NCBI RefSeq assembly: GCF_001623525.1
Contig: NZ_CP015225.1
Location: forward strand, 1,426,001-1,490,000
Direction: 5' to 3'
DNA: 64,000 nt
Origin: Pseudomonas fluorescens
GTDB lineage: Bacteria; Pseudomonadota; Gammaproteobacteria; Pseudomonadales; Pseudomonadaceae
Shown one piece after another: positions 1 through 64,000 of this stretch. Position 1 is the first letter of the stretch; every line of letters starts with the position of its first letter. Below the pieces are notes generated by a model, which was not told the DNA's origin, did no database searches, and was given only the letters and a program-made list of their open reading frames with translations. The position numbers and the translations under genes were made by a program.

Positions 1-1310
1 CAGAGCCAGGGCATCAGAACCTGCATCTGCTCGTTGGGCGTCCGCCCTTGCAGTGCCTGTTGCAAGCTTTGTACATCGGGATCGTCCATCGGCGTCGTCG
101 GCTCGCAGGCAGCAACCGGACCGCGCCGGACGCCGGATCTTGTACCCTCGTCCAGCCAGTCACCGGCTATCCAATCGTGCAGCAGCTGTTTTTCGTAGGG
201 GCTGAACACCCCGAACATGGCTGCTCCGGCCCCGTTGATCAGCGTCCAGAAGCGGCTGTTCTGCGGGTCTTCATGGCGTTTGATCCAGCCTTTGTTCTGC
301 ATTGCCGCCAAGAATCCTTCCAACTGGCCCGGCGCCAAAAGCCACTGGTTGACGGTCTTGCCTTCGAACTTGCAGTAATCGGAATGCATGTGCTGGCCGA
401 ACGGGCGTTTGCGTTCAAGCATGTCCAGCACTTCGCGGGTCAGGTCGAACGCGCCGATGATGTCCCGGCTGCCCTGCCCCAGGTCGTTGAGGCGATAGCC
501 CAACGTGACCCGGTGCCAGAAGGCTTCCCGGTCGGCTTCCATCGGCATCAGCTGCAGCAGCCCTTGTACGGCCTTATGGGCGTGGCCGGTGCTGGCGTTG
601 TCGATGGTGACATGAAGGGTGAAATAGTACGGATCGATGTCCAGTTCGCTCAGCTCATAGGCGCTGATCAGCAGATGCAGGGGCAATTGCTCATAGCCCA
701 AGTTGTAGCCGATGACTTCTGGCAGATATTCGTCGCCGGCGTACCCCAAGGCCAGTTGCACGGCGCCTTGCAGATAAAGGTCGTCGTCGATGTCCGGGGC
801 ATCCGACAGATCGTGTTCGGCGAGCAATTTTCGATAGAGCACCACATGGTTTTGCGCGGGATGACCGTCCCCCAGTTCTTCCAGGTAGGTGCACAGCAAC
901 CCTTCGAAACGGTGGTCATGCCAGTGCTTGACCACGCCATACAGCCAGGCGCCGTCCACCCGTTTGGTCGGCGCCACAGCCTGCAGGAAGTACAAGGCGT
1001 GGGCCTTGCTGCTGAAGAACTCCCGCGCGCCGCCATTTTTGCGCCGCTCCAGGTAGTCAGCGTATTGCCGGGCCACGCCGGCGCTGTGCTGCTCGACCCA
1101 GGCCAGCAGCGCCATGGGGTCGTCGGGCATCTCCTGGGGAAGCGCCGCGGCCTTTGCGATGCATTCCTGGAGGAACGTTTGGGCGACGGCTTGCTTGTCA
1201 GCGTCGTCAGGGCCCTGGAACAGTCGTTCATAGCATTGGCGCACGTGCCCGTCAGGCGTAACAGGGTGCACGGTTCCCGGCTGGGATTGGAGGGGTGTCA
1301 GCGCAGTCAT
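1..1310 (-). CDS. Iron-containing redox enzyme, haem-oxygenase-like fold (partial, C-terminus cut by window edge)
   Basis: An open minus-strand frame runs from the ATG at 1310 to the left edge (436 codons, no stop seen). The protein resembles the Pseudomonas iron-containing redox enzyme family with a haem-oxygenase-like diiron fold. The centre carries the Glu/His-rich helices expected of that fold, including EVIGYNLGYEQLPLHLL and, further on, YYFTLHVTIDNASTGHAHKA, which offer carboxylate and histidine iron ligands. There is no signal peptide or membrane segment, so it should be cytoplasmic. Family members oxidise or fragment small amino-acid-derived or lipid substrates; the substrate here cannot be told. 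The long plus-strand frame over the same bases is a codon-bias shadow. Family assignment is fairly secure, function is inferred. Confidence 0.8.
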   Translation of the reverse strand, partial: MTALTPLQSQPGTVHPVTPDGHVRQCYERLFQGPDDADKQAVAQTFLQECIAKAAALPQEMPDDPMALLAWVEQHSAGVARQYADYLERRKNGGAREFFSSKAHALYFLQAVAPTKRVDGAWLYGVVKHWHDHRFEGLLCTYLEELGDGHPAQNHVVLYRKLLAEHDLSDAPDIDDDLYLQGAVQLALGYAGDEYLPEVIGYNLGYEQLPLHLLISAYELSELDIDPYYFTLHVTIDNASTGHAHKAVQGLLQLMPMEADREAFWHRVTLGYRLNDLGQGSRDIIGAFDLTREVLDMLERKRPFGQHMHSDYCKFEGKTVNQWLLAPGQLEGFLAAMQNKGWIKRHEDPQNSRFWTLINGAGAAMFGVFSPYEKQLLHDWIAGDWLDEGTRSGVRRGPVAACEPTTPMDDPDVQSLQQALQGRTPNEQMQVLMPWL

Positions 1311-1508
1311 AAGGGCCTCTTGGGTTTCGGCGGACGCTGAATCAGCACGTCTCTTCTGTTGCAGAGCACCGGCAACGACGAAAAATTCCGTTGGGTTGAA
1401 GGGCAGGCGGATAAACGGGTTGTCCATTCACGAGGGGAACCCTCGTTTCGCTCCAGCCCTCGAATACTGAGAACCACCCCAGCTGTTGAATGTGGCAACG
1501 GCGCTGTT

Positions 1509-1614
1509 GTGCCGAGGAGCTTGCTCCCGCTAGACGCGAAGCGGCCCATGCAATGGGCGCGTCAAAGTTTTTACGACTGCTTCGCAGCCGAGCGGGAGCA
1601 AGCTCCCTCGCCAC
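1509..1614. repeat. REP palindrome pair (family A)
   Basis: Two inverted copies of a GAGGAGCTTGCTCCCGCT / AGCGGGAGCAAGCTCCCTCG core face each other across about 60 bases, the layout of a Pseudomonas REP doublet. It fills most of the 349-base gap between the divergent genes that start at 1310 and 1660; I see no further gene in that gap. The left arm is degenerate (GTGCCGAGGAGC instead of GTGGCGAGGGAGC). Confidence 0.85.
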
Positions 1615-1659
1615 GGGTTTTACCCACCGGCTGTACCAAGCGCTATCCAAGGAGCAACG

Positions 1660-2997
1660 ATGACTTTCACGGTATGGGTAGCGGTGCTCGGTGCGGTGTT
1701 GCTGACCCTGGCCTTGACCTCCTCCTATCTGCGCTGGATGCCGGTCACCACCTCGGCGATGTGCCTGGTACTGGGCGTTGCCATCGGGCCGATCGGATTG
1801 GACGTGCTGAAGCTGGACATCAGCGACTCGGCGGTCTGGATGGAACACCTCACGGAGGTCGCGGTGGTGTTTTCATTGTTCGTCAGCGGCCTCAAGTTGC
1901 GTTTGCCCCTCAAGAACCGTACCTGGCGTGTCGCCTATGGGCTGGCCGGGCCGGTGATGATCCTGTGCATCGCCGGCCTGTGCCTGGCATTGCATTATCT
2001 GTTGGGCCTGGGTTGGGGCGTGTCGATGCTGATCGGCGCGATGTTGGCACCTACCGACCCGGTGCTGGCGGCGCTGGTGCAGGTCAATGACGCGCGGGAT
2101 GACGACCGGGTACGTTTCGGCCTGTCGGGCGAAGCGGGACTGAACGACGGGACGGCATTTCCTTTTGTGATCCTCGGCCTGTTGATGCTGCGTGAAGACG
2201 GCAGCGGTTTTCTCGGTGAATGGCTGCTGCGTAACGTCCTCTGGGCGGTGCCGGCCGGTTTGCTGGTCGGCTACTGGATGGGCCGCGGCATTGGCAAGCT
2301 GACCTTGTCGATGCGCATCCGGAATGCCGACAGCACGCTGTCGCCCAATGACTACCTGGCCCTGGCACTGATTGCCCTGGCTTACGTCGTGGCCGAGTGG
2401 ATCCAGGGCTATGGTTTTCTCTCAGTGTTTGCCGCCGGCCTGGGGCTGCGCCAGGCTGAGGTCAAATCCACCGATGAAGCGGCGCCGCCGGCAGAACACC
2501 TGGTGCAACCGGTGGTGGGCCACGAAACCGTCGATCCCCAACAGGCTGTCCTGGGTGATACCGAGTCGCTGGACGATGGTCAATTGGCCGCAGGGGTCAT
2601 GATGAGCGACATGCTCGCATTCGGCAGCCTGGTGGAGCGATCGATGGAAGTGTTTCTGGTCACCCTGCTTGGGGTCGTGCTGGCCAACCATTGGGACTGG
2701 CGGGCCTTGGCGATCGGTGCCTTGCTGTTTGCCGTCATCCGCCCGTTGAGTGTGCTGGCGTTACCCTGGGGGCGATTGCTCGACGGACCGCAACGGCTGC
2801 TGATCGGTTGGTTCGGCATCCGAGGGATCGGCAGCCTGTTTTATTTGTTTTTCGCCTTGAACAACGACCTGCAGCCGGAGGTGGAGCAACTGTGCATCAA
2901 CCTCACCCTGTCGGTGGTGGCGTTGAGCATTCTGGTTCATGGCGTCACGACCCAACCGACCCTGGCATGGTATGAGCGCCGCAAGCATCCGAGGTGA
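1660..2997 (+). CDS. CPA1-family cation:proton antiporter
   Basis: The 445-residue protein is almost wholly hydrophobic, with about a dozen membrane segments. Two family signatures are clear: the unwound-helix motif MLAPTDPVLAALV near residue 130 and GEAGLNDGTAFPFVI near residue 163, where the Asn-Asp pair is the ion-binding site of electroneutral Na+/H+ exchangers. It should exchange Na+ or K+ for H+ across the inner membrane in pH and salt homeostasis. It lacks the long cytoplasmic tail of NhaP2-type proteins, which have RCK/CorC domains. A hydrophilic insert near residues 270-310 (EVKSTDEAAPP onward) separates the last helices. It stands alone between two REP elements, so it is probably transcribed singly. 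Confidence 0.88.
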   Translation: MTFTVWVAVLGAVLLTLALTSSYLRWMPVTTSAMCLVLGVAIGPIGLDVLKLDISDSAVWMEHLTEVAVVFSLFVSGLKLRLPLKNRTWRVAYGLAGPVMILCIAGLCLALHYLLGLGWGVSMLIGAMLAPTDPVLAALVQVNDARDDDRVRFGLSGEAGLNDGTAFPFVILGLLMLREDGSGFLGEWLLRNVLWAVPAGLLVGYWMGRGIGKLTLSMRIRNADSTLSPNDYLALALIALAYVVAEWIQGYGFLSVFAAGLGLRQAEVKSTDEAAPPAEHLVQPVVGHETVDPQQAVLGDTESLDDGQLAAGVMMSDMLAFGSLVERSMEVFLVTLLGVVLANHWDWRALAIGALLFAVIRPLSVLALPWGRLLDGPQRLLIGWFGIRGIGSLFYLFFALNNDLQPEVEQLCINLTLSVVALSILVHGVTTQPTLAWYERRKHPR

Positions 2998-3025
2998 GTA
3001 ACTGCGGCAGGAGATGAACGCTGTT

Positions 3026-3116
3026 GTGGCGAGGGAGCTTGCTCCCGCTCGGTTGCGCAGCAACCGCAAAGCTTGGGGCCGCTTCGCAGCCCAGCGGGAG
3101 CAAGCTCCCTCGCCAC
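3026..3116. repeat. REP palindrome pair (family A)
   Basis: GTGGCGAGGGAGCTTGCTCC and its reverse complement bracket a short variable loop. It sits between the convergent ends of the antiporter gene and the next minus-strand gene, a usual REP position where it can act as mRNA stabiliser or weak terminator. Confidence 0.92.
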
Positions 3117-3145
3117 GATGATGTTTGTCCTCAAGATCGCGTGGC

Positions 3146-3718
3146 TCAACCGCCAGGATCGCCCATCTGGATATAGACCGAATACACCCCCAGCAATACC
3201 CAGAAGGTGGCGAAGATCCATGGTGTACGCACCGAGAACAGCAGCGACTTGCGGTAGCCTTTGTGCGTCGACTCCCGCTCGTTGAACAGCGGTGACTCGT
3301 CGTAGGCCAGGCCCATCAAGGGTTCGGCGCGCAATAATTCGCTCTGTTTGAAATGCCAATGATCGATGATTTCGTAGGCCGCCTTGATGCCCGGCCAGGC
3401 ATTGAGCGAGCTCAAGAATCCCAGCAAGGCCAGAAATGGCGGCACGATCAGCGTGAACAACTTGCCCCACTCCGGGTTCAGGTTGGCCATGCACGAAGCA
3501 AAGGCGATCACCAGGAAAGATTGGGCGGCCAGGTAAGCATCGGTTCGGTTGGCCAGGATGCTGGTTTCGTACTGGATTTCCCGGCGATAGAAATCCAGTC
3601 GTTCCTTGGGTGAACCGAACAGTTTGGCGTTGTGTTCCGTCAGTTCTTCTTCCGGGGTGGGCCCGGTGAGTATTCTGGGCATTGCGAAGGACGAGCCTCT
3701 CTGATGATTCGAATTCAT
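3146..3718 (-). CDS. Inner-membrane protein of unknown function
   Basis: The 190-residue protein begins with a soluble part containing the stretch RILTGPTPEEELTEHNAKLFG. Two hydrophobic segments follow near residues 70-110 (SFLVIAFASCMANLN and FTLIVPPFLALLGFL), and a last one lies near the C-terminus (TPWIFATFWVLLGVYSVYI). The arrangement suggests a membrane-anchored protein with a cytoplasmic middle domain. I do not recognise a named family. The ATG at 3718 gives the longest plausible product but lacks a good ribosome site. The ATG at 3682 has GAGAGG about 12 bases upstream and is an alternative start. The gene is convergent with the antiporter and divergent from the next small gene. Confidence 0.7.
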   Translation of the reverse strand: MNSNHQRGSSFAMPRILTGPTPEEELTEHNAKLFGSPKERLDFYRREIQYETSILANRTDAYLAAQSFLVIAFASCMANLNPEWGKLFTLIVPPFLALLGFLSSLNAWPGIKAAYEIIDHWHFKQSELLRAEPLMGLAYDESPLFNERESTHKGYRKSLLFSVRTPWIFATFWVLLGVYSVYIQMGDPGG

Positions 3719-3835
3719 TAGAAGAACCCGACGCACGGCAAGTTCAAGCCAATGGACCGCAGGTGCATCCAACGTCCGGGGAAACGCTCCCCAACCGCCA
3801 GGGTCTCTAGTTCATCAGGGCAAGAGGACGCTTGT

Positions 3836-4066
3836 GTGGATTATCTTGGATGGGTGCAATGGCCAGCGATGCTCGTCACGGTGCTGGCCGCCTGGTTGAT
3901 CGGCTCACGCCAACCGCGACGCCGGATGGCGGGATTCAGTTGTTTTATTGCAAGCAATATTCTGTGGGTGATCTGGGGGCTTCATACCCACGCGTATGCG
4001 TTGATCGTGTTGCAGTTTTGCCTGTGTGCGATGAATTTGCGGGGGTTCAAGAAGAACACTGAATAA
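3836..4066 (+). CDS. Small two-helix inner-membrane protein
   Basis: This is a 76-residue protein read from GTG at 3836, chosen because AAGAGG lies eight bases upstream and because the protein then starts at the conserved DYLGWVQWPAMLV segment. Two or three hydrophobic helices separated by an Arg-rich loop (SRQPRRRMAG) make up nearly all of it. The pattern matches a short conserved membrane protein common in Pseudomonas, of unknown function. It stands alone and is followed at once by a REP element. Longer upstream reading in the same frame lacks a ribosome site and is not protein-like. Confidence 0.72.
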   Translation: MDYLGWVQWPAMLVTVLAAWLIGSRQPRRRMAGFSCFIASNILWVIWGLHTHAYALIVLQFCLCAMNLRGFKKNTE

Positions 4067-4080
4067 GCGCCTGCTCTTGT

Positions 4081-4170
4081 GTGGCGAGGGAGCTTGCTCC
4101 CGCTCGAGTGCGAAGCGCTCGCGACATGGGGGCCGCTTCGCGACCCAGCGGGAGCAAGCTCCCTCGCCAC
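4081..4170. repeat. REP palindrome pair (family A)
   Basis: A textbook inverted pair of GTGGCGAGGGAGCTTGCTCC cores with a 50-base centre. It lies in the convergent gap between the small membrane protein and the hybrid kinase. Confidence 0.93.
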
Positions 4171-4180
4171 AGGAGGCTGA

Positions 4181-6109
4181 CTATTTCATCGTCTGCCCAA
4201 TGATCTGCACTAGGTCAATCTGCTTGAACGGCTTGATCAACCGAGGCAATTGGGTGGCGAAACCTTCCAGGCGTTCGGCATAACCGGTGGCCAGGATGAT
4301 GGGCAGGTTCGGTTGGCGGTCGCGCAACAGCTTCGCCAACTGCGCACCGTCCATCTGCGGCATGGCCATGTCGGTGATGACCAGGTCGATGTCCGGGTTG
4401 CGCTGATACAGCTCCAGTGCCTGGGCGCCCGATGGCGCGCAAAGGACCCGGTGCCCGAGGTCTTCGATCAACAGGCGCGTGCTGGTCAGCACCAGGCTGT
4501 CATCATCGACCACCAGCACTTTCAACTCATCGACTGGCTGCGTTGTTTCCTGGATCGACGCTTTGCCCGGTGCCGGGTCGTTTGCCACCGGTAACCACAA
4601 CTGCGCGGTGGTACCGACACCTTTCTCGCTCCTGAGCGTCAGACGTCCCCCCAGCTGTTCCGCCAGGCCATGAACCATGGACAACCCCAGGCCCGTGCCT
4701 TTGCCAACCCCCTTGGTGGTGAAAAATGGGTCCACGGCCGAGGCCAGCGTGGCTTCATCCATGCCCTCGCCTTCATCGGTAATCGCCAGGCAAATGTAGC
4801 GCCCGGGGGGCATCGGCTTGTCGTGGGCCGCATCACCCCCTTGCCGCTCATCGGCGGTAATCAGGAGCTTGCCACCATGGGGCATGGCGTCCCGGGCGTT
4901 GGTCGCCAGATTGAGAATCGCCAGTTCCAGTTGGTTGACATCGGCCAGCACCGGCGACAGCGCCTCGGCGAAGCGGGTCTGGATGTGTATCGATGGGCCC
5001 AGGGAGCTTTGCAGCAGGCCGCTGATACCCTGCACCAGGGCCGCCAGCTCGACCGATTCGTAGGTCAGTTTTTGCCGGCGGGCAAACGCCAGCATGCGCT
5101 GGGTCAGCGAAACCCCGCGCAGCGCGCCCTGGGTCGCGTTGTCCAGCAATTGAGTGAGTTTCGGCTCGTCGGGCATGCGCTTGCGCACGATCTCCAGGTT
5201 GCCAAGGATAACCGTCAACAGGTTGTTGAAGTCATGGGCGATGCCGCCGGTGAGCTGGCCGACGGCTTGCAGTTTCTGGGATTGGAACAGCGCCTCGCGG
5301 GCTTGCTCAAGGGCCTGCTGGGCCTGGGTGGCATCGGTAATGTCACGGGTGATCTTGGCAAATCCCAACAGCGTGCCGGTGTCGCTGCGGATCGCATCGA
5401 TGACCACGTGGGCCATGAAGCGCGTGCCATCCTTGCGCATGCGCCAGCCTTTCTTCTCGAAGCGCCCTTCGCTGGCGGCAATGCTCAACGCCCGTTGTGG
5501 TTCGCCGGTATCGCGATCCTCGGGGGTGTAGAACATCGAGAAATGCCGGCCGATAGCCTCGGCCGGAAGATAACCCTTGATCCGCTGCGCCCCCAGGTTC
5601 CAGTTGGTGACCTGGCCTTGCGGGTCGAGCATGTAGATGGCGTAATCGGTGACGCTTTGCACCAGCAGGCGGAACTGCTGCTCGCTTTGCTTGAGGGTTT
5701 CCTCGGCCATCTTGCGATCGGTCAGGTCGCGGGTGATCTTGGCGAAACCAAGCAAGGTGCCGCTCTGGCTGTCGATGATCGGATCGATCACCACATGGGA
5801 CCAGAACAGCGTGCCGTCCTTGCGCACCCGCCAACCCTCGCCCTCAAAGCGCCCCTCCTGCACGGCCGTGTCCAGCGCCCGTTGCGGCAGGCCGGCGGCG
5901 CGATCCTGATCGGTGTAGAAACGGGAGAAATGCTGGCCCAGGATCTCGGATTCCTCGTAGCCCTTGACGCGCCTGGCGCCGGAGTTCCAACTGGTGATGA
6001 GGCCCGATGGGTCGGTCATGTAGATGGCGTAGTCGACCACCGCGTCGATGAGCAGGCGAAAGCGCTGTTCCTCGTTCATGAGTGGGGACTTGGGGGCGTT
6101 CTCAAGCAT
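4181..6109 (-). CDS. PAS-PAS hybrid histidine kinase with receiver domain
   Basis: The 642-residue protein has no membrane segment. PAS 1 (about 15-135) and PAS 2 (about 145-265) are close copies of each other; both contain a VDYAIYM/TDYAIYM start and a GFAKITRD end. A HisKA domain follows with phospho-acceptor His292 in GGIAHDFNNLL. The HATPase domain has N-box residues near 400-404, DEGEGMDE, and GKGTGLGLSM near 470. A C-terminal receiver has the acidic triplet 535-537, acceptor Asp580 in ITDMAMPQMDG and Lys626. It is a cytoplasmic sensor, probably of redox or light-type signals through PAS pockets; the internal receiver suggests a phosphorelay. I chose ATG 6109 because the longer frame would overlap the helicase gene. 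The partner regulator is not adjacent. Confidence 0.88.
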   Translation of the reverse strand: MLENAPKSPLMNEEQRFRLLIDAVVDYAIYMTDPSGLITSWNSGARRVKGYEESEILGQHFSRFYTDQDRAAGLPQRALDTAVQEGRFEGEGWRVRKDGTLFWSHVVIDPIIDSQSGTLLGFAKITRDLTDRKMAEETLKQSEQQFRLLVQSVTDYAIYMLDPQGQVTNWNLGAQRIKGYLPAEAIGRHFSMFYTPEDRDTGEPQRALSIAASEGRFEKKGWRMRKDGTRFMAHVVIDAIRSDTGTLLGFAKITRDITDATQAQQALEQAREALFQSQKLQAVGQLTGGIAHDFNNLLTVILGNLEIVRKRMPDEPKLTQLLDNATQGALRGVSLTQRMLAFARRQKLTYESVELAALVQGISGLLQSSLGPSIHIQTRFAEALSPVLADVNQLELAILNLATNARDAMPHGGKLLITADERQGGDAAHDKPMPPGRYICLAITDEGEGMDEATLASAVDPFFTTKGVGKGTGLGLSMVHGLAEQLGGRLTLRSEKGVGTTAQLWLPVANDPAPGKASIQETTQPVDELKVLVVDDDSLVLTSTRLLIEDLGHRVLCAPSGAQALELYQRNPDIDLVITDMAMPQMDGAQLAKLLRDRQPNLPIILATGYAERLEGFATQLPRLIKPFKQIDLVQIIGQTMK

Positions 6110-6158
6110 CTGGCCGGGGCATCCGTGTGGATTCTTTTTTTGCGAAGTATGGAGCAAG

Positions 6159-8471
6159 TCAGGCGCCAGGAAAAATCCTCGAGCCTTCCACTTTGTGGGC
6201 CTCTTGGGTAATTGACCACCAGCGCGGCAACAAGTGCTGCACCCTCGCCTCGCCAAACCGGTCATCGATCAGCATCACCACCCCGCGATCCTGCTGGGTG
6301 CGGATAACGCGACCGGCCGCCTGCACGACTTTTTGCAGGCCAGGGTACAGGTACGTGTAGTCGTAGCCATCGCCGAAGATTGCGGCCATGCGTTGTTTCA
6401 TCTGCTCATTGACCGGGTTGAACTGCGCCAGCCCCAAGGTGGCGATGAATGCGCCGATCAGGCGTGAACCCGGCAAATCGATGCCCTCGCCGAACGCGCC
6501 GCCCAGCACCGCAAAGCCAATGCCTTGGCTGTGCTCCATGAAGCGTTCGAGAAACGCCTGCCGGGGGGCTTCGCCCATGCCGCGCGATTGGGTCCAGAGC
6601 GCAATTTGCGGGTACCGCTCGGCAAACAGCCCAGCCACTTGCTGTAAGTAATCGAAGCTGCTGAAAAAGGCCAGGTAGTTGCCTGGGCGCTCGTTGAACT
6701 GGCGGGCCATCAACGCGGCAATGGGCTCCAGGGACGCCTGGCGATGGGCAAAACGGGTGGAAATGCGGCTGACAACCTGTACGTCCAGTTGTTCGGCCTT
6801 GAACGGCGATTCCACGTCGATCCATACCGTGTCGCCCGGCGTCCCCAACAAGTCTGCGTAGTAATGCCGGGGGCTCAGGGTCGCGGAAAACAGCACCGTG
6901 CTGCGGGCCGCCGTCAGCCTGGGACGCAGGAATGCGGCCGGCACCACGTTGCGCAGGCACAGCGTAGACAGGCTGCGCTGGCGGCCGAGTTCGCGCTTGT
7001 GGATGTCAAACAGAAAGTGCTCATCGAAGGTTTCCGCCACCCTGCCAAACTGCAACGCGTCGAAGTAGAACGCCTGCAATCCGCTGTCCAGGCCTTGGGG
7101 ATGATCGTTTAGATAATCGCCGATAGCCGTAGTGCAGGTGGCCAGGGCCTGGAGCAATTTGTCCGGCAACTTTTCATAGGCCCGATAGGCCGCCACTTGG
7201 GGCGCATGCAAGGCGTTCCACTGGCGATTGACCCTATCGAGGGATTTCTTCAGCGGTTCAGGGGCGGTTTTGCGCACGCTGGTCAGCGTGGCCTGGTCGA
7301 GGGTCGCGCTGTACATCTGCCGCCCGCGCTCCACCAGGTTATGGGCTTCATCCACCAAGGTCGCGACAGTCCAGCCGTTGGCCTGGGCCAGGCCGAAGAG
7401 CAACGCGCTGAAGTCGAAGTAATAGTTGTAGTCGGCCACCACTACGTCGGCCCAGCGGGCCATTTCCTGGCTGAGGTAATACGGGCAGACCTCATGGGCC
7501 AGCGCAATCTCGCGCAACGCCGCCTGGTCGAGCAACGTGACCTGGCTCGCCGCTGCCCGGGCGCCCGGCAAGCGGTCGTAGAAACCACGGGCCAGCGGGC
7601 AGGATTCGCCATGGCAGGCCTTGTCCGGGTGTTCGCAAGCCTTGTCCCGGGCGATCATTTCCAGCACGCGCAACGGCATCGACGGCGCGCTGCGGGTGAT
7701 TACTTGAGCGGCGTCCAACGCCAGCTTGCGTCCCGGGGTTTTGGCGGTGAGAAAGAACACTTTATCCAACCGCTGCGGCGCCAGGGCCTTGAGCATCGGG
7801 AACAGCGTGCCGACGGTCTTGCCGATGCCGGTGGGCGCCTGGGCCATCAGGCAACGGCCGGTACTGACCGCCTTGAATACCGACTCAGCCAAGTGCCGCT
7901 GTCCTGGCCTGAAGCTGGCGTGAGGAAAAGCCAATGTGTGTGCGCCGAGATTGCGGGCCTGGCGGTGGGCCATTTCCTGTTCGGCCCAGGCGAGGAATAG
8001 CGCGCACTGTGCTTCAAAAAACGCCTGGAGTTGCGCCGCCTCGAAGCTTTGCGTAAAGCAGGTTTCCTTTTCGCTGACGATGTCGAAATACACCAAGGCG
8101 ACGTCGATATGCGGCAACTGTAGCTTCTGGCACATCAGCCAGCCGTAGATTTTCGCCTGGGCCCAATGCAGTTGGCGGTGATTGGCCGGTTGCTTGCTCA
8201 GGTCGCCCCGGTAAGTCTTCACTTCTTCGAGGCAGTTGCGGGTCGGGTCGTAGCCGTCGGCCCGGCCTTTGACGGTCAGTGCCTGGTAATGACCTTCCAG
8301 GGCCACTTCAGCCTGATAACCCTCGCTGCGCCGCGAGGCCACGGTGCGATGGCCAGCGATGCCTTCCAAGGCCGTGGGCGACGGCGTGAAGCGCAGGTCA
8401 AGATCACCCACCTTGGCGGTGAACTCACACAACGCCCGCACGGCGATGCTGTAGCGGGATGCCGGAGTCAT
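6159..8471 (-). CDS. XPD/DinG-type Fe-S DNA helicase with N-terminal PD-(D/E)XK-like domain
   Basis: The 770-residue protein is a superfamily 2 helicase. Residues 65-90 carry GRADGYD and LEEVKTYRGD, an Asp/Glu-x-Lys pattern typical of a Cas4-like nuclease fold. Walker A is APTGIGKT (212-219). Cysteines 279, 286, 291 and 329 sit where XPD-family helicases bind a 4Fe-4S cluster. The Walker B box is DEAH (374-377). The C-terminal RecA-like lobe ends with the QAAGRVIR motif VI. Its ATG overlaps the upstream FAN1 stop as ATGA, so the two are translationally coupled. Together they should unwind and cut branched or crosslinked DNA. The exact substrate is inferred from family knowledge. Confidence 0.87.
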   Translation of the reverse strand: MTPASRYSIAVRALCEFTAKVGDLDLRFTPSPTALEGIAGHRTVASRRSEGYQAEVALEGHYQALTVKGRADGYDPTRNCLEEVKTYRGDLSKQPANHRQLHWAQAKIYGWLMCQKLQLPHIDVALVYFDIVSEKETCFTQSFEAAQLQAFFEAQCALFLAWAEQEMAHRQARNLGAHTLAFPHASFRPGQRHLAESVFKAVSTGRCLMAQAPTGIGKTVGTLFPMLKALAPQRLDKVFFLTAKTPGRKLALDAAQVITRSAPSMPLRVLEMIARDKACEHPDKACHGESCPLARGFYDRLPGARAAASQVTLLDQAALREIALAHEVCPYYLSQEMARWADVVVADYNYYFDFSALLFGLAQANGWTVATLVDEAHNLVERGRQMYSATLDQATLTSVRKTAPEPLKKSLDRVNRQWNALHAPQVAAYRAYEKLPDKLLQALATCTTAIGDYLNDHPQGLDSGLQAFYFDALQFGRVAETFDEHFLFDIHKRELGRQRSLSTLCLRNVVPAAFLRPRLTAARSTVLFSATLSPRHYYADLLGTPGDTVWIDVESPFKAEQLDVQVVSRISTRFAHRQASLEPIAALMARQFNERPGNYLAFFSSFDYLQQVAGLFAERYPQIALWTQSRGMGEAPRQAFLERFMEHSQGIGFAVLGGAFGEGIDLPGSRLIGAFIATLGLAQFNPVNEQMKQRMAAIFGDGYDYTYLYPGLQKVVQAAGRVIRTQQDRGVVMLIDDRFGEARVQHLLPRWWSITQEAHKVEGSRIFPGA

Positions 8472-10165
8472 GCGGCCCCATCGCTCGCGATAGCCGACTC
8501 TGCCCATTGCACATAACAAACGGCAACGGGCATCTGGTGCTCATGGCAGAACTCCAGCCAGCGCAACTGGTTGTCTTGCAGCCGATCACCAGGGCCTTTG
8601 ACTTCGATCATGCGGTAGGTCTTGTGCTGCGGCCAGAACTGGATCAGATCCGGCATGCCGGCGCGGTTGGCCTTGATGTCCAGCAGCAAACGGTCAAACC
8701 AGTGCTTGAGATGCGCGGCCGGCAAGCAATCGAGGGCTTGTTCCAGCAAGGGCTCGGACAGCGCGCCCCAGAATACGAAAGGCGACTGCACGCCCCACTT
8801 TTCGGCATAGCGACGGCTGATGGTCTGCCGATAGCGGCCATCGTCCAGCTCTACCAGGCAAGCTGCGAACAGCTCGGCGCGACGGGCATGAAAATCTTCG
8901 TTGAGCAGGTCCGCCGGCCCCCGCTGGAACGGGTGGAAAAATGCGCCCGGTAACGGCGCGAAGATCGCCGGCCAGCACAGCAGGCCGAACAGCGAATTGA
9001 TCAGGCTGTTCTCGACGTAATGCACTGGTGCGGTGTCGTCGTGCAGGTGGGCCTGGACGTGGTACTCCACCGACAAGGTCGGATCGACGCGAGGCAGTTG
9101 CAGCTCCAGGCGCTCCACTTCCCGGGCCAGGCCCCGTGGCACCGGCGGGCCGCCCAACTTGCGCCGAAGACGGGGCACGATCCGCAGCAAGGCCTGGGTT
9201 TCGGCGGCACTTTGCGGTGCCTGCATCGCCACCTCGCCGAGTTCAAGGGCCAGGCCGTATTCGCCGATGCGCTCCAGTACCCGGACCATCCGCAACCGCG
9301 CGCCCGGGTAGGTGCAATCGCGATAGATGCCCAAGGCCAAGGCGAAGTCGCCGATGCGCTCGCCATGCTGGCCAATCTGGAACAACAACTTGCCCCGGCG
9401 CCGCTCCAGCCACGGATTGTCCAGGGACAGTTCGTTGACCTGGGCGACGATCTCTTCCGGGGGCTCGCCAGCTTCGAAGCGCTGCTGGCAGTCGTGCAAG
9501 AACAGGCAGGCATCGACGTCCTCGCGGCTGCGCAAGCCCCGTGACTCGGCGCTGAACTCGACGGTTTCGTAGGTGAAGATGCCCAGGTCCGCCAGGACGA
9601 ATTCCGACCAGTCCTGGTAAAGGTTGCCGAAAAACATCAACCGCAGCCGGTCACACAGACTCATGATCGTCAGGCTGTACAGCCGGTCATCCAACTGCGG
9701 GCACCAGGCATCGAACGGCTGGGGCTGGTTGAGGTGTTCGTCCAAGGCGTGGAGCCATTCGGTCTTTTTCGCCTTGGGGTGTTCGATCAGATGGCCCAGG
9801 CACAGGAGGATTTCCGGCTTGAGCAGCACCTCGAACAGCTCGACGAGCCCGATGGGGGCCTGTTCCTCGACCCAACCCAGCGCCAACAGTGGCGCGACGG
9901 CGGCGCTGATGTCGCCAATTTCCGGGTAATGCAGCTTGCTATGGCGAAACCGTAGCCCCTTGCGCATCACCATCCGCACCAGCAAGCCCTGGGCGCCACG
10001 CGGCAGCGCTGCGAAGTGCTCGATGAAGCGCTGCTCGTCGGTGCTGAGCACATCGGCATAACGCTGCGTCAACCAAGCGAGCACCTGCTGGAAGTTGTTC
10101 AGATAGTAAAACGGATCGTCGAGGGAACGGACTGCCACGGAAAGAACGCCAAGGATATTAAGCAC
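8468..10165 (-). CDS. FAN1-type structure-specific nuclease with VRR-NUC domain
   Basis: The 565-residue protein has the length and layout of bacterial FAN1: a helical SAP/TPR-like body rich in Arg and Leu, then a C-terminal VRR-NUC domain. Its catalytic PD-(D/E)XK residues are visible as GMPDLIQFW and MIEVKGPGDRLQDNQ in the last 60 residues. FAN1 cuts 5' flaps and nicks on either side of DNA interstrand crosslinks. The downstream helicase starts inside this gene's stop codon (ATGA), so both are made from one mRNA. The start used is GTG 10165; a second GTG at the residues AVRSLDDPFYYL is possible, and neither has a strong ribosome site. Confidence 0.88.
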   Translation of the reverse strand: MLNILGVLSVAVRSLDDPFYYLNNFQQVLAWLTQRYADVLSTDEQRFIEHFAALPRGAQGLLVRMVMRKGLRFRHSKLHYPEIGDISAAVAPLLALGWVEEQAPIGLVELFEVLLKPEILLCLGHLIEHPKAKKTEWLHALDEHLNQPQPFDAWCPQLDDRLYSLTIMSLCDRLRLMFFGNLYQDWSEFVLADLGIFTYETVEFSAESRGLRSREDVDACLFLHDCQQRFEAGEPPEEIVAQVNELSLDNPWLERRRGKLLFQIGQHGERIGDFALALGIYRDCTYPGARLRMVRVLERIGEYGLALELGEVAMQAPQSAAETQALLRIVPRLRRKLGGPPVPRGLAREVERLELQLPRVDPTLSVEYHVQAHLHDDTAPVHYVENSLINSLFGLLCWPAIFAPLPGAFFHPFQRGPADLLNEDFHARRAELFAACLVELDDGRYRQTISRRYAEKWGVQSPFVFWGALSEPLLEQALDCLPAAHLKHWFDRLLLDIKANRAGMPDLIQFWPQHKTYRMIEVKGPGDRLQDNQLRWLEFCHEHQMPVAVCYVQWAESAIASDGAA

Positions 10166-10358
10166 TGGTTATGCATACAGATAACAGCTGTAAACCGGCC
10201 AGGCAACAGCAAAAGATGAACGGTCTCCTATATTTAAGGTGAAATCCTTCAGTCAGCGATGAACTTTCCTACGGCAAGCGAGACCAATGGCGGTTGACTA
10301 ACGTGATGGCGCGGTCGAATCAGCTGCTCCGTGTCCTTTTGATTGAGAGGTTATGGTT

Positions 10359-10583
10359 ATGAACATCAGGTTTCTGGGCCTGCCCATGGTCGCCGTGGCA
10401 TTTCTGGCTCTGGCTGGCTGCGCGTCGCCAACCGTGGTGACCTTGCAGAACGGTACCCAGTATTTGACCAAGGACACCCCCAACACCCGCACCGCCGACG
10501 GTTTCTACGAGTTCGAGGATATTTCCGGCAGGAAAGTCCGGGTCCGCGCCGATGACGTGGCAACCATTCGCAAGGAAGACTGA
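10359..10583 (+). CDS. YgdI/YgdR-family small lipoprotein
   Basis: The 74-residue protein starts at ATG 10359, eight bases after GAGAGG; an ATG six bases earlier is too close to that site. A signal sequence ends in the lipobox LAGC, giving an N-terminal lipid-modified Cys. The mature part (VVTLQNGTQYLTKDTP onward) is the single SH3-like domain of the YgdI/YgdR (DUF903) family. It should sit in the outer or inner membrane facing the periplasm. Its role is unknown in the family. It is monocistronic and followed by a second-family REP. Confidence 0.88.
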   Translation: MNIRFLGLPMVAVAFLALAGCASPTVVTLQNGTQYLTKDTPNTRTADGFYEFEDISGRKVRVRADDVATIRKED

Positions 10584-10611
10584 TTTCCAGTGACTCGCCT
10601 GGAATGCCGCC

Positions 10612-10705
10612 ATCGCGAGCAAGCTCGCTCCCACAAAGGCTCGGTGGTGAATACAACTACTGCATACACCCGAGATCCACTGTGGTAGCGAGCTTGCTCG
10701 CGAGG
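10612..10705. repeat. REP-like inverted pair (family B)
   Basis: ATCGCGAGCAAGCTCGCTCC and GAGCTTGCTCGCGAGG face each other across about 60 bases. The core differs from family A at several positions. It lies between the convergent lipoprotein and lipase genes. Confidence 0.82.
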
Positions 10706-10711
10706 GCGCTA

Positions 10712-12565
10712 TCAGGCGAACACGATCCCTTCGCCCCCCACCTGACCCAGACCAACGCCCACCAGGGTCACGGAACTGTCGCCGACCTTGAACAGCGTGT
10801 CATTGCCCACCTGTGACAGGTACTGGCTGTAGTCATGACCAGCCCCGGCGCCCGGCACGCCGAGGAACACCAGCTTGTCCCCCGCGTCGTAGCCGCTGAT
10901 CCGGTCCTGGCCGAAAGCGCCGTTGAAGAGGAAGGTGTCACTGCCGGCCCCCGCTTGCATCTGGTCATTGCCCGCACCACCGACGAAGGTGTCGTTACCC
11001 GCGCCGCCCACCAGCACATCGTTGCCGTCCTGGCCGAACAGCCAGTCGCCCTTCGCTCCCGCCACCAGGGTGTCATTGGCCACACTGCCCTTGATCGACG
11101 AGGCATATGCCGTCAGGTTGGCGCCGGCCACCAGGCCATTGGCGGTGACGCTGTGGCTCACCTCATCCTTGAGCAGCCCCCAGAACAATCCGGACTCCTT
11201 GCTGATCAGCGTGCCGATGTCGCGGGTGATGCTGATCGCGCCATGGGCGTCGCGGACATACAGGGTTCCGGCCCCGTCATGGGCGACGCTGAAATCCTGG
11301 ATCGATTGCTGCAGCTGCAAGCTATTACTGCCCTGCCCGCCCAGGATCACGTTATAGCCACCGCCATCACGAAAAGTGTCATTGCCGGCGCGGCCTTCCA
11401 GGTAGTCGTTACCCTGGCCGCCCTGGATCAGGTCGTCGCTGTCGCTGCCGATGATGAACGTGCTGCCGGTATGGGGTTCAGCGTTGCGATTGAGGTCCTG
11501 CACCCAGGTATTGGCCCGCGCGGGGTCCGACAGGTTGGCGACGATGATGGTGGAGTCTTTTTCGGTGAGGTCGTAGAACGCCGACCCCATGATCCGGCCC
11601 ATGCCATCGCCGTAGCCGGTAGGCAGGTGGGAAATCCAGGTGGGGATGTTGAGAATGGAAAACGGCAACACGTTCCACGTCGCCGAAGCGTAGTGGTCGT
11701 TGAAGCTGACGATATTGTTGGTGGCCGATTCCTGTTGCCCATCGTGCACACCCACCGAGGCGAGGTTGAACGTCGAGCCGTCCAGGGCGCGAAACACCGG
11801 ATCGTTCTCGTAACCGATGTTCAAGACCTTGTCGGTACTGCTCTGGGTTGGCGAGGCGTAGGCGATGTAGTTGGCACTGGAGTAGAACCCCGACCATTGG
11901 CTGGTGCTCAAGTCCGCCAGGCTGTTGACCGCCAGCCCACCCAGGCTGTGGCCGCTGACCAACACGTCGTTGCCCGTCAGGCCATGGGCCTGGGCAAATT
12001 TCGCGACGTCCCCCAGCAGGTTGCCAAAGGCTTCGCCGACGTAGTTTTTTGCATAGTCCTTGGGTCCCAGCGCGGCCATCAGGTCGTTGACCGCGTCACC
12101 GATGGAATCGCCAATCAGATTTTCCCGAGGGCCGCTGGTACCGCGAAACGACACGCCGATTTCCTGCAGGTGTCCCGCGCTGTCGTATTTGCCGAGGATC
12201 TCTACCTGCGCAGTGGTGTAGCCGGCCTTTTCACCGAAAAACGTCCCGCGGCCATCCACCTTGCCGGCGTAACCCAGTTGCGCGGCGCTGATGGGCGTCC
12301 AACCGGCCTTCTGTACCGCCTCCAGGGCCAGTTTTTCCGAATCGGGGTTCCACGGCACGCCGGGAATCACCCCTTGGGAATCGGTGCCCCCCAGCAGCGC
12401 GGTCACCAGGGTGGCCGGCAGGCCGGCACCGAAGCCGTTGTGCTGATAACCGGTGGCAAAGCCATTGTCGAGGTTATGGTAGGAATACAGCATGATCGCC
12501 ATCGCGTCGCTGACCAGAGCCTTGGATTCGGCAGTGCCGAGGTTCTTGTAGTCGTAGATACCCAT
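10712..12565 (-). CDS. lipA: RTX family I.3 lipase / polyurethanase
   Basis: The 617-residue enzyme is secreted by a type I exporter and hydrolyses triacylglycerols and polyester polyurethane, as shown for P. fluorescens homologues of the same length. The catalytic triad of this family is in place: Ser207 in VSGHSLGG, Asp255 in GYENDPVF and His313 in WISHLPTG. The second half has Ca2+-binding RTX nonapeptides (GGQGNDYLEG, GQDGNDVLVG, GGAGNDTFVG, GGAGNDQMQA) and a hydrophobic uncleaved C-terminal export signal ending GEGIVFA. There is no N-terminal signal peptide. ATG 12565 is chosen because the conserved MGIYDYKNLG start follows an AAAGAGAG ribosome site; the longer frame reads into a REP. 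It is the last gene of the apr cluster, whose exporter AprDEF most likely secretes it. Confidence 0.94.
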   Translation of the reverse strand: MGIYDYKNLGTAESKALVSDAMAIMLYSYHNLDNGFATGYQHNGFGAGLPATLVTALLGGTDSQGVIPGVPWNPDSEKLALEAVQKAGWTPISAAQLGYAGKVDGRGTFFGEKAGYTTAQVEILGKYDSAGHLQEIGVSFRGTSGPRENLIGDSIGDAVNDLMAALGPKDYAKNYVGEAFGNLLGDVAKFAQAHGLTGNDVLVSGHSLGGLAVNSLADLSTSQWSGFYSSANYIAYASPTQSSTDKVLNIGYENDPVFRALDGSTFNLASVGVHDGQQESATNNIVSFNDHYASATWNVLPFSILNIPTWISHLPTGYGDGMGRIMGSAFYDLTEKDSTIIVANLSDPARANTWVQDLNRNAEPHTGSTFIIGSDSDDLIQGGQGNDYLEGRAGNDTFRDGGGYNVILGGQGSNSLQLQQSIQDFSVAHDGAGTLYVRDAHGAISITRDIGTLISKESGLFWGLLKDEVSHSVTANGLVAGANLTAYASSIKGSVANDTLVAGAKGDWLFGQDGNDVLVGGAGNDTFVGGAGNDQMQAGAGSDTFLFNGAFGQDRISGYDAGDKLVFLGVPGAGAGHDYSQYLSQVGNDTLFKVGDSSVTLVGVGLGQVGGEGIVFA

Positions 12566-12619
12566 GGTTGTTGCTCTCTTTTGTTGTTGGAATGCTAGAA
12601 CCGGGAGGTACAGCTTTTT

Positions 12620-12707
12620 GTGGCGAGGGAGCTTGCTCCCGCTCGGGGGCATAGCAGTCGCCCTGGGGAGCGCTTCGCACTCCAGCGGGAGCAAGCTCCC
12701 TCGCCAC
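12620..12707. repeat. REP palindrome pair (family A)
   Basis: An inverted pair of the GGCGAGGGAGCTTGCTCCCGCT core lies in the gap between the autotransporter and lipase genes, inside the presumed transcription unit. It may mark an mRNA processing or attenuation point within the cluster. Confidence 0.92.
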
Positions 12708-12734
12708 GGGGGGATATCCAGCTCTTCTTCTTGG

Positions 12735-15700
12735 TCAGAACTGCCAATCCAGGGTCAGGCCCACGCCGTGGGTTTTATCCCGGGAGCCGATCAGGCCGTT
12801 GTAATCGAGGTTGAGCCGCACATCCTTGGCGACCGCAAGCCCGGCACGGGCACCGATCACGGCGGCGTTGCGGTCCATGGACACACTCTGCACCGCGAAG
12901 GTGTTGCTGCTGCCGGCGAAGGCCAGGTCCTGTTCGGACGTGGTGCTGCTCAGGTTGTGCTGCCAGCCGAGGGAGCCGGACAGTTGTAGTTGCTGTCGAT
13001 CCGACAGGGCCAGGGTATGGTTGGCCCGCACGCCCAGGGTCGAGAGCACGGCATCGCGGCGATCGTCGCCACCGTGCAGGGCCGCGTTATCGCCTTTCTC
13101 ATGGAAGCTGTCGCTGTCCAGGTGCACATAGGCCAGGTTGGCAAACGGCTCCAGGGCTACCGGTTGCAAGTTGAGGCGATACGCCGCTTCGGTGAAGAGC
13201 TGGGTGGTCCGGGCATCGCGCTTGGTTTTCTCCCGGCCACTGACGTCGCCCCATTGCAGGTCCCGCTTGACGTCGACGCGATGCCAACTGTGGGCAGCGC
13301 CAACGGTCAGGCGCAGCGCGTCGATTTCATGTCCCAGGTAGGCCCCCAGGTGATAGCTGTCGGCCTTGGCCGATGAATGGGTGCCGTCACCCATGCTCAA
13401 CGAACTGTCGCTGTAGCCGGTGACGAAGCCCAGTCGCGTCTGGTCGCTGATCAGTCCGTCGACACCGGCCAGCAGCCCGCCGATGGAACTGGTCGTACTG
13501 GCGTGATCATTTCCACCATCGTTTTTGCCCCAAGCGCCCAGCACCTTGAACCAGGCATTGCTGCTGGCATCGGTCGGCGTACCGGCGTCGTAAAGGGCGT
13601 CCTGGCGCAGACGATCACCCACGGCGTCGCGCAACTGACGACTGTCGTTGATCAACAGTGTGCCAATGGCCGGATGGATTTCACCGGACAGTTGCTGGAA
13701 TGCCTGTTGCGCCACGGCGGTGCTGGGCGAAAGCAGCAAGGCTTCGTAGAGTCCGTTGCCTGCGCCCAGTCGTTCGGCGGCCGAGGCAACGGAGCGCTGG
13801 TTAGGCGTCAGGCCGAGGCTGGCGAATGACGCGTCGTTACGCTCGACCGCCAGTTGAATGCCACTGGTGCTGTACGCCAGGTCGCCCCCCAGAAACGCAT
13901 AGTTGGGCAAGACGCCAGCGAAGCGCCCGTCAATACCATCGGCGGCCTGCAGGATATTGAACTGCCGGCCCAGCAGGCTTTTCACCTCGCCAGCCGTCAG
14001 CAGTGTCGGGCTGTTTTCCAGGGACAACGACACCGTCGCCCCGTCAATGGACGCCTTGCCGTCGGCCACGATCAGGTCGCTGGCGGTGGGCGAGACTTCC
14101 ACCGAGTAGTTCGAACCGGGTTGAAAGGTCACGTCGCCGGCCACCTGCAAGGTGCCGATGGAGTTGCCCGGCGCCACGCTGCCGCCGCGGCTGGCGGTCA
14201 GGCTGGCGATGCGCCCGTTGCCACCGAGGATGCCGCCGTCGTTGACCGTAACGGCCGAGGCCAGCGAGCCATTGATCGCCAGTCGCCCTTGATTGACCAG
14301 GGTCGGCCCGCTGTAGGTGTTTGCGCCGGTGAGCACCAGGGTGCCGATGCCCTCCTTGGTCAGGCCGCCGTGGCCGGCGATGTCGTTGCGCCAAACGTCC
14401 AGGCCACATTGGATGCCGCTGCACACCCGTTCCGTGGGTTTGCCGGCATCGATGATCGCGCCGATGCCCGGCAGGTCCACCACGAACTGGCCGGAACCAT
14501 AGGCGCCATCGATGCGAAACTCCGCGGGGATGTCCTGCTCGGTCACCAGCATCGATGGACCGTCGATGGCCTTGCCCAGGTTGATCATGCCCCAGCCGTA
14601 CAACGAATCGACGCCCGGCGCGCCCATGTCGGTGGCGGTGGTGCGTAGCACGCTGGCGACCTGGGCGCCGGTCATGTACGGAAAACGCTCCATCAACACC
14701 GCCACGCTGCCGGCAACATGGGGCGCGGCCATGGAGGTGCCGCTCTTGTTGGCGTAGCCGACAGTCAGGTCGTCGGCACGGGTGCCGCCGATCACGGCGC
14801 TGTAGACCCGGGTGCCGGGGGCCGACACGCAGAAACTGGCGGTGTAGCCGCAGCGCGACGAGAAGGTGCTGATGGTGTACGGATCGGCGCTGGCGGTGTC
14901 CGGATTGACTTGCAGCGCCGCCACGGTGAGCCAGTTCGGCGCGATGTCCGGCACGAAATACGCCAGGCCCGCGATGGCATCGGGGTTATTGAGGTTGTAG
15001 TCGTTGCCGGCGGCGAAGATCGTGACGATACCGCTGCGGGCCGCGGCGATGGCGCCCTCGTAGGCGCCGCCAGGCTTGGTGCCCAGCAGCGGCTTGATCT
15101 GATCGAATTGCAGTTGCGCGTCCTGCACCGTGAAGTGCGGGAACGCCGGATCGCGGCCGCCCTGGTCGAAGCGATCGGTGATGCCAATGCCCCAGCTGTT
15201 GTTGATGATGCGTGCGCCGCTGGCGATCAACGCGTCCCAACCCGCCTTGTACACTGCGCCATCGTTGCCCAGGATGATGCCGTCTTCGGGGCCCGGGTCG
15301 CCGTTGTCGGCGCTGATGATCTGCGCATCGTACGCCACGCCGTGCATCGGGCTGCCATCGCGACTGCCGGCAGCGATCCCGCCGACATGGGTGCCGTGGG
15401 AACCCAGCTTGCCATCGGAGCCAACGGTGGGCGAGCCGTCGTAACGGAACGGATCACCGGCTTTCACCGGGATGTAGGGATCGGTGTACTCGCGGATACC
15501 ACTGGTGACCAAGGTCACCACTTTGCCAGTGCCGGAGAACTCCGGGTGCGCCGCGTAGACCGGCTGGTCGAAGATCCCCAGCTTGACGCCCTTGCCGGTA
15601 TACCCGGCGGCGTAGGCCTGCTGTGCGTTGATTGCCCCCAACCCCCATTCGGCGTTGAATTCGCTGCTGCGCCAACTGTCTGGATTACCCGCCCTGCCGC

Positions 15701-15827
15701 TCTCGACATAAGGCGCCGCCTGGGCCGCGCCCAAGGTCGCCAGTGCACAGAGCAGGGCGCGGTTGAGGGCCTTGGGCAGGAACAGGCGCCCTGTCTGTCC
15801 GGGCTGTTTTTTGTTATCGATTTTCAT
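12735..15827 (-). CDS. Subtilisin-like serine protease autotransporter
   Basis: The 1030-residue protein is a type Va autotransporter. A signal peptide ends near AAQAAPYVES. The S8 peptidase domain (about 60-420) shows the Asp in LGIFDQPVY (near 88), His in GSHGTHVGG (near 145) and Ser in NKSGTSMAAPHVAG (near 366). A beta-helical linker with passenger-associated repeats follows (GLTKEGIGTLVLTGANTYSG). The last 280 residues form the beta-barrel, ending in the aromatic signature LTLDWQF. Start ATG 15827 has AAGGA nine bases upstream; the preceding GTG is possible. P. fluorescens clusters often hold two such proteases (PrtA, PrtB) here; only one is present. It should be displayed on or released from the cell surface. 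Confidence 0.92.
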   Translation of the reverse strand: MKIDNKKQPGQTGRLFLPKALNRALLCALATLGAAQAAPYVESGRAGNPDSWRSSEFNAEWGLGAINAQQAYAAGYTGKGVKLGIFDQPVYAAHPEFSGTGKVVTLVTSGIREYTDPYIPVKAGDPFRYDGSPTVGSDGKLGSHGTHVGGIAAGSRDGSPMHGVAYDAQIISADNGDPGPEDGIILGNDGAVYKAGWDALIASGARIINNSWGIGITDRFDQGGRDPAFPHFTVQDAQLQFDQIKPLLGTKPGGAYEGAIAAARSGIVTIFAAGNDYNLNNPDAIAGLAYFVPDIAPNWLTVAALQVNPDTASADPYTISTFSSRCGYTASFCVSAPGTRVYSAVIGGTRADDLTVGYANKSGTSMAAPHVAGSVAVLMERFPYMTGAQVASVLRTTATDMGAPGVDSLYGWGMINLGKAIDGPSMLVTEQDIPAEFRIDGAYGSGQFVVDLPGIGAIIDAGKPTERVCSGIQCGLDVWRNDIAGHGGLTKEGIGTLVLTGANTYSGPTLVNQGRLAINGSLASAVTVNDGGILGGNGRIASLTASRGGSVAPGNSIGTLQVAGDVTFQPGSNYSVEVSPTASDLIVADGKASIDGATVSLSLENSPTLLTAGEVKSLLGRQFNILQAADGIDGRFAGVLPNYAFLGGDLAYSTSGIQLAVERNDASFASLGLTPNQRSVASAAERLGAGNGLYEALLLSPSTAVAQQAFQQLSGEIHPAIGTLLINDSRQLRDAVGDRLRQDALYDAGTPTDASSNAWFKVLGAWGKNDGGNDHASTTSSIGGLLAGVDGLISDQTRLGFVTGYSDSSLSMGDGTHSSAKADSYHLGAYLGHEIDALRLTVGAAHSWHRVDVKRDLQWGDVSGREKTKRDARTTQLFTEAAYRLNLQPVALEPFANLAYVHLDSDSFHEKGDNAALHGGDDRRDAVLSTLGVRANHTLALSDRQQLQLSGSLGWQHNLSSTTSEQDLAFAGSSNTFAVQSVSMDRNAAVIGARAGLAVAKDVRLNLDYNGLIGSRDKTHGVGLTLDWQF

Positions 15828-15900
15828 CACGAACCATCCTTAGTTGTTGCAAGAATCCTGGGGTTGCGCGGCCTGATGGGACCTGTCCTGGCCTAGTGGC

Positions 15901-15979
15901 TTGCTTTGCCTTTGCCTTTTCCTTTGCCTTTGCCTTTGTCTTTGCTTTTGTCTTTGCTTTTGTCTTTGCTTTTGTCTTT
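15901..15979. repeat. Short-period tandem repeat (6/12-base units)
   Basis: On the plus strand TTGCCTTTGCC gives way to repeated TTTGTCTTTGCT units (period 12, underlying period 6). It lies between aprF and the autotransporter gene and is joined directly to a REP element. Minus-strand frames across it encode Lys-rich KTKAKTKAK or KDKSKDKSK runs without a usable start. I treat it as non-coding, possibly a leader of the autotransporter transcript's upstream gap. Confidence 0.85.
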
Positions 15980-16074
15980 GTGGCGAGGGAGCTTGCTCCC
16001 GCTGGGCTGCGTAGCGGCCCCAAAAAAAGCCTGCGAGCGCTTCGCACTCGAGCGGGAGCAAGCTCCCTCGCCAC
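15980..16074. repeat. REP palindrome pair (family A)
   Basis: Inverted GTGGCGAGGGAGCTTGCTCC cores with a roughly 50-base centre. It ends three bases before the aprF stop and abuts the tandem repeat on its other side. Confidence 0.92.
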
Positions 16075-16077
16075 AGG

Positions 16078-17427
16078 TCATTGAATGGGCGCCCGGGACA
16101 CAAACGCCTCGTCCACCTTCGCCAGGTCCTGCGGGCCGAGGGTGCCGGCGTAGTAATGCAGCTTGGTCCAGGCCATGAGGTAGTCGTAACGGGCCTGGGC
16201 CAGGTCGCGGCGGGTGCTGTAGAGCTGTTGCTCGGCATTGAGTGCATCGAGGTTGACCCGCTCGCCGCCAAGGATGCTTTGCCGGGTCGAGACCACCAGC
16301 GCTTCAGCGGAGCTCAGGGCCTTCTGATAAGCGCGCAGCTTGTTCACCCCGGACACGCAGGCGCTGAACTGGCGACGCAATTCGATCAGCGTCTCGCGGG
16401 TCTTGGCATCCAACTCGTATTCGGCCTGCTCCATAGTGCGGCTGGCCTGGCGGGTCGACGCCGAGACCCCGCCACCAGCGTACAGCGGCACGCTGACTTC
16501 CAGGCCAATGGTGTTGGTGTCGTAGCGTTGGTTGTAGGTATTGCCACTTTCCGATTCGTTCTGGCGCATCGTCGCGTAGGCGCTGACCTTGGGCAGGTGC
16601 CCGGCGCGGTTGCGCTCCACCTCGAAACGCGCCACGTCCACGGCTTGGCGCTGGGACGCCAGGCTGGGGTTGTTGCTCACCGCCAGCTCGTGCCATGTGT
16701 CGAAACTGGCCGGTTGCAAGGCAAAGGTCTGGAAGGTGTCATGCAGCGGCGCCAGGTCGCCGATATCCAGGGCCGGGACGCCAATCAGCGAGCCCAGCTC
16801 GCGCAAGGCGGCATCCTGCTCATCTCGCGCCTCGATCTCTTCGGCGATTGCCAGTTCATAGCGCGCCTGCGCCTCGAGGATGTCGGTGCGCGTACCTTCG
16901 CCCTGGCGAAACAGATGCTCGTTCTGGCGGAATTGCTGCTCGAAGGCCTTTTTCTTGGCCTGGGCAATATCGATCTGGTCCTGGGCGAACAGCGCCTGGG
17001 TGTAATGACTCAGCACCCGCACCAACAACTCCTGGCTTTTGCCACGAAAATTTTCGTCAGCGAACAACGCCTGGGCCACGCCCTTGCGGTAGGCCGCGTA
17101 CGCCTCGTAGTCCAGCAGCGGTTGTTGCAACGTCAGGCTGGAACCGTAGCTGCTGTAGTTGCGATCATCATGCTGGCTGGCGCCGCGATCGTTGAGGTAC
17201 GTGACCTTGGACTGGTTGCGACCCTTGTTGTAGCTGTAGCCCAGGTGCGGCAGCAGCCCGGCGCGGCCAATGGCGCGATTTTCCAGGCCCGCATCGCGCT
17301 CCTTGATCGCGCCCAGGTAGACCGGATCATTGCGCAGGGCCCGCTCGTAGAACTCGAAGGGCCCCATGGCCCAGGCGTTATTGCACACGGAAGCGGCCAG
17401 CACGGCTACCCAATAGAAACGCTTCAT
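16078..17427 (-). CDS. aprF: AprF, TolC-like outer-membrane channel of the type I exporter
   Basis: The 449-residue protein has a signal peptide (MKRFYWVAVLAASV ending near NNAWAMG). A TolC-type duplicated helical body follows; each half carries long coiled-coil-prone Glu/Gln/Arg segments such as AKKKAFEQQFRQNEHLF. It forms the outer-membrane tunnel for AprA and the lipase. ATG 17427 is preferred because AAGGA lies 11 bases upstream and a clean signal peptide begins there; ATG 17439 is the alternative. The gene directly follows aprE. Confidence 0.93.
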   Translation of the reverse strand: MKRFYWVAVLAASVCNNAWAMGPFEFYERALRNDPVYLGAIKERDAGLENRAIGRAGLLPHLGYSYNKGRNQSKVTYLNDRGASQHDDRNYSSYGSSLTLQQPLLDYEAYAAYRKGVAQALFADENFRGKSQELLVRVLSHYTQALFAQDQIDIAQAKKKAFEQQFRQNEHLFRQGEGTRTDILEAQARYELAIAEEIEARDEQDAALRELGSLIGVPALDIGDLAPLHDTFQTFALQPASFDTWHELAVSNNPSLASQRQAVDVARFEVERNRAGHLPKVSAYATMRQNESESGNTYNQRYDTNTIGLEVSVPLYAGGGVSASTRQASRTMEQAEYELDAKTRETLIELRRQFSACVSGVNKLRAYQKALSSAEALVVSTRQSILGGERVNLDALNAEQQLYSTRRDLAQARYDYLMAWTKLHYYAGTLGPQDLAKVDEAFVSRAPIQ

Positions 17428-17441
17428 ACCGCCGGACATCC

Positions 17442-18758
17442 TTATTCTTCGGTCAACGCAGAGCCGGCTCGGTCGAGCAGCGGTTTGAACAGGTAGTTGA
17501 GCAATGAGCGCTCGCCGGTGCGCACGAACATCTCGGCCGGCATGCCGGGCTTGATCACCAGGCCGTTGAGCTTGTCCATCGCCACGTCGCTGACGCTGCT
17601 GCGCAGGACGTAATACGGCGCGCCAGTCTTCTCATCGAGCATTTGATCGGCAGAAATCAAGCTGACTTCCCCTGGCACCCTTGGCGTGCGGTTCTGGTTG
17701 AAGGCGGTAAACAGGATGTCCACCGGCAAATGCGCGCCGACCTTGTCGATCAGATGCACCGGCAGATGCCCTTCCACTTCCAACCGCGTGCCCTGGGGGA
17801 CGATTTCCAGCAAGGTGTCGCCCTGGCGCACCACGGCGCCCTCGGTGTGCACCCCCAGGTTGACGGCGATGCCATCGGCGGTGGCAAGGATCTCGCTGTG
17901 TTGCAGCTCGAAGCCGGCGGATTTCAGTTGCTCTTGCAGGGTTTCGCTCTTGAGCTGGGCGTCGGCCAACTGGCTGCGCACCTCTTTCTGGTATTCCTCG
18001 TTGTGCTGCTGCAGCTTCAGCCGCGACTCGACGATCCCCTGCTCCACCCGCCCGCTTTCGCCGCTGTTCTGCGCCAGTTCCTGCTGCACTTGCGACAACT
18101 GGCGTTGATAGTCCAGCAAGCGGTTGCGCGGGATATAGCCGTTGTCGGCCAAGGGTTGCAGGTTGCCCAGTTGCAGACGCAGGGATTCGGCCTGGGCGGT
18201 CAGGTCGCTGCGGGCCCGACGCATACCCGCCAATTGCGCCGCCGCCCCCTCGATGTTGGCGCGCAACGCCGCCTGCTCCCGGGCGAAGGCTTCGCGGCGG
18301 CTGCTGAACAGTTGCCGCTGGCCTTCAAGCACCAGGGCCAGGCGTGGATCGGGATCGCGACTCAGCTCAGCCGGGAAACTTACCTGTAACAGGTTGTCCC
18401 GCTCGCTTTGCCAGCGCGCCAGGCTCGCCCAGGTCATCCGGTATTGCGCCTGCAGCGATTGCACATCGGCGGCGGCCTGAGTCTGGTCCAGGCGAAACAG
18501 CGGCTGGCCCTGCTTCACCGCTTCGCCTTCGCGCACCAGGATCCGGCTGACCACACCGCTGCTCATCGACTGCACCGCCTTGCGCTTGCCTGAAACCACC
18601 ACGGTGCCCTGCACGGGGATGCCCTGGTCCAGCGGCGCCAGGCTGGCCCAGGTGAAAAAACTGCCCGCGCCAACGAGCGCCAGTGCCCAGCCCACGCGCG
18701 TGAAAAAGTGGGCGTCGCGCTCCGGCCGCTCAACGTCCTGCGTATGTTCGAGATTCAT
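17442..18758 (-). CDS. aprE: AprE, HlyD-family periplasmic adaptor
   Basis: The 438-residue adaptor links the AprD ABC transporter to AprF. One N-terminal membrane helix (VGWALALVGAGSFFTW) is followed by a split lipoyl domain (GTVVVSGKRKAVQS) and a long helical hairpin. A C-terminal beta domain carries the family-type residues PGMPAEMFVRTGERSLLNYL. ATG 18758 has AAGGAG six bases upstream, the best ribosome site here. ATG 18776 overlaps the aprD stop as ATGA and adds six residues, so the start is uncertain but coupling to aprD is clear. Confidence 0.93.
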   Translation of the reverse strand: MNLEHTQDVERPERDAHFFTRVGWALALVGAGSFFTWASLAPLDQGIPVQGTVVVSGKRKAVQSMSSGVVSRILVREGEAVKQGQPLFRLDQTQAAADVQSLQAQYRMTWASLARWQSERDNLLQVSFPAELSRDPDPRLALVLEGQRQLFSSRREAFAREQAALRANIEGAAAQLAGMRRARSDLTAQAESLRLQLGNLQPLADNGYIPRNRLLDYQRQLSQVQQELAQNSGESGRVEQGIVESRLKLQQHNEEYQKEVRSQLADAQLKSETLQEQLKSAGFELQHSEILATADGIAVNLGVHTEGAVVRQGDTLLEIVPQGTRLEVEGHLPVHLIDKVGAHLPVDILFTAFNQNRTPRVPGEVSLISADQMLDEKTGAPYYVLRSSVSDVAMDKLNGLVIKPGMPAEMFVRTGERSLLNYLFKPLLDRAGSALTEE

Positions 18759-18772
18759 GTCGAGCTCCTTGC

Positions 18773-20572
18773 TCATGCGCCACCGGGTTTGCTGGCGGCC
18801 TGGTACTGGCGACTCATGCTCAGTCCGGTGGGGGCCACCTGGGGACTGTTCGGCGGTGAGCTGCGTGGCGCGTTGTCCTGTGAACTCGACTGGCCGGAAA
18901 GCGCGCGCAACACTTGCTGGCTTGGGCCGAAGGCTTGTAGCCGGCCTTCGTCGAGCACCAGCAACTTGTCGGCCTGGGCCAGTGCCGAGGAACGATGAGT
19001 GACCAGCACGACACTGGTGCCCTGGGCCTTCATCTGGGCGATGGCACTGGCGAGCGCCGCTTCGCCAACCGTGTCGAGGTTGGAGTTGGGTTCATCGAGC
19101 ACCACCAGGCTCGGCCGGTCGTACATCGCCCGGGCCAGCGCAACCCGTTGTTTCTGTCCGCCGGACAAACCACCGCCGTCCTCCCCCAGCACCGTGTCAT
19201 AGCCCTGGGGCAGGCGCAGGATCAGCTCATGGACCCCAGCCTGCTGCGCGGCGGCGACGACCTTTTGCGGATCGGCTTGGCGAAACCGGGCGATGTTCTC
19301 GGCGATGCTGCCGCAAAACAGCTCGATGTCTTGTGGCAAATAGCCGATGTGCGGGCCGAGTTGCTCGCGATTCCAACGATGAATATCGGCCCCGTCGAGG
19401 CGCACCGTACCCGCCAGGGTCGGCCACACGCCCACCAGCACCCGGGCCAGGGTGGACTTGCCGGAACCGGACGCCCCCAGCACACCCAGCACTTCCCCCG
19501 CGGCCAGGCTGAAGCTGACCTGCTGCAGCGTCGCGTTGCGTTGCCCTGGCGGCCCGGCGCTGACGTGTTCGAAACTCACCTGGCCCTCAGGCGCAGGCAG
19601 CGTCATGCCGTCGTCCTGGGGCGCAAACGCTTGCAACAGCGCGTCGAGACGCCGGTAAGCCAACTTGGCGCCGCTCCACTGCTTCCACACGGCGATCAAC
19701 TGGTCGATAGGGCTCAATACCCGGCCCATCAGGATCGAGCCGGCAATCATCATTCCGGCGGTCATGTCGCCCTTGATCACTAGCAGTGCGCCCAAACCCA
19801 GCACCAGCGACTGCAGGCACAGGCGCAGGGTCTTGCTCAAGGAGCTGATGACCGCGCCGGTGTCGCTGGCCTGGTTCTGCAGGCCGAGAAACCGTGAGTG
19901 CACGGCGAACCAGCGGCTGCGTAGCGCGCCGAGCATGCCCATGGCCTGGATCGTCTCGGCGTTGTGCAAATGGCTGGTGGCCAGTTGACTGGATTGTTGC
20001 GAGTAGACGCTGGCCTGCCCCAAGGCCTTTTTGGTCATGGCCTCGTTCAGGCAGGCCAAACCGATCAGCAGCAGCGTGCCGACGGAGGCAAACACGCCGA
20101 GCCACACGTTGAACAGGTAGATCACCAGCAAATAGATGGGAAACCACGGTGCGTCGAAGAAAGCGAACAGCGCCGGCCCGGTGAGGAATTGGCGAATATG
20201 CGTGAGGTCGCCCAGGGATTGCCCGGCGTTGCCTTCGCCCTGGCGCAGATTGCGCTCGAACGCGGCCTTGTACACCTGGAGATTGAAGCGTCTTTCCAAC
20301 TGGCTGCCGATGCGGATGACCACGAAGCTGCGGACCATTTCCAGCAGCCCGATGAATACGAAGAAGCCGACGACCATCAATGACAACATCGCCAGCGTGG
20401 TCTCGTTCTGTGATGACAACCCGCGGTCATACACTTGGAGCATATAAATCGAAGGTGCGAGCATCAGGACATTGATCAGCGCGGTAAAACATCCAACACT
20501 GATCAAAATATTTTTATAATCGCCCAGCGCTTTAAACAGCGGCGCCGCAGCAGCGCTCCTTAGCCTATTCAT
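18773..20572 (-). CDS. aprD: AprD, type I secretion ABC transporter (permease/ATPase)
   Basis: The 599-residue inner-membrane protein fuses a six-helix transmembrane domain (about 20-310) to an ABC ATPase. Walker A is GASGSGKST, the signature is LSGGQKQRVALARA and Walker B is LVVLDEPNSNLD, with the switch His in VLVTHR. There is no N-terminal C39 peptidase domain, as expected for exporters of proteins with C-terminal signals. It powers export of AprA and probably the lipase. The Ser/Pro-rich tail after the ATPase (SSQDNAPRSSPPNSP) is not conserved in type. It is the first exporter gene, 139 bases after inh. Confidence 0.95.
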   Translation of the reverse strand: MNRLRSAAAAPLFKALGDYKNILISVGCFTALINVLMLAPSIYMLQVYDRGLSSQNETTLAMLSLMVVGFFVFIGLLEMVRSFVVIRIGSQLERRFNLQVYKAAFERNLRQGEGNAGQSLGDLTHIRQFLTGPALFAFFDAPWFPIYLLVIYLFNVWLGVFASVGTLLLIGLACLNEAMTKKALGQASVYSQQSSQLATSHLHNAETIQAMGMLGALRSRWFAVHSRFLGLQNQASDTGAVISSLSKTLRLCLQSLVLGLGALLVIKGDMTAGMMIAGSILMGRVLSPIDQLIAVWKQWSGAKLAYRRLDALLQAFAPQDDGMTLPAPEGQVSFEHVSAGPPGQRNATLQQVSFSLAAGEVLGVLGASGSGKSTLARVLVGVWPTLAGTVRLDGADIHRWNREQLGPHIGYLPQDIELFCGSIAENIARFRQADPQKVVAAAQQAGVHELILRLPQGYDTVLGEDGGGLSGGQKQRVALARAMYDRPSLVVLDEPNSNLDTVGEAALASAIAQMKAQGTSVVLVTHRSSALAQADKLLVLDEGRLQAFGPSQQVLRALSGQSSSQDNAPRSSPPNSPQVAPTGLSMSRQYQAASKPGGA

Positions 20573-20711
20573 GATCTTCCTTGTTGTTGGCTTCGCCAGC
20601 GAACTGGCCGTTATTCAACTTGCCAATCTTTATTTTTCGATTCGGCCGACATCGAAAAGCACGCCTGTTCAAACAAGCGCACTTCGTTCAAGACTCAACT
20701 GTACTCATTCG

Positions 20712-21149
20712 TTAATGAGCACTCTGGGACTTGTTTCGTTCAAGCCTGAGTATCAAACCGGACTTCAACGTCATTTGATAATAGTCTCCCTGACGCAGGC
20801 CCAAGTGTGTCCTGGAGTCTTGTTTGCCAATCAGGGAAAGTCCGTCGGGTTCAGTGAACCAACGAACCGGCTCATCCCCCAGCCATTGGCCCAGGCAATC
20901 GGTTTGCCCGCCCAGGGTCTGATCCGCCTTGAGTTCGACGAGGCAACTGTTGGACGGTTTGTCCTGCATCGCCTGGGTTTGCGCGTTGTCCTGCGGGCTC
21001 GACAAAACAGCCTGCCACTGACCGGCCAACTGCGAGGGTTCTGCTAACAACAGGCTGCGCGCCATGGCGGCTTCTCCACAAAACATCATCAGCGTAGCGA
21101 GCAACCCGGCGGTTGCTCGAACGCTACTGGACATGAATTTTCTACGCAT
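20712..21149 (-). CDS. inh: Inh/AprI, periplasmic inhibitor of the alkaline protease
   Basis: The 145-residue precursor has a signal peptide (SSSVRATAGLLATLMMFC ending EAAMA). The mature lipocalin-like barrel starts RSLLLAEPSQLAGQW, where the N-terminal strand plugs the serralysin active site. Two Cys (NSCLVEL and QTDCLGQW) can form the conserved disulfide. It protects the cell from AprA that fails to be exported. The start at 21149 follows CCAGGA by eight bases; ATG 21158 and 21134 are alternatives. It lies directly after aprA. Confidence 0.9.
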   Translation of the reverse strand: MRRKFMSSSVRATAGLLATLMMFCGEAAMARSLLLAEPSQLAGQWQAVLSSPQDNAQTQAMQDKPSNSCLVELKADQTLGGQTDCLGQWLGDEPVRWFTEPDGLSLIGKQDSRTHLGLRQGDYYQMTLKSGLILRLERNKSQSAH

Positions 21150-21205
21150 TTTTTTCATCCTGGCCGGGGTCCCGCAGGAGCAGCCGCCCCTACGGGACAG
21201 GGACA

Positions 21206-22663
21206 TCAGGCCACGATATCCGAGACCGCAGCCTGGCCAACGGTGCTGACCAGGAAGTCAGCCACGCCGTGCCCGGAGAAGTCCACCGACAGCAGGCTGT
21301 TGCCACCCGATGTCGACAACACCGCATCGCCCGCCGCACCGGTGAACGCGCTCACGAAGTGCAGGCCCGCGCCCTTGGTGATACCGGTCAGGTCGATCTT
21401 GTCCAGGCCGCTGACGAAATCGAGGATCTGGTCCGTCGCTCCAGGCCGCGAATCGGAACTGGCGGCGAACACGAACGTGTCCGACCCCGAGCCCCCCCAG
21501 AGTTTGTCTGCGCCGCCGGCCCCCCAAAGGATATCGTTGCCCGCTCCGCCCTTGAGCTCGTTGGCTACCGTGTTGCCGATCAGCAAGTCGCTGCCCGAGC
21601 CGCCGATGGCGTTTTCGATGACGGCACCCTTGGCGATGGAGACGTTGCCTACCATGCCGCCAACATCGGAGAACGAGGCGTCATTGAGGTTGATTTTCTG
21701 GTTCTGGGTGAAACCGGAGAAATCCAGGGTATCGCGGCCACCTGCGTCCCATACCGAAAACACCACTTTGTCCGACGACGATGACGCACTGAGAAAATCG
21801 CGACCGGTATTGGAGTTGAAACCGTAGGTCGAATCGCCGGTACGGGTCGTGGTGTTGGCACCGTAGAGCTTCTGGATGGCCGCGATGTCATCCATCAGCG
21901 GACCGGAGGCGTAGGCTTCGACGCCGCCCTTGCTGAAGTTCTGGTCGGTATTGCTTTCGCTCCAGTAGCTCATGACGCTGTAGCCACGGGTGTCCTGGCC
22001 ATAAGTGGCGTCATCGTAGGTCGGGCTGCCTTCGCCAGCGTTGTAGTCACCCGGGTGGGCCAGGCCGAGGGTGTGACCGATTTCGTGGGTCAGGGTCTGG
22101 CGGCCGTAGTTGTTCAGGTCCGGGTTCTTGTTCTGGGTGTAGCTGCTGTTGATCAGGTACCAGGAGGTCCCGTCATAGCCGGCCCCCGTCCCTGGCAGAT
22201 AAGCAAACGCCGCCGCGCCATCCTGGCCGCTGCTGTAGTTGCCGAAGGTCATGTGAGCGTCGCCGCCGCTGGCTTTTTCGGTGAAGGTGACATTGGCCAC
22301 GTCCGCCCAGGATTGCATGGCCAGGGCGGCCTGGCCTTTCTGCTGCGCACTGAACTGGCTGAAGCCGCTGATCCCATGCTTGTTCATGGTGCTGGAAGAG
22401 GCGGAAGTCAGGAAAGTGTAGGTCAGCTCGATCTTGCCGCTGCCGTCCCGGTCCTGGTAAGCCGCGCCGTCGCGCAGCAACTGAGTGGCCGCTTCGTCGA
22501 CAGAGTACGACGGTTTGCCGTTGACGGTCAGGTTACCGCCCCGGTCGTATTGGTGGCTGAAACTATTGATCTGGTTGAACGCATTACTGGCAGCCGCCAA
22601 TGATTGCGGCGCCCAGAGGAGTTGTTCGGCAGAATCAATAGCGCTGCTTTTGACTTTCGACAT
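21206..22663 (-). CDS. aprA: AprA/AprX, serralysin-type alkaline metalloprotease
   Basis: The 485-residue enzyme is the secreted zinc protease of the cluster. The zinc site is [12 protein letters not shown] with His193, Glu194, His197 and His203, and the Met-turn is SVMSYW near 229-234 with the Tyr ligand. The C-terminal beta-roll has RTX repeats ([30 protein letters not shown]), and the chain ends in DIVA, the usual hydrophobic export signal. The N-terminal 15-20 residues are a propeptide, not a signal peptide. ATG 22663 has AAGGAAG seven bases upstream. It is the first gene of the minus-strand series aprA-inh-aprDEF-protease-lipase and is probably driven from the 341-base gap upstream. Confidence 0.96.
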
Positions 22664-23004
22664 AAACACACTTCCTTGTTTGCAAATGGAACAGTTTTAG
22701 TCAGACAGACAATCTCTGGCGAGATCGTCCTATCACTCGCCCAATGAGGACGTAAGAAACCTGACACAATTGGAAATCAAACGTCTAGCAATTTTTTTTC
22801 GTTCAATTTCACGCCCTGCCCGTAACGCCCATAAACAATAGGGTTCTGCCTCGCTAGTACCCCAACTAAACCACCCGAGTTGCGGATTGTCGGACAAAAA
22901 ACTATTTAAATATTAAATATCGATAACTAGCAATTTGCGTACGGCGTCGCACTTTCGCCAACTAAGTGCCAGCGAAATGCTATTAACGAATATCTACTAA
23001 ATCT
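22664..23004. promoter_or_regulatory. AT-rich 341-base gap upstream of aprA
   Basis: The gap between aprA and the LysR gene, both on the minus strand, is AT-rich from about 22745 to 22990 with several A/T runs (ATTTTTTTTCG, ATTTAAATATTAAATATCG). It must contain the promoter of the apr cluster. I cannot place a sigma-factor site or regulator box with confidence. No gene is seen in it. Confidence 0.5.
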
Positions 23005-23901
23005 CTACGGTTTACGTGCACACACTTCCCGCAGACAACTTCGAAGCCAACGATGCACAGGATCGGCGTCCATCCGCGGATGCCAGAGCATGGCGATCGT
23101 GAACCCAGGTACGGAAAACGGCAGCGTAAAACTGTGCAGGCCGACCCGCAGGCTCGCGGTGTAGCGTTCGGGCACGCTGGCGATCAGGTCACTGGAGCGG
23201 GCCAGTCCCAGCGCCGAGGAAAAGCCTGGCACCGTGGTGACGATTTCGCGGGACAGATTCAGAGCCGCAAGGGCCTGGTCGATGAGGCCATGATCCAGGC
23301 CGCGCATCGACACACCGACATGCCCGCCTGCGGCATAACCGGCGGCGCTCACCGTTGCCTGGCTCAGCGGGTGTCCCGCGCGCACAACGCCAATCAAGCG
23401 GTCGCTGAACAACGCCTGGGTTCGTAGTTCCGGGCTGGTGTCCTTGTCCACGACGGCGGTCTCCAAGTCCACGGTGCCTTCGCGAAGCGTCGTGCTGTCC
23501 CGGTCGGTCTTTTCCACAAAGCGCAGGCGCACGCCGGGCGCTTGCTCGTGGATGCGAGTGATCAGGTCGATGGCAAAGTTTTCCACGAACCCTTCTCGGG
23601 TGCGCAACGTGAAGGTTCGGCTCAAGCGCCCAAGATCCGGGGTCGTCACTGGCCGCAGCACCGCCTGGGCCTGCTGCACCAAATGGCTGACCTGTTCGCG
23701 CAACTCCAGCGCACGAGGTGTCGGCACCAACCCTCGCCCGGCCCGAACCAACAGCGGGTCACCGGTGGTTTCACGCAACCGTGCCAGTGCCCGGCTCATG
23801 GCCGACGGGCTGAGCTGCAAGCGCCGGGCGGCCCGGGCCACGCTGCCTTCCGAGAGCAGCACATCAAGGGTGACGAGCAGATTGAGGTCAGGCGAGGACA
23901 T
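23005..23901 (-). CDS. LysR-family transcriptional regulator
   Basis: The 298-residue protein starts at MSSPDLNLLVTLDVLL with a winged helix-turn-helix (SVARAARRLQLSPSAMSRALARLRE). A two-lobed LysR effector domain follows from about residue 90. The N-terminus resembles the NodD/SyrM-like subgroup (Asp-Leu-Asn-Leu-Leu). It is divergent from the MFS transporter with 132 bases between the starts, the classical layout of a LysR regulator controlling its neighbour. Regulation of the transporter is inferred. The longer frame lacks a ribosome site. Confidence 0.9.
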   Translation of the reverse strand: MSSPDLNLLVTLDVLLSEGSVARAARRLQLSPSAMSRALARLRETTGDPLLVRAGRGLVPTPRALELREQVSHLVQQAQAVLRPVTTPDLGRLSRTFTLRTREGFVENFAIDLITRIHEQAPGVRLRFVEKTDRDSTTLREGTVDLETAVVDKDTSPELRTQALFSDRLIGVVRAGHPLSQATVSAAGYAAGGHVGVSMRGLDHGLIDQALAALNLSREIVTTVPGFSSALGLARSSDLIASVPERYTASLRVGLHSFTLPFSVPGFTIAMLWHPRMDADPVHRWLRSCLREVCARKP

Positions 23902-24033
23902 GGCGGTATCTCGATTTGAACAGATGGCGTTTGCTGCAGCTATAACGTGCAAATGCTGCGTCTTCCGCCATGTTATGCCCAGGCGTAACGTTCTGACAGC
24001 TCCGTTTCGAGCGCCACGGATACAGGTGACACG

Positions 24034-25497
24034 ATGAAACCCGTCAACACGCAACAAAACCGGCCGGCAACCGCGCCCGCACACCGGCTCTTTTCACCTC
24101 GCTGGGCCCTGGCCAGCCTTGCGCTCTCGACGCTGCTGGCCTCCCTTGGCGCCAGTGTGGCTGCGGTGGCACTGCCGACGCTGGCCGAGGCGCTCGGGGC
24201 CTCTTTCCAGCAGGTCCAATGGGTGGTGCTGGCCTATCTGCTGGCAATCACCACGCTGATTGTCAGTGTCGGCCGCTTGGGAGACCTGATGGGCCGGCGC
24301 AAGCTGCTATTGGCCGGTATCGCCCTGTTCACCTTGGCATCAGCGGTATGCGGCCTGGCGCCCTCGCTTTGGCTGCTGGTCGCCGGTCGGGCGCTGCAAG
24401 GCCTGGGGGCCGCCATCATGATGGCGCTGACCCTGGCGCTGGTGGGCGAAACGGTCGACCAGGAAAAAACCGGCAGCGCCATGGGGCTACTGGCAACGCT
24501 GTCGGCAGTGGGCACAGCCCTCGGACCGTCCTTTGGCGGCATGCTGATCAGCGGGTTCGGTTGGCCGGCCTTGTTCCTGGTCAACATCCCTCTGGGCCTG
24601 TTGACGCTAGGGCTGGCGTGGTATTCGCTACCGGTGCGTGAAGTGCCGCCGAAGCCCGAAGGAACCCGCTTCGATGTAACCGGTACCTTGCTGTTGGCAG
24701 TGACGCTCGCCACCTATGCCTTGTCCATGACTTCCGGACGCGGGAGCTTTGGCGGATTGAATCTTGCGCTGCTGCTGATCGCCCTCGTGGGCGGCGGGCT
24801 ATTCATTCGGGCCCAGTCCCGGGCCGTATCGCCGTTGATTCCCTTGAAAGTGTTCCGCGACAGATCATTGGTATCAGGCCTGGTGACGAGCGCCCTGGTT
24901 GCGACGGTCATGATGGCGACGCTGCTGGTCGGGCCTTTTTACTTGTCCATCACCCTCGCACTGCCGGCGGCCTTCGTGGGACTGGCCCTGGCCGTAGGCC
25001 CATCTGTTGCGGCGCTGGCCGGAGTACCTGCCGGGCGCCTGGTGGATCGCTTCGGCGTGCACCCCATGCGAGTCGCCGGCCTGGCGAACATGGTGCTCGG
25101 CTGCCTGATGCTATCACTGGTTCCCCCTACCCTTGGCACCGTCGGCTACCTCGCGGCTATCGTGGTGACGACCCTTGGCTATGCGTTCTTCCAGACGGCC
25201 AACAACACGGCAGTCATGGCCGATGTAGCAGCCCAGAGGCGAGGCGTCATCGCCGGGCTGCTCAACTTGTCGCGCAACCTGGGTTTTTTCACCGGAGCCT
25301 CCGTGCTCGGCGCGGTGTTTGCAGCCGCGGCGGCGACGAATGACATTACCGGTGCCAGCCCCGCGGCTGTGACGAACGGTCTGCACATGACCTTCGCCGT
25401 CGCCCTGGCGATGGTGATCCTGGCCCTGTTCATCGCCTGGAAAAGCCGCGTGCCAGAGCCATTGCCCAAGCCTCGGGACAACCCCAGCCAAGCGTGA
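24034..25497 (+). CDS. MFS drug-type transporter (DHA2-like)
   Basis: The 487-residue protein has about 14 membrane helices. Motif A-like GRLGDLMGRRKLLL lies in the loop after helix 2 and the antiporter motif C-like GTALGPSFGGMLI in helix 5, both typical of proton-coupled drug exporters. AGGTGA lies five bases before the ATG. Divergence from a LysR gene suggests inducible efflux of a small toxic compound. The substrate is unknown. A weak hairpin at 25621-25637 lies downstream. Confidence 0.9.
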   Translation: MKPVNTQQNRPATAPAHRLFSPRWALASLALSTLLASLGASVAAVALPTLAEALGASFQQVQWVVLAYLLAITTLIVSVGRLGDLMGRRKLLLAGIALFTLASAVCGLAPSLWLLVAGRALQGLGAAIMMALTLALVGETVDQEKTGSAMGLLATLSAVGTALGPSFGGMLISGFGWPALFLVNIPLGLLTLGLAWYSLPVREVPPKPEGTRFDVTGTLLLAVTLATYALSMTSGRGSFGGLNLALLLIALVGGGLFIRAQSRAVSPLIPLKVFRDRSLVSGLVTSALVATVMMATLLVGPFYLSITLALPAAFVGLALAVGPSVAALAGVPAGRLVDRFGVHPMRVAGLANMVLGCLMLSLVPPTLGTVGYLAAIVVTTLGYAFFQTANNTAVMADVAAQRRGVIAGLLNLSRNLGFFTGASVLGAVFAAAAATNDITGASPAAVTNGLHMTFAVALAMVILALFIAWKSRVPEPLPKPRDNPSQA

Positions 25498-25690
25498 TGG
25501 CATTCTGGGCATTGCCGCTTAAGTCGTGATCCAGATCAAAAAAAGTGAACCAATCGCAAAACGGACTGAAAAAATCCACATGAGCTTCATTTTCAGGTGC
25601 TATTTTTAGTTCTCACTGGTAGAGCCATGATGGCTCTTCCTTCCTGACATGAGCAAAAGGAAGCGCTCGATTGAAGAAGGCGGGCAACAC

Positions 25691-25969
25691 ATGAATAAAG
25701 GATCCTTCAGCAAGGTTACGTTCCCTAATGCTTGCCAGTTAATGCGCTGGCACTTCCATCCCATGGGATTCGAAGCAAGCATGGATGCGCCTGGCAGCAT
25801 GGTTGCCCGGCTGTTTGACCGTGCCAGCGGCGAGACCATGATCGCCATTGCGGGTATCCCCTGCGCGACGGTGATGAATGCCCCGGATGTTGAACGAATA
25901 ATCGAGGCCGTGGAGGCCGAGCTGGAAGCCTTTGTACCACCGGTGGGGTTGCGGCGGTTTGCCTCTTAA
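25691..25969 (+). CDS. DUF1652 family protein
   Basis: The 92-residue protein matches the Pseudomonas DUF1652 pattern: a SKVTFPNACQLMRWHFHPMG start, a middle RLFDRASGETMIAIAGIP strand and an acidic helix RIIEAVEAELEAF. It is small, soluble and of unknown function. The start at 25691 follows GAAGGCGGG; the longer frame adds 14 unconserved residues. A strong terminator follows at 26012. Confidence 0.88.
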   Translation: MNKGSFSKVTFPNACQLMRWHFHPMGFEASMDAPGSMVARLFDRASGETMIAIAGIPCATVMNAPDVERIIEAVEAELEAFVPPVGLRRFAS

Positions 25970-26011
25970 GTCCACTTCATGTGGCAATACCGTTTACCCA
26001 GGCTCCAAAAG

Positions 26012-26050
26012 CGGCACTTCCCTTTTTCCAAGGGTGGTGCCGTTTTTTTT
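26012..26050 (+). terminator. Rho-independent terminator after the DUF1652 gene
   Basis: The stem pairs CGGCAC with GTGCCG and inside it CCCTT with AAGGG, followed by eight T. It lies about 40 bases after the stop at 25969. Confidence 0.88.
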
Positions 26051-26142
26051 GAGAGGGGTTCGGGATTTACTTGCCTTGGTGTGTATATCCGTTGCCGCAG
26101 AAATGGATATCCCCCCAAAAAAATGCACCTAAAAACGGAAAA

Positions 26143-26182
26143 CCAAAAAAAACGGCGCTTTTCATCTCTGAAAAACGCCGTT
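26143..26182 (-). terminator. Rho-independent terminator after the BI-1 gene
   Basis: Reading the minus strand, AACGGCG at 26182-26176 pairs with CGCCGTT at 26157-26151, extended by an inner TTTTC/GAAAA stem, and is followed by eight T. It lies 58 bases past the BI-1 family stop. Confidence 0.85.
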
Positions 26183-26239
26183 GTTTCTAGGTGAACAGCA
26201 TCACGCCAAAGCGGGCTGGTCACCTCATCATCCATGCAA

Positions 26240-26911
26240 TCAGTCGTCGCGACCCATCAGGCCGAACAGCTGCAACAGGCTGACGAACAGGTTGTAGATC
26301 GATACATACAGGCTAATGGTGGCCATGATGTAGTTACGCTCGCCGCCGTGAATGATGGCGCTGGTCTGGTACAGGATGCAGACCGAGGAGAACAGCACGA
26401 AGCCGGCGCTGATCGCCAGTTGCAGGCCGCTGATCTGGAAGAAGAAGCTGGCCAGCGTCGCCCCCAGCAACACGAAGAAACCTGCGGTGATAAAGCCACC
26501 CAGGAAACTCATGTCCTTGCGGGAAATCAGCACGTAGGCCGACAGGCCACCAAATACCAGTGCGGTCATTGCGAAGGCAGAGCTGACCACTTCGGCGCCG
26601 CCCTGCATTTGCAGGTAGCGATTGAGGATCGGGCCGAGCAAAAAGCCCATGAAGCCGGTCAGGGCGAAAGTCGACACCAGGCCCCAGGCCGAATCACGGA
26701 GTTTGTTGGTGAGGAAGAAAAGGCCGTAGAAACCGATCAGCACGACGAAGATGTTCGGGTAACCCACCCGCATCTGTTGTGCGACATAAGCCATCACACC
26801 GCTGAAAGCGAGCGTGAGTGCCAGCAAGCCATAAGTGTTGCGCAGGACGCGGCTAACCTCTAGCTGCTCAGCCTGCACGCTGTTGTTCACTGCGTAATCC
26901 TGTTCGCGCAT
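26240..26911 (-). CDS. Bax inhibitor-1/YccA family membrane protein
   Basis: The 223-residue protein has seven hydrophobic segments and the family's C-terminal pattern around ISLYVSIYNLFVSLLQLFG with a terminal acidic MGRDD. BI-1/YccA proteins are pH-gated calcium-leak channels or modulators of the FtsH protease. ATG 26911 has GGAGGAG eight bases upstream; the longer frame is not supported. It is monocistronic, with its own terminator. Confidence 0.9.
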   Translation of the reverse strand: MREQDYAVNNSVQAEQLEVSRVLRNTYGLLALTLAFSGVMAYVAQQMRVGYPNIFVVLIGFYGLFFLTNKLRDSAWGLVSTFALTGFMGFLLGPILNRYLQMQGGAEVVSSAFAMTALVFGGLSAYVLISRKDMSFLGGFITAGFFVLLGATLASFFFQISGLQLAISAGFVLFSSVCILYQTSAIIHGGERNYIMATISLYVSIYNLFVSLLQLFGLMGRDD

Positions 26912-26988
26912 GGCGACACTCCTCCGGTTTTGAAACATTCAGTGGCAAGGATCATAACAGACGCTCTGTAACAAGCTACGTAGAGAGT

Positions 26989-27016
26989 TTGACAGTGTGT
27001 TTCATTCGGGTATTAT
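26989..27016 (+). promoter_or_regulatory. Sigma-70 promoter of tRNA-Ser
   Basis: TTGACA at 26989 and TATTAT at 27011 are separated by 16 bases. A GC-rich stretch (GGCGCCCGC) follows the -10 box, as at stringently controlled stable-RNA promoters. The tRNA starts about 20 bases downstream. Confidence 0.8.
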
Positions 27017-27036
27017 GGCGCCCGCAACGCAGTACG

Positions 27037-27123
27037 GAGGTGTGGCCGAGTGGTTTAAGGCAACGGTCTTGAAAACCGTCGACTGTAACAGGTCCATGAG
27101 TTCGAATCCCATCGCCTCCGCCA
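27037..27123 (+). tRNA. tRNA-Ser (anticodon TGA)
   Basis: The 87-base gene has acceptor GGAGGTG pairing with CGCCTCC and an encoded CCA. The D-arm is GGCCGAGTGGTTTAAGGC, the anticodon stem ACGGT/ACCGT closes the loop CTTGAAA with anticodon TGA at 27070-27072, and a long class II variable arm and the T-loop TTCGAAT follow. It decodes UCA, UCG and UCU with a modified wobble base. All parts are intact. Confidence 0.97.
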
Positions 27124-27135
27124 TTTTTTAACGTT

Positions 27136-27161
27136 AAAGCCCTGATTATTCAGGGCTTTTT
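27136..27161 (+). terminator. Terminator of tRNA-Ser
   Basis: AAAGCCCTG pairs with CAGGGCTTT across ATTATT and is followed by a T run. It begins 13 bases after the CCA end. Confidence 0.93.
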
Positions 27162-27211
27162 CGTGTCTGGCATTCAGAACGCCAATTGCAGCTTCGACAT
27201 TGGACACAGCT

Positions 27212-28102
27212 ATGGCAAACCCTCCCAAGCCAATCAAGGAAAGAAAAGTGACCAGTAAAACCATCGGCTCCATCGTTGCTGCAATCGCGGGCATCGTCCT
27301 GTTGTGCGTGTTCTTTGGCAGTTGGTACACGGTCGACGAAACCGAGCGTGGCGTACTGCTGCGCAACGGGGCGCTGGTCGGGGTGATTGAACCGGGACTG
27401 TCCTTCAAGACGCCCTTTATCGAGTCGGTACGCCTGATCAGCGTCCAGAGCCAAGTGACGGCTTATGAAGACCTCCAGGCCTACAGCAAGGACCAACAGT
27501 CCGCCCAGCTCAAGGTGTCCGTGTCCTGGCACATCGCGCCTTCCGATGTCGCGAAGGTCTATACGCAGTTCAAGGACCTGGAAGGTATCCGCGACCGGAT
27601 GATCAGCCGCCAGGTGCCAACCCAGGTGGAAAACGTATTCGGCAAGTTCAACGCCGTGGCTGCCGTGCAGAACCGCGTCCAACTGGTCAACGATATTTCC
27701 ACGGCCATCAAGGCGACCATTACCGGCCCCGTGATCATCGACAGCGTCCAGGTCGAGAACATCGACTTCAGTGACGCCTACGAAAAAGCCATCGAAGCGC
27801 GCATGGCTGCGGAAGTCCAGGTCAAGACCCGCGAACAACAGCTCGCCACCGAGCAGGTGCAAGCACAGATTCGCGTGACTCAGGCCCAGGCGGAGGCCGA
27901 TTCGCAAGTCGCGCAGGCCAAGGCAGACGCACTGGCGACCGAGTTGCGCGGCAAAGCCGAGGCCGAAGCCATCAAGGCACGGGCCCAGGCCCTGGCCAGC
28001 AACCAGAACCTGGTGGAACTGACCAAGGCCGAACGCTGGAATGGTGTCTTGCCAACCACCGTGCTGCCAAACGGCGCCCTGCCCTTCATCGACATCAAGT
28101 AA
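27212..28102 (+). CDS. Prohibitin/SPFH-domain membrane protein
   Basis: The 296-residue protein has one N-terminal membrane helix (IGSIVAAIAGIVLLCVFFG) and an SPFH domain starting TVDETERGVLLRNG. A long Ala/Glu/Gln coiled coil follows (VQAQIRVTQAQAEADSQVAQAKADALATE, from which only short parts need quoting). Prohibitin-like proteins form large inner-membrane rings that scaffold or regulate proteases such as FtsH. A BI-1/YccA protein, also tied to FtsH, is encoded nearby, on the other side of the tRNA. I use ATG 27212; a TTG 12 bases earlier is unlikely. Confidence 0.87.
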   Translation: MANPPKPIKERKVTSKTIGSIVAAIAGIVLLCVFFGSWYTVDETERGVLLRNGALVGVIEPGLSFKTPFIESVRLISVQSQVTAYEDLQAYSKDQQSAQLKVSVSWHIAPSDVAKVYTQFKDLEGIRDRMISRQVPTQVENVFGKFNAVAAVQNRVQLVNDISTAIKATITGPVIIDSVQVENIDFSDAYEKAIEARMAAEVQVKTREQQLATEQVQAQIRVTQAQAEADSQVAQAKADALATELRGKAEAEAIKARAQALASNQNLVELTKAERWNGVLPTTVLPNGALPFIDIK

Positions 28103-28367
28103 TGCCACCGGCGCGGCTATCCGGCCGCGCCTGCTTCACTGCGGCGCGCTGCGCAGCAAACATCGCCCCTCTCGTTAGCGCTACACTCAGCCATGAAACC
28201 GACGTTCATCGTTAGCAGGGAGCTCAACGTGTACCCAGGCCAAAGCAAACCGGCACGCCACCCCCGCACGACGTTTACCTTTCCCCCTTCCGGCTCCCCC
28301 TCGAGCCTCTCTCCGCCCTCGAGCATTCACCGACTCCTTCGATAAGCGCCCTGAACAGGAGAATAGC

Positions 28368-30164
28368 GTGACCACTATTATCAAAAAATATAAATGGCCC
28401 GCCCTATTGGCCATCGCGCTTGTTGTTTTTTCGGCTCTGATATTCTTTTTGATCAAGTCATACACATACGACTCATCGACCTACTTCGAATCCCGCGACT
28501 TCATTCGCCAGCTCAAGCAAGCCGACGCAAACTGGAACGTCAAGATCCTCAGGAAAAAGATCGGCATGAACAACAACCTGTCGTTGACACCGCCACTCGA
28601 GGCCGGCAGTCGATGGGAGCAGTTGGAGCAGCTCAATAACGCTGGCCCACTGGCCGTTCTTTGGGCATCCAGACGCAACGGCTACGTGGAGGCGGTCAAG
28701 AACAAAACGGTGCTGGTCGATCAATTCCAGCAACACAACGCCAATCTACGCACCGCCCTGGATGCGTTGCCGATGGTCGAGGATGGTATTCAAACCTTGC
28801 TCGACGGGATGAGCGCCGAAAGCCCGACGGAACATCTGGCAACAGCTTCCAATGTTCGTGAGCTGACGCTGACGACGCTGGAGTACGCACTTTATGTCAC
28901 CTCGGACAAAGCCGAGGAAGTGCAGCGCCAATTGAGTGATCTGGAAAAATACCTCGATCAACTGCCTGCAACCAGCCAGCCCCTTTTCATTGCCCTGACC
29001 CAGCACGTCAAATCCATTATCCAGGAACAACCGATCGTCAATGACCTGCTGGATCGCATCAGCGTGATTCCGGTGGCCCAGGAACTGGACAGCATCACCG
29101 AGCTATTGAACGAGACCCAGCGCAGGACCGCCGCTGCGGACCGTCAATACCATATCTACCTGGGCGCGTGTGCCAGCCTCATGGCGCTGTTGATGATCTA
29201 CCTGGCGGTGCGGTTGGTTCGCAGTTACGCCGTCATCAACCAGATCAACCAGCAACTGCAAACGTCCAATGAGCGGCTCGAAGAGCGCGTGCAGGAGCGC
29301 ACCCGAGAACTGATGGAGGCAGAACGCGAACTGGTGGATGCGGCCCGAATGGCGGGCATGGCCGAAATCGCCACGAATGTGTTGCACAACGTCGGGAATG
29401 TGCTGAACAGCGTGAATATTTCAGCCGAACTCGTCACCCGCAAGTTGAGGAACAGCAAGACGATCGGGCTCACCAAGGCGGTCAAAATGATGAATGAACA
29501 TGCCGAAGATCTCGGCCAGTTCATCACCCATGATGAAAAAGGTCGGTTGCTGCCGCGTTATTTCAACGAACTGGTCGACTCCATCGCCGCAGAACAAGCC
29601 GTGCTTATCGATGAGCTGGCGCAGTTGACCAAGAGCATCGATCACATCAAGGAAATCGTCACCACTCAACAAACCTACGCAGGGGCAGCCAGGCTGATCG
29701 AACCGCTCAATGTCAGCGATCTGTTCGAAGATGCGCTACGCATGAACTCGGGCGCGCTCAGTCGGCATCACGTCACCGTCATCAAGGAGTATCAGGACGT
29801 TCCTGCGATCATGGGCGACAAGCATAGGTTGCTGCTGATCCTGATCAACCTGATCAGCAACGCCAAATTCGCGATGTCACACACCAGCGAGCACCCACGG
29901 GAGATGACCCTGGGGATCCGCATCCTCGACGAAACGACACTATGCCTCAGCGTCAAGGACCGAGGCGAAGGCATTTCCCCGGAGAACCTGGCCCGCATCT
30001 TCAATCACGGTTTCACGACCCGCAAGGACGGCCATGGGTTTGGCTTGCACAGCTGCGCCCTGGCGGCGGTTGAAATGAATGGCCGCCTTTATGTCCATAG
30101 CGACGGACCGGGGCAAGGTGCTCTGTTTACCCTGGAAGTCCCGTTGGAATTGGCCCGCGCCTGA
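28368..30164 (+). CDS. Membrane-bound sensor histidine kinase
   Basis: The 598-residue kinase starts at GTG with AGGAGA six bases upstream. Helix 1 (WPALLAIALVVFSALIFFLI) and helix 2 near 265-285 (LGACASLMALLMIYLAVRLV) enclose a 230-residue, mostly helical periplasmic sensor similar to DAHL-type domains. A short coiled coil leads to a histidine in NVLHNVGNVLNSV and a HATPase with NLISNAKFAM, KDRGEGISPEN and GHGFGLHS. The H-box is of the HNVGN type rather than HE-L. No response regulator is adjacent, so its partner is unknown. Confidence 0.86.
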   Translation: MTTIIKKYKWPALLAIALVVFSALIFFLIKSYTYDSSTYFESRDFIRQLKQADANWNVKILRKKIGMNNNLSLTPPLEAGSRWEQLEQLNNAGPLAVLWASRRNGYVEAVKNKTVLVDQFQQHNANLRTALDALPMVEDGIQTLLDGMSAESPTEHLATASNVRELTLTTLEYALYVTSDKAEEVQRQLSDLEKYLDQLPATSQPLFIALTQHVKSIIQEQPIVNDLLDRISVIPVAQELDSITELLNETQRRTAAADRQYHIYLGACASLMALLMIYLAVRLVRSYAVINQINQQLQTSNERLEERVQERTRELMEAERELVDAARMAGMAEIATNVLHNVGNVLNSVNISAELVTRKLRNSKTIGLTKAVKMMNEHAEDLGQFITHDEKGRLLPRYFNELVDSIAAEQAVLIDELAQLTKSIDHIKEIVTTQQTYAGAARLIEPLNVSDLFEDALRMNSGALSRHHVTVIKEYQDVPAIMGDKHRLLLILINLISNAKFAMSHTSEHPREMTLGIRILDETTLCLSVKDRGEGISPENLARIFNHGFTTRKDGHGFGLHSCALAAVEMNGRLYVHSDGPGQGALFTLEVPLELARA

Positions 30165-30196
30165 TCATCGTGACGGGCGCGGGCTGGCCCGCCGGC

Positions 30197-30268
30197 ATCG
30201 CGAGCAAGCTGCTCCCACAGGGGATTTTTGGTGAACAGCCGGAAAAACTGTGGGAGCTTGCTCGCGAT
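30197..30268. repeat. REP-like inverted pair (family B)
   Basis: ATCGCGAGCAAGCTGCTCCCACAG and CTGTGGGAGCTTGCTCGCGAT are inverted around a 28-base centre (described here by their 20-base cores). It is the last REP seen; none occur in the following 33.7 kb. Confidence 0.85.
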
Positions 30269-30311
30269 AGCGGTGTACCTGTCACCGAGAGAGTGGATGT
30301 ACCGGCCCCCT

Positions 30312-30503
30312 CTATTTCGTGTTTACAGGCCGGCCACTACGGGCTCTTCGGGTCGGCAACGCGGCGGCGTAGGCCAGCGCTTCCTCACGGGAAGCAAAGG
30401 AACCCAACCGGTCAGCCTGGGTGCAGACCCTCCACGGGCCGCTGTTTACGCTAAGCACGTCATAACCGTTGATGTGCATTTTCGTCAGCATTGCAGTACT
30501 CAT
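30312..30503 (-). CDS. Small conserved-type hypothetical protein
   Basis: The 63-residue soluble protein has an excellent ribosome site, GGAGGTG four bases before ATG 30503. The pattern YDVLSVNSGPWRVCTQADRL followed by FASREEALAYAAALP resembles short DUF2188-like domains (beta strands, then a helix), but I am not sure of the family. The C-terminus is basic. It lies between the kinase gene (convergent) and the deacetylase gene, which is upstream on the same strand 103 bases away. Confidence 0.72.
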   Translation of the reverse strand: MSTAMLTKMHINGYDVLSVNSGPWRVCTQADRLGSFASREEALAYAAALPTRRARSGRPVNTK

Positions 30504-30606
30504 TGGTCACCTCCGACTTTAACCAAGGGTGCACGGCCTACCATACACGCGGATTGCGCTGGGCGGCCAACCGAACGTCGCGACACCCGCCGCATTCGTG
30601 GCGCTC

Positions 30607-31506
30607 TCAGTGGGAATCCGAATCCCACAACCAGTCCCACAGCCCCGGCAAATGCACGGGCCCAGCGCTGTGATCGACCGTCCGAGCCAAGGCCGCTCGC
30701 TCCAGCGCCTGGTGGTCATCATAGAACGGCTTGGCGTCGGTCCTCACGCCGGTAGCCTTGGCACTCTCGAGCAGGATTTGCAGGTATTCGCGAGCATGCC
30801 GGGCGGTATAACGATTGATGTCGTGAAACGTCACCACCACTGGAATAACCCCATCCACCGCTGGCAGTTGCCCGGCGGCGATGCGCTCGCGCACTTCGGA
30901 AAGTTGCCGGGTCAGGTTGATCCGCCGCCGCGGGCTCATCGTGATGCCCCAGACTTTGCCGTCATTAGCACTCAGGTCGGTCAACAGGATGTGCAGGCCA
31001 TGCTGTCGGTAGGCGGCCGCAGTGCGCTTGTCGAAGCTCCAGAATGGCGGCCTCACCAAAATCGGTGCCGCACCGCTAATGGCAGCGATGTCGCTCCCAC
31101 CATTGTTGAGCGATTGCTCCAGCTCATCAGGGCTCAGCGACCGGTGATTGGTGTGCCAGTGGGTCGCCGTATGAAAGGCCAGCACATGGCCTTCCTGCTG
31201 TTCACGGCGCATGACCGAGCGGCCAATATCACTGCCACCAGCACGTGGTGCGCGAGTCTGCAGGAAAAATACCGCCTTGATGCCGGGCTGTACCGGATTG
31301 TCTGCGAGTGCGTCGAGCACCTCCAGGCTAGGGTTCCAGAAAGACGAGGCACTGGGACCATCATCGAATGTCAGCAGGAAACGGATCGGGGGGTGTTCGC
31401 GCAAACGTTGCTCGGTTTGCGGCGTCAGTTCGATGGGGGCGCCAATGCAACCCGACAAACCGATGGTGAGGGCTGCGACGAACAGCACCCTGGCGATGTT
31501 TTTCAT
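30607..31506 (-). CDS. Polysaccharide deacetylase-family lipoprotein
   Basis: The 299-residue precursor begins MKNIARVLFVAALTIG with lipobox LSGC. The NodB domain shows motif 1 FLLTFDDGPSA (catalytic base and metal-binding Asp), motif 2 AFHTATHWHTNH (two metal His in an H-x-x-x-H arrangement), motif 3 RPPFWSFD and a late VTFHDIN (motif 5 His). It should deacetylate an N-acetylated glycan in the periplasm. Start ATG 31506 has AAAGG six bases upstream. It is followed at some distance by the small gene at 30503. Confidence 0.88.
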   Translation of the reverse strand: MKNIARVLFVAALTIGLSGCIGAPIELTPQTEQRLREHPPIRFLLTFDDGPSASSFWNPSLEVLDALADNPVQPGIKAVFFLQTRAPRAGGSDIGRSVMRREQQEGHVLAFHTATHWHTNHRSLSPDELEQSLNNGGSDIAAISGAAPILVRPPFWSFDKRTAAAYRQHGLHILLTDLSANDGKVWGITMSPRRRINLTRQLSEVRERIAAGQLPAVDGVIPVVVTFHDINRYTARHAREYLQILLESAKATGVRTDAKPFYDDHQALERAALARTVDHSAGPVHLPGLWDWLWDSDSH

Positions 31507-31736
31507 GTCTTGCCTTTTGTTGATGCCGCGCTGCGTCGCCTTTGATCCCTGGCCTACGGTGTTGAAGCTCACCTTGGAGAAGGGTAACCGGGTTTGGTTC
31601 CTTGCCGCGAATTCCGACCGCTTTGGTATTGCTCCGTGCTCGAGCCTGGGCGGTATTAATTTGACCGTCTGGAAATTCGATGGAATTTTCCGCATGCCTT
31701 TGTATCCATCCGTATAGGACTAATTAGGGAGGATTT

Positions 31737-31991
31737 ATGGGCGGGCCATCGCTTTACATCATCGACTACATGCTCCATGGCGAACCCAAGTCATTCATTA
31801 TTCGCGCAGAAGCGATGAATAACTCCGAGGCTTGGCATTGGGCCAGTTGCGACGCGGGGGTCGGGCGCATACCGAAATTCGGGAGAGAGAAGGTCAAGCG
31901 GGTCTCCAAGCCCCTGGCTGAAAAATACGGTATTACCGACGTGCGCTGGCGGGCGAGCGTCACGCCGTCCTGGGTCAAGGAGTCCAGCTGA
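31737..31991 (+). CDS. DUF6555-like small protein
   Basis: The 84-residue protein carries LYIIDYMLHGEPKSFIIRAE, NNSEAWHWASCDAGVGRIP and EKYGITDVRWR, a pattern I associate with a Pseudomonas-specific DUF6555 family. GGGAGGA precedes the ATG. It is cytoplasmic and of unknown function. A terminator follows at 32090. Confidence 0.8.
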   Translation: MGGPSLYIIDYMLHGEPKSFIIRAEAMNNSEAWHWASCDAGVGRIPKFGREKVKRVSKPLAEKYGITDVRWRASVTPSWVKESS

Positions 31992-32089
31992 CATCATTGG
32001 CATTGTTTGCGACGCACCGGCTGTCTAGCCGGACGCCGGATTCTTCGACAGACCTGAAATAACTCAACTACGCTTAAACCACGGCACAG

Positions 32090-32108
32090 CCCGCCCCTGG
32101 CGGGTTTT
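32090..32108 (+). terminator. Rho-independent terminator
   Basis: CCCGCC and GGCGGG pair over a three-base loop and are followed by TTTT. It ends the DUF6555-like transcript about 100 bases after its stop. Confidence 0.8.
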
Positions 32109-32143
32109 GTGCTGCCTCATCAACCCCTGAATGGAGGTGTGAC

Positions 32144-32374
32144 ATGTCCGAAAAAGAGTCCATCACCACCCTGCTCACCTTGCTCGAATCGCGTCAGGCC
32201 CGGCTCACGGCAGCCTGCAAGGAAATCGCCGACTGGGTCGACCACCAGGGCGGGCATCCCACCGCAGTGCGCATCCGGGACCGGCTCAACGACATCGACA
32301 AAGATGCCCCGTCGATCCAAAGCGCGCTAATGTCGCTCAAGCCTGCTGAACCCCCTCTGCCCAAGTTTCGCTGA
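32144..32374 (+). CDS. Small helical hypothetical protein
   Basis: The 76-residue soluble protein begins MSEKESITTLLTLLESRQ and is predicted all-helical, with alternating charges. GGAGGTG lies four bases before the ATG, a strong ribosome site. The middle (IADWVDHQGGHPTAVRIRDRL) is similar in plan to the broken ORF at 52333-52543, suggesting a small Pseudomonas paralogous family. Function unknown. Confidence 0.75.
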   Translation: MSEKESITTLLTLLESRQARLTAACKEIADWVDHQGGHPTAVRIRDRLNDIDKDAPSIQSALMSLKPAEPPLPKFR

Positions 32375-32495
32375 CGCGCTGCGCCAGACCTGTTTCTCCC
32401 TGAGTTCTACCGGTTGGAAAATCGATGGAACGCGGGCTTTTTCTGCACCTCGAAATTGATAGGCACCGGTGCAGAAACCGCAAAGGGAGAAACTC

Positions 32496-32921
32496 ATGAA
32501 TGCCAGAATCCTGCTATTGATCGTTTGTGCGAGCCCCGCCGCCGTCTTGGCCCAAGGTTGCGATGTCATCACTCGATCCCAGAGCCAGGCCGTTCCAGTG
32601 ATCGAAAGCCACAGCTGCTATGAATATAAAGGCATGCCCGCGGAAACCCTCGATTGGTCTTGCAGCAATGAAAGCAAAGGAACGCTCACGACCCAAAAGC
32701 GTAAAGTCGAGCGTTGTGCCGAAGGATACGTGGCGACATGCCAGGCGAAGCCGACCCAGGAAGCGTTGGCCAACCCGCACTCAACCAGCAAGGACAAGCG
32801 CGGTGGGTCGGCCACTCTTCCCGATAATGCAAAATTGACGTGGTACTACTACGGTATCGAGCAGTTGCAGCAGGCCCCGGAAGACTGCGAAACCACCGGC
32901 GGCAATTGGATAAACCATTGA
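32496..32921 (+). CDS. Secreted cysteine-containing hypothetical protein
   Basis: The 141-residue precursor has a signal peptide (MNARILLLIVCASPAAVLAQG). Its mature part has six Cys (CDVITR, SCYEY, WSCSN, ERCAEG, ATCQAK, EDCETT), which suggests three periplasmic disulfides. GGGAG lies six bases before ATG 32496. The family is not recognised. Confidence 0.75.
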   Translation: MNARILLLIVCASPAAVLAQGCDVITRSQSQAVPVIESHSCYEYKGMPAETLDWSCSNESKGTLTTQKRKVERCAEGYVATCQAKPTQEALANPHSTSKDKRGGSATLPDNAKLTWYYYGIEQLQQAPEDCETTGGNWINH

Positions 32922-32946
32922 GGTGGCTCCCACAGCCCCTTCCTGG

Positions 32947-33174
32947 CTAGCCCTTGCTGTGCTCCGGCGATGAAGGACCTTCCTTGACCCCGCGAGGCCC
33001 GGCTACGCCCCAAATGACCAGGCCTAGCACTGGCAAGATGATCAGCAGCAGGGCCCAGCCAGCCTTGGTGCCGGCCGACTTGTCGCTTCGAAAGACACTG
33101 ACGATCGCCCACAAATCGACGAGCAGCAAAAGCACCGCAACAGCGATCCAGAAATAACTGGCTAATTCAGACAT
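32947..33174 (-). CDS. PLD nuclease N-terminal-like (PLDc_N) membrane protein
   Basis: The 75-residue protein has two helices, YFWIAVAVLLLLVDLWAIVSV and WALLLIILPVLGLVIWGVAGP, the hairpin known as the PLDc_N domain, followed by a short charged tail. GAGGA lies seven bases before the ATG. It is a small inner-membrane protein of unknown role. Confidence 0.82.
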   Translation of the reverse strand: MSELASYFWIAVAVLLLLVDLWAIVSVFRSDKSAGTKAGWALLLIILPVLGLVIWGVAGPRGVKEGPSSPEHSKG

Positions 33175-33262
33175 GGCCTAATCCTCTTGTCGGTTCAAGG
33201 ATTAGGCAGAGCCGTTGAGGCGCCGTTCAAAGAATTTGCACCCTCAAGATGCGCATTGGCGG

Positions 33263-33448
33263 CTATCCCCGCTCGTTCAGATAAGCGACCCACTGCTCAT
33301 AGGCCTCATGTTGACGCTGGACCGCCTCATCCCAAGTCGATCCACTCATTTGATGAACACATATGAGCTTCATCATTTCCGATGTCGCCGTGTCGAGCTC
33401 CACCAGGAGCTCATGGGATTTGATCTTGAAGTCTTCAACGGTGGTCAT
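33263..33448 (-). CDS. Small hypothetical protein
   Basis: The 61-residue protein starts MTTVEDFKIKSHELLVELD with GGAAGGAAG upstream and ends WDEAVQRQHEAYEQWVAYLNERG. It is helical and acidic. The family is not recognised with confidence. A longer reading from 33520 is possible but lacks a ribosome site. Confidence 0.65.
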   Translation of the reverse strand: MTTVEDFKIKSHELLVELDTATSEMMKLICVHQMSGSTWDEAVQRQHEAYEQWVAYLNERG

Positions 33449-33733
33449 TTCTCGCTTCCTTCCCCTATCGGGGCCGGCCAATGCACCCAACATGGATTCA
33501 TTTTTTTGAAGCTGATTCATTTGAGGCGATAACCGGTCGAAAACCTAGTGCTAGTGGTCGGAGAGATGGATTGGAGCGATGGCAGGCACGAATAAGCTCA
33601 GTCTTCTCCGCTCCGTCGCGGTCGTATTGGATAAGACCTTGAAAAACTCGATATTTGAACGAAGCAGCTAATGCCAGGCGCAAATATTGCAGATATATTT
33701 CACTTTAATGACAGTCACAGATCGAGCACGGCC

Positions 33734-34096
33734 ATGAAAATTCGAGCGACCGTCATCTGCGAGGAAAATCGCCATATCCTCCTGGTTCGCAAAGCCAATA
33801 GCCGCTGGGCACTACCGGGCGGGACCGTCGAGCGTGGAGAAACCCATGCCGGCGCAGCTATCAGGGAGCTTGAAGAAGAAACCGGGCTCGGGGCCGAGAA
33901 TCTGCTTTACCTGATGCGTATCAACGATGGCGACACAGAACATCATGTCTTCGAGGCTTCAGTCAGCAACATCGGTGCGGCCAGACCGCAAAATGAAATC
34001 AGCGATTGTTTCTGGTGCCCGCTGGATTCCCTTGCACAGGTGCAGATGAAGAAAGGCACACGTGAGATTCTGGAAGCGTTTCGGCGGCGGTTGTAA
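33734..34096 (+). CDS. NUDIX hydrolase
   Basis: The 120-residue protein has a perfect NUDIX box, GGTVERGETHAGAAI then RELEEETGL, which binds Mg2+ and cleaves nucleoside diphosphate-X bonds. The remainder is one NUDIX fold, so the substrate cannot be told. ATG 33734 starts the domain cleanly (MKIRATVICEENRHILLV). The last codons (ILEAFRRRL, stop) recur in a diverged copy at 48762-48797 at the far end of the island, so this gene marks the left island boundary. Confidence 0.9.
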   Translation: MKIRATVICEENRHILLVRKANSRWALPGGTVERGETHAGAAIRELEEETGLGAENLLYLMRINDGDTEHHVFEASVSNIGAARPQNEISDCFWCPLDSLAQVQMKKGTREILEAFRRRL

Positions 34097-34190
34097 GGTT
34101 CTCCACCAGCAAATCGGCAAACTAAAAGGGTTGCATGAAAAACCTCATGCAACTCCTTGTTTTATATGGTGATCGAGTTCGGAGTCGAAC
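34061..34190. repeat. Left island-boundary repeat (NUDIX 3' end, hairpin, tRNA-like tail)
   Basis: Three blocks recur in the same order at 48762-48925. They are the last 36 bases of the NUDIX gene (32 of 36 identical), the terminator hairpin with GGGTTGCATG, and a TTTTATATGGTG-linked tail that reads on the minus strand as T-arm plus CCA (GTTCGACTCCGAAC then CCA). Such tails are typical integration points. The left tail is not an intact tRNA: no pairing 5' half is found. Confidence 0.75.
34125..34163. terminator. Bidirectional terminator hairpin at the left boundary
   Basis: GTTGCATG pairs with CATGCAAC, extended by AAGG/CCTT-type bases, with A-run on one side and TTTT on the other. It ends NUDIX transcription and could also end a minus-strand tRNA transcript. 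A near copy is at 48861-48900. Confidence 0.82.
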
Positions 34191-34241
34191 CGACACACCG
34201 TTACGAGAAGATAGTCGAATACATCGAGCAAAGTGTCAGAC

Positions 34242-35165
34242 TCAGGAAAGGTTCTGGCGCCAGGCCCGTGACTCTCGGGCGAACTCGTTGGGCGTCTTTC
34301 CAGTGTGCTGGTGGAAAGCCCGGCTAAAGGTTGCCTGGGAAGAGAAGCTCAGGATCATCGCCACCTCGGCGATGGAATGAGTGCTGTGGGTGAGCAGGTA
34401 CTTGGCACGCTCCATACGCCGCTCGTTGACGTAGCGTTGAGGGGTCTTTCCGGTTGCGGACTTGAAAGAACGGGCGAAGTGAAAGCGGCTGAGATACGCC
34501 ACGGCAGCAAGGTCATCGAGACTGATGTTCGACTCGATATTGTCCTCGATGTAATCCATCACCTGGCGAATGCGCTTGACTCCCGCGTTGGGCACACGCT
34601 CCAGTGACGCCAGGCGAGACGGCATGGCACTGGTAAACCGCTGAATGAGCCGAGCAGCGGCGCTGCACGCCAGCGACTCGACTAGCAATTTTCCCGACGG
34701 CGTCGAGTTCTTTAACTCCAGGAGAATGGCATTGCTGATGCTGGCGATCAGATCGTCTTCAAAACCGCGCTCAAAGCGCATCGTCAAATACTCGCTACCA
34801 TCGAAGCACTCACCCAGTGCCTCGGCAGAAAAATGCTCCGCCCCCAGGTGCACGTGCAACAGGTCGGGCATGCACGCAGAAAGCAAGACAAGGTCTTCCT
34901 GGATGCCTTTGGGGCAGATCCACGCCATCCCGCGCCGGGTCGGTGTCTGCTCGATGACATCGTAGGCCTTGCGTGTCACCACCGAGCCGCTGTCTCCGCG
35001 GGCATCGAATACCAGTTCGGTGGTGGGCTGGCGGGTATTTTTCGCGATCACGCCATCGCTATGGCTGCGCACTTCGGCGACCAGACCATTCCAGTTACGG
35101 TCTGCCGACGAGAGCAACAAGCCGGATGAACTGTATTTTTCGAGTTTGTAACGAAGGAGCGGCAT
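34242..35165 (-). CDS. AraC-family transcriptional regulator
   Basis: The 307-residue protein has an N-terminal effector region and a C-terminal double helix-turn-helix (about 205-300) with SLDDLAAVAYLSRFHFARSF and IAEVAMILSFSSQATFSRAFHQHTG. The conserved tail GKTPNEFARE follows. It stands 145 bases downstream of norB on the same strand, so it could be cotranscribed or control the NO reductase. That link is inference. The start MPLLRYKLEKYSS is chosen over a longer unconserved frame. Confidence 0.88.
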   Translation of the reverse strand: MPLLRYKLEKYSSSGLLLSSADRNWNGLVAEVRSHSDGVIAKNTRQPTTELVFDARGDSGSVVTRKAYDVIEQTPTRRGMAWICPKGIQEDLVLLSACMPDLLHVHLGAEHFSAEALGECFDGSEYLTMRFERGFEDDLIASISNAILLELKNSTPSGKLLVESLACSAAARLIQRFTSAMPSRLASLERVPNAGVKRIRQVMDYIEDNIESNISLDDLAAVAYLSRFHFARSFKSATGKTPQRYVNERRMERAKYLLTHSTHSIAEVAMILSFSSQATFSRAFHQHTGKTPNEFARESRAWRQNLS

Positions 35166-35309
35166 CGAGGTTTCTCTGGGCCCGGTCGTTAAAGGGTCTG
35201 GCGAAGTCTCACATTCCGAGCGCCTTCCTGACAACTGGCAGGCGAATGGCCGATGCAAAAAAAGGCCAGGCGGTTCGATACGCTTGGCGTTTTCAGTCCT
35301 GGGTCTTTG

Positions 35310-37583
35310 CTATGGCCGGCTGATGATTCCCACCGTAGAGATTCCTGCCCTTTCGGAGGTTCCCAGCAAGCCTTTGGTGATTTGCCAGATCACCGCAAAC
35401 GCGCCGACCAGGAACACGATGTCGCCGAAGGTGCGGATCCAGCGCAGGGTTTGCAACAGATCCTGTTGCATGAATGCCTCGCTGCGGGCGTACCACAAAC
35501 CCTGGCTGGCGCTGCCGTAGAATTGCAGGATGCCGACCGGCAACAGGCTGGTAAAAATCATCAACGCAAGGCCGCCGTTGAGCCACCAGAAACCGGTTTT
35601 CATTAACCGCTCGCTAAACTGCAGGTTCGGACGCAGGTAACGCAGGATCAACAGGCTGAAACCCAGTGCCAGCGAGCCGTAGACACCGAACAAAGCGGCG
35701 TGGGCGTGCAGGGGCGTGGTGTTAAGGCCCTGAATGTAATACAGCGAGATCGGCGGGTTGATCAGGAAACCGAATACGCCGGCGCCGAGCATGTTCCAGA
35801 ACGCAGTGGCGATGAAGAACTGCAGCGGCCAGCGAATGTTCGTCATCCATGCCGCGCGTTCCTTGAGGTGCCAGTTCTCCCAGGCCTCGTACCCCAGAAG
35901 AATCAACGGCACCACTTCCAGGGCACTGAACGTCGCACCCACTGCCATCACTGGCGTGCTGGTGCCAGCGAAGTAGATGTGGTGGAAGGTGCCAGGCACA
36001 CCGCCGAGCATGAACAGCGAAGCCGAGCCCAGCGTCGCGGTAGTCGCCAGACGCTTGGACACCAGCCCCATGCTAGTGAAGATGAAGGCTAGCGCAGTGG
36101 TAGCGAACACTTCGAAGAAGCCTTCGACCCATAGATGCACTACCCACCAGCGCCAGTATTCCATGACCGACAGGTTGGTCCGTTCGCCGTAGAACAAACC
36201 CGCGCCGTAGAACAGGCCGATGGCAATCACCGAACAGGCCAACAACACCAGCAGGTTTTTGTCGCCGGGCTGACGCAGTGCCGGCACCATCGCACGCAGC
36301 ATCAACACCAGCCAGAACACGATGCCGGAAAACTTGGCGATCTGCCACAGGCGACCGAGATCGACGTACTCGTAACCTTGGTGACCCAGCCAGAAACTCC
36401 ACTCGGCGGGCATCAGTTGGGCGATCGCGAGGAAGTTGCCGGTGTAGGAGCCCGCGACCACCAACACCAGGGCCCAGAACAGCAGGTCAACACCCAACTT
36501 CTGGTACTTGGGGTCCTTGCCGCCATTGATGAACGGCGCCAGGAACAACCCGGCAGCGAGAAAGCCGGTGGCGATCCAGAACATAGCGCTCTGCAGATGC
36601 CAGGTGCGGGTCAAGGAGTACGGGAACCACTTCGACAGGGGCAAGCCATAGAAATCCTGCCCCTCTACGGTGTAGTGCGCCGTCACCCCGCCCATCATGA
36701 CCTGAAAGCCGAACAGTGCACCCACCAGCAACAAATACTTGCCCAGGGCCTTTTGCGACGGCGTCAGGGTGATCAGGCTCAACGGATCCTGCGTCGAAGC
36801 TGTGGGCGCGCCCTCCTCGTGGCTGCGCAGGAACGCCCAGCCCCAGACCAAAAAGCCGATACCCGCCAGCAACACGACAATGCTGATGACCGACCAGACC
36901 ATGTTCTCGACCGTGGCATTGTTGTCGATCAGTGGTTCATGCGGCCAGTTGTTGGTATAGGTCGTGTTCAGCCCGTCACGCTCAGTGGCGGCGGCCCAGG
37001 CGGTCCAGAAGAAAAAATGAGTGAGTTGCTGACGCCGGGCCGGATCAGGCATCGTCACCTCCTTCATCGCGAAACTCTGGCGGCTGCCACTGAGTGATGG
37101 GTCACCCCCGAACAGAGCATCGTAATAATCGCCCGTCTGCCGGATCGCCTGGATGCGGCGTTCACTGAGCACCAGGGTGCCATCGACCAGTCGATTGCCG
37201 CGGTATTCACGTTTGAGTTGATAGCGCAGCAAGGCTTGCTGATCGCCATCGATGTCGCCATATGCTTTGCCATAGCCCTGCTGTGCGGCCAGTTCCAGCC
37301 AGGCGAGCAGCTCACGGTGCAGCCAGTCGGCGGTCCAATCAGGCGCCTGGTAGCCACCGTGGCCCCAGATCGAGTCCAGTTGCATACCGCCGATACTTTG
37401 CCAGGCGGTTTGGCCATCAAGAATATCCACGGACTGAAATAACAATTGCCCGCCGGCACTTTGCACTCGCTCGGGAACAGGCGGAGCCTGGCGATAGATC
37501 TCACGCCCGAACCAACCGAGCAGGCAAAAAGTCACGCCTAATATCCCGATCAGGCACCACCACAACTTTCGATACTCACCCAT
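35310..37583 (-). CDS. norB: Quinol-dependent nitric oxide reductase (qNOR, NorB/NorZ)
   Basis: The 757-residue inner-membrane enzyme reduces 2 NO to N2O with quinol electrons. As in single-subunit qNOR, an N-terminal NorC-like extension (one helix, then a periplasmic domain without a CXXCH haem site) is fused to a 12-helix haem-copper oxidase-like core. Core motifs seen include WWVVHLWVEGFFEVFATT (metal-binding His and Glu), GVPGTFHHIYFAGT (His pair) and LHAHAALFGVYG (haem His pair). GAGGTG precedes the ATG. It heads the minus-strand side of a 397-base divergent promoter region. It probably detoxifies NO rather than supporting full denitrification, since no nir or nos genes are here. Confidence 0.93.
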   Translation of the reverse strand: MGEYRKLWWCLIGILGVTFCLLGWFGREIYRQAPPVPERVQSAGGQLLFQSVDILDGQTAWQSIGGMQLDSIWGHGGYQAPDWTADWLHRELLAWLELAAQQGYGKAYGDIDGDQQALLRYQLKREYRGNRLVDGTLVLSERRIQAIRQTGDYYDALFGGDPSLSGSRQSFAMKEVTMPDPARRQQLTHFFFWTAWAAATERDGLNTTYTNNWPHEPLIDNNATVENMVWSVISIVVLLAGIGFLVWGWAFLRSHEEGAPTASTQDPLSLITLTPSQKALGKYLLLVGALFGFQVMMGGVTAHYTVEGQDFYGLPLSKWFPYSLTRTWHLQSAMFWIATGFLAAGLFLAPFINGGKDPKYQKLGVDLLFWALVLVVAGSYTGNFLAIAQLMPAEWSFWLGHQGYEYVDLGRLWQIAKFSGIVFWLVLMLRAMVPALRQPGDKNLLVLLACSVIAIGLFYGAGLFYGERTNLSVMEYWRWWVVHLWVEGFFEVFATTALAFIFTSMGLVSKRLATTATLGSASLFMLGGVPGTFHHIYFAGTSTPVMAVGATFSALEVVPLILLGYEAWENWHLKERAAWMTNIRWPLQFFIATAFWNMLGAGVFGFLINPPISLYYIQGLNTTPLHAHAALFGVYGSLALGFSLLILRYLRPNLQFSERLMKTGFWWLNGGLALMIFTSLLPVGILQFYGSASQGLWYARSEAFMQQDLLQTLRWIRTFGDIVFLVGAFAVIWQITKGLLGTSERAGISTVGIISRP

Positions 37584-37708
37584 ATGTCACCTCAATTTGC
37601 CAATACGGTCGAATGCCAAGACATGCATTTACTCTCATGCATCCGTACGGACTGTTGCTTTATTTATATTTATCTTTGGATACCGCTATTTAAGGCGCGC
37701 ACGAACCC

Positions 37709-37733
37709 ATTACTCGAAACAAACCCGAGTAAT
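37709..37733. promoter_or_regulatory. Perfect inverted repeat upstream of norB
   Basis: ATTACTCG and CGAGTAAT are separated by nine bases. The dyad lies 126 bases upstream of the norB start and 248 bases upstream of the hydrolase. It is a candidate operator for a dimeric regulator; which one is unknown. The rest of the AT-rich 397-base gap (37584-37980) holds no gene I can support. Confidence 0.5.
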
Positions 37734-37951
37734 CAGGTGAGTCCATTTAGTAAAATCCTCGGTGCAGGGCCTTTTTCAGCGATCACGGCAAAACGATATT
37801 CACATTGAAAATACTGCCCATATAGCAATTAACACCCTATCACCAAAACATCGAAAAAATACTTGAAGCCAACAAGCCATCACAACTATTTGCACTCTTT
37901 AACAGCGCATTACAACAAACTAAACCATAGTCAGCGGGCAAATTGTTCAGC

Positions 37952-37965
37952 TTGATCTGGATTAA
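37952..37965 (+). promoter_or_regulatory. FNR/ANR-like box next to the hydrolase start
   Basis: TTGATCTGGATTAA differs in one base from the TTGAT-N4-ATCAA consensus of Anr/Dnr. It is only 16 bases before the ATG and runs up to the ribosome site AGGAG, so it could only repress or be fortuitous. Confidence 0.3.
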
Positions 37966-37980
37966 TCAGGAGCATTTCCC

Positions 37981-38967
37981 ATGGCAGACGATTCCTCACT
38001 CTCATCTGACGAAGCAATACGTCGAAACTTGTTGTTGGGGGGCTTGGCGACGGCGGTCGTGGCTGCGTTGCCAGTGTCTGCATCCGCCCAGATATCTGAA
38101 AAGAGCGTATCGCCCAATGCAAAAGGAACAAAGAACATGACAACCATTGTGACCAAAGAAGGTGTTGAGCTTTATTACAAGGATTGGGGCCCTAAGGATG
38201 GTCCTGTCGTTACCTTGAGCCATGGCTGGCCACTGAACGCTGACAGTTGGGATTACCAAGCGTATTTCCTGGCATCCCACGGCTTCCGTGTCATTGCCCA
38301 CGACCGTCGCGGCCATGGCCGCTCCAGCCAGCCTTGGGACGGTAACGACATGGATCACTACGCCGACGATCTCGCCACGGTTATCAACACCCTGAACCTA
38401 CGTAATGTGACCGTGATCGGTTTCTCGACCGGAGGCGGTGAAGTCGCCCGCTACATTGGTCGCCATGGCACCTCCCGCGTAGCGAAGATCGGCCTGATTT
38501 CAGCCGTACCGCCGCTGATGCTCAAAACCGCGAAGAACCCGGGCGGCCTGCCAATCGACGTCTTCGATGGTATTCGCAATGGCATGCTGGCCGACCGTTC
38601 GCAAATCTTCAAAGACATTCCGGCCGGGCCGTTCTACGGCTTCAACCGCCCGGGCTCCAAGACCTCCCAGGGCATGATTGACGCCTGGTGGATGCAGGGC
38701 ATGACGGGCGGGTTCAAGAACACTTTCGACTCGGTCAAGGCATTCTCGGAAACCGACTTCACCGACGACCTGAAAAAATTCGACAAGCCAACTCTGATCA
38801 TCCACGGCGATGATGATCAGATCGTGCCAATCGACGCCGCGGGCCGGGCTTCAAAGAAACTAATCCCCGACGCCCTGTTGAAAGTGTATCCGGGTGCCCC
38901 GCACGGCTTGACCGAGACCCATAAGGATCAGTGCAACCAAGACCTGCTGGCCTTCCTGCACAGCTGA
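37981..38967 (+). CDS. Tat-exported alpha/beta hydrolase (haloperoxidase-like esterase)
   Basis: The 328-residue protein has a twin-arginine type leader ([18 protein letters not shown] ending ASA). The hydrolase domain starts [17 protein letters not shown]. The catalytic triad is Ser in GFSTGGGE, Asp in HGDDDQIVP and His in GAPHGLTE, the pattern of cofactor-free haloperoxidases/aryl esterases. Export to the periplasm is unusual, since most members are cytoplasmic; an internal ATG at 38138 (MTTIVTKEG) would give the normal cytoplasmic form. AGGAG precedes the first ATG. It lies head to head with norB and upstream of catalase. Confidence 0.87.
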
Positions 38968-39143
38968 CCTTAACGAACGCATCCTCAGCACGCTTCCTCC
39001 TCTTTAGCTGCGGGTAACGCCAGATTCGTTTCGCTTCTGCCGGGTGAACCCGAGGGATTCAGATGGTTCCTGGTGATCACATCAGCCTGCGATCTGTCGT
39101 CGTTATCCGTAGCTCTTTTTATTGCATCTTCGAGAGACACGCC

Positions 39144-40583
39144 ATGTCGAATCACAAACTGACAACGGCCAACGGCGCTCCCGTCGTTGACAACTTCAAT
39201 ACCCAGACCGCCGGTCCTCGCGGGCCTGCCTTGCTACAAGACGTCTGGCTGTTGGAAAAACTGGCACACTTCGATCGCGAAGTAATCCCTGAACGGCGCA
39301 TGCACGCCAAGGGCGCGGGGGCCTTCGGCACGTTTACCGTGACCCATGACATCACCCATTACACTAAGGCCGACCTGTTCAGTTCGGTAGGCAAGCAAAC
39401 GCCAATGTTCGCTCGATTCTCCACGGTAGCGGGCGAGCGCGGGGCGGCCGATGCCGAAAGGGACATCCGCGGCTTCGCCATGAAGTTCTACACCGAACAA
39501 GGCAACTGGGATTTGGTGGGCAACAACACCCCGGTTTTTTTCTTTCGTGATCCGCTGCGTTTCCCCGACCTCAATCACGCGGTCAAACGTGACCCTCGTA
39601 CCGGTATGCGAAGTGCCCAGAACAATTGGGACTTCTGGTCGTCACTACCCGAAGCGCTGCACCAAGTCACCATCGTCATGAGCCAACGCGGAATCCCCCG
39701 CAGTTATCGGCACATGCACGGCTTTGGCAGCCACACCTTCAGCCTGATCAATGCCAACAATGAACGCCATTGGGTCAAGTTCACCTTCAAGACTCAGCAA
39801 GGTATTGCCAACCTGAGCGATGAACAAGCCAAACAGCTGGTGGGCGAGGATCGTGAAAGTCATCACCGCGACCTGTTCGACAGCATCGAGGCGAAAGACT
39901 TTCCACGCTGGACCCTGTACATCCAGATCATGACGCCCGACCAGGCACAGACCCATCCGGTGAACCCGTTCGACGTGACCAAAGTGTGGCCCCATGGCGA
40001 CTATCCGCTGATCGAGGTTGGGTTCTTCGAACTCAATCGCAACCCGCAAAACGTCTTTGCCGACGTAGAACAAGTCGCGTTCAGCCCGGCCAATATCGTG
40101 CCCGGCATCGGTTTTTCGCCGGACCGCATGCTACAGGCACGCCTGTTCTCCTACGGCGACGCTGCACGCTATCGCCTGGGAGTCAATCACAACCAGATCC
40201 CGGTCAATCAACCACAGTGCCCGGTGCACAGCTTCCATCGTGACGGCGCCATGCGTGTCGACGGCAACCATGGCGGCACGCTGTCCTACGTACCCAACGG
40301 ACAAGGCGAATGGCTGGACCAGCCGGAATGGCGCGAGCCGCCACTGGAGCTGTACGGTGCCGCCGGACATTGGGACCACCGCGTTGGCGACGATCACTAT
40401 GAACAACCCGGCAATCTGTTCCGCCAGATGAATGACCAGGAGAAACAAGCGCTGTTCGAGAACACTGCACGCTCACTGCAATCGGTGACCCGGGAAGTTC
40501 AGCTGCGCCACATAGCCAACTGCAACAAGGCTGATGTCGGTTACGGTACAGGCATCGCGAGCGCATTGGCGGCGCTCGGCTAA
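39144..40583 (+). CDS. Monofunctional haem catalase (clade 3, KatA-like)
   Basis: The 479-residue small-subunit catalase converts H2O2 to water and oxygen. The active-site His is near 54 in [13 protein letters not shown], Asn near 127 in VGNNTPVFF and the proximal haem Tyr lies in [14 protein letters not shown]. The length and N-terminus ([19 protein letters not shown]) resemble KatA of P. aeruginosa and lack a signal peptide. ATG 39144 is preferred over a longer frame. It probably acts with the NO reductase in the island's stress set. Confidence 0.93.
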
Positions 40584-40672
40584 GGCGCTGACGACGCCCG
40601 TCGCCAAGCCTGGATTGCCTTGCGGTGCGAGCCGGCTCGTGCCACAAGGCATCACTCCCCGGACCGCATGTT

Positions 40673-42235
40673 TTACAAGGCTGTATTGTCGAAAAGGCTG
40701 AACGGTTCCAGCTCCAAATCTGGTTTGACGGCACTGCACCAAGGACCCTGGCCATGACCGGAATGTTCGTAGAGCAGCGTAGCCTCGCGCTTTGAGCCCT
40801 CGCGCTTGATGATTTTCTCAAGCGCATAAATCCGAACGGTTTCCAGCAAGCGAAAATCCATGGTGCCACTAGCGTTGGCTTGAGGCACCAACAGTGACTT
40901 GCCGACCAGCGCATCGAGCACGCCCACCAGCATGGCGAAATCCGGCAACTCGGTATGATCCATGGCCTGAACATCACTCAAACTGAACACTCCGGCAAAA
41001 TCCGCCAGGCGCAGGAATAACGCCTGTTCTTGGGCATTGAGGGCATGAAAGCTGTAATCGAGCAGCGCCTCCAGCGTACGGTGCCGGGAGACAGCATTGC
41101 GTCGTCCGGTCCAGTGCAGCCGACAGTTGCTGTCGAGCAATGCCAGGGTGCCGGTGAGCCCGAAGGTCGCCACGCGCGAAGCCGCCAGGGTGATTGCCAG
41201 TGGATTGGCGTCGAGTCGAGAGCATATCTCGATCATCTGCCCCACCTCCTCGTCAGGCAGCTCGCACAAGTGGCCGTTCGCCAAGCATTTATCCATAAAA
41301 AGCTCGACCGCCGAATAGGCCCGCGCCTCGACTACTGACAGTTTCAGTTCCCGGGGTGGCACATCCAGCGGACCGAGGCGATAAGCGAATTCACCATCGA
41401 CCCGCAAGGCTTCACGGATCGTCACCAGCACATGCAACTCGGTGCAGCTTTCGCTGAGAGCCTCGACCAGGGTCGCGACGTCTTCGAGAGAACCATCGCA
41501 ATTGTCCAGGATCAGGACAGCACGGTTTCCGACGAATTTTGCCGAGATGGCCGTGACCGGATCGGCACCGTCCTGCTCAAGTCCGAACATCATCAACAGC
41601 TCCGACACCACGGGCTGCGCCTGGTCGAGCGAATCAAGATTCAGGTAATGCACAGCGGTAGAGAACTCGGCTTGCAGATGGTTGGCACACGCCGTGGCCA
41701 GCATCGATTTGCCCAGGCCGCCTGAGCCGATAACCGATACGCAGCGGTGCAGCTGGATCGCGTTCGCCAGTAAACAAAGGTCGCTGGCTCGCCCGACCAT
41801 CTGACCTGAACAACGAGGTACGGAGTCGCCCGAGGAACGTTGGTCGGTCTTCAGTTCCAGGCGGGCCATCACATTCAGGCGAGTGACTTTCGCCACAAAG
41901 CTGTACCCGCGCCCCGGGACATTGGCGACATACCGGGCTCCATTTTCCCCCTCTCCAAGAATTTTACGCAGCAGCCCGATGTTGACGCGCAAATTGCTTT
42001 CATCAACGACAATGTTCTTCCAGGCCTTGGTCATTAGTGTTCTTTTGTTGATGACACTCCCCGCCTCCTTCACCAGGACAACTAGGATATCCAGCGCACG
42101 GCTGCCAATGGCAATGGATTCCCCGGAGCGCTCCAGGCGTCTCTCTACTGGATATAAACGGAAGGGTCCGAAACTCAGAACAACATCGAAACCGTCTTCT
42201 GCTGCTGCATTCAAGGCGTATACCTCCGTAGTCAT
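40673..42235 (-). CDS. Winged-helix / P-loop ATPase transcriptional regulator
   Basis: The 520-residue protein has an OmpR-type winged helix (about 20-115: FGPFRLYPVERRLERSGE and YVANVPGRGYSFVA). A STAND-like NTPase follows, with Walker A VIGSGGLGKSM, Walker B-like VLILDNCDG and a helical region. Such proteins normally carry a long C-terminal repeat or tetratricopeptide sensor and reach 900 or more residues. This one stops soon after the NTPase, so it may be shortened. GGGAG lies upstream of the ATG. It is convergent with catalase and divergent from ccoN, and might control either; that is inference. Confidence 0.82.
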   Translation of the reverse strand: MTTEVYALNAAAEDGFDVVLSFGPFRLYPVERRLERSGESIAIGSRALDILVVLVKEAGSVINKRTLMTKAWKNIVVDESNLRVNIGLLRKILGEGENGARYVANVPGRGYSFVAKVTRLNVMARLELKTDQRSSGDSVPRCSGQMVGRASDLCLLANAIQLHRCVSVIGSGGLGKSMLATACANHLQAEFSTAVHYLNLDSLDQAQPVVSELLMMFGLEQDGADPVTAISAKFVGNRAVLILDNCDGSLEDVATLVEALSESCTELHVLVTIREALRVDGEFAYRLGPLDVPPRELKLSVVEARAYSAVELFMDKCLANGHLCELPDEEVGQMIEICSRLDANPLAITLAASRVATFGLTGTLALLDSNCRLHWTGRRNAVSRHRTLEALLDYSFHALNAQEQALFLRLADFAGVFSLSDVQAMDHTELPDFAMLVGVLDALVGKSLLVPQANASGTMDFRLLETVRIYALEKIIKREGSKREATLLYEHSGHGQGPWCSAVKPDLELEPFSLFDNTAL

Positions 42236-42534
42236 GAAGCAAGCTCCCTACGATCCTTCTGCCACTGACGACTTCTGTCTTCGCGACTTACACAACCACG
42301 CCATCACCCGTCGGCAGCCAGAAATGCATGCTCAATCAACCACTTAATTGCCCACAGCGCTTCAATATCAACAAATTTTCCGCCCCTGGCTTTGCAAATA
42401 TTGCTGATTTTTTTGCAAAAATTGCTCAGCCTCACGCCCCACGCCAGTGTCAATAACAACGATTCACAACTCTTAACGAGCGCGCACCGAGCAATACCAT
42501 GATCATCCAGTGACTTGATGGATGGATATGTACG

Positions 42535-43962
<1,428 letters not shown>

Positions 43963-44079
43963 TACTAGGGGCTTGAGAAGTCCAAAGGAAACCATCCGCT
44001 ACGAACCATTGCAGGCAAGATCGGCAGTTTGCCCTAGTTCAGCTTTCAGTCAGCGCTAACACACTACGGAAACTCATAT

Positions 44080-45285
44080 ATGAAACAAAAAATTCTGATC
44101 ATAGGTGCCGGCTTCAGCGGGATGTGGAGCGCGCTCAGCACCATGCGCCTGCTCGATCAACAGAAACGCCAGAACATCAGTGTGACCCTGCTTGCCCCCC
44201 AAGCGGAACTGCGCGTACGCCCACGCTTTTATGAAGCGGACCTGGCCAGCACTGTCGCTCCGCTCAGTCCGTTGTTCGATGCCGTAGGCGTGCACTTTGT
44301 GCAGGGTAGCGCCACGCGGATTGATACCGACGGCCAGCGCGTCAGCTATCGCGACGCCTCAGGTAGCGACGCCGAGCTGTACTTCGATCGTCTGATCCTG
44401 GCCTCTGGCAGCCAAGTGGCCCGTCCTCCTTTGGAGGGTATCGAGCGCTTCACCTTCGATGTCGATAGCCTGGAGTCGGCGCAGCGATTGCAAGCGCATC
44501 TGCAACAACTGGTTCTGCAGCCGGAGAGTGCTGCCCGCAATACAGTGGTCGTCGTCGGCGGTGGCTTTACCGGTATTGAAACCGCCACCGAGATGCCGGC
44601 ACGTCTACGCGCCATCCTTGGCGAGCAGGCCGATATCCGTGTGGTCGTGGTGGATATGGCCGAGCAAATTGGCGCAGCCATGGGGGAAGCGATCGCCAAG
44701 GTCGTCGCTGACGCAAGTACCAGTCTGGGCGTCACCTGGCGCCTGGGCAGCCCAGTTGCCAAGGTCGATGAGTACGGTGTGTATCTCGCCAACGGCGAAC
44801 GAATCGCCTCAAATACGGTGATCTTTGCCGTCGGCGTAAAAGCGTCATCTCTGACCCGGCAAATACCTGGCGAACGCGACGCGCATGGACGGCTGCACGT
44901 TGACCGTAACCTCAAGGTGCTCGGCCAGGACGCCATCTACGCCACGGGCGATACCGCATATGCGGCCGTGGACGACCAGGGCAACCACGCCCTGATGACC
45001 TGCCAGCACGCCATCGCCTTGGGCCGCTCCGCCGGCAACAACGCAGCGGCGGATCTGCTTGGCATCGAGCCGATTGCCTATAGCCAGCCCAAGTACGTCA
45101 CTTGCCTGGATCTGGGGGGCTGGGGTGCGGTTTACACCGAGGGCTGGGAGCGCAAGGTGGTATTGACCGGCCAGGAAGGCAAAGAGCTGAAAGTCCAAAT
45201 CAACACCCAGTGGATCTACCCACCGGCAACGGATCGGGAAATCGCTCTCCAGGCGGCCGATCCGTTGATTCCCGTCGTGGCTTGA
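44080..45285 (+). CDS. FAD-dependent NAD(P)H oxidoreductase (NDH-2-like)
   Basis: The 401-residue flavoprotein has an FAD-binding Rossmann motif GAGFSGMWSA at the N-terminus. A second dinucleotide fold follows near 160 (VVVVGGGFTGIETA), and the FAD-contact ATGDTAYA lies near 290. The fold and length match type II NADH dehydrogenases and related quinone reductases, but a C-terminal membrane-binding helix is not obvious. It follows ccoN in the same direction after 117 bases, so it may feed electrons to the same chain. The substrate is not certain. Confidence 0.86.
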   Translation: MKQKILIIGAGFSGMWSALSTMRLLDQQKRQNISVTLLAPQAELRVRPRFYEADLASTVAPLSPLFDAVGVHFVQGSATRIDTDGQRVSYRDASGSDAELYFDRLILASGSQVARPPLEGIERFTFDVDSLESAQRLQAHLQQLVLQPESAARNTVVVVGGGFTGIETATEMPARLRAILGEQADIRVVVVDMAEQIGAAMGEAIAKVVADASTSLGVTWRLGSPVAKVDEYGVYLANGERIASNTVIFAVGVKASSLTRQIPGERDAHGRLHVDRNLKVLGQDAIYATGDTAYAAVDDQGNHALMTCQHAIALGRSAGNNAAADLLGIEPIAYSQPKYVTCLDLGGWGAVYTEGWERKVVLTGQEGKELKVQINTQWIYPPATDREIALQAADPLIPVVA

Positions 45286-45484
45286 ACCCCAGCCGCAACA
45301 CGCAAGCAGACAGGTCAAGCTGCCCAATTGAGAAGTAGAACGGGACTGGCGTAAAGGCGTCAATCCCGTTTGCCCTCGGCAGGGAGACGCCGCGCGGCGA
45401 TTACGCTGACCAGAATGTATGTCTTGTCATGAACTAGCACTGACACCATTTAGCTTGCAACAGGGTAACCGGTTCGATCATGGC

Positions 45485-46387
45485 TCACCGGGAGTCAGGC
45501 ATGATCTCTCGAACCAGATCAATAAATGCCCGCAGACCGGCCGGCATATGGCGGTTGCTCGGGTAAAAAACACATAGTCCGGGATACGCCGGCGTCCAGT
45601 CCTCTAACGTACGAACCAGGCGTCCAGCATTCAAATGCTCGGCAATTGAAGATTCATTTACACAAATGATACCGATCCCCTGAAGTGCCGCATCGACAAT
45701 CAAGTGCGGACTGTCGAGGGTCAAGGTCCCTTCAACGTCGATAACCTGCTGCTGGCCTCGCTTCGTAAATTCCCAGCGGTAGAGTGTCCCACTGGCAAAA
45801 CGAGTGCGAATGCAGTTGTGCCTGGCTAGGTCGCCCGGAGTTTTCGGCATTGGGCGCCGGGTAAAATAGACGGGTGAACCAACTACAGCAAATCGTAATG
45901 GTGGGCTGCAAGGTACTGCGATCATGTCCAATGGCACGCTTTCGGCCATTCGGATCCCGGCATCAAAGCCCTCGGCGACGATGTCCACCAACGCCGTACT
46001 GGTGACGATCTCCAGACGCATGTCGGGGTAGCGCCGAAGGAACTCTACGATCACCGGTGTCATGATCATTTGAATTGCGCCTTCGGAAGCATTGATACGC
46101 AAATTGCCGCTTGGGGTATCACGAAACTGATTGGCCGACTCCATAGCGCTGGAGATGTCTGCCAACGCCGGCCGGACTCGCGCCAAAAATTGCTCCCCGG
46201 CTTCGGACAATGAAACGCTGCGAGTCGTGCGATTGAACAAACGCACGCCCATTCGATGTTCCAGCATTGCAATCGCGTGGCTCATTGCCGATGGGGACAG
46301 GCCGAGCTCGGCGGCAGCCCGACGAAAATTCCGGTGGTGGGCCAAGGCGACTACAGCGTTGAGTTCAAGCAATCCGGTCTTTTGCAT
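45485..46387 (-). CDS. LysR-family transcriptional regulator
   Basis: The 300-residue protein starts with a winged helix-turn-helix (NFRRAAAELGLSPSAMSHAI then LEHRMGVRLFNRTTRSV) of the CrgA-like subgroup. The effector domain has the typical IVGSPVYF-like and GIGIICVNES segments. It diverges from the SDR gene with 136 bases between the starts, so it probably regulates that gene. Confidence 0.92.
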   Translation of the reverse strand: MQKTGLLELNAVVALAHHRNFRRAAAELGLSPSAMSHAIAMLEHRMGVRLFNRTTRSVSLSEAGEQFLARVRPALADISSAMESANQFRDTPSGNLRINASEGAIQMIMTPVIVEFLRRYPDMRLEIVTSTALVDIVAEGFDAGIRMAESVPLDMIAVPCSPPLRFAVVGSPVYFTRRPMPKTPGDLARHNCIRTRFASGTLYRWEFTKRGQQQVIDVEGTLTLDSPHLIVDAALQGIGIICVNESSIAEHLNAGRLVRTLEDWTPAYPGLCVFYPSNRHMPAGLRAFIDLVREIMPDSR

Positions 46388-46523
46388 TGTGCTGTTTCTT
46401 GCATTAGTTCATGCCATATTAGCCTGATTGTTTGAACGATTGCCGAGGATTATGGTGTATCCGAAACCCATGCGCGATGTACGTCAGCGTGGGGCGAACA
46501 TCAAACCAATCGGGAATCAAATT

Positions 46524-47399
46524 ATGACTTCAACCGTGCTCATCACCGGCGCCTCTACCGGATTCGGTCGTTCCACCGCACAGCACTTTGCGGCTCAAGG
46601 CTGGAATGTCATTGCCAGCATGCGCAACGTAGCTGCCGGCGCTGAACTTGCGGGGCCCGCGAATGTGCTGGTCACGCGACTTGATGTGCAGGACCCCGCC
46701 AGTATCGAGGCCGCGATCAATACCGGTATCGATCGCTTTGGCCAGATCGACGTCTTGGTCAATAACGCCGGATTCGGTCTGTTCGGCGTATTCGAAGGCA
46801 CCTCGAATGAAAAAATTCGAGAACAATTTGACGTTAATCTGTTCGGCGCCATGGATGTCATCCGGCACGTACTGCCATCTATGCGCGAGCGTCAGTCCGG
46901 TGTGATCATCAACGTCACGTCCGGCGCCGGGGTGTTCGGACTGCCCATGCTTTCGATCTATACCGCCAGCAAATTTGCCCTGGAAGGTTTTTCAGAGTCG
47001 TTGTCGTATGAGCTGGCATCCCAAGGCATCGTGGTGAAAATCGTTGAGCCGGGTGGGGTGATCAGCACTGGGTTCGGTGTTCGTTCGGCGAGCGAGCTGG
47101 CGCAAGTATCACCTCCCACGGATTACGACGTTTTTATCAGCCACACGGCCAAACTATTCGAGAGCTTGCGTGAACAAAGGCTGTCAACCTCCGATGACGT
47201 AGCACGGGTGATTTTCGATGCGGCGAGCGATGGCACCGACCGTCTGCGCTATTTAGCGACGCAGGACATCGAATCAATGGTGCAGGCGCGCCGTGGCACC
47301 ACAGAAGAGTCGTACATGGCCCTTATGCGCGAGCGATTTGGGATAAGGGGTTCGGCTGACAAGGCGGTTTCCCCCACCGTTCGCCACAAGTCTAAATAA
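46524..47399 (+). CDS. Short-chain dehydrogenase/reductase
   Basis: The 291-residue enzyme has the classical SDR signs: cofactor motif TGASTGFGRS (with Gly pattern TGxxxGxG), NNAG near residue 84, catalytic Ser in INVTSGAG, and YTASK with Tyr and Lys. ATG 46524 begins the fold directly. Its stop codon overlaps the first bases of repeat copy B, so the gene ends exactly at a recombination junction. The substrate is unknown. It is divergent from the LysR gene. Confidence 0.91.
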   Translation: MTSTVLITGASTGFGRSTAQHFAAQGWNVIASMRNVAAGAELAGPANVLVTRLDVQDPASIEAAINTGIDRFGQIDVLVNNAGFGLFGVFEGTSNEKIREQFDVNLFGAMDVIRHVLPSMRERQSGVIINVTSGAGVFGLPMLSIYTASKFALEGFSESLSYELASQGIVVKIVEPGGVISTGFGVRSASELAQVSPPTDYDVFISHTAKLFESLREQRLSTSDDVARVIFDAASDGTDRLRYLATQDIESMVQARRGTTEESYMALMRERFGIRGSADKAVSPTVRHKSK

Positions 47400-47507
47400 C
47401 AACGATTCACAACTCTTAACGAGCGCGCGTCGGTCAATACCGTGACTATCCAATGACTTGATTGATGTTCACGATGAGCACAGTAACCAATAACCCGGCC
47501 TACAACT
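47395..47507. repeat. Copy B of the ccoN promoter/start repeat
   Basis: This copy matches 42452-42570: an identical 34-base block, then a diverged part with the same ACTTGAT half-site, an ATGAGCAC start and codons for PAYN. It ends where the reading turns into unrelated bases. With copy A it brackets ccoN, the flavoprotein, the LysR gene and the SDR gene. Confidence 0.82.
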
Positions 47508-47530
47508 TAAGCGCAGATTGCCTTGTATGA
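47474..47530 (+). pseudogene. Remnant of a second ccoN (first 11 codons kept)
   Basis: The frame from ATG 47474 reads MSTVTNNPAYNLSADCLV, then stop. The first 11 residues parallel the CcoN start [11 protein letters not shown]. The rest of ccoN is missing, as after an internal deletion. The short frame still ends 11 bases before the ccoQ-like ATG and might act as a leader peptide. Confidence 0.7.
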
Positions 47531-47541
47531 GGGGGCTTGAG

Positions 47542-47751
47542 ATGTTCGAGATTTTGCTCGTCGTAAGCGTATGGATGACGGTTCAGTGCTGCCTGAAACG
47601 GCAGACTAAGCAGAGCGTTCAGGAGGCCAGTCTGATTCCCTTCGCCGATGATCCGGAAGTGGCACGGCGAGTGGAGCTGGCCACCGGCAAGGTCGTGAAT
47701 GCGGTGGCACCAGAAGAGGCAAAACCGGGTTGGATCAACCTCGATATGTAG
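47542..47751 (+). CDS. CcoQ/FixQ-like small membrane protein
   Basis: The 69-residue protein has one helix (MFEILLVVSVWMTVQCCL), a basic turn, and the segment SLIPFADDPEVARRVELATGK. This closely follows the FADDPE-x-A/V-x-x-V-E pattern of CcoQ cytoplasmic tails. CcoQ stabilises the cbb3 complex. GAGGGGG lies six bases before ATG 47542. It directly follows the ccoN remnant, so the ancestral order was probably promoter-ccoN-ccoQ. The C-terminus is longer than in typical CcoQ. Confidence 0.72.
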   Translation: MFEILLVVSVWMTVQCCLKRQTKQSVQEASLIPFADDPEVARRVELATGKVVNAVAPEEAKPGWINLDM

Positions 47752-47869
47752 CCCAACACTGCCGCCTCAGGGGAGCTCGGCAGTGTTTGAGGGTCCATGT
47801 ATCAAGCACCGGATCGGCCAGGCCGGGTAACTTTTTTTAATTCACAGCAGCTGAAAATTGGAGAAGACC

Positions 47870-48685
47870 ATGTCCGACAAGTTACGCCCCGTAAGTCGAC
47901 GCGCCTTCGTGGCCGGAGCCATGGCTGCTACCGCAGCCACTGCGCTGCCTGTCGTCGCCGCCGACAAGCCTGTCGCCTCAGCTCGGGAAAAGTATGCAGA
48001 CCCCAAAGACCCGGCGCTGCCCAAGTCGTCGATGAAGCTCGATACTACCCGCGCGGCGCTGGTGGTCATCGATCCGCAAATCGACTTCATGAGCGACAAG
48101 GGCAAGGCCTGGGGCGTCGTCGGTGAAAGCGTCACCGAACAAAACCTTGTGCCGAACCTGCTGCGGTTGTTCAAGGCGGCGAAGACGGCGGATATCACCG
48201 TGGCCATCTCTCCGCATTATTACTACCCACATGATCACAAGTGGAAGGTCCAGGGCCCTGCCGAGCAATTCCAGCACGACATCAAGATCTTCAATCGCCC
48301 CAGTGCCTTGAGCCTGGAAGGATTCGTCGGTTCAGGCAGTGACTTCATGCCCGAATTCAAACCTTACATCGAAGACAACAAGACCATTGTTTGCTCACCA
48401 CACAAACTGTATGGACCGCAGGTCAACGACCTGACCTTGCAGTTGCGTAAACAGCTCGTTTCCCAAGTGATCCTGGTCGGCATGCTGGCCAACCTGTGTG
48501 TCGAATCACATCTGCGCGATCTGCTGGAGCAAGGCTTCGAAGTCGCCATAGTCAGAGATGCCGTGGCGGGGCCGAAACTCCCGGAAGGCGATGGTTACGC
48601 GTCGGCGCTGGTCAACTACCGTTTCATGGCAAATGCGTTGTGGACGACCGAAGAGACCGTGGCCATGCTGGGCGGAAAAGCCTGA
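47870..48685 (+). CDS. Tat-exported isochorismatase-family cysteine hydrolase
   Basis: The 271-residue precursor has a twin-arginine leader (VSRRAFVAGAMAATAATAL ending VVAA). The cysteine hydrolase fold contains the catalytic Asp in VVIDPQIDFM, Lys near PHKLYGPQV and the nucleophile Cys in GMLANLCVESHLRDLLEQG. The family includes nicotinamidase-like amidohydrolases; the substrate is unknown. GGAGA lies six bases before ATG 47870. It is the second Tat-type hydrolase of the island. Confidence 0.88.
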   Translation: MSDKLRPVSRRAFVAGAMAATAATALPVVAADKPVASAREKYADPKDPALPKSSMKLDTTRAALVVIDPQIDFMSDKGKAWGVVGESVTEQNLVPNLLRLFKAAKTADITVAISPHYYYPHDHKWKVQGPAEQFQHDIKIFNRPSALSLEGFVGSGSDFMPEFKPYIEDNKTIVCSPHKLYGPQVNDLTLQLRKQLVSQVILVGMLANLCVESHLRDLLEQGFEVAIVRDAVAGPKLPEGDGYASALVNYRFMANALWTTEETVAMLGGKA

Positions 48686-48813
48686 GCAAGACAGGATCAT
48701 GACTCGATGCATGCACCGAAGGCTTGAAATTTCTGGCTGTACGGAGCACTCGAAGGAGCACTGTGAGATCCTGGAAGCATTTCCGCGGCGGTTGTAACTC
48801 TTCATTCGCAAAC

Positions 48814-48858
48814 AAGCAAAACAAGCAAAACAAGCAAAACAAGCAAAACAAGCAAAAC
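48814..48858. repeat. Five perfect tandem AAGCAAAAC units
   Basis: Five exact copies of a nine-base unit lie between the NUDIX-tail fragment and the terminator. The left boundary has only one degenerate counterpart (CAAATCGGCAAACT), so the tract expanded on this side. It is a likely length-variable locus. Confidence 0.95.
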
Positions 48859-48860
48859 AA

Positions 48861-48900
48861 AAAGGGTTGCATGAGAAACTTCATACAACCCTTTGTTTTA
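48861..48900. terminator. Bidirectional terminator hairpin at the right boundary
   Basis: AAAGGGTTGCATG pairs with CATACAACCCTTT with one mismatch; an A-run lies before it and GTTTTA after. It is a copy of the hairpin at 34125-34163. Confidence 0.85.
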
Positions 48901-48925
48901 TATGGTGCCGAAGCCGGGGTCGAAC

Positions 48926-49735
48926 ATACCACCTAAAGAACGCTAAATTACTGGACGTATGCATTATTAAGATCGACATGTATACCTAAACGTATACCTA
49001 AAACAGGAAGTACCCTTATCTTCTCCGCCTCCAGTCGGTCGCCTATGCCGACGCCCTCCCCCGTTTTGCCGTCGCCGGGTAGCGCTTGTGATCATCATTG
49101 TCTCCCCGTTTAGGGATGGTGGTTAGGAATGCACGTTTTGAAGAGATGGAAAAATAGTTTGGCCGCAGGAGCCGATTCTGCGAATCGCTAATCCTTTTGA
49201 CGCAGCACCTCCCAACATTCCCCCAAATTCGCCCAAGACGGCGATTTCGTAAAAAACTACGAATTAATGATTGAAACAGGCGGGGATCGGTCCTTCGGGC
49301 GAAGACTCCAGACTTTTGACCTCCCCCTACCCAATGTCAATATCGAGCAGCACCAACTGCCCTAATTGCGTTGCCCGATGGCGAATTACGGATAAACAAC
49401 CAATCAAGCACGCGCCGTCGTATGCGACCCTGCGCCGGGTCTCGAATTACCCGCTAGGAGCGATTACGATTCGTGATCGGAGTCCGCTTTGATTATTGAC
49501 CGAGAACGGCCAGAAACGGACGTCGGCAGAAGCCCCCCCCAACCCACGGGGGCGTGATACAGACCGCACCTGTTTACTAGCATTAGTATCAGCTGCTTGA
49601 AGCGACCTGCTCTAGTGCTCATGAAGAAGATTTGCCTTGTGTTCACGGCAAATTCAATGTGTAGTTTTACACCAAGAAAATCGACATGGTATACAAAGCA
49701 TAACTCATGAACTCGCTACCACAAGGAAGTGAACA
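48926..49735. other. 810-base gap at the start of the mobile element
   Basis: I find no convincing gene. Present are two direct copies of GTATACCTAAA (48980-48990, 48992-49002) like integrase arm-type sites, a dyad TTCGTA-N6-TACGAA at 49246-49263, and a run of eight C near 49533. Short frames here lack ribosome sites. Confidence 0.6.
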
Positions 49736-50440
49736 ATGTTGAATGCCGTCATTTCTGGCAAGAAACGAGGCACTGGGCTTGAAGGTGCCCGGTTGATACT
49801 CGGCCAAGCAGAGGGCTCGGAAGATGTGATCACGGCGAGTGTCTTCGAACGTCTTTCTTACTTGCCAGACGATTTATTCAGTTCCACGTTAACCACGTTG
49901 TTGGGCGTAGCCTTTGGTGCAATTGAAGAGATCGACTTTTGGCCATCGTGGTACCTGCCTGACGGTCGTCGCGTCGAACCCGATGTAGTGATAAGCGATG
50001 GGCAACAGTCGCTATTGGTGGAGGCCAAGCGTCATGACTATTCTCGGCAACAATATGCAGGGCAGCTGGCGGCAGAGCTGCAAGCCGGTTGGGCTGAGGG
50101 CAAGCTTGCCGAAAACTGTATATTGCTGACTCTCGGCGGCTTGACCGATATAAGCCACAGCACACATAAGGAGCTGTATCAAAACATCATCACAGCCCTA
50201 CCTGTTGGCAATGACGCCCGATTCAAACTGGTCTGCTGTAGCTGGCAGCGGCTGTTCTGCATATTGGAAGACGAGCTGAAGAAAGACTCTGAGCCAGGAC
50301 TGCAACGGATGCTTTCCGACGTCTCCGACTGCTATTCCTGGCATGGTTTGCACACTCATCGCATGTTATGGCTAAGCGCACTAAAGCCAATCCATTTAAC
50401 TACAAACCCAAGTATCTTCGACAAGTGGAATCTAAAATGA
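49736..50440 (+). CDS. PD-(D/E)XK nuclease-like protein, first of a coupled pair
   Basis: The 234-residue protein carries RVEPDVVISDGQQ followed by SLLVEAKRHDYS, that is, the Asp ... Glu-x-Lys core of restriction-type nucleases, with a Gln/Tyr-rich helix (QQYAGQLAAELQAG) behind it. The N-terminal part (ITASVFERLSYLPD) is helical. No named family is recognised. Its stop overlaps the next ATG as ATGA, so both proteins are probably made in fixed ratio. Position in a mobile element suggests a defence function. That is inference. Confidence 0.75.
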   Translation: MLNAVISGKKRGTGLEGARLILGQAEGSEDVITASVFERLSYLPDDLFSSTLTTLLGVAFGAIEEIDFWPSWYLPDGRRVEPDVVISDGQQSLLVEAKRHDYSRQQYAGQLAAELQAGWAEGKLAENCILLTLGGLTDISHSTHKELYQNIITALPVGNDARFKLVCCSWQRLFCILEDELKKDSEPGLQRMLSDVSDCYSWHGLHTHRMLWLSALKPIHLTTNPSIFDKWNLK

Positions 50441-51057
50441 ATCAAGATCTTAACGCGGCCTTGCTCGATGTCCGCCGCGCTTATCGTTTACTGGCCAACT
50501 ACCAGAAACGTCAATTTGATCTGCTTTCTTACGTCCGCAACAAACTGGAGGCCGTATCTTACTATCAAGATTATGCATTTTCTCGCCAAGGCGACCTGCG
50601 CGGATTGGAAAACCAAGCCAGTGCCGGGTTGCGTTTCCTGCCCTTCCTGGACATATCTGCGATCTGGCTGCGTCACCAAAACCAGGATGAGTTTTGGGAC
50701 AATCACCTACCCGGCGATTTGATGTTTGGTGCGTGGGTTCGCAGTGATACCGGATTCGATAAATATCAAGGTATCTACACTAAAGAAACAGCCGAGGTAT
50801 CTAAAAGCATCCTCGTTCTATCTGTTGTAATTTGTGACAAACCAAACGACAACCCAGGAAACTGGTATAACAAAGTCTGGAATCCACTGCCTTATCCTGA
50901 GGATGGCGAAGTGGGTACCACCGAATCCGTTCCAGGGTATCGCGTGTATTCCAATAGTATCGACTTGGCTGAGTTGGCCGACCAGCTTTCGGTGGATGCA
51001 GCCATCGAAAAATGGCGCAAAGATGCTGCAACTGCTCTAAGCGTCTCACTGATATGA
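50437..51057 (+). CDS. Unknown protein coupled to the nuclease-like gene
   Basis: The 206-residue soluble protein starts MNQDLNAALLDVRRAYRLL, a helical segment, and continues with mixed strands (GAWVRSDTGFDKYQGIY, SILVLSVVICDKPNDNPGN). No family, membrane segment or catalytic motif is recognised. The ATG at 50437 overlaps the upstream stop. A start at 50368 (MAKRTKANPFNYKPKYL) would overlap by 72 bases and is less likely. The pairing with a nuclease-like protein suggests a specificity or sensor role, unproven. Confidence 0.7.
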   Translation: MNQDLNAALLDVRRAYRLLANYQKRQFDLLSYVRNKLEAVSYYQDYAFSRQGDLRGLENQASAGLRFLPFLDISAIWLRHQNQDEFWDNHLPGDLMFGAWVRSDTGFDKYQGIYTKETAEVSKSILVLSVVICDKPNDNPGNWYNKVWNPLPYPEDGEVGTTESVPGYRVYSNSIDLAELADQLSVDAAIEKWRKDAATALSVSLI

Positions 51058-51239
51058 CGGTTTCAAAATATTGAATATCCTTGGCGGAACAGCTGACGCT
51101 GTTACAGTTGCGACTCCTTTTGCCCCACTATTATTTTCAGAAACGGTTAAAAAATGTTCGGTGCCTGCTGAGTTATTTGTTTTTTCAATGCAGCTCCCTG
51201 GAATCAATCAAGGCCTTTAGCATCAAGGCCTTCAAGGCA

Positions 51240-52148
51240 TCACGACTCGCCACGATAAATGTCGAACAGCTCGCAAAAAAAACGGTTGTAGGCCGCAGAT
51301 CGCGGGTCCCGCCGCACCACCGCTCGAAGATAGAGCGAATGCACAGATGGCCTCCGTCGCGAACCTTGCCGGATGGATTCACCCCAGACTTCGCCCGTGA
51401 CCGTTACCCGAGGCGCCTGTCGTGCCACAGGAATGTGCGAATAACACCAAAGCTGCGCCCAAACGTTGGGCCAAAGATTGGATGGTAGGGACTGCCGGGA
51501 TAGCTTGATTTCCACCACTAGCACATGCCCGGTTTTTGCATTGCGAAAGACCAAGTCCGGCGATGCTCGCAGCGGTTGGCCGCGCACGAGCAGTTCATCC
51601 AACTCGACGAACGGGACGGTATCGCTATTTAGGTGCAGGCCCTGATGCATCAGGCGCCAACCGTCGCCTCGCCTCGCCAGCATGTTGGCATTGGCGATAG
51701 TCCACACCTCTCTCGCGCCTATGTACTCACGGTTGCCAAGCTCGAAGATCAACTTTTCCGCCTCCAGGCCGCGCTTCAACGCATCTTCATCATTGCCTGG
51801 TCGGCCATAGAGGCTATACACCCAACTCCCGAAGGCCGATGCCGTAGCTTCTGGACATTCGGGTCGCATGGCACGCGCTTTGGCCAAAAAAGCTGAAGGT
51901 TGTAACTCGAATGGGCCTAGGGATGGAGGGCGATGTTGCTCCCAATACATCCCGCCTCCGAACATATTCTCTCGATATACCTGTCTTGAGACTTCGTAGC
52001 CGTCATATACCTCAACATCATCAAATAATGCGCACATGCGTTCGTTTACCAGCCGTTCACGCGCTCGGGGACGCGCCTCATCGCCGGCGTAGTAAATGAG
52101 ATCTATTGTCTTAGCACCTTCAAACGAAGGTTCATGGTCAGAGTCCAT
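51240..52148 (-). CDS. PD-(D/E)XK nuclease-like protein
   Basis: The 302-residue protein has a nuclease-like core near residues 210-235: ASPDLVFRNAKTGHVLVVEI then KLSRQ. This again gives Asp ... Glu-x-Lys, followed by a WAQLWCYSHIP helix typical of restriction-like folds. The N-terminal half (IDLIYYAGDEARPRARERLVN) is not recognised. It converges with the coupled pair. The start is uncertain: ATG 52148 is used, and a TTG at 52178 extends the frame. Confidence 0.72.
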   Translation of the reverse strand: MDSDHEPSFEGAKTIDLIYYAGDEARPRARERLVNERMCALFDDVEVYDGYEVSRQVYRENMFGGGMYWEQHRPPSLGPFELQPSAFLAKARAMRPECPEATASAFGSWVYSLYGRPGNDEDALKRGLEAEKLIFELGNREYIGAREVWTIANANMLARRGDGWRLMHQGLHLNSDTVPFVELDELLVRGQPLRASPDLVFRNAKTGHVLVVEIKLSRQSLPSNLWPNVWAQLWCYSHIPVARQAPRVTVTGEVWGESIRQGSRRRPSVHSLYLRAVVRRDPRSAAYNRFFCELFDIYRGES

Positions 52149-52332
52149 TGCGGTGTCCACTCGAAACAAAAGGCCCAATTCGGAGATGAAACCTCACTCA
52201 ACCAAACGGTGATTAAGCAGGCTACACCGTAATCATCCACTTTCCTCCTAACCGTTGGGACTGGAAGCTGTGTTGGCTGGACGCTTACTCTCAATCATCA
52301 CTGCTACGCTGATTTCTTACGGAGAATTCACG

Positions 52333-52543
52333 ATACCAAACTCTGACCTGCTCCCTTCCCTGCTATTCAAGATCATCGAAAACCAACTCGCCCTTAAGGC
52401 CGCCATCCTGGAGCTTTCAAATTGGGTCAAGCAGCGCAGATCGGCCGACGACGCACGACAACGTGCGCGGCGCCTTGGAAGCCATCGATAAGTATGAGGA
52501 GTTCATCAAGATGACGCTCGCGGTGATGATGACGCCGGAGTGA
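52333..52543 (+). pseudogene. Decayed small helical protein gene
   Basis: The translation IPNSDLLPSLLFKIIENQLA continues KAAILELSNWVKQRRSADD. It then needs a frameshift near 52445-52460 to continue HDNVRGALEAIDKYEEFIK and end at TGA 52541. The expected start codon, eight bases after GGAGA, is ATA rather than ATG. The plan resembles the intact protein at 32144-32374. Two independent lesions make it a pseudogene. Confidence 0.6.
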
Positions 52544-52566
52544 AAGCAAACCGACAGCTTTCGGCC

Positions 52567-52722
52567 CAGAGTGTGTAAAAACACTTCGCCAAAAATTGAA
52601 GTGTGAACATCTACGTTACATCTGAAATTTATCGGGACGTCAGCAAATGTGGATTTCGCGTAAAAACGCGATTTCCAGTCCGATTTTGAGTACCTATCGC
52701 GCTCAAAAACGTTTTTACACAG
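52567..52722. mobile_element. MITE-like element, 156 bases
   Basis: The ends are inverted: GTGTGTAAAAAC at 52571-52582 and GTTTTTACACAG at 52711-52722 (11 of 12 pair). The element is flanked by an exact eight-base direct repeat TTTCGGCC (52559-52566, 52723-52730), as after an insertion with eight-base target duplication. There is no coding capacity; internal short palindromes (CGCGTAAAAACGCG) are present. It occupies the gap between the decayed gene and the GIY-YIG gene. The remainder, 52731-52967, shows no gene. Confidence 0.72.
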
Positions 52723-52967
52723 TTTCGGCCAAAAGCAGTCAATCGTATTAAATCGATGGGGCTGGGATTGTGAGCGGCTCTCTCCGAGGTTAGTCTTGTG
52801 CTAACCCGAACACCACCAGCTAAGGGAACCGCAGGAATGGTGTATTCAATCCATGCTTCTACCTCGTCCTGTCTATCCCAGAGCGGTCTGCTGGTCTCAT
52901 CTCGTCATGTTATCTACCACATGGTTCGTTTATACGCACAATATTACCCAATAAGGTTTTGCCATAC

Positions 52968-53441
52968 ATGAAGTATGAGGAATTAGAAACTCTTGAAGCC
53001 TACTTAGGCCTTGTTGAAGCAGAGCTTCTGAAAGAAGAAAGGCAGCAACCTGTTGCGTACCCCAAAGAAGACACTTCACCATGGAATAGTTCGGAGCTTG
53101 AATCAAAGAATAGCGAACTGCTTGATCTAGTGTCCGGCTCGGCAAATATCTACGCAATATTCACAGCTCCCAAAGGTTCAAATGAATACTCTTTACGCTA
53201 TATAGGAAAGAGCACTAGAAAATTAGCCCGACAGCGGGTCAGAAATCATCTTTTCAAAAAGCATGAAGCAACCGGATCAAAGCTCTCCAGCGTAATACAG
53301 CACGTGGAGTCTGGCGGCAGCATAAAAATATCGTGGCTCACAATAAAACCCGAATCCTTGCGAAATTACTTAGAAGAAGAATTAATCCAAAAAAATAAAT
53401 CCGCCAACTGGAACCGTGAAAATGCAAAAAAAACGGTTTAA
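52968..53441 (+). CDS. GIY-YIG-like nuclease domain protein
   Basis: The 157-residue protein begins with an acidic helical lead (KYEELETLEAYLGLVEAELL). A GIY-YIG-type core follows: SANIYAIFTAP (GIY strand) and LRYIGKSTRKLARQRVRNHL (YIG strand plus catalytic Arg helix), with a late Glu in RNYLEEELIQKNK and Asn in SANWNRE. Such domains cut DNA once with a divalent metal. The base composition is clearly more AT-rich than the core genes. Neighbours suggest a defence or mobile role. Confidence 0.78.
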   Translation: MKYEELETLEAYLGLVEAELLKEERQQPVAYPKEDTSPWNSSELESKNSELLDLVSGSANIYAIFTAPKGSNEYSLRYIGKSTRKLARQRVRNHLFKKHEATGSKLSSVIQHVESGGSIKISWLTIKPESLRNYLEEELIQKNKSANWNRENAKKTV

Positions 53442-53482
53442 GGTCGTTCGTTTCGCACACTCTAGACATTAGGCGATCAGCA

Positions 53483-54001
53483 ATGGACGAGGACGACCAC
53501 GTACGTGACGTGTGGGCCTTCTATGGACTAGCCATGTACTGGGCACAGTGCGTGGAGTAGTCCATGTTCACTCATCTTACGTTTTTGGACTTCTTCCCCA
53601 AGAACGTGAAGAACTTTAAGGACTCAGAGAAGTGGGCTTCAGACTTTGATGCCTATGAAGAGAAAGAACTTGGTAAAACAATGGGGCGGTTGCTTCAAAG
53701 GATGAAGGATGAAGGGCAACCTACAATCGGAGTCTCCACACTACTGTCCACGACTTTAGAGAAGCGCAACTGGCTAGCGCACAGCTACTTTTCCCATCAC
53801 GCCGTCTAGCTCACGCACGAAGCAGGTCGAGCGGGAATGATCGAAGAGCTACAAGGCATAACCGATCTATTCCGTGAGGTCACCGCCAAACTCGATACCA
53901 TAACAATGCCAATTGCTCGTCGTTATGGCTACACCGAAAAAATGGAAGCGAAAGCCAGAGAGGAATTGTTCGTTGAACTGAGCACGCAACACAAGCCATG
54001 A
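53483..54001 (+). pseudogene. 172-codon hypothetical gene interrupted by two in-frame TAG codons
   Basis: One frame runs from ATG 53483 to TGA 53999-54001 and is protein-like throughout: MDEDDHVRDVWAFYGLAMYW at the start, KELGKTMGRLLQRMKDEG and RNWLAHSYFSHHAV in the middle, MIEELQGITDLFREV later. Codon 26 (53558-53560) and codon 109 (53807-53809) are TAG. Both are one transition from CAG. A product could restart at ATG 53564 and give the 81-residue middle piece. The family is not named; the HEPN-like RNWLAHSYF (R-x4-H-like) pattern is suggestive only. Confidence 0.7.
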
Positions 54002-54110
54002 ACGCGCCTAGAAAATCGCCTAACTGGTCGGTCAAGCGGACGCTTGCCCTGGACGTTAGGTACTCAAAGATAGCGACAAGGAAACGCTCCGTGCACAAGC
54101 GAGGGAAAAA

Positions 54111-54788
54111 ATGAAGCTGTACTACTTAACTTCAGAGAAGTGGGCGAAAGTCATTCTGCATGAGCGGCGCCTCAAGCTATCGACCATAGCAGAGCTAAAT
54201 GATCCTTTTGAGTTACTCGGTGCATCAATAGGAGAACCTGCTGCACGCAAAGTTCTTAGGTACGTCCAAGGGCGTGTCGCCGATACGTTCGGCTTGGTGT
54301 GCATGAGCACGACTTGGCAGAGTCCGGTGATGTGGGCGCACTACGGCGACAAACACAAGGGCGTATGCCTAGGCTTTGAGGTGATCGAACACGGGCTCCG
54401 CGAAGTCACCTATGAACCCAAAAGACTTAACAAACTTCTTGGGGAAAATCCCCGCTTGGGCAATGTGACTGCCGAAGTACTGAACACGCTACTCACAACC
54501 AAATCGGCGGAGTGGTCCTATGAGAAAGAACATCGCTTGATCGTTCGCTTCGACAATGCAGTGTCAGGCCCCAATGGAATGCACTTCCTGCCGTTCAACA
54601 ATGAACTCCTTACGTTAAAAGAAGTAATTCTAGGCAGTCGTTGCGATTGGACTCTGCAAGCAGTTAAGCGTGCGGTTGGCAAAGTACCGCATCAGGTCTC
54701 GCTCAAACGAGTGCGCCCGTCGTTCCAAGATTTCAAAATGGTTCAACAACGCAAGGAGCCTATTGTCTATGTCAAACCGAAAACCTAG
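54111..54788 (+). CDS. DUF2971 domain protein
   Basis: The 225-residue protein has the DUF2971 layout: an N-terminal YYLTSEKWAKVIL strand, LNDPFELLGAS, the core MSTTWQSPVMWAHYGDKHKG then VCLGFE, and YEKEHRLIVRF. DUF2971 proteins are widespread near phage-defence genes and of unproven activity. AGGGA lies five to six bases before the ATG. It follows the amber-interrupted ORF in the same direction. Confidence 0.85.
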   Translation: MKLYYLTSEKWAKVILHERRLKLSTIAELNDPFELLGASIGEPAARKVLRYVQGRVADTFGLVCMSTTWQSPVMWAHYGDKHKGVCLGFEVIEHGLREVTYEPKRLNKLLGENPRLGNVTAEVLNTLLTTKSAEWSYEKEHRLIVRFDNAVSGPNGMHFLPFNNELLTLKEVILGSRCDWTLQAVKRAVGKVPHQVSLKRVRPSFQDFKMVQQRKEPIVYVKPKT

Positions 54789-55503
54789 CTTTGTCACGTA
54801 GCGCCTGACTACGTAGTTAGTGTCCGCTATGGGTCTAGGATGAATGAAAACGTTTTGGAGCAGGTTTTACAGTCAGGACTGGAATGAAAATCGCGCTCCT
54901 ACGCAAATTTCCGATCTGGCTGATGAACCAAACGCTGGCAGATTTTACGTAGCAACGCAGACTTCAAAACGGCGCATGCGTTTTCACACAGCCTCGGTCG
55001 GTTGTAGCCCTTTGAGCCGGGCAGAAATCGGCCAGAAGCAGTCAGTCGGTGGCCAGAGGCTGCTCAGTCCCTTAATACGGCCATTCGCTAGAACGGTAAT
55101 GAACACCATCAACAAGATGAATGACCATACGCCCCAACAACCCTGCGAATTATTCAGAAAAACTTAAAGAACTACGTAAAATTTAGACTGCTTTTAGGAC
55201 GAAACTTTAAAAATAATGCCGTGTGGTGAAGAACTCCCACAGAGTTCACCCGTCGATATCCGACGCGTCACCCTATGGATACGACTTGGACCACCCAGGT
55301 TGTTCATCCACGATGTCGTTGCTGAGCATGGATTATTTTGACTAGACTAAAAGTTTGGTGCGCATTCTTGCTGAGCCAAATCCTAAAGATCAGTGATCTA
55401 GAGCCGTGATTCACCGAGGAGGTTGCATCACGATGCGAACCTCCTCTGAACAAAGCGTGATCCATGAAAGTCAAACCAAAAAAACATGTATCATGTAACA
55501 GTC
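54789..55503. other. 715-base gap with repeat remnants
   Basis: No gene is supported. From about 54846 to 54999 the ends TGAATGAAAACG and CGTTTTCACACAGCC are imperfectly inverted, like a second, degenerate MITE. Just beyond, TCGGCCAGAAGCAGTCAGTC (55029 on) resembles TCGGCCAAAAGCAGTCAATC to the right of the MITE at 52722. The rest shows only short frames without ribosome sites. Confidence 0.45.
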
Positions 55504-55716
55504 CTATCCAACACGGGAGAAACTGTACACATTTTTTACCCGGTGCGCTAAATAACCTCCCACGGAAGATGCGGTTATCAACTCCTGGTAGACATGTTCA
55601 GGCACATCGTAATATTCGTATACCGCCCCATTCAAGAACTCCACTTCGAGAATTTGCGATGACTCGTCATGTCCAACCGAGGCGATATTTGAAGAGCTAA
55701 CAGATACACGTTCCAT
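55504..55716 (-). CDS. KTSC-domain small protein
   Basis: The 70-residue protein is a single KTSC domain: VSSSNIASVGHDESSQILEV, FLNGAVYEYYDVPEHVYQEL and ASSVGGYLAHRVKN. The domain is named from its occurrence in lysyl-tRNA synthetase and other enzymes and may bind nucleic acid. It begins eight bases after the HerA stop on the same strand, so it is probably the last gene of the DUF2130-SIR2-HerA-KTSC array. Confidence 0.87.
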   Translation of the reverse strand: MERVSVSSSNIASVGHDESSQILEVEFLNGAVYEYYDVPEHVYQELITASSVGGYLAHRVKNVYSFSRVG

Positions 55717-55724
55717 GATTTCTC

Positions 55725-57499
55725 CTATTGCGCACTATCTTGGTTTCTCCATGCCCGAACAAGCTTGGAGTAATCTTCATCACCGCGTGCAGCGTTCCAC
55801 TTTTCGCCAATTTTTGGGTCTCCGCTGTTAGGGTATTTATCATCTGGTAAAACATTGAATCTGCACCGGGTAGGGAGCTGTGCTGCTTCTCCTACTATAA
55901 TAGCCTCCCCTGTTCTAAGGATGGGTAGTGAGTCAACAATCCCGGCCAAGCCATCGGACATAGCTGCTTTGACTATCCCACGATCCGTCGAGTTATTTAT
56001 ACGCAGCGATATAATTGTTCCACACTGAGATAAAATAGTTTCATCTATCTCGGATGGACGTTGACTAACAATCATGGCGCCGACTCCAAACTTGCGACCT
56101 TCTTTAGCAATCCGCTGCACCATTTCTTTTGCGTGCCCACTCTCTGACTTCCCAAGATAACGGTGGGCTTCCTCAAGGACGATAAGAAGGGGACGCTCAC
56201 GCATCCCCTCATTGACATTTCTCCCCCAAATAGCTGACTCAAAAATAATATCGAGAACTGCCCCCCAAAAGAAGCGTCAACCGTGCCGAGGGCATGCCGG
56301 ACAAATCAAATATCGTTATAGGTTTATCATGCCCAAGCCAATTCTCCAGAAGCCCATCTAAATCTTTCTTGATCTTGCCCTCTTTGTCTGGATTCCAATC
56401 GCCTGGCTCCAGCAAGAACGAGTATTGCGTATCAAGCAGCCTTGATTTCATCAAATCAAGCTGCCTCTTCATTGCCCCAGTTCCGCCCTTCTTCGGTAGT
56501 GATGCACCAGCCCCAGGAGGGAGAAATTTAGGGGCGATCAAATCATCAAAAGCCCCCCTCCCCACCAGGAGAGTATGCTGGCGTAGTCATGGCGGCATCA
56601 CTGTAATTAACACCGTCTTCATGGCAAAGCTCATACCATATCTTCTTTAATCTATAAGGAAGCGGCGTGTTACTTGTTATTTTATCAACATCAATGTTTG
56701 GTATATCATTCTCAATGGTGCCAAACCTCTTTTCATCAACGGTTTTATCCATAAAAAGTGATCGCTGAGAATCGTTTGGATTATTGCAAAGAAATTCAAT
56801 AAGCTTTTCTGGCGAGATACACCAAAACGGTATGTACAACTGATTTTCGCCCGAAGGCATGATTGAAAAGGTCTTGGCGACATCGCTAAGTGCTGGACCA
56901 TATTCACCATGAATATCTATCAGCAAAACCCTCGCAGATGGTAAGGGGGATTCATCAGGCTTGATCACCATCGATCGAAGAATGCTTGCCGTGCTGGTTG
57001 ACTTCCCAGATCCGGTAGACCCCAAAATTGCGGAATGGCGAGCGACAAGCTTATCCAGATCCAAGCTTATTTCAATTCCTTCCGAACTAGATAGGCGGCC
57101 AACTTGGAAGTGACTATTCAAGTGCTTTCTGAAAATTAATTTCAGGTCGCTCTCGACGACAAAATGGACATGATCGCCGATGCTTGGGTATTCGCTTATG
57201 CCGCGATCAAAATTTCCACCGATGGATTCTCCCACTAGCTCCACTTTGATCCATTTTCTCTCCGAAGACATTTTGGAATCGGCGTCGACAGTTGAGGTTT
57301 CACTAGATTCGGAAATAACTCCGTATAGGTGGTTATACCCCAAAGGAATTTTCACGAAGCTTCCGACTTGCCCGATTCGATAATTGCGTCCTTCCAAAAC
57401 AACAATTCCAGACTCCACTGAGGCCGCGAGTTCAACGGCCACCGAAGAGCTTGAAACGGCGCTTACAAGGCCCAGAAACGTTGGCTGGATGATTGTCAT
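55725..57499 (-). pseudogene. HerA-like ATPase, broken by two +1 frameshifts
   Basis: The gene starts at ATG 57499 (AGGAG six bases upstream), overlapping the SIR2 stop as ATGA. Segment 1 has an N-terminal barrel and Walker A GSTGSGKST, then LLIDIHGEYGPAL. It shifts at a six-G run near 56551-56556 and segment 2 continues GAFDDLIAPKFLPPGAG to TIFDLSGMPSARLTLLLG. It shifts again at a six-G run near 56261-56266 and segment 3 continues AVLDIIFESAIWGRN with Walker B LLIVLEEAHRYL. Removing one base from each run restores one long HerA protein of about 590 residues. HerA is a hexameric DNA translocase and the partner of SIR2 in known anti-phage systems. Confidence 0.85.
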
Positions 57500-58682
57500 A
57501 TTATCTCCTCTTGCACTTCCTGTGGTACCGGAGGAACTGCATCTTGAGATATATCGCTACCAGCAGTTGCCAGAAAACGAGCTAGCCGTAGAAAATCTCC
57601 AAGCAGAAATTTATTGTCTTTATAGTATTCTGCTCGAATTTCATGCCAACTTTTGGTTGGAGGGGTTCCGATTTTCCACTTTGCTTCTACTCCATTAATC
57701 ACAGCGCCATCGCTACAAAAAACACTTATTCCCGGGCACTTTAGCGCCAATTCCTTGGCGGCCTTTTCATCTGCCAGACCATTGAACTGAAAGGCAAATA
57801 ACGCGGCGGTGGGGTTCGCCATTAGGCACTCAAGCAGCCTTGATGAAATGTGGGCATCCGCAAAAGAAAACCCGGTGCTTAAAATTAATGTATCTGGTTC
57901 AAGGATGAAGTTCTTCAAACGATCAAAAAGAGAAGAAAATGGGGCTGCTTGCGTTTGATCGTACTTTATGTGCGATGGATAAACCATATTGGCGCTTTTA
58001 GCATTCGGTACGCGTACAACCTCTCCATTAGCATTTGATTCCCAGCCAATGGAGCCATGAAGTTTCCAAAGCCTTACCCAACGCGGGGGGAAGATCATTT
58101 TTTGAAATGCTTGAAGGATCAAAAAAAGCGCTCTTGGAACCGCTGAACCCATCAAAATAGGGTGTTCGAGCCCGCTCCAAGGCATTTTCAATTAAAAGAT
58201 CATAATTTGTTGTAAAGATTTCAATCGCATACTTTCTATTAATACCGTTAATCCACGATACAAGTTCAGAGTATGGATTTGCGCCCAATGGCAAGTCCTG
58301 CGCAACCACTTCCCGAATCGAATTGCATATTGCCTCGGATAAACCGGAGAAATCTTTTTCCGTATAATCAAAGAGCTTACCATCGCCTACAACCTCTGCA
58401 AGCATTCTGACACGCGATAGCACCTTCTCTAAGTTTGAGTCCGAAAATGAGGATTTTATTTGATTGTAAACTCCCCGCTGACTTTCCGAAAGTTTATCTA
58501 ACACAATTTTCTCAAGGCCGGCGATATTTGGTATCAACGGCTTCCAAGTGCCTGCCTCACCTATGTTTATGCTAACGGGGGGCCCCTGCACCTAGCAGTA
58601 TTCCTATTCTCTTTCTTCCGTTTGTAGCAAGCTGGCGAAATCCAAACATGTGCTGATCGGGGTTGTGCGAGGTATTTTCCAT
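57496..58682 (-). pseudogene. SIR2-family NADase-like protein, broken by two +1 frameshifts
   Basis: From ATG 58682 the protein reads MENTSHNPDQHMFGFRQLAT to GILLGAGAP. A six-C run (58577-58582 in plus-strand G) then shifts the frame. One base fewer gives LGAGAPVSINIGEAG, the NAD-binding start of SIR2. The middle has FTTNYDLLIENAL. A second six-C run (58085-58090) shifts it again before PRWVRLWKLHGSIGW (catalytic His), and the end carries LSTGFSFADAHISS. With both runs at five the product is one SIR2 domain of about 395 residues. In related systems SIR2 depletes NAD on phage infection with HerA as partner. As read here the gene is inactive. Confidence 0.86.
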
Positions 58683-58730
58683 TTTTTACCTAATATATTA
58701 ATTCAACGACCCTGATTGATTGAATAGATA

Positions 58731-60140
58731 CTATTTTCCTGGATTTGCGACATTGCTATTAAGATCGGAAAATTTCGCAGCCATAGTTGGGTTGCCGCGG
58801 GTAAGTTTTTTTATCGTAACATCCTGCGCCTTGTCATTCGCTAGACGAAGGTTTCGGTCGGTACCTAGCAATGCCTCCTTCGTCTTTTGGAGATGGTCGA
58901 TTGACTTATCAATTTCACTAATCGCCGTTTGAAATCGCTTTGAGGCCAGGTCAAAGTTTTTTCCGAATGCTGACTTAAACCCCTCAAGCTCAGTTTCAAA
59001 ATTTGTGATGTCGATGTTTTGCGCCTTCATAAGCGCAAGCTCAGACTTGTACTTCAGGGAGTTCATAGCCGCGTTTCGCAGCAGCGTTATGATTGGAATG
59101 AAGAACTGAGGCCTAACGATATACATTTTTGGAGATCGGTGAAAAACATCAACGATTCCCGTGTTGTACAGTTTGCTCTCAGGCTCCAGAAGGGATACCA
59201 ATACAGCGTACTCGCACCCTTTCTCAATGCGATCTTTATCAAGCTCTTTTAAGAAATCTTCATTCTTATTTTTAGTTGCAGTTCGGTCATTTTCATTTTT
59301 CATTTCGAACATAATGGAAACGATTTCTGTTCCTGCCTCGTCCGAATCGCGAAATATATAGTCCCCTTTACTTCCGGTTCGTGCATCATTGTCTTTTTCG
59401 AAGTATGCTCTTGGAAAGGCTGTGGCTCGAATACGGTTGAACTCTGTTTCGCAGTGCTGCTCGAGGGTCTCACCAACCATCTTTGTCGATAAGCGTGCTT
59501 TCATATCTCTGAGACGCTCGATAGCGTCATCACGATCTTTGATCTGCGTTTCGTATTTATCCTTGAGCGATTTTTCTGCAAGCTGCTTTTCTAGTTCTGC
59601 TTTTTCGAGAGCACTGTGCAGCTTATCTCGCTCTTTCTCGACAGAGCTAATGGCCTCAGTAATCGCAAGCCTTTTGCCGATCTCTATAGACTCGAGCTTA
59701 GATTTTAACTCCTGAATTTCAGAGTCTTTGGTCGCTGCGCTCTTCTGCAATTCATTTAGAAGCTTCGCTTCAGCCAACTTTGAGGCAGATTCTTGTTCGC
59801 GGCGTGTCTGCTCAAGCTCGTAAGCAAGCGTGTCACGCTCTCTCTCTACAACGCTTAACGCCTCACTGACGGCGAGTTTTCGCGCGACCTCTTCAGTATC
59901 AATCCTGGACCGCAGTTCTTGAATTTCTGCATCCTTGGTCGTCGCTGACCTCTGCATTTCGGTAGCGGCCTTGGCGATCGCTAGCTCAACGGCATTCCGC
60001 TTATCTTGCTCAGCCAGTTCAAGTCGCTCATGCAGCTGCTTCTCGAAATCGGTATCTCGAACCTGTTTCAGGATATCTGCGTATCCAGCCTCATCAATTT
60101 TGAACGCCTTTGCACAATGCGGACAGATAATCTCGTGCAT
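58731..60140 (-). CDS. DUF2130 coiled-coil protein with nuclease-like C-terminal domain
   Basis: The 469-residue protein starts with a CPHC-type zinc-binding end ([10 protein letters not shown]). A long coiled coil (30-225) contains an internal duplication: residues 61-112 match 130-181 with offset 69. The DUF2130 domain has [10 protein letters not shown] then [11 protein letters not shown] (Asp ... Glu-x-Lys), consistent with the PD-(D/E)XK/RmuC-like fold. GGAGGCG precedes the ATG. The SIR2 gene starts 48 bases after the stop on the same strand, so they may share an operon. Function in defence is inferred. Confidence 0.87.
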
Positions 60141-60199
60141 GTTTTCGCCTCCGTGCAGTTTCCTGAGCTTTCCTGGCGCCTACGGCCCGACTTCCAGCT

Positions 60200-60424
60200 T
60201 CAGGCCTGCGCGCTTCGCTTGCGTGCGTATCGGCATACCAGAACGGTCGTTGCCGGGTCCCCTGACTCCATCACCTTACTCGCGACTGTAGCACATGGCC
60301 GCGTGCCATCAAGTCGTGCCACGCCATTTCCCCGCTGCGCCTGTGAGTCCAGATCAGTGTTTCCCACCACCCAGGCTAGGAACGCACCAAGGTTCTGTTC
60401 CGCTATCTGCCGACCATGAGCCAT
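60200..60424 (-). CDS. Possible small protein, unrecognised
   Basis: A 74-residue frame starts at ATG 60424, preceded by AGAGAAG at a usable distance, and reads AHGRQIAEQNLGAFLAWVVG onward. A longer frame from 60460 is possible. It lies just upstream of the DUF2130 gene on the same strand. No family is recognised and chance coding is not excluded. Confidence 0.3.
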   Translation of the reverse strand: MAHGRQIAEQNLGAFLAWVVGNTDLDSQAQRGNGVARLDGTRPCATVASKVMESGDPATTVLVCRYARKRSAQA

Positions 60425-60460
60425 CAGGTGTTCTTCTCTGACGAGTCGCCTTTCACCCAT

Positions 60461-60831
60461 GCGTGCTCAGTGCAATTCAAACAGTCTCGATGCTTTTGGC
60501 AGGGCAGCATCGAATAACCATCTGGGTCGATTGCTGCATGTGGCGAAGGGCGGCAATTAGCCGATTCTGTTGAAAAAGTCGGCCATGGTTTGCTCTGCAG
60601 AAAAGTGCGCGTCTGAGATTGAAATCTTTACTTTATGCAGAGGCATCCGGACTCGGATTTCACTTAGCAGCGTGCAAAAAAGGCGTTTCACCAGTCAATG
60701 ATCAGGCAGTTTGGGCGGACCGACTTTCTCAACAGAATCCGCCGATTTCTGTCTGTTGCCACCTTCAGCTTTGGGCCGGGTGATCGGCTCCCGATAGACG
60801 CGTTCCAGAGCAGCCAAGGCCACCTTGGTGA
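60461..60831. other. 371-base gap with possible micro-ORFs
   Basis: On the minus strand two short frames follow the HNH gene. One runs from GTG 60823 to TGA 60695 (ALAALERVYREPITRPKAEG). It is followed by one that includes MPLHKVKISISDAHFSAEQT. They could be small phage-type genes, but neither has a clear ribosome site. Nothing else is seen. Confidence 0.3.
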
Positions 60832-61185
60832 TCAGAACAAATGGGGACCTGTTTGGAGCGGGTGCCAGCCACCTTTGCTCAGCCGCTTCTCCACTAGAGC
60901 CTTGTACTCCTGCGGCTCAGGCGCGTCCTTGCGCTTATGACGGCGCTGATTGCACCACTGGCAGGCGGCAGCAATATTGGACTGGGTATCTCTTCCGCCA
61001 TCCTGCCTGGCGACTAGATGCTCGGCTGTGCACTGGAAGTGCCTAGCCTGCCGAAGGGAAAGGCCGTGGCGGCGGGCGAAGGCCTCCGGAGTATCCCGCC
61101 ACATCTGGAAGCCGCAGTAATAGCAGCGGCCACCTTGGCGATCGAACGCAGCGAAACGATGTTTGATAACAGATTTATGGGCCAT
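60832..61185 (-). CDS. HNH endonuclease
   Basis: The 117-residue protein has two Cys pairs (CYYCGFQMW, CQWCNQRRHKRK) around the core QCTAEHLVARQDGGRDTQSN, the HNH beta-beta-alpha metal site with Asn and His. It cuts DNA at or near element- or phage-specific sites. AGGAGG precedes the ATG. HNH genes of this size are common in phages and integrative elements beside replication genes, as here. Confidence 0.9.
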   Translation of the reverse strand: MAHKSVIKHRFAAFDRQGGRCYYCGFQMWRDTPEAFARRHGLSLRQARHFQCTAEHLVARQDGGRDTQSNIAAACQWCNQRRHKRKDAPEPQEYKALVEKRLSKGGWHPLQTGPHLF

Positions 61186-61442
61186 GGCGGCCTCCTGTAT
61201 GTAAATGGAGGTCCGCTGCGCCTAATAAGGCAAGAAACGGTACCAGTCGAGTCACTCGAACCGGCCCAACATCGCCCCCTTAAGGGAACGACAAGAGCAA
61301 ATCTATGCCAAAACAAAAGCAGTGATCAAGTAGTCTGGAGGCAACCCGAACTGGTCAAGTATTCCCGGACACCCATGCAGGCGAAATCATCACCAATCAA
61401 CTGCGTAAAAGAATAAAGCCCGGTAGTTGTCCGGGCTCAGCA

Positions 61443-61733
61443 CTACATGACCTGCGCGCCAGGCCACAGCATTCGGGCTTCAACCAAGGCTTCGGCATGA
61501 GTCATTGGCTCACCGATCATTGTGAAGGGACCGTACCCTGTCACGGACACTGTCCAGTGACTGCGTCGGGCTTCACCATCGTTGGCCGCCACTTCGACCA
61601 TCAGCTCCAAACGGTGCAACTTGATATAGCGGCGCTCCTCCTGTGTCAGCCTGATAGATGGCCAGACGATTAAGCGGTTACCCACCACCTTGGCACTGAA
61701 CCCGCGATCACGGAGATAGTCGATAACTTTCAT
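61443..61733 (-). CDS. Small protein coupled to the primase gene
   Basis: The 96-residue protein begins MKVIDYLRDRGFSAKVVGNR, a segment similar in plan to the TubC-type N-terminal docking fold, and has a second part (HWTVSVTGYGPFTMIGEP) like small phage accessory domains. Its ATG shares one base with the primase stop (TGATG), so it is translated from the same message. The family is uncertain. Confidence 0.72.
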   Translation of the reverse strand: MKVIDYLRDRGFSAKVVGNRLIVWPSIRLTQEERRYIKLHRLELMVEVAANDGEARRSHWTVSVTGYGPFTMIGEPMTHAEALVEARMLWPGAQVM

Positions 61734-64000
61734 CAGAAGGCCTCCGCGTCGGATTCATCGAAGACCATGTCCGGCGAAGTACCGGTGTTGTCGGGGGATA
61801 GTTGCCGACTCGAAGTCCTGCAAGTCCCAATGTCCTGCTCGGGGTGATCGTCTGGCAGGACATCAGGACTTGCAGGACATTGCTTCGATAACTTTCTCCC
61901 GATGCCCCACTTCACCGTCCCCCCAGATTTACCCAGGGGCTTGCACTCGATGCCTATCTGCCGAAGAGCTGGAGCGGCACGTCGCAGGGCGTCCCCTAGC
62001 CCCTTCGCGGAACGCGGCCACGAATCGCAGCCGGTTGGACGGTACTGTTCCAGGGTACGTAGAATCTCCTTTACCGGGGCGGTAACTCCGTGCGGACGCG
62101 CCTCGACCAGTTCCACTACGGCAGCAGCTACCGGGCTAGCGTCAATGGTGCGAGCCAGACTTTCCTGCCGACTGGAATTGAACTCGTGCAGGAAATCCTT
62201 GGGCTCATGTCCCGCTGCGGCGGCGACAGCCATACCCAGGCGAGCGAATTCAACCAGCCGCGGACGCTCGTCAGCGGGGATGTGCATCTGCGGAACTAAC
62301 TCCAGCGCCTTGGCGAAAATATCCAGCAGCGCCCCCAGCAAACACGGACGCTCGGCTTCGTGTTCCCGCCAAAGGTCTGTCACTTCCAGCCGCTCGCTGA
62401 TAACCGGCGTCTCGATAGTGATCGTTCTGTCCACCAGATCTTGCGCCGTGACTGCCGCTGATATTCCATTCAGCACGACAGGGCGCTTCACGCTGATAAC
62501 ACTTTCGTCGGCATCCGAGTACAGCTTGCGCTTGGCAAAGCCGCCTCCGGTTGCCAATACGCACATGGCATCCTGAGTTGCTGCGGGCAAGTGCGAGACG
62601 TTCTCCAGGCTCACTACCGCACACACACCAGCAGAAACGAATAGGTCTTCCGACGACTTCGGTGCACTGCGCAATGGGCAGGAGTTCGGATCAATGAGCT
62701 GGCGCAGTGCTGTTTGTGTCGTGCTCTTCGCACTCCCCTGCTCGCCCAGCAGCTCTAGCACTGGATAAGGCGTATCAGGACGCAGGCATTCGATCAGCCA
62801 AGCCAGGGCAAGCAGACGGGAGCCGCGCGGGATGTTCGCCACGTGCCAAAGTTGCTCGATCGATCCACCCGGAGCGGGAGCCGGAATCGGCTGCATGGAT
62901 TCAGGTCGAACGAACATGGCCTCGGGTGACTCGGCGATCTCCCACTTACCCGGCCGGATGTGAACCGCTCGACTACTGCCTGGTACAGCCAGGTCGAGAA
63001 AGTAATCACCAGCGGCACCGGCAGTGCGCAGGTGTACCTCCTGACAGTCTCCATGGAATCGGCCGAGGCCGGCCAGGGTGCCCAGCGCCTCCCGGACCGA
63101 TTGATCTCGGGGCGCCTTTCCACTGTCGGAGTAAAAGCCGGCGACCAGTGCATCTCGGAACTGGCGCGCGGCTAGATTACGCACTTCGCCCGTCGTGCGA
63201 TCCTTGGCGAAGACGTCCTTGTTTTGATCGTGGAACAGCTCGAAGCGTTGCTCCACGAACTTGACCAGCAGAGAAGCCTGGCTCTGTTTTTCGTCAGCAT
63301 CATCACCGGGCTCGAAGTGTTCCTCGTCTGACTGCTGATCGTCGTCTTCGAACTGCTGTTTACCGGGAGCGTCCACCATTTGCAGGAGTTGCTCGCCGGT
63401 GCCGCCCGCGTCCAGCCAGTCGGATACATCGCCCTTCGGCAGCAGCCCAGGAAGGCAGAGCACGCGAACTCCGGCCTCTGCCAGACTTAGAGCCCGACAA
63501 ACCTTGGCGGCGTGCTTATGTCCCGGTTCATCGTTATCAGCCAGAATCACTACGCGGCGACACGCGAAGAATTCGTTGAGCGCATCAGGCCACTTGCCAG
63601 CGCCGCCGGCGTTGCAGGTTGCGACCAGCCCCAGCGATTCCAAGCGCAGTACGTCCTTCTCGCCCTCCACGACAAACACTGGCTTACCCAAGGGTGCGTG
63701 CAGCAACTGCGGCAGACGGTAGGGAACCTGACGCACACCCTTCACAGACCACACCCAGCCGCCTTTTCCGTCCGAGCGGCGCTGGCGAAAGTCCTTTGGC
63801 TCGTAGCGAACAACTTGAAACAGAAAGTTGCCGTCTTCGTCGGTGTAGTCATAACAAGCCGACATGCGACGGCTGGCCGGTAGGACATTAGGACTTTCAG
63901 GACAGGGCGCCGGCTGCTTTTCTTTTAAGCCGTGCTGCTCAAGCCAGCCCATTTGCTCAGCCCGACTTGTGATGCCGGTTTTCCAGGCAATCAAATCCAA
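61733..64000 (-). CDS. Primase-helicase of a mobile element (partial, N-terminus beyond window)
   Basis: At least 755 residues are visible. A TOPRIM domain has KPVFVVEGEKDVLRLESLGL then VVILADNDEPGHKHAAK (Glu and Asp-x-Asp metal residues). The C-terminal half has a P-loop, LLGEQGSAKSTTQTALRQ, and an SF3/DnaB-type ATPase region (VVSLENVSHLPA). The two activities would prime and unwind DNA for replication of an integrative or phage-like element. The true start lies beyond base 64000. It is followed by the coupled 96-residue gene, then HNH. Confidence 0.87.
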   Translation of the reverse strand: MDLIAWKTGITSRAEQMGWLEQHGLKEKQPAPCPESPNVLPASRRMSACYDYTDEDGNFLFQVVRYEPKDFRQRRSDGKGGWVWSVKGVRQVPYRLPQLLHAPLGKPVFVVEGEKDVLRLESLGLVATCNAGGAGKWPDALNEFFACRRVVILADNDEPGHKHAAKVCRALSLAEAGVRVLCLPGLLPKGDVSDWLDAGGTGEQLLQMVDAPGKQQFEDDDQQSDEEHFEPGDDADEKQSQASLLVKFVEQRFELFHDQNKDVFAKDRTTGEVRNLAARQFRDALVAGFYSDSGKAPRDQSVREALGTLAGLGRFHGDCQEVHLRTAGAAGDYFLDLAVPGSSRAVHIRPGKWEIAESPEAMFVRPESMQPIPAPAPGGSIEQLWHVANIPRGSRLLALAWLIECLRPDTPYPVLELLGEQGSAKSTTQTALRQLIDPNSCPLRSAPKSSEDLFVSAGVCAVVSLENVSHLPAATQDAMCVLATGGGFAKRKLYSDADESVISVKRPVVLNGISAAVTAQDLVDRTITIETPVISERLEVTDLWREHEAERPCLLGALLDIFAKALELVPQMHIPADERPRLVEFARLGMAVAAAAGHEPKDFLHEFNSSRQESLARTIDASPVAAAVVELVEARPHGVTAPVKEILRTLEQYRPTGCDSWPRSAKGLGDALRRAAPALRQIGIECKPLGKSGGTVKWGIGRKLSKQCPASPDVLPDDHPEQDIGTCRTSSRQLSPDNTGTSPDMVFDESDAEAF

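Follow-up and report, generated by a model that had tools for sequence, protein, structure and literature searches.

The window, i.e. the whole stretch of 64,000 nucleotides analyzed here, spans positions 1426001-1490000 of a genome assembled as a single contig of 6.92 Mb. Read along its minus strand, it carries a SIR2-family gene (58682 to 57496), then a HerA-family gene (57499 to 55725), and a DUF2130 gene lies next to the pair:

57496-58682, minus strand: SIR2-family gene of the SIR2-HerA pair, three frames as assembled
55725-57499, minus strand: HerA-family ATPase gene, three frames as assembled
58731-60140, minus strand: DUF2130 neighbor gene of 469 aa in a single open frame (Pfam DUF2130, E 3.3e-92), used as a selection control

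The SIR2 pieces at 58028-58591 and 57496-58191 match the PADLOC SIR2 profile PDLC04094 (E 8.8e-62 over profile positions 31-196 and E 2.3e-79 over 180-385, respectively) and are also matched by Pfam SIR2_2. All three HerA pieces match the PADLOC HerA profile PDLC04105 (E 3.1e-62, 4.5e-14, and 1.4e-64) and cover it consecutively (8-320, 321-404, and 416-574 of 576), with an additional Pfam DUF87 match in the first piece (E 4.8e-28). As aligned relatives we used the loci of Pseudomonas putida 17522 (L019), P. palmensis (L020), P. graminis (L021), and Pseudochrobactrum (L022). The genome shares its genus with P. palmensis and P. graminis: G226 and G386, two genomes of that genus, have their matches at positions coinciding with those of L020 and L021. 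The SIR2 orthologues of L019, L020, and L021 comprise 394 aa in one frame, and the HerA orthologues of L019-L022 comprise 590 aa, likewise in one frame.

Structurally characterized counterparts of both proteins are available. The L019 SIR2 protein matches entry 8w9l (E 1.2e-78) and the L019 HerA protein matches 8wiv (E 1.1e-143), and both proteins are contained in the solved Nezha SIR2-HerA complexes 8wld, 8woc, 8wod, and 8wof. The window shares with these systems the same adjacent SIR2 and HerA genes; it differs in that each gene is split twice as assembled. Far more distant matches link both proteins to the SIR2-HerA complexes of the 8j4u/8su9/8uae group (SIR2 E 2.9e-13, HerA E 3.2e-30). For the SIR2-HerA system of V. 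cholerae, NAD+ depletion and the blocking of phages have been described (PMC11559045). Judged by sequence, the components that define the SIR2-HerA (Nezha) type are present, namely a SIR2-family NADase gene and an adjoining HerA-family ATPase gene, but intact reading frames are missing from the assembly, a deficit that is probably an artefact. If intact, the pair would belong to this known type, and we found nothing here that would distinguish it from known members.

The frame breaks coincide with homopolymer runs. The G/C runs of the operon, given without strand, are as follows:

58577-58582: G6 run, SIR2 frameshift; net +1 relative to L019-L021 (the L022 locus stops short); lies in the stretch coding for GAGAPVS in L019
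58085-58090: G6 run, second SIR2 frameshift; net +1 relative to L019-L022
56553-56558: C6 run, HerA frameshift; net +1 relative to L019-L022; C5 in L019
56261-56266: C6 run, second HerA frameshift; net +1 relative to L019-L022
56223-56227: C5 run in HerA, unaffected; length unchanged relative to L019-L022; starts 38 bases from the start of a shifted run
56945-56949: G5 run in HerA, unaffected; length unchanged relative to L019-L022

The extra base is absent from the relatives at all sites that they cover (four of four in L019-L021, three of three in L022). The alignment thus bears out an earlier note on this DNA, which had described SIR2 and HerA as each broken twice by a net extra base in a six-base G/C run; three of its positions stand, and the first HerA run is located at 56553-56558 instead of about 56551-56556. 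Besides these four +1 changes, no indel separates SIR2 and HerA from L019, L020, and L021, and L022 shows a further 27-base difference close to the SIR2 C terminus. The six SIR2 and HerA pieces, trimmed near the runs, contain no in-frame stops. Altogether, the operon holds six G/C runs of at least five bases, the four of length six being out of frame and the two of length five in frame, and the paired breaks are spaced by 292 and 492 bases. The idea that homologues carry five-base runs at these sites does not hold generally: the sole aligned relative with such a run is L019, at the 56553 site, and at the three other sites none has it. At the sites without five-runs in relatives, the window also carries substitutions. 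We rejected run-forming substitutions as part of the anomaly because interrupted six-runs are common both ways: among six-runs without net length change, 43 of 73 of this genome are interrupted in the relative G290, and 40 of 70 of G290 in the reverse direction.

The same lesion was then sought elsewhere in the assembly, using 746 kb of its 6.9 Mb (126 kb around the window, a 281-kb region, 168 kb around mutS, and 172 kb near rpoB) and one main relative, G290, which matches at 93% over one 3.1-kb gene. We counted G/C runs of at least five bases that fall, in the partner genome, within a frame free of stops for 150 codons or more, with the net change inside the run itself; such runs are termed coding-type, a loose label given that GC-rich DNA abounds in long stop-free frames. 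This strict count supersedes a looser first one (24/585 vs 4/573), which had included indels within 8 bases of a run. A net +1 was found in 19 of 586 coding-type runs here; with the roles of the two genomes exchanged, the figure is 3 of 573 (Fisher p = 7.8e-4). By region, the 19 were 2/138 around the window, 14/212 in the 281-kb region, 1/120 around mutS, and 2/116 near rpoB, with 0/211 in the reverse comparison for the 281-kb region alone. The shifted fraction within the operon (4/6 runs vs 19/586 sampled coding-type runs) yields a Fisher p of about 2.5e-5 in what is a post-hoc comparison, and the four breaks in the operon exceed chance.

Net -1 changes numbered 3 of 586 in this genome and 11 in G290, many of them the same places viewed from the other side. 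Part of the 19 events are in fact breaks in G290, with a PTS enzyme, recC, and a transporter whole here and shortened there. These frames, shortened at G/C runs, lie on C1 of G290 around 5710220, 5853917, and 5879044; such breaks of opposite sign are what one would expect if every assembly errs in its own way. Outside coding-type frames, +1 changes affect 2 of 75 runs, which is, in small numbers, like the coding-type rate (p = 1.0). Real mutations under selection should be scarcer in coding sequence, and errors need not be; the similar rates inside and outside coding-type frames are what would be expected if selection were blind to these events.

Firm breaks of genes whose frame is whole in G290, classified partly by eye, affect a LutB/LldF-type gene (two), recD (two), a gene for a 1120-aa DUF2126 protein (two), and a DUF3426 gene (one). 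Three close pairs occur among the seven firm hits, with spacings of 281, 385, and 310 bases; 0.09 pairs are expected (p about 6e-5) when seven hits are drawn from the 234 runs of the 281-kb region, in a test that was designed after the pairs had been seen and that omits 4085712, 4101041, and 4170915 as ambiguous on inspection (its first version had ten hits). These spacings resemble the 292 and 492 bases of the operon. Firm hits are concentrated in the 281-kb region (7/211 vs 2/374 in the rest, the two outside being judged by eye; p = 0.013), and none was found in the 168 kb aligned around mutS. In the sampled regions, no firm hit falls in a gene that we take to be essential. Lesions of the same sign are thus present in unrelated genes of one assembly, as assembly error would produce them. 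Initial tblastn scans for frame breaks served only as leads, since overlapping frames in GC-rich DNA produced many false junctions.

The excess is sparse. Over the 124 kb surrounding the window, this genome and G290 have similar run-length counts, and unaffected five-runs are interspersed with affected ones; the 400-kb stretch holding the 281-kb region shows an excess of six-runs (63 vs 45). A genome-wide overcall of all five-runs is ruled out by these near-equal counts and by the unaffected five-runs near affected ones. The earlier note argued that intact six-runs speak against a general base-calling bias. The two control runs it cited are indeed intact (at 4805-4810 and 13885-13890, and not at 4804-4809 and about 13884-13889 as given there), but the argument fails: the sampled alignments contain 73 unchanged six-runs, the length change touches just a few percent of runs, and the firm hits come in close pairs.

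To look for traces of decay, codon changes on the window branch were counted by parsimony with L020 as outgroup. The SIR2 and HerA pieces show 101 silent and 21 replacement changes and DUF2130 shows 53 and 15 (p = 0.44 vs the pieces); the counts for the L019 branch are 55 and 5. The replacement share of the window branch (21/122) compared with that of the L019 branch (5/60) points in the direction of relaxation without being significant (p = 0.12). These counts indicate purifying selection on SIR2 and HerA that either lasted until recently or continues today. MutS has a frame of 885 codons, the same as in both relatives, and both MutS and MutL are complete by profile. A mutator arising through loss of MutS or MutL is therefore unsupported, as far as the completeness of these two proteins can tell.

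Among the 120 listed of 2028 HerA relatives, 118 measure 585-597 aa and two are shorter (522 and 480 aa). No identical copy of the truncated 317-aa window HerA appeared among the matches listed (120 of 217). One relative, P0002, is a 301-aa HerA fragment with 95% identity over 90% of the window piece, represented by 9 member sequences on 2 contigs. Its last residues depart from the common frame at a different place than those of the window HerA, which means that a broken HerA, real or erroneous, extends beyond this assembly. Plasmid searches returned four records with weak matches, none of the four covering 80% of the query, and the viral contigs searched contained no relative. A search for a closer DNA relative matched 14 of 392 genomes including the genome itself, the next best at 86%.

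Taken together, we consider it most likely that the operon is intact and that residual, local homopolymer errors make it look broken, an explanation we hold with reasonable confidence. The window would then hold an ordinary SIR2-HerA anti-phage operon whose four breaks are residual consensus errors, each a one-base excess in a G/C run, in two short patches of the assembly. The operon of the living strain would be uninterrupted, and the pair would presumably work like characterized SIR2-HerA systems, in which a HerA ATPase joins a SIR2 NADase that depletes NAD+ upon phage infection. We favor this explanation because all four changes are +1 in G/C runs, with no further indel relative to L019-L021 and no stops, and because the same signature splits conserved genes elsewhere, again in close pairs. 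Further arguments are that the pieces are no more relaxed than DUF2130, that MutS and MutL are full length, and that nearly all listed HerA relatives (118/120) are of one size class. Of the three readings proposed in the earlier note, local assembly error is accordingly the best supported, the same lesion being found in housekeeping genes.

Several observations count against residual error. The excess is sparse, with near-G290 run-length counts in the 124 kb and unaffected five-runs in between; no firm hit lies in a gene that we take to be essential or in the region around mutS, as real mutation would likewise predict; some of the 19 events are G290 breaks; the replacement share is higher than on the L019 branch; and P0002 provides a second shortened HerA in public data. 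Homopolymer errors that split genes, recognized by intact relatives, are documented for long-read assemblies of Pseudomonas (PMC12007338). In its account of nanopore errors, that report stresses deletions and places more of them at A/T than at G/C runs, whereas here the changes are +1 at G/C runs; for this reason, we leave the sequencing platform unnamed.

The strongest alternative, which we regard as unlikely though worth taking seriously, is a real and very recent inactivation, either during a period of high slippage (a transient mutator or laboratory passage) or by loss of a costly NADase through slippage, followed by further hits in genes already dead. Real slippage in G/C runs is common, a dead gene takes second hits at no cost, and the firm hits elsewhere lie in genes that are likely dispensable; P0002 is another shortened HerA in public data. 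However, doubling of hits in dead genes implies many +1 changes outside coding-type frames, where we saw the 2 of 75 given above, and +1 is the sole kind of indel in the genes. Together with the full-length MutS and MutL and with pieces that are not more relaxed than DUF2130, this also disfavors the decay under mutator conditions suggested earlier. If the breaks were real nonetheless, clustered gains of one base by slippage would deserve study as a mutational pattern. Another idea, to which we give little credence, is that the +1 changes are real and arise in local showers: within patches of a few hundred bases, several G/C runs would each gain a base at once, whether the gene serves defence or housekeeping. 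If true, it would suggest an unusual tract of error-prone synthesis or repair in the strain, in which recD itself is hit twice.

Phase-variable tracts that switch a costly NADase on and off, the third reading of the earlier note, are very improbable. The four hits do fall within one functional pair, and tracts can switch bacterial genes, some of them for phage defence. Expression, however, would need four tracts in register simultaneously, the runs are just six bases long, three of the four sites have no five-run in any aligned relative, and the lutB-type, recD, and DUF2126 genes carry the same lesion. A long tract that is kept and variable in length among relatives was not seen in L019-L022, and among the matches listed in the literature on tract phase variation of defence, the term anti-phage defence was absent. 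Hardly credible at all is programmed recoding, in which the ribosome would slip by one at CCC-C or GGG-G and restore both proteins from the sequence as assembled: the coding strand does read C6 in SIR2 and G6 in HerA, and tRNA mutants are known to show +1 slippage at proline and glycine codons of this kind, but each protein would need two successive rare events, and both are encoded in a single frame in L019-L021.

If the four breaks are residual assembly errors, the case matters for surveys of defence systems, as intact operons may then be recorded as broken or phase variable even in a complete genome. Testing the housekeeping genes of the same assembly for the same lesion can expose such false breaks without reads.

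The surroundings of the operon offer some further observations. Ahead of SIR2-HerA, the window and three relatives (L019, L020, and L021) carry a DUF2130 gene, which was found in only 3 of the 16 HerA-bearing genomes searched. It is whole in the window and split by one-base gaps in L019 and L021, and in L020 it has a 207-base gap and encodes 394 aa, so that across these four loci, a small sample, its state is the opposite of that of SIR2 and HerA. The PADLOC candidate-defence models PDC-M15A and PDC-S31 match nearby genes at 49736-50440 and 54111-54788, and the stretch with these matches and SIR2-HerA looks like a defence island. Around 148 kb including SIR2-HerA (from window position 25966 to about 173510, past the window end at 64000) are flanked by two blocks, both alignable to G290 and G267. 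No match longer than 1.5 kb to this region was found in the stretches fetched from these two genomes, which carry roughly 165 and 210 kb, respectively, between the corresponding blocks; the ~148-kb stretch is thus a large variable region, composed of a single island or of several. With dnaA at 4887453-4888955, the window (at 1.43 Mb) is located almost opposite on the chromosome, near the expected terminus.
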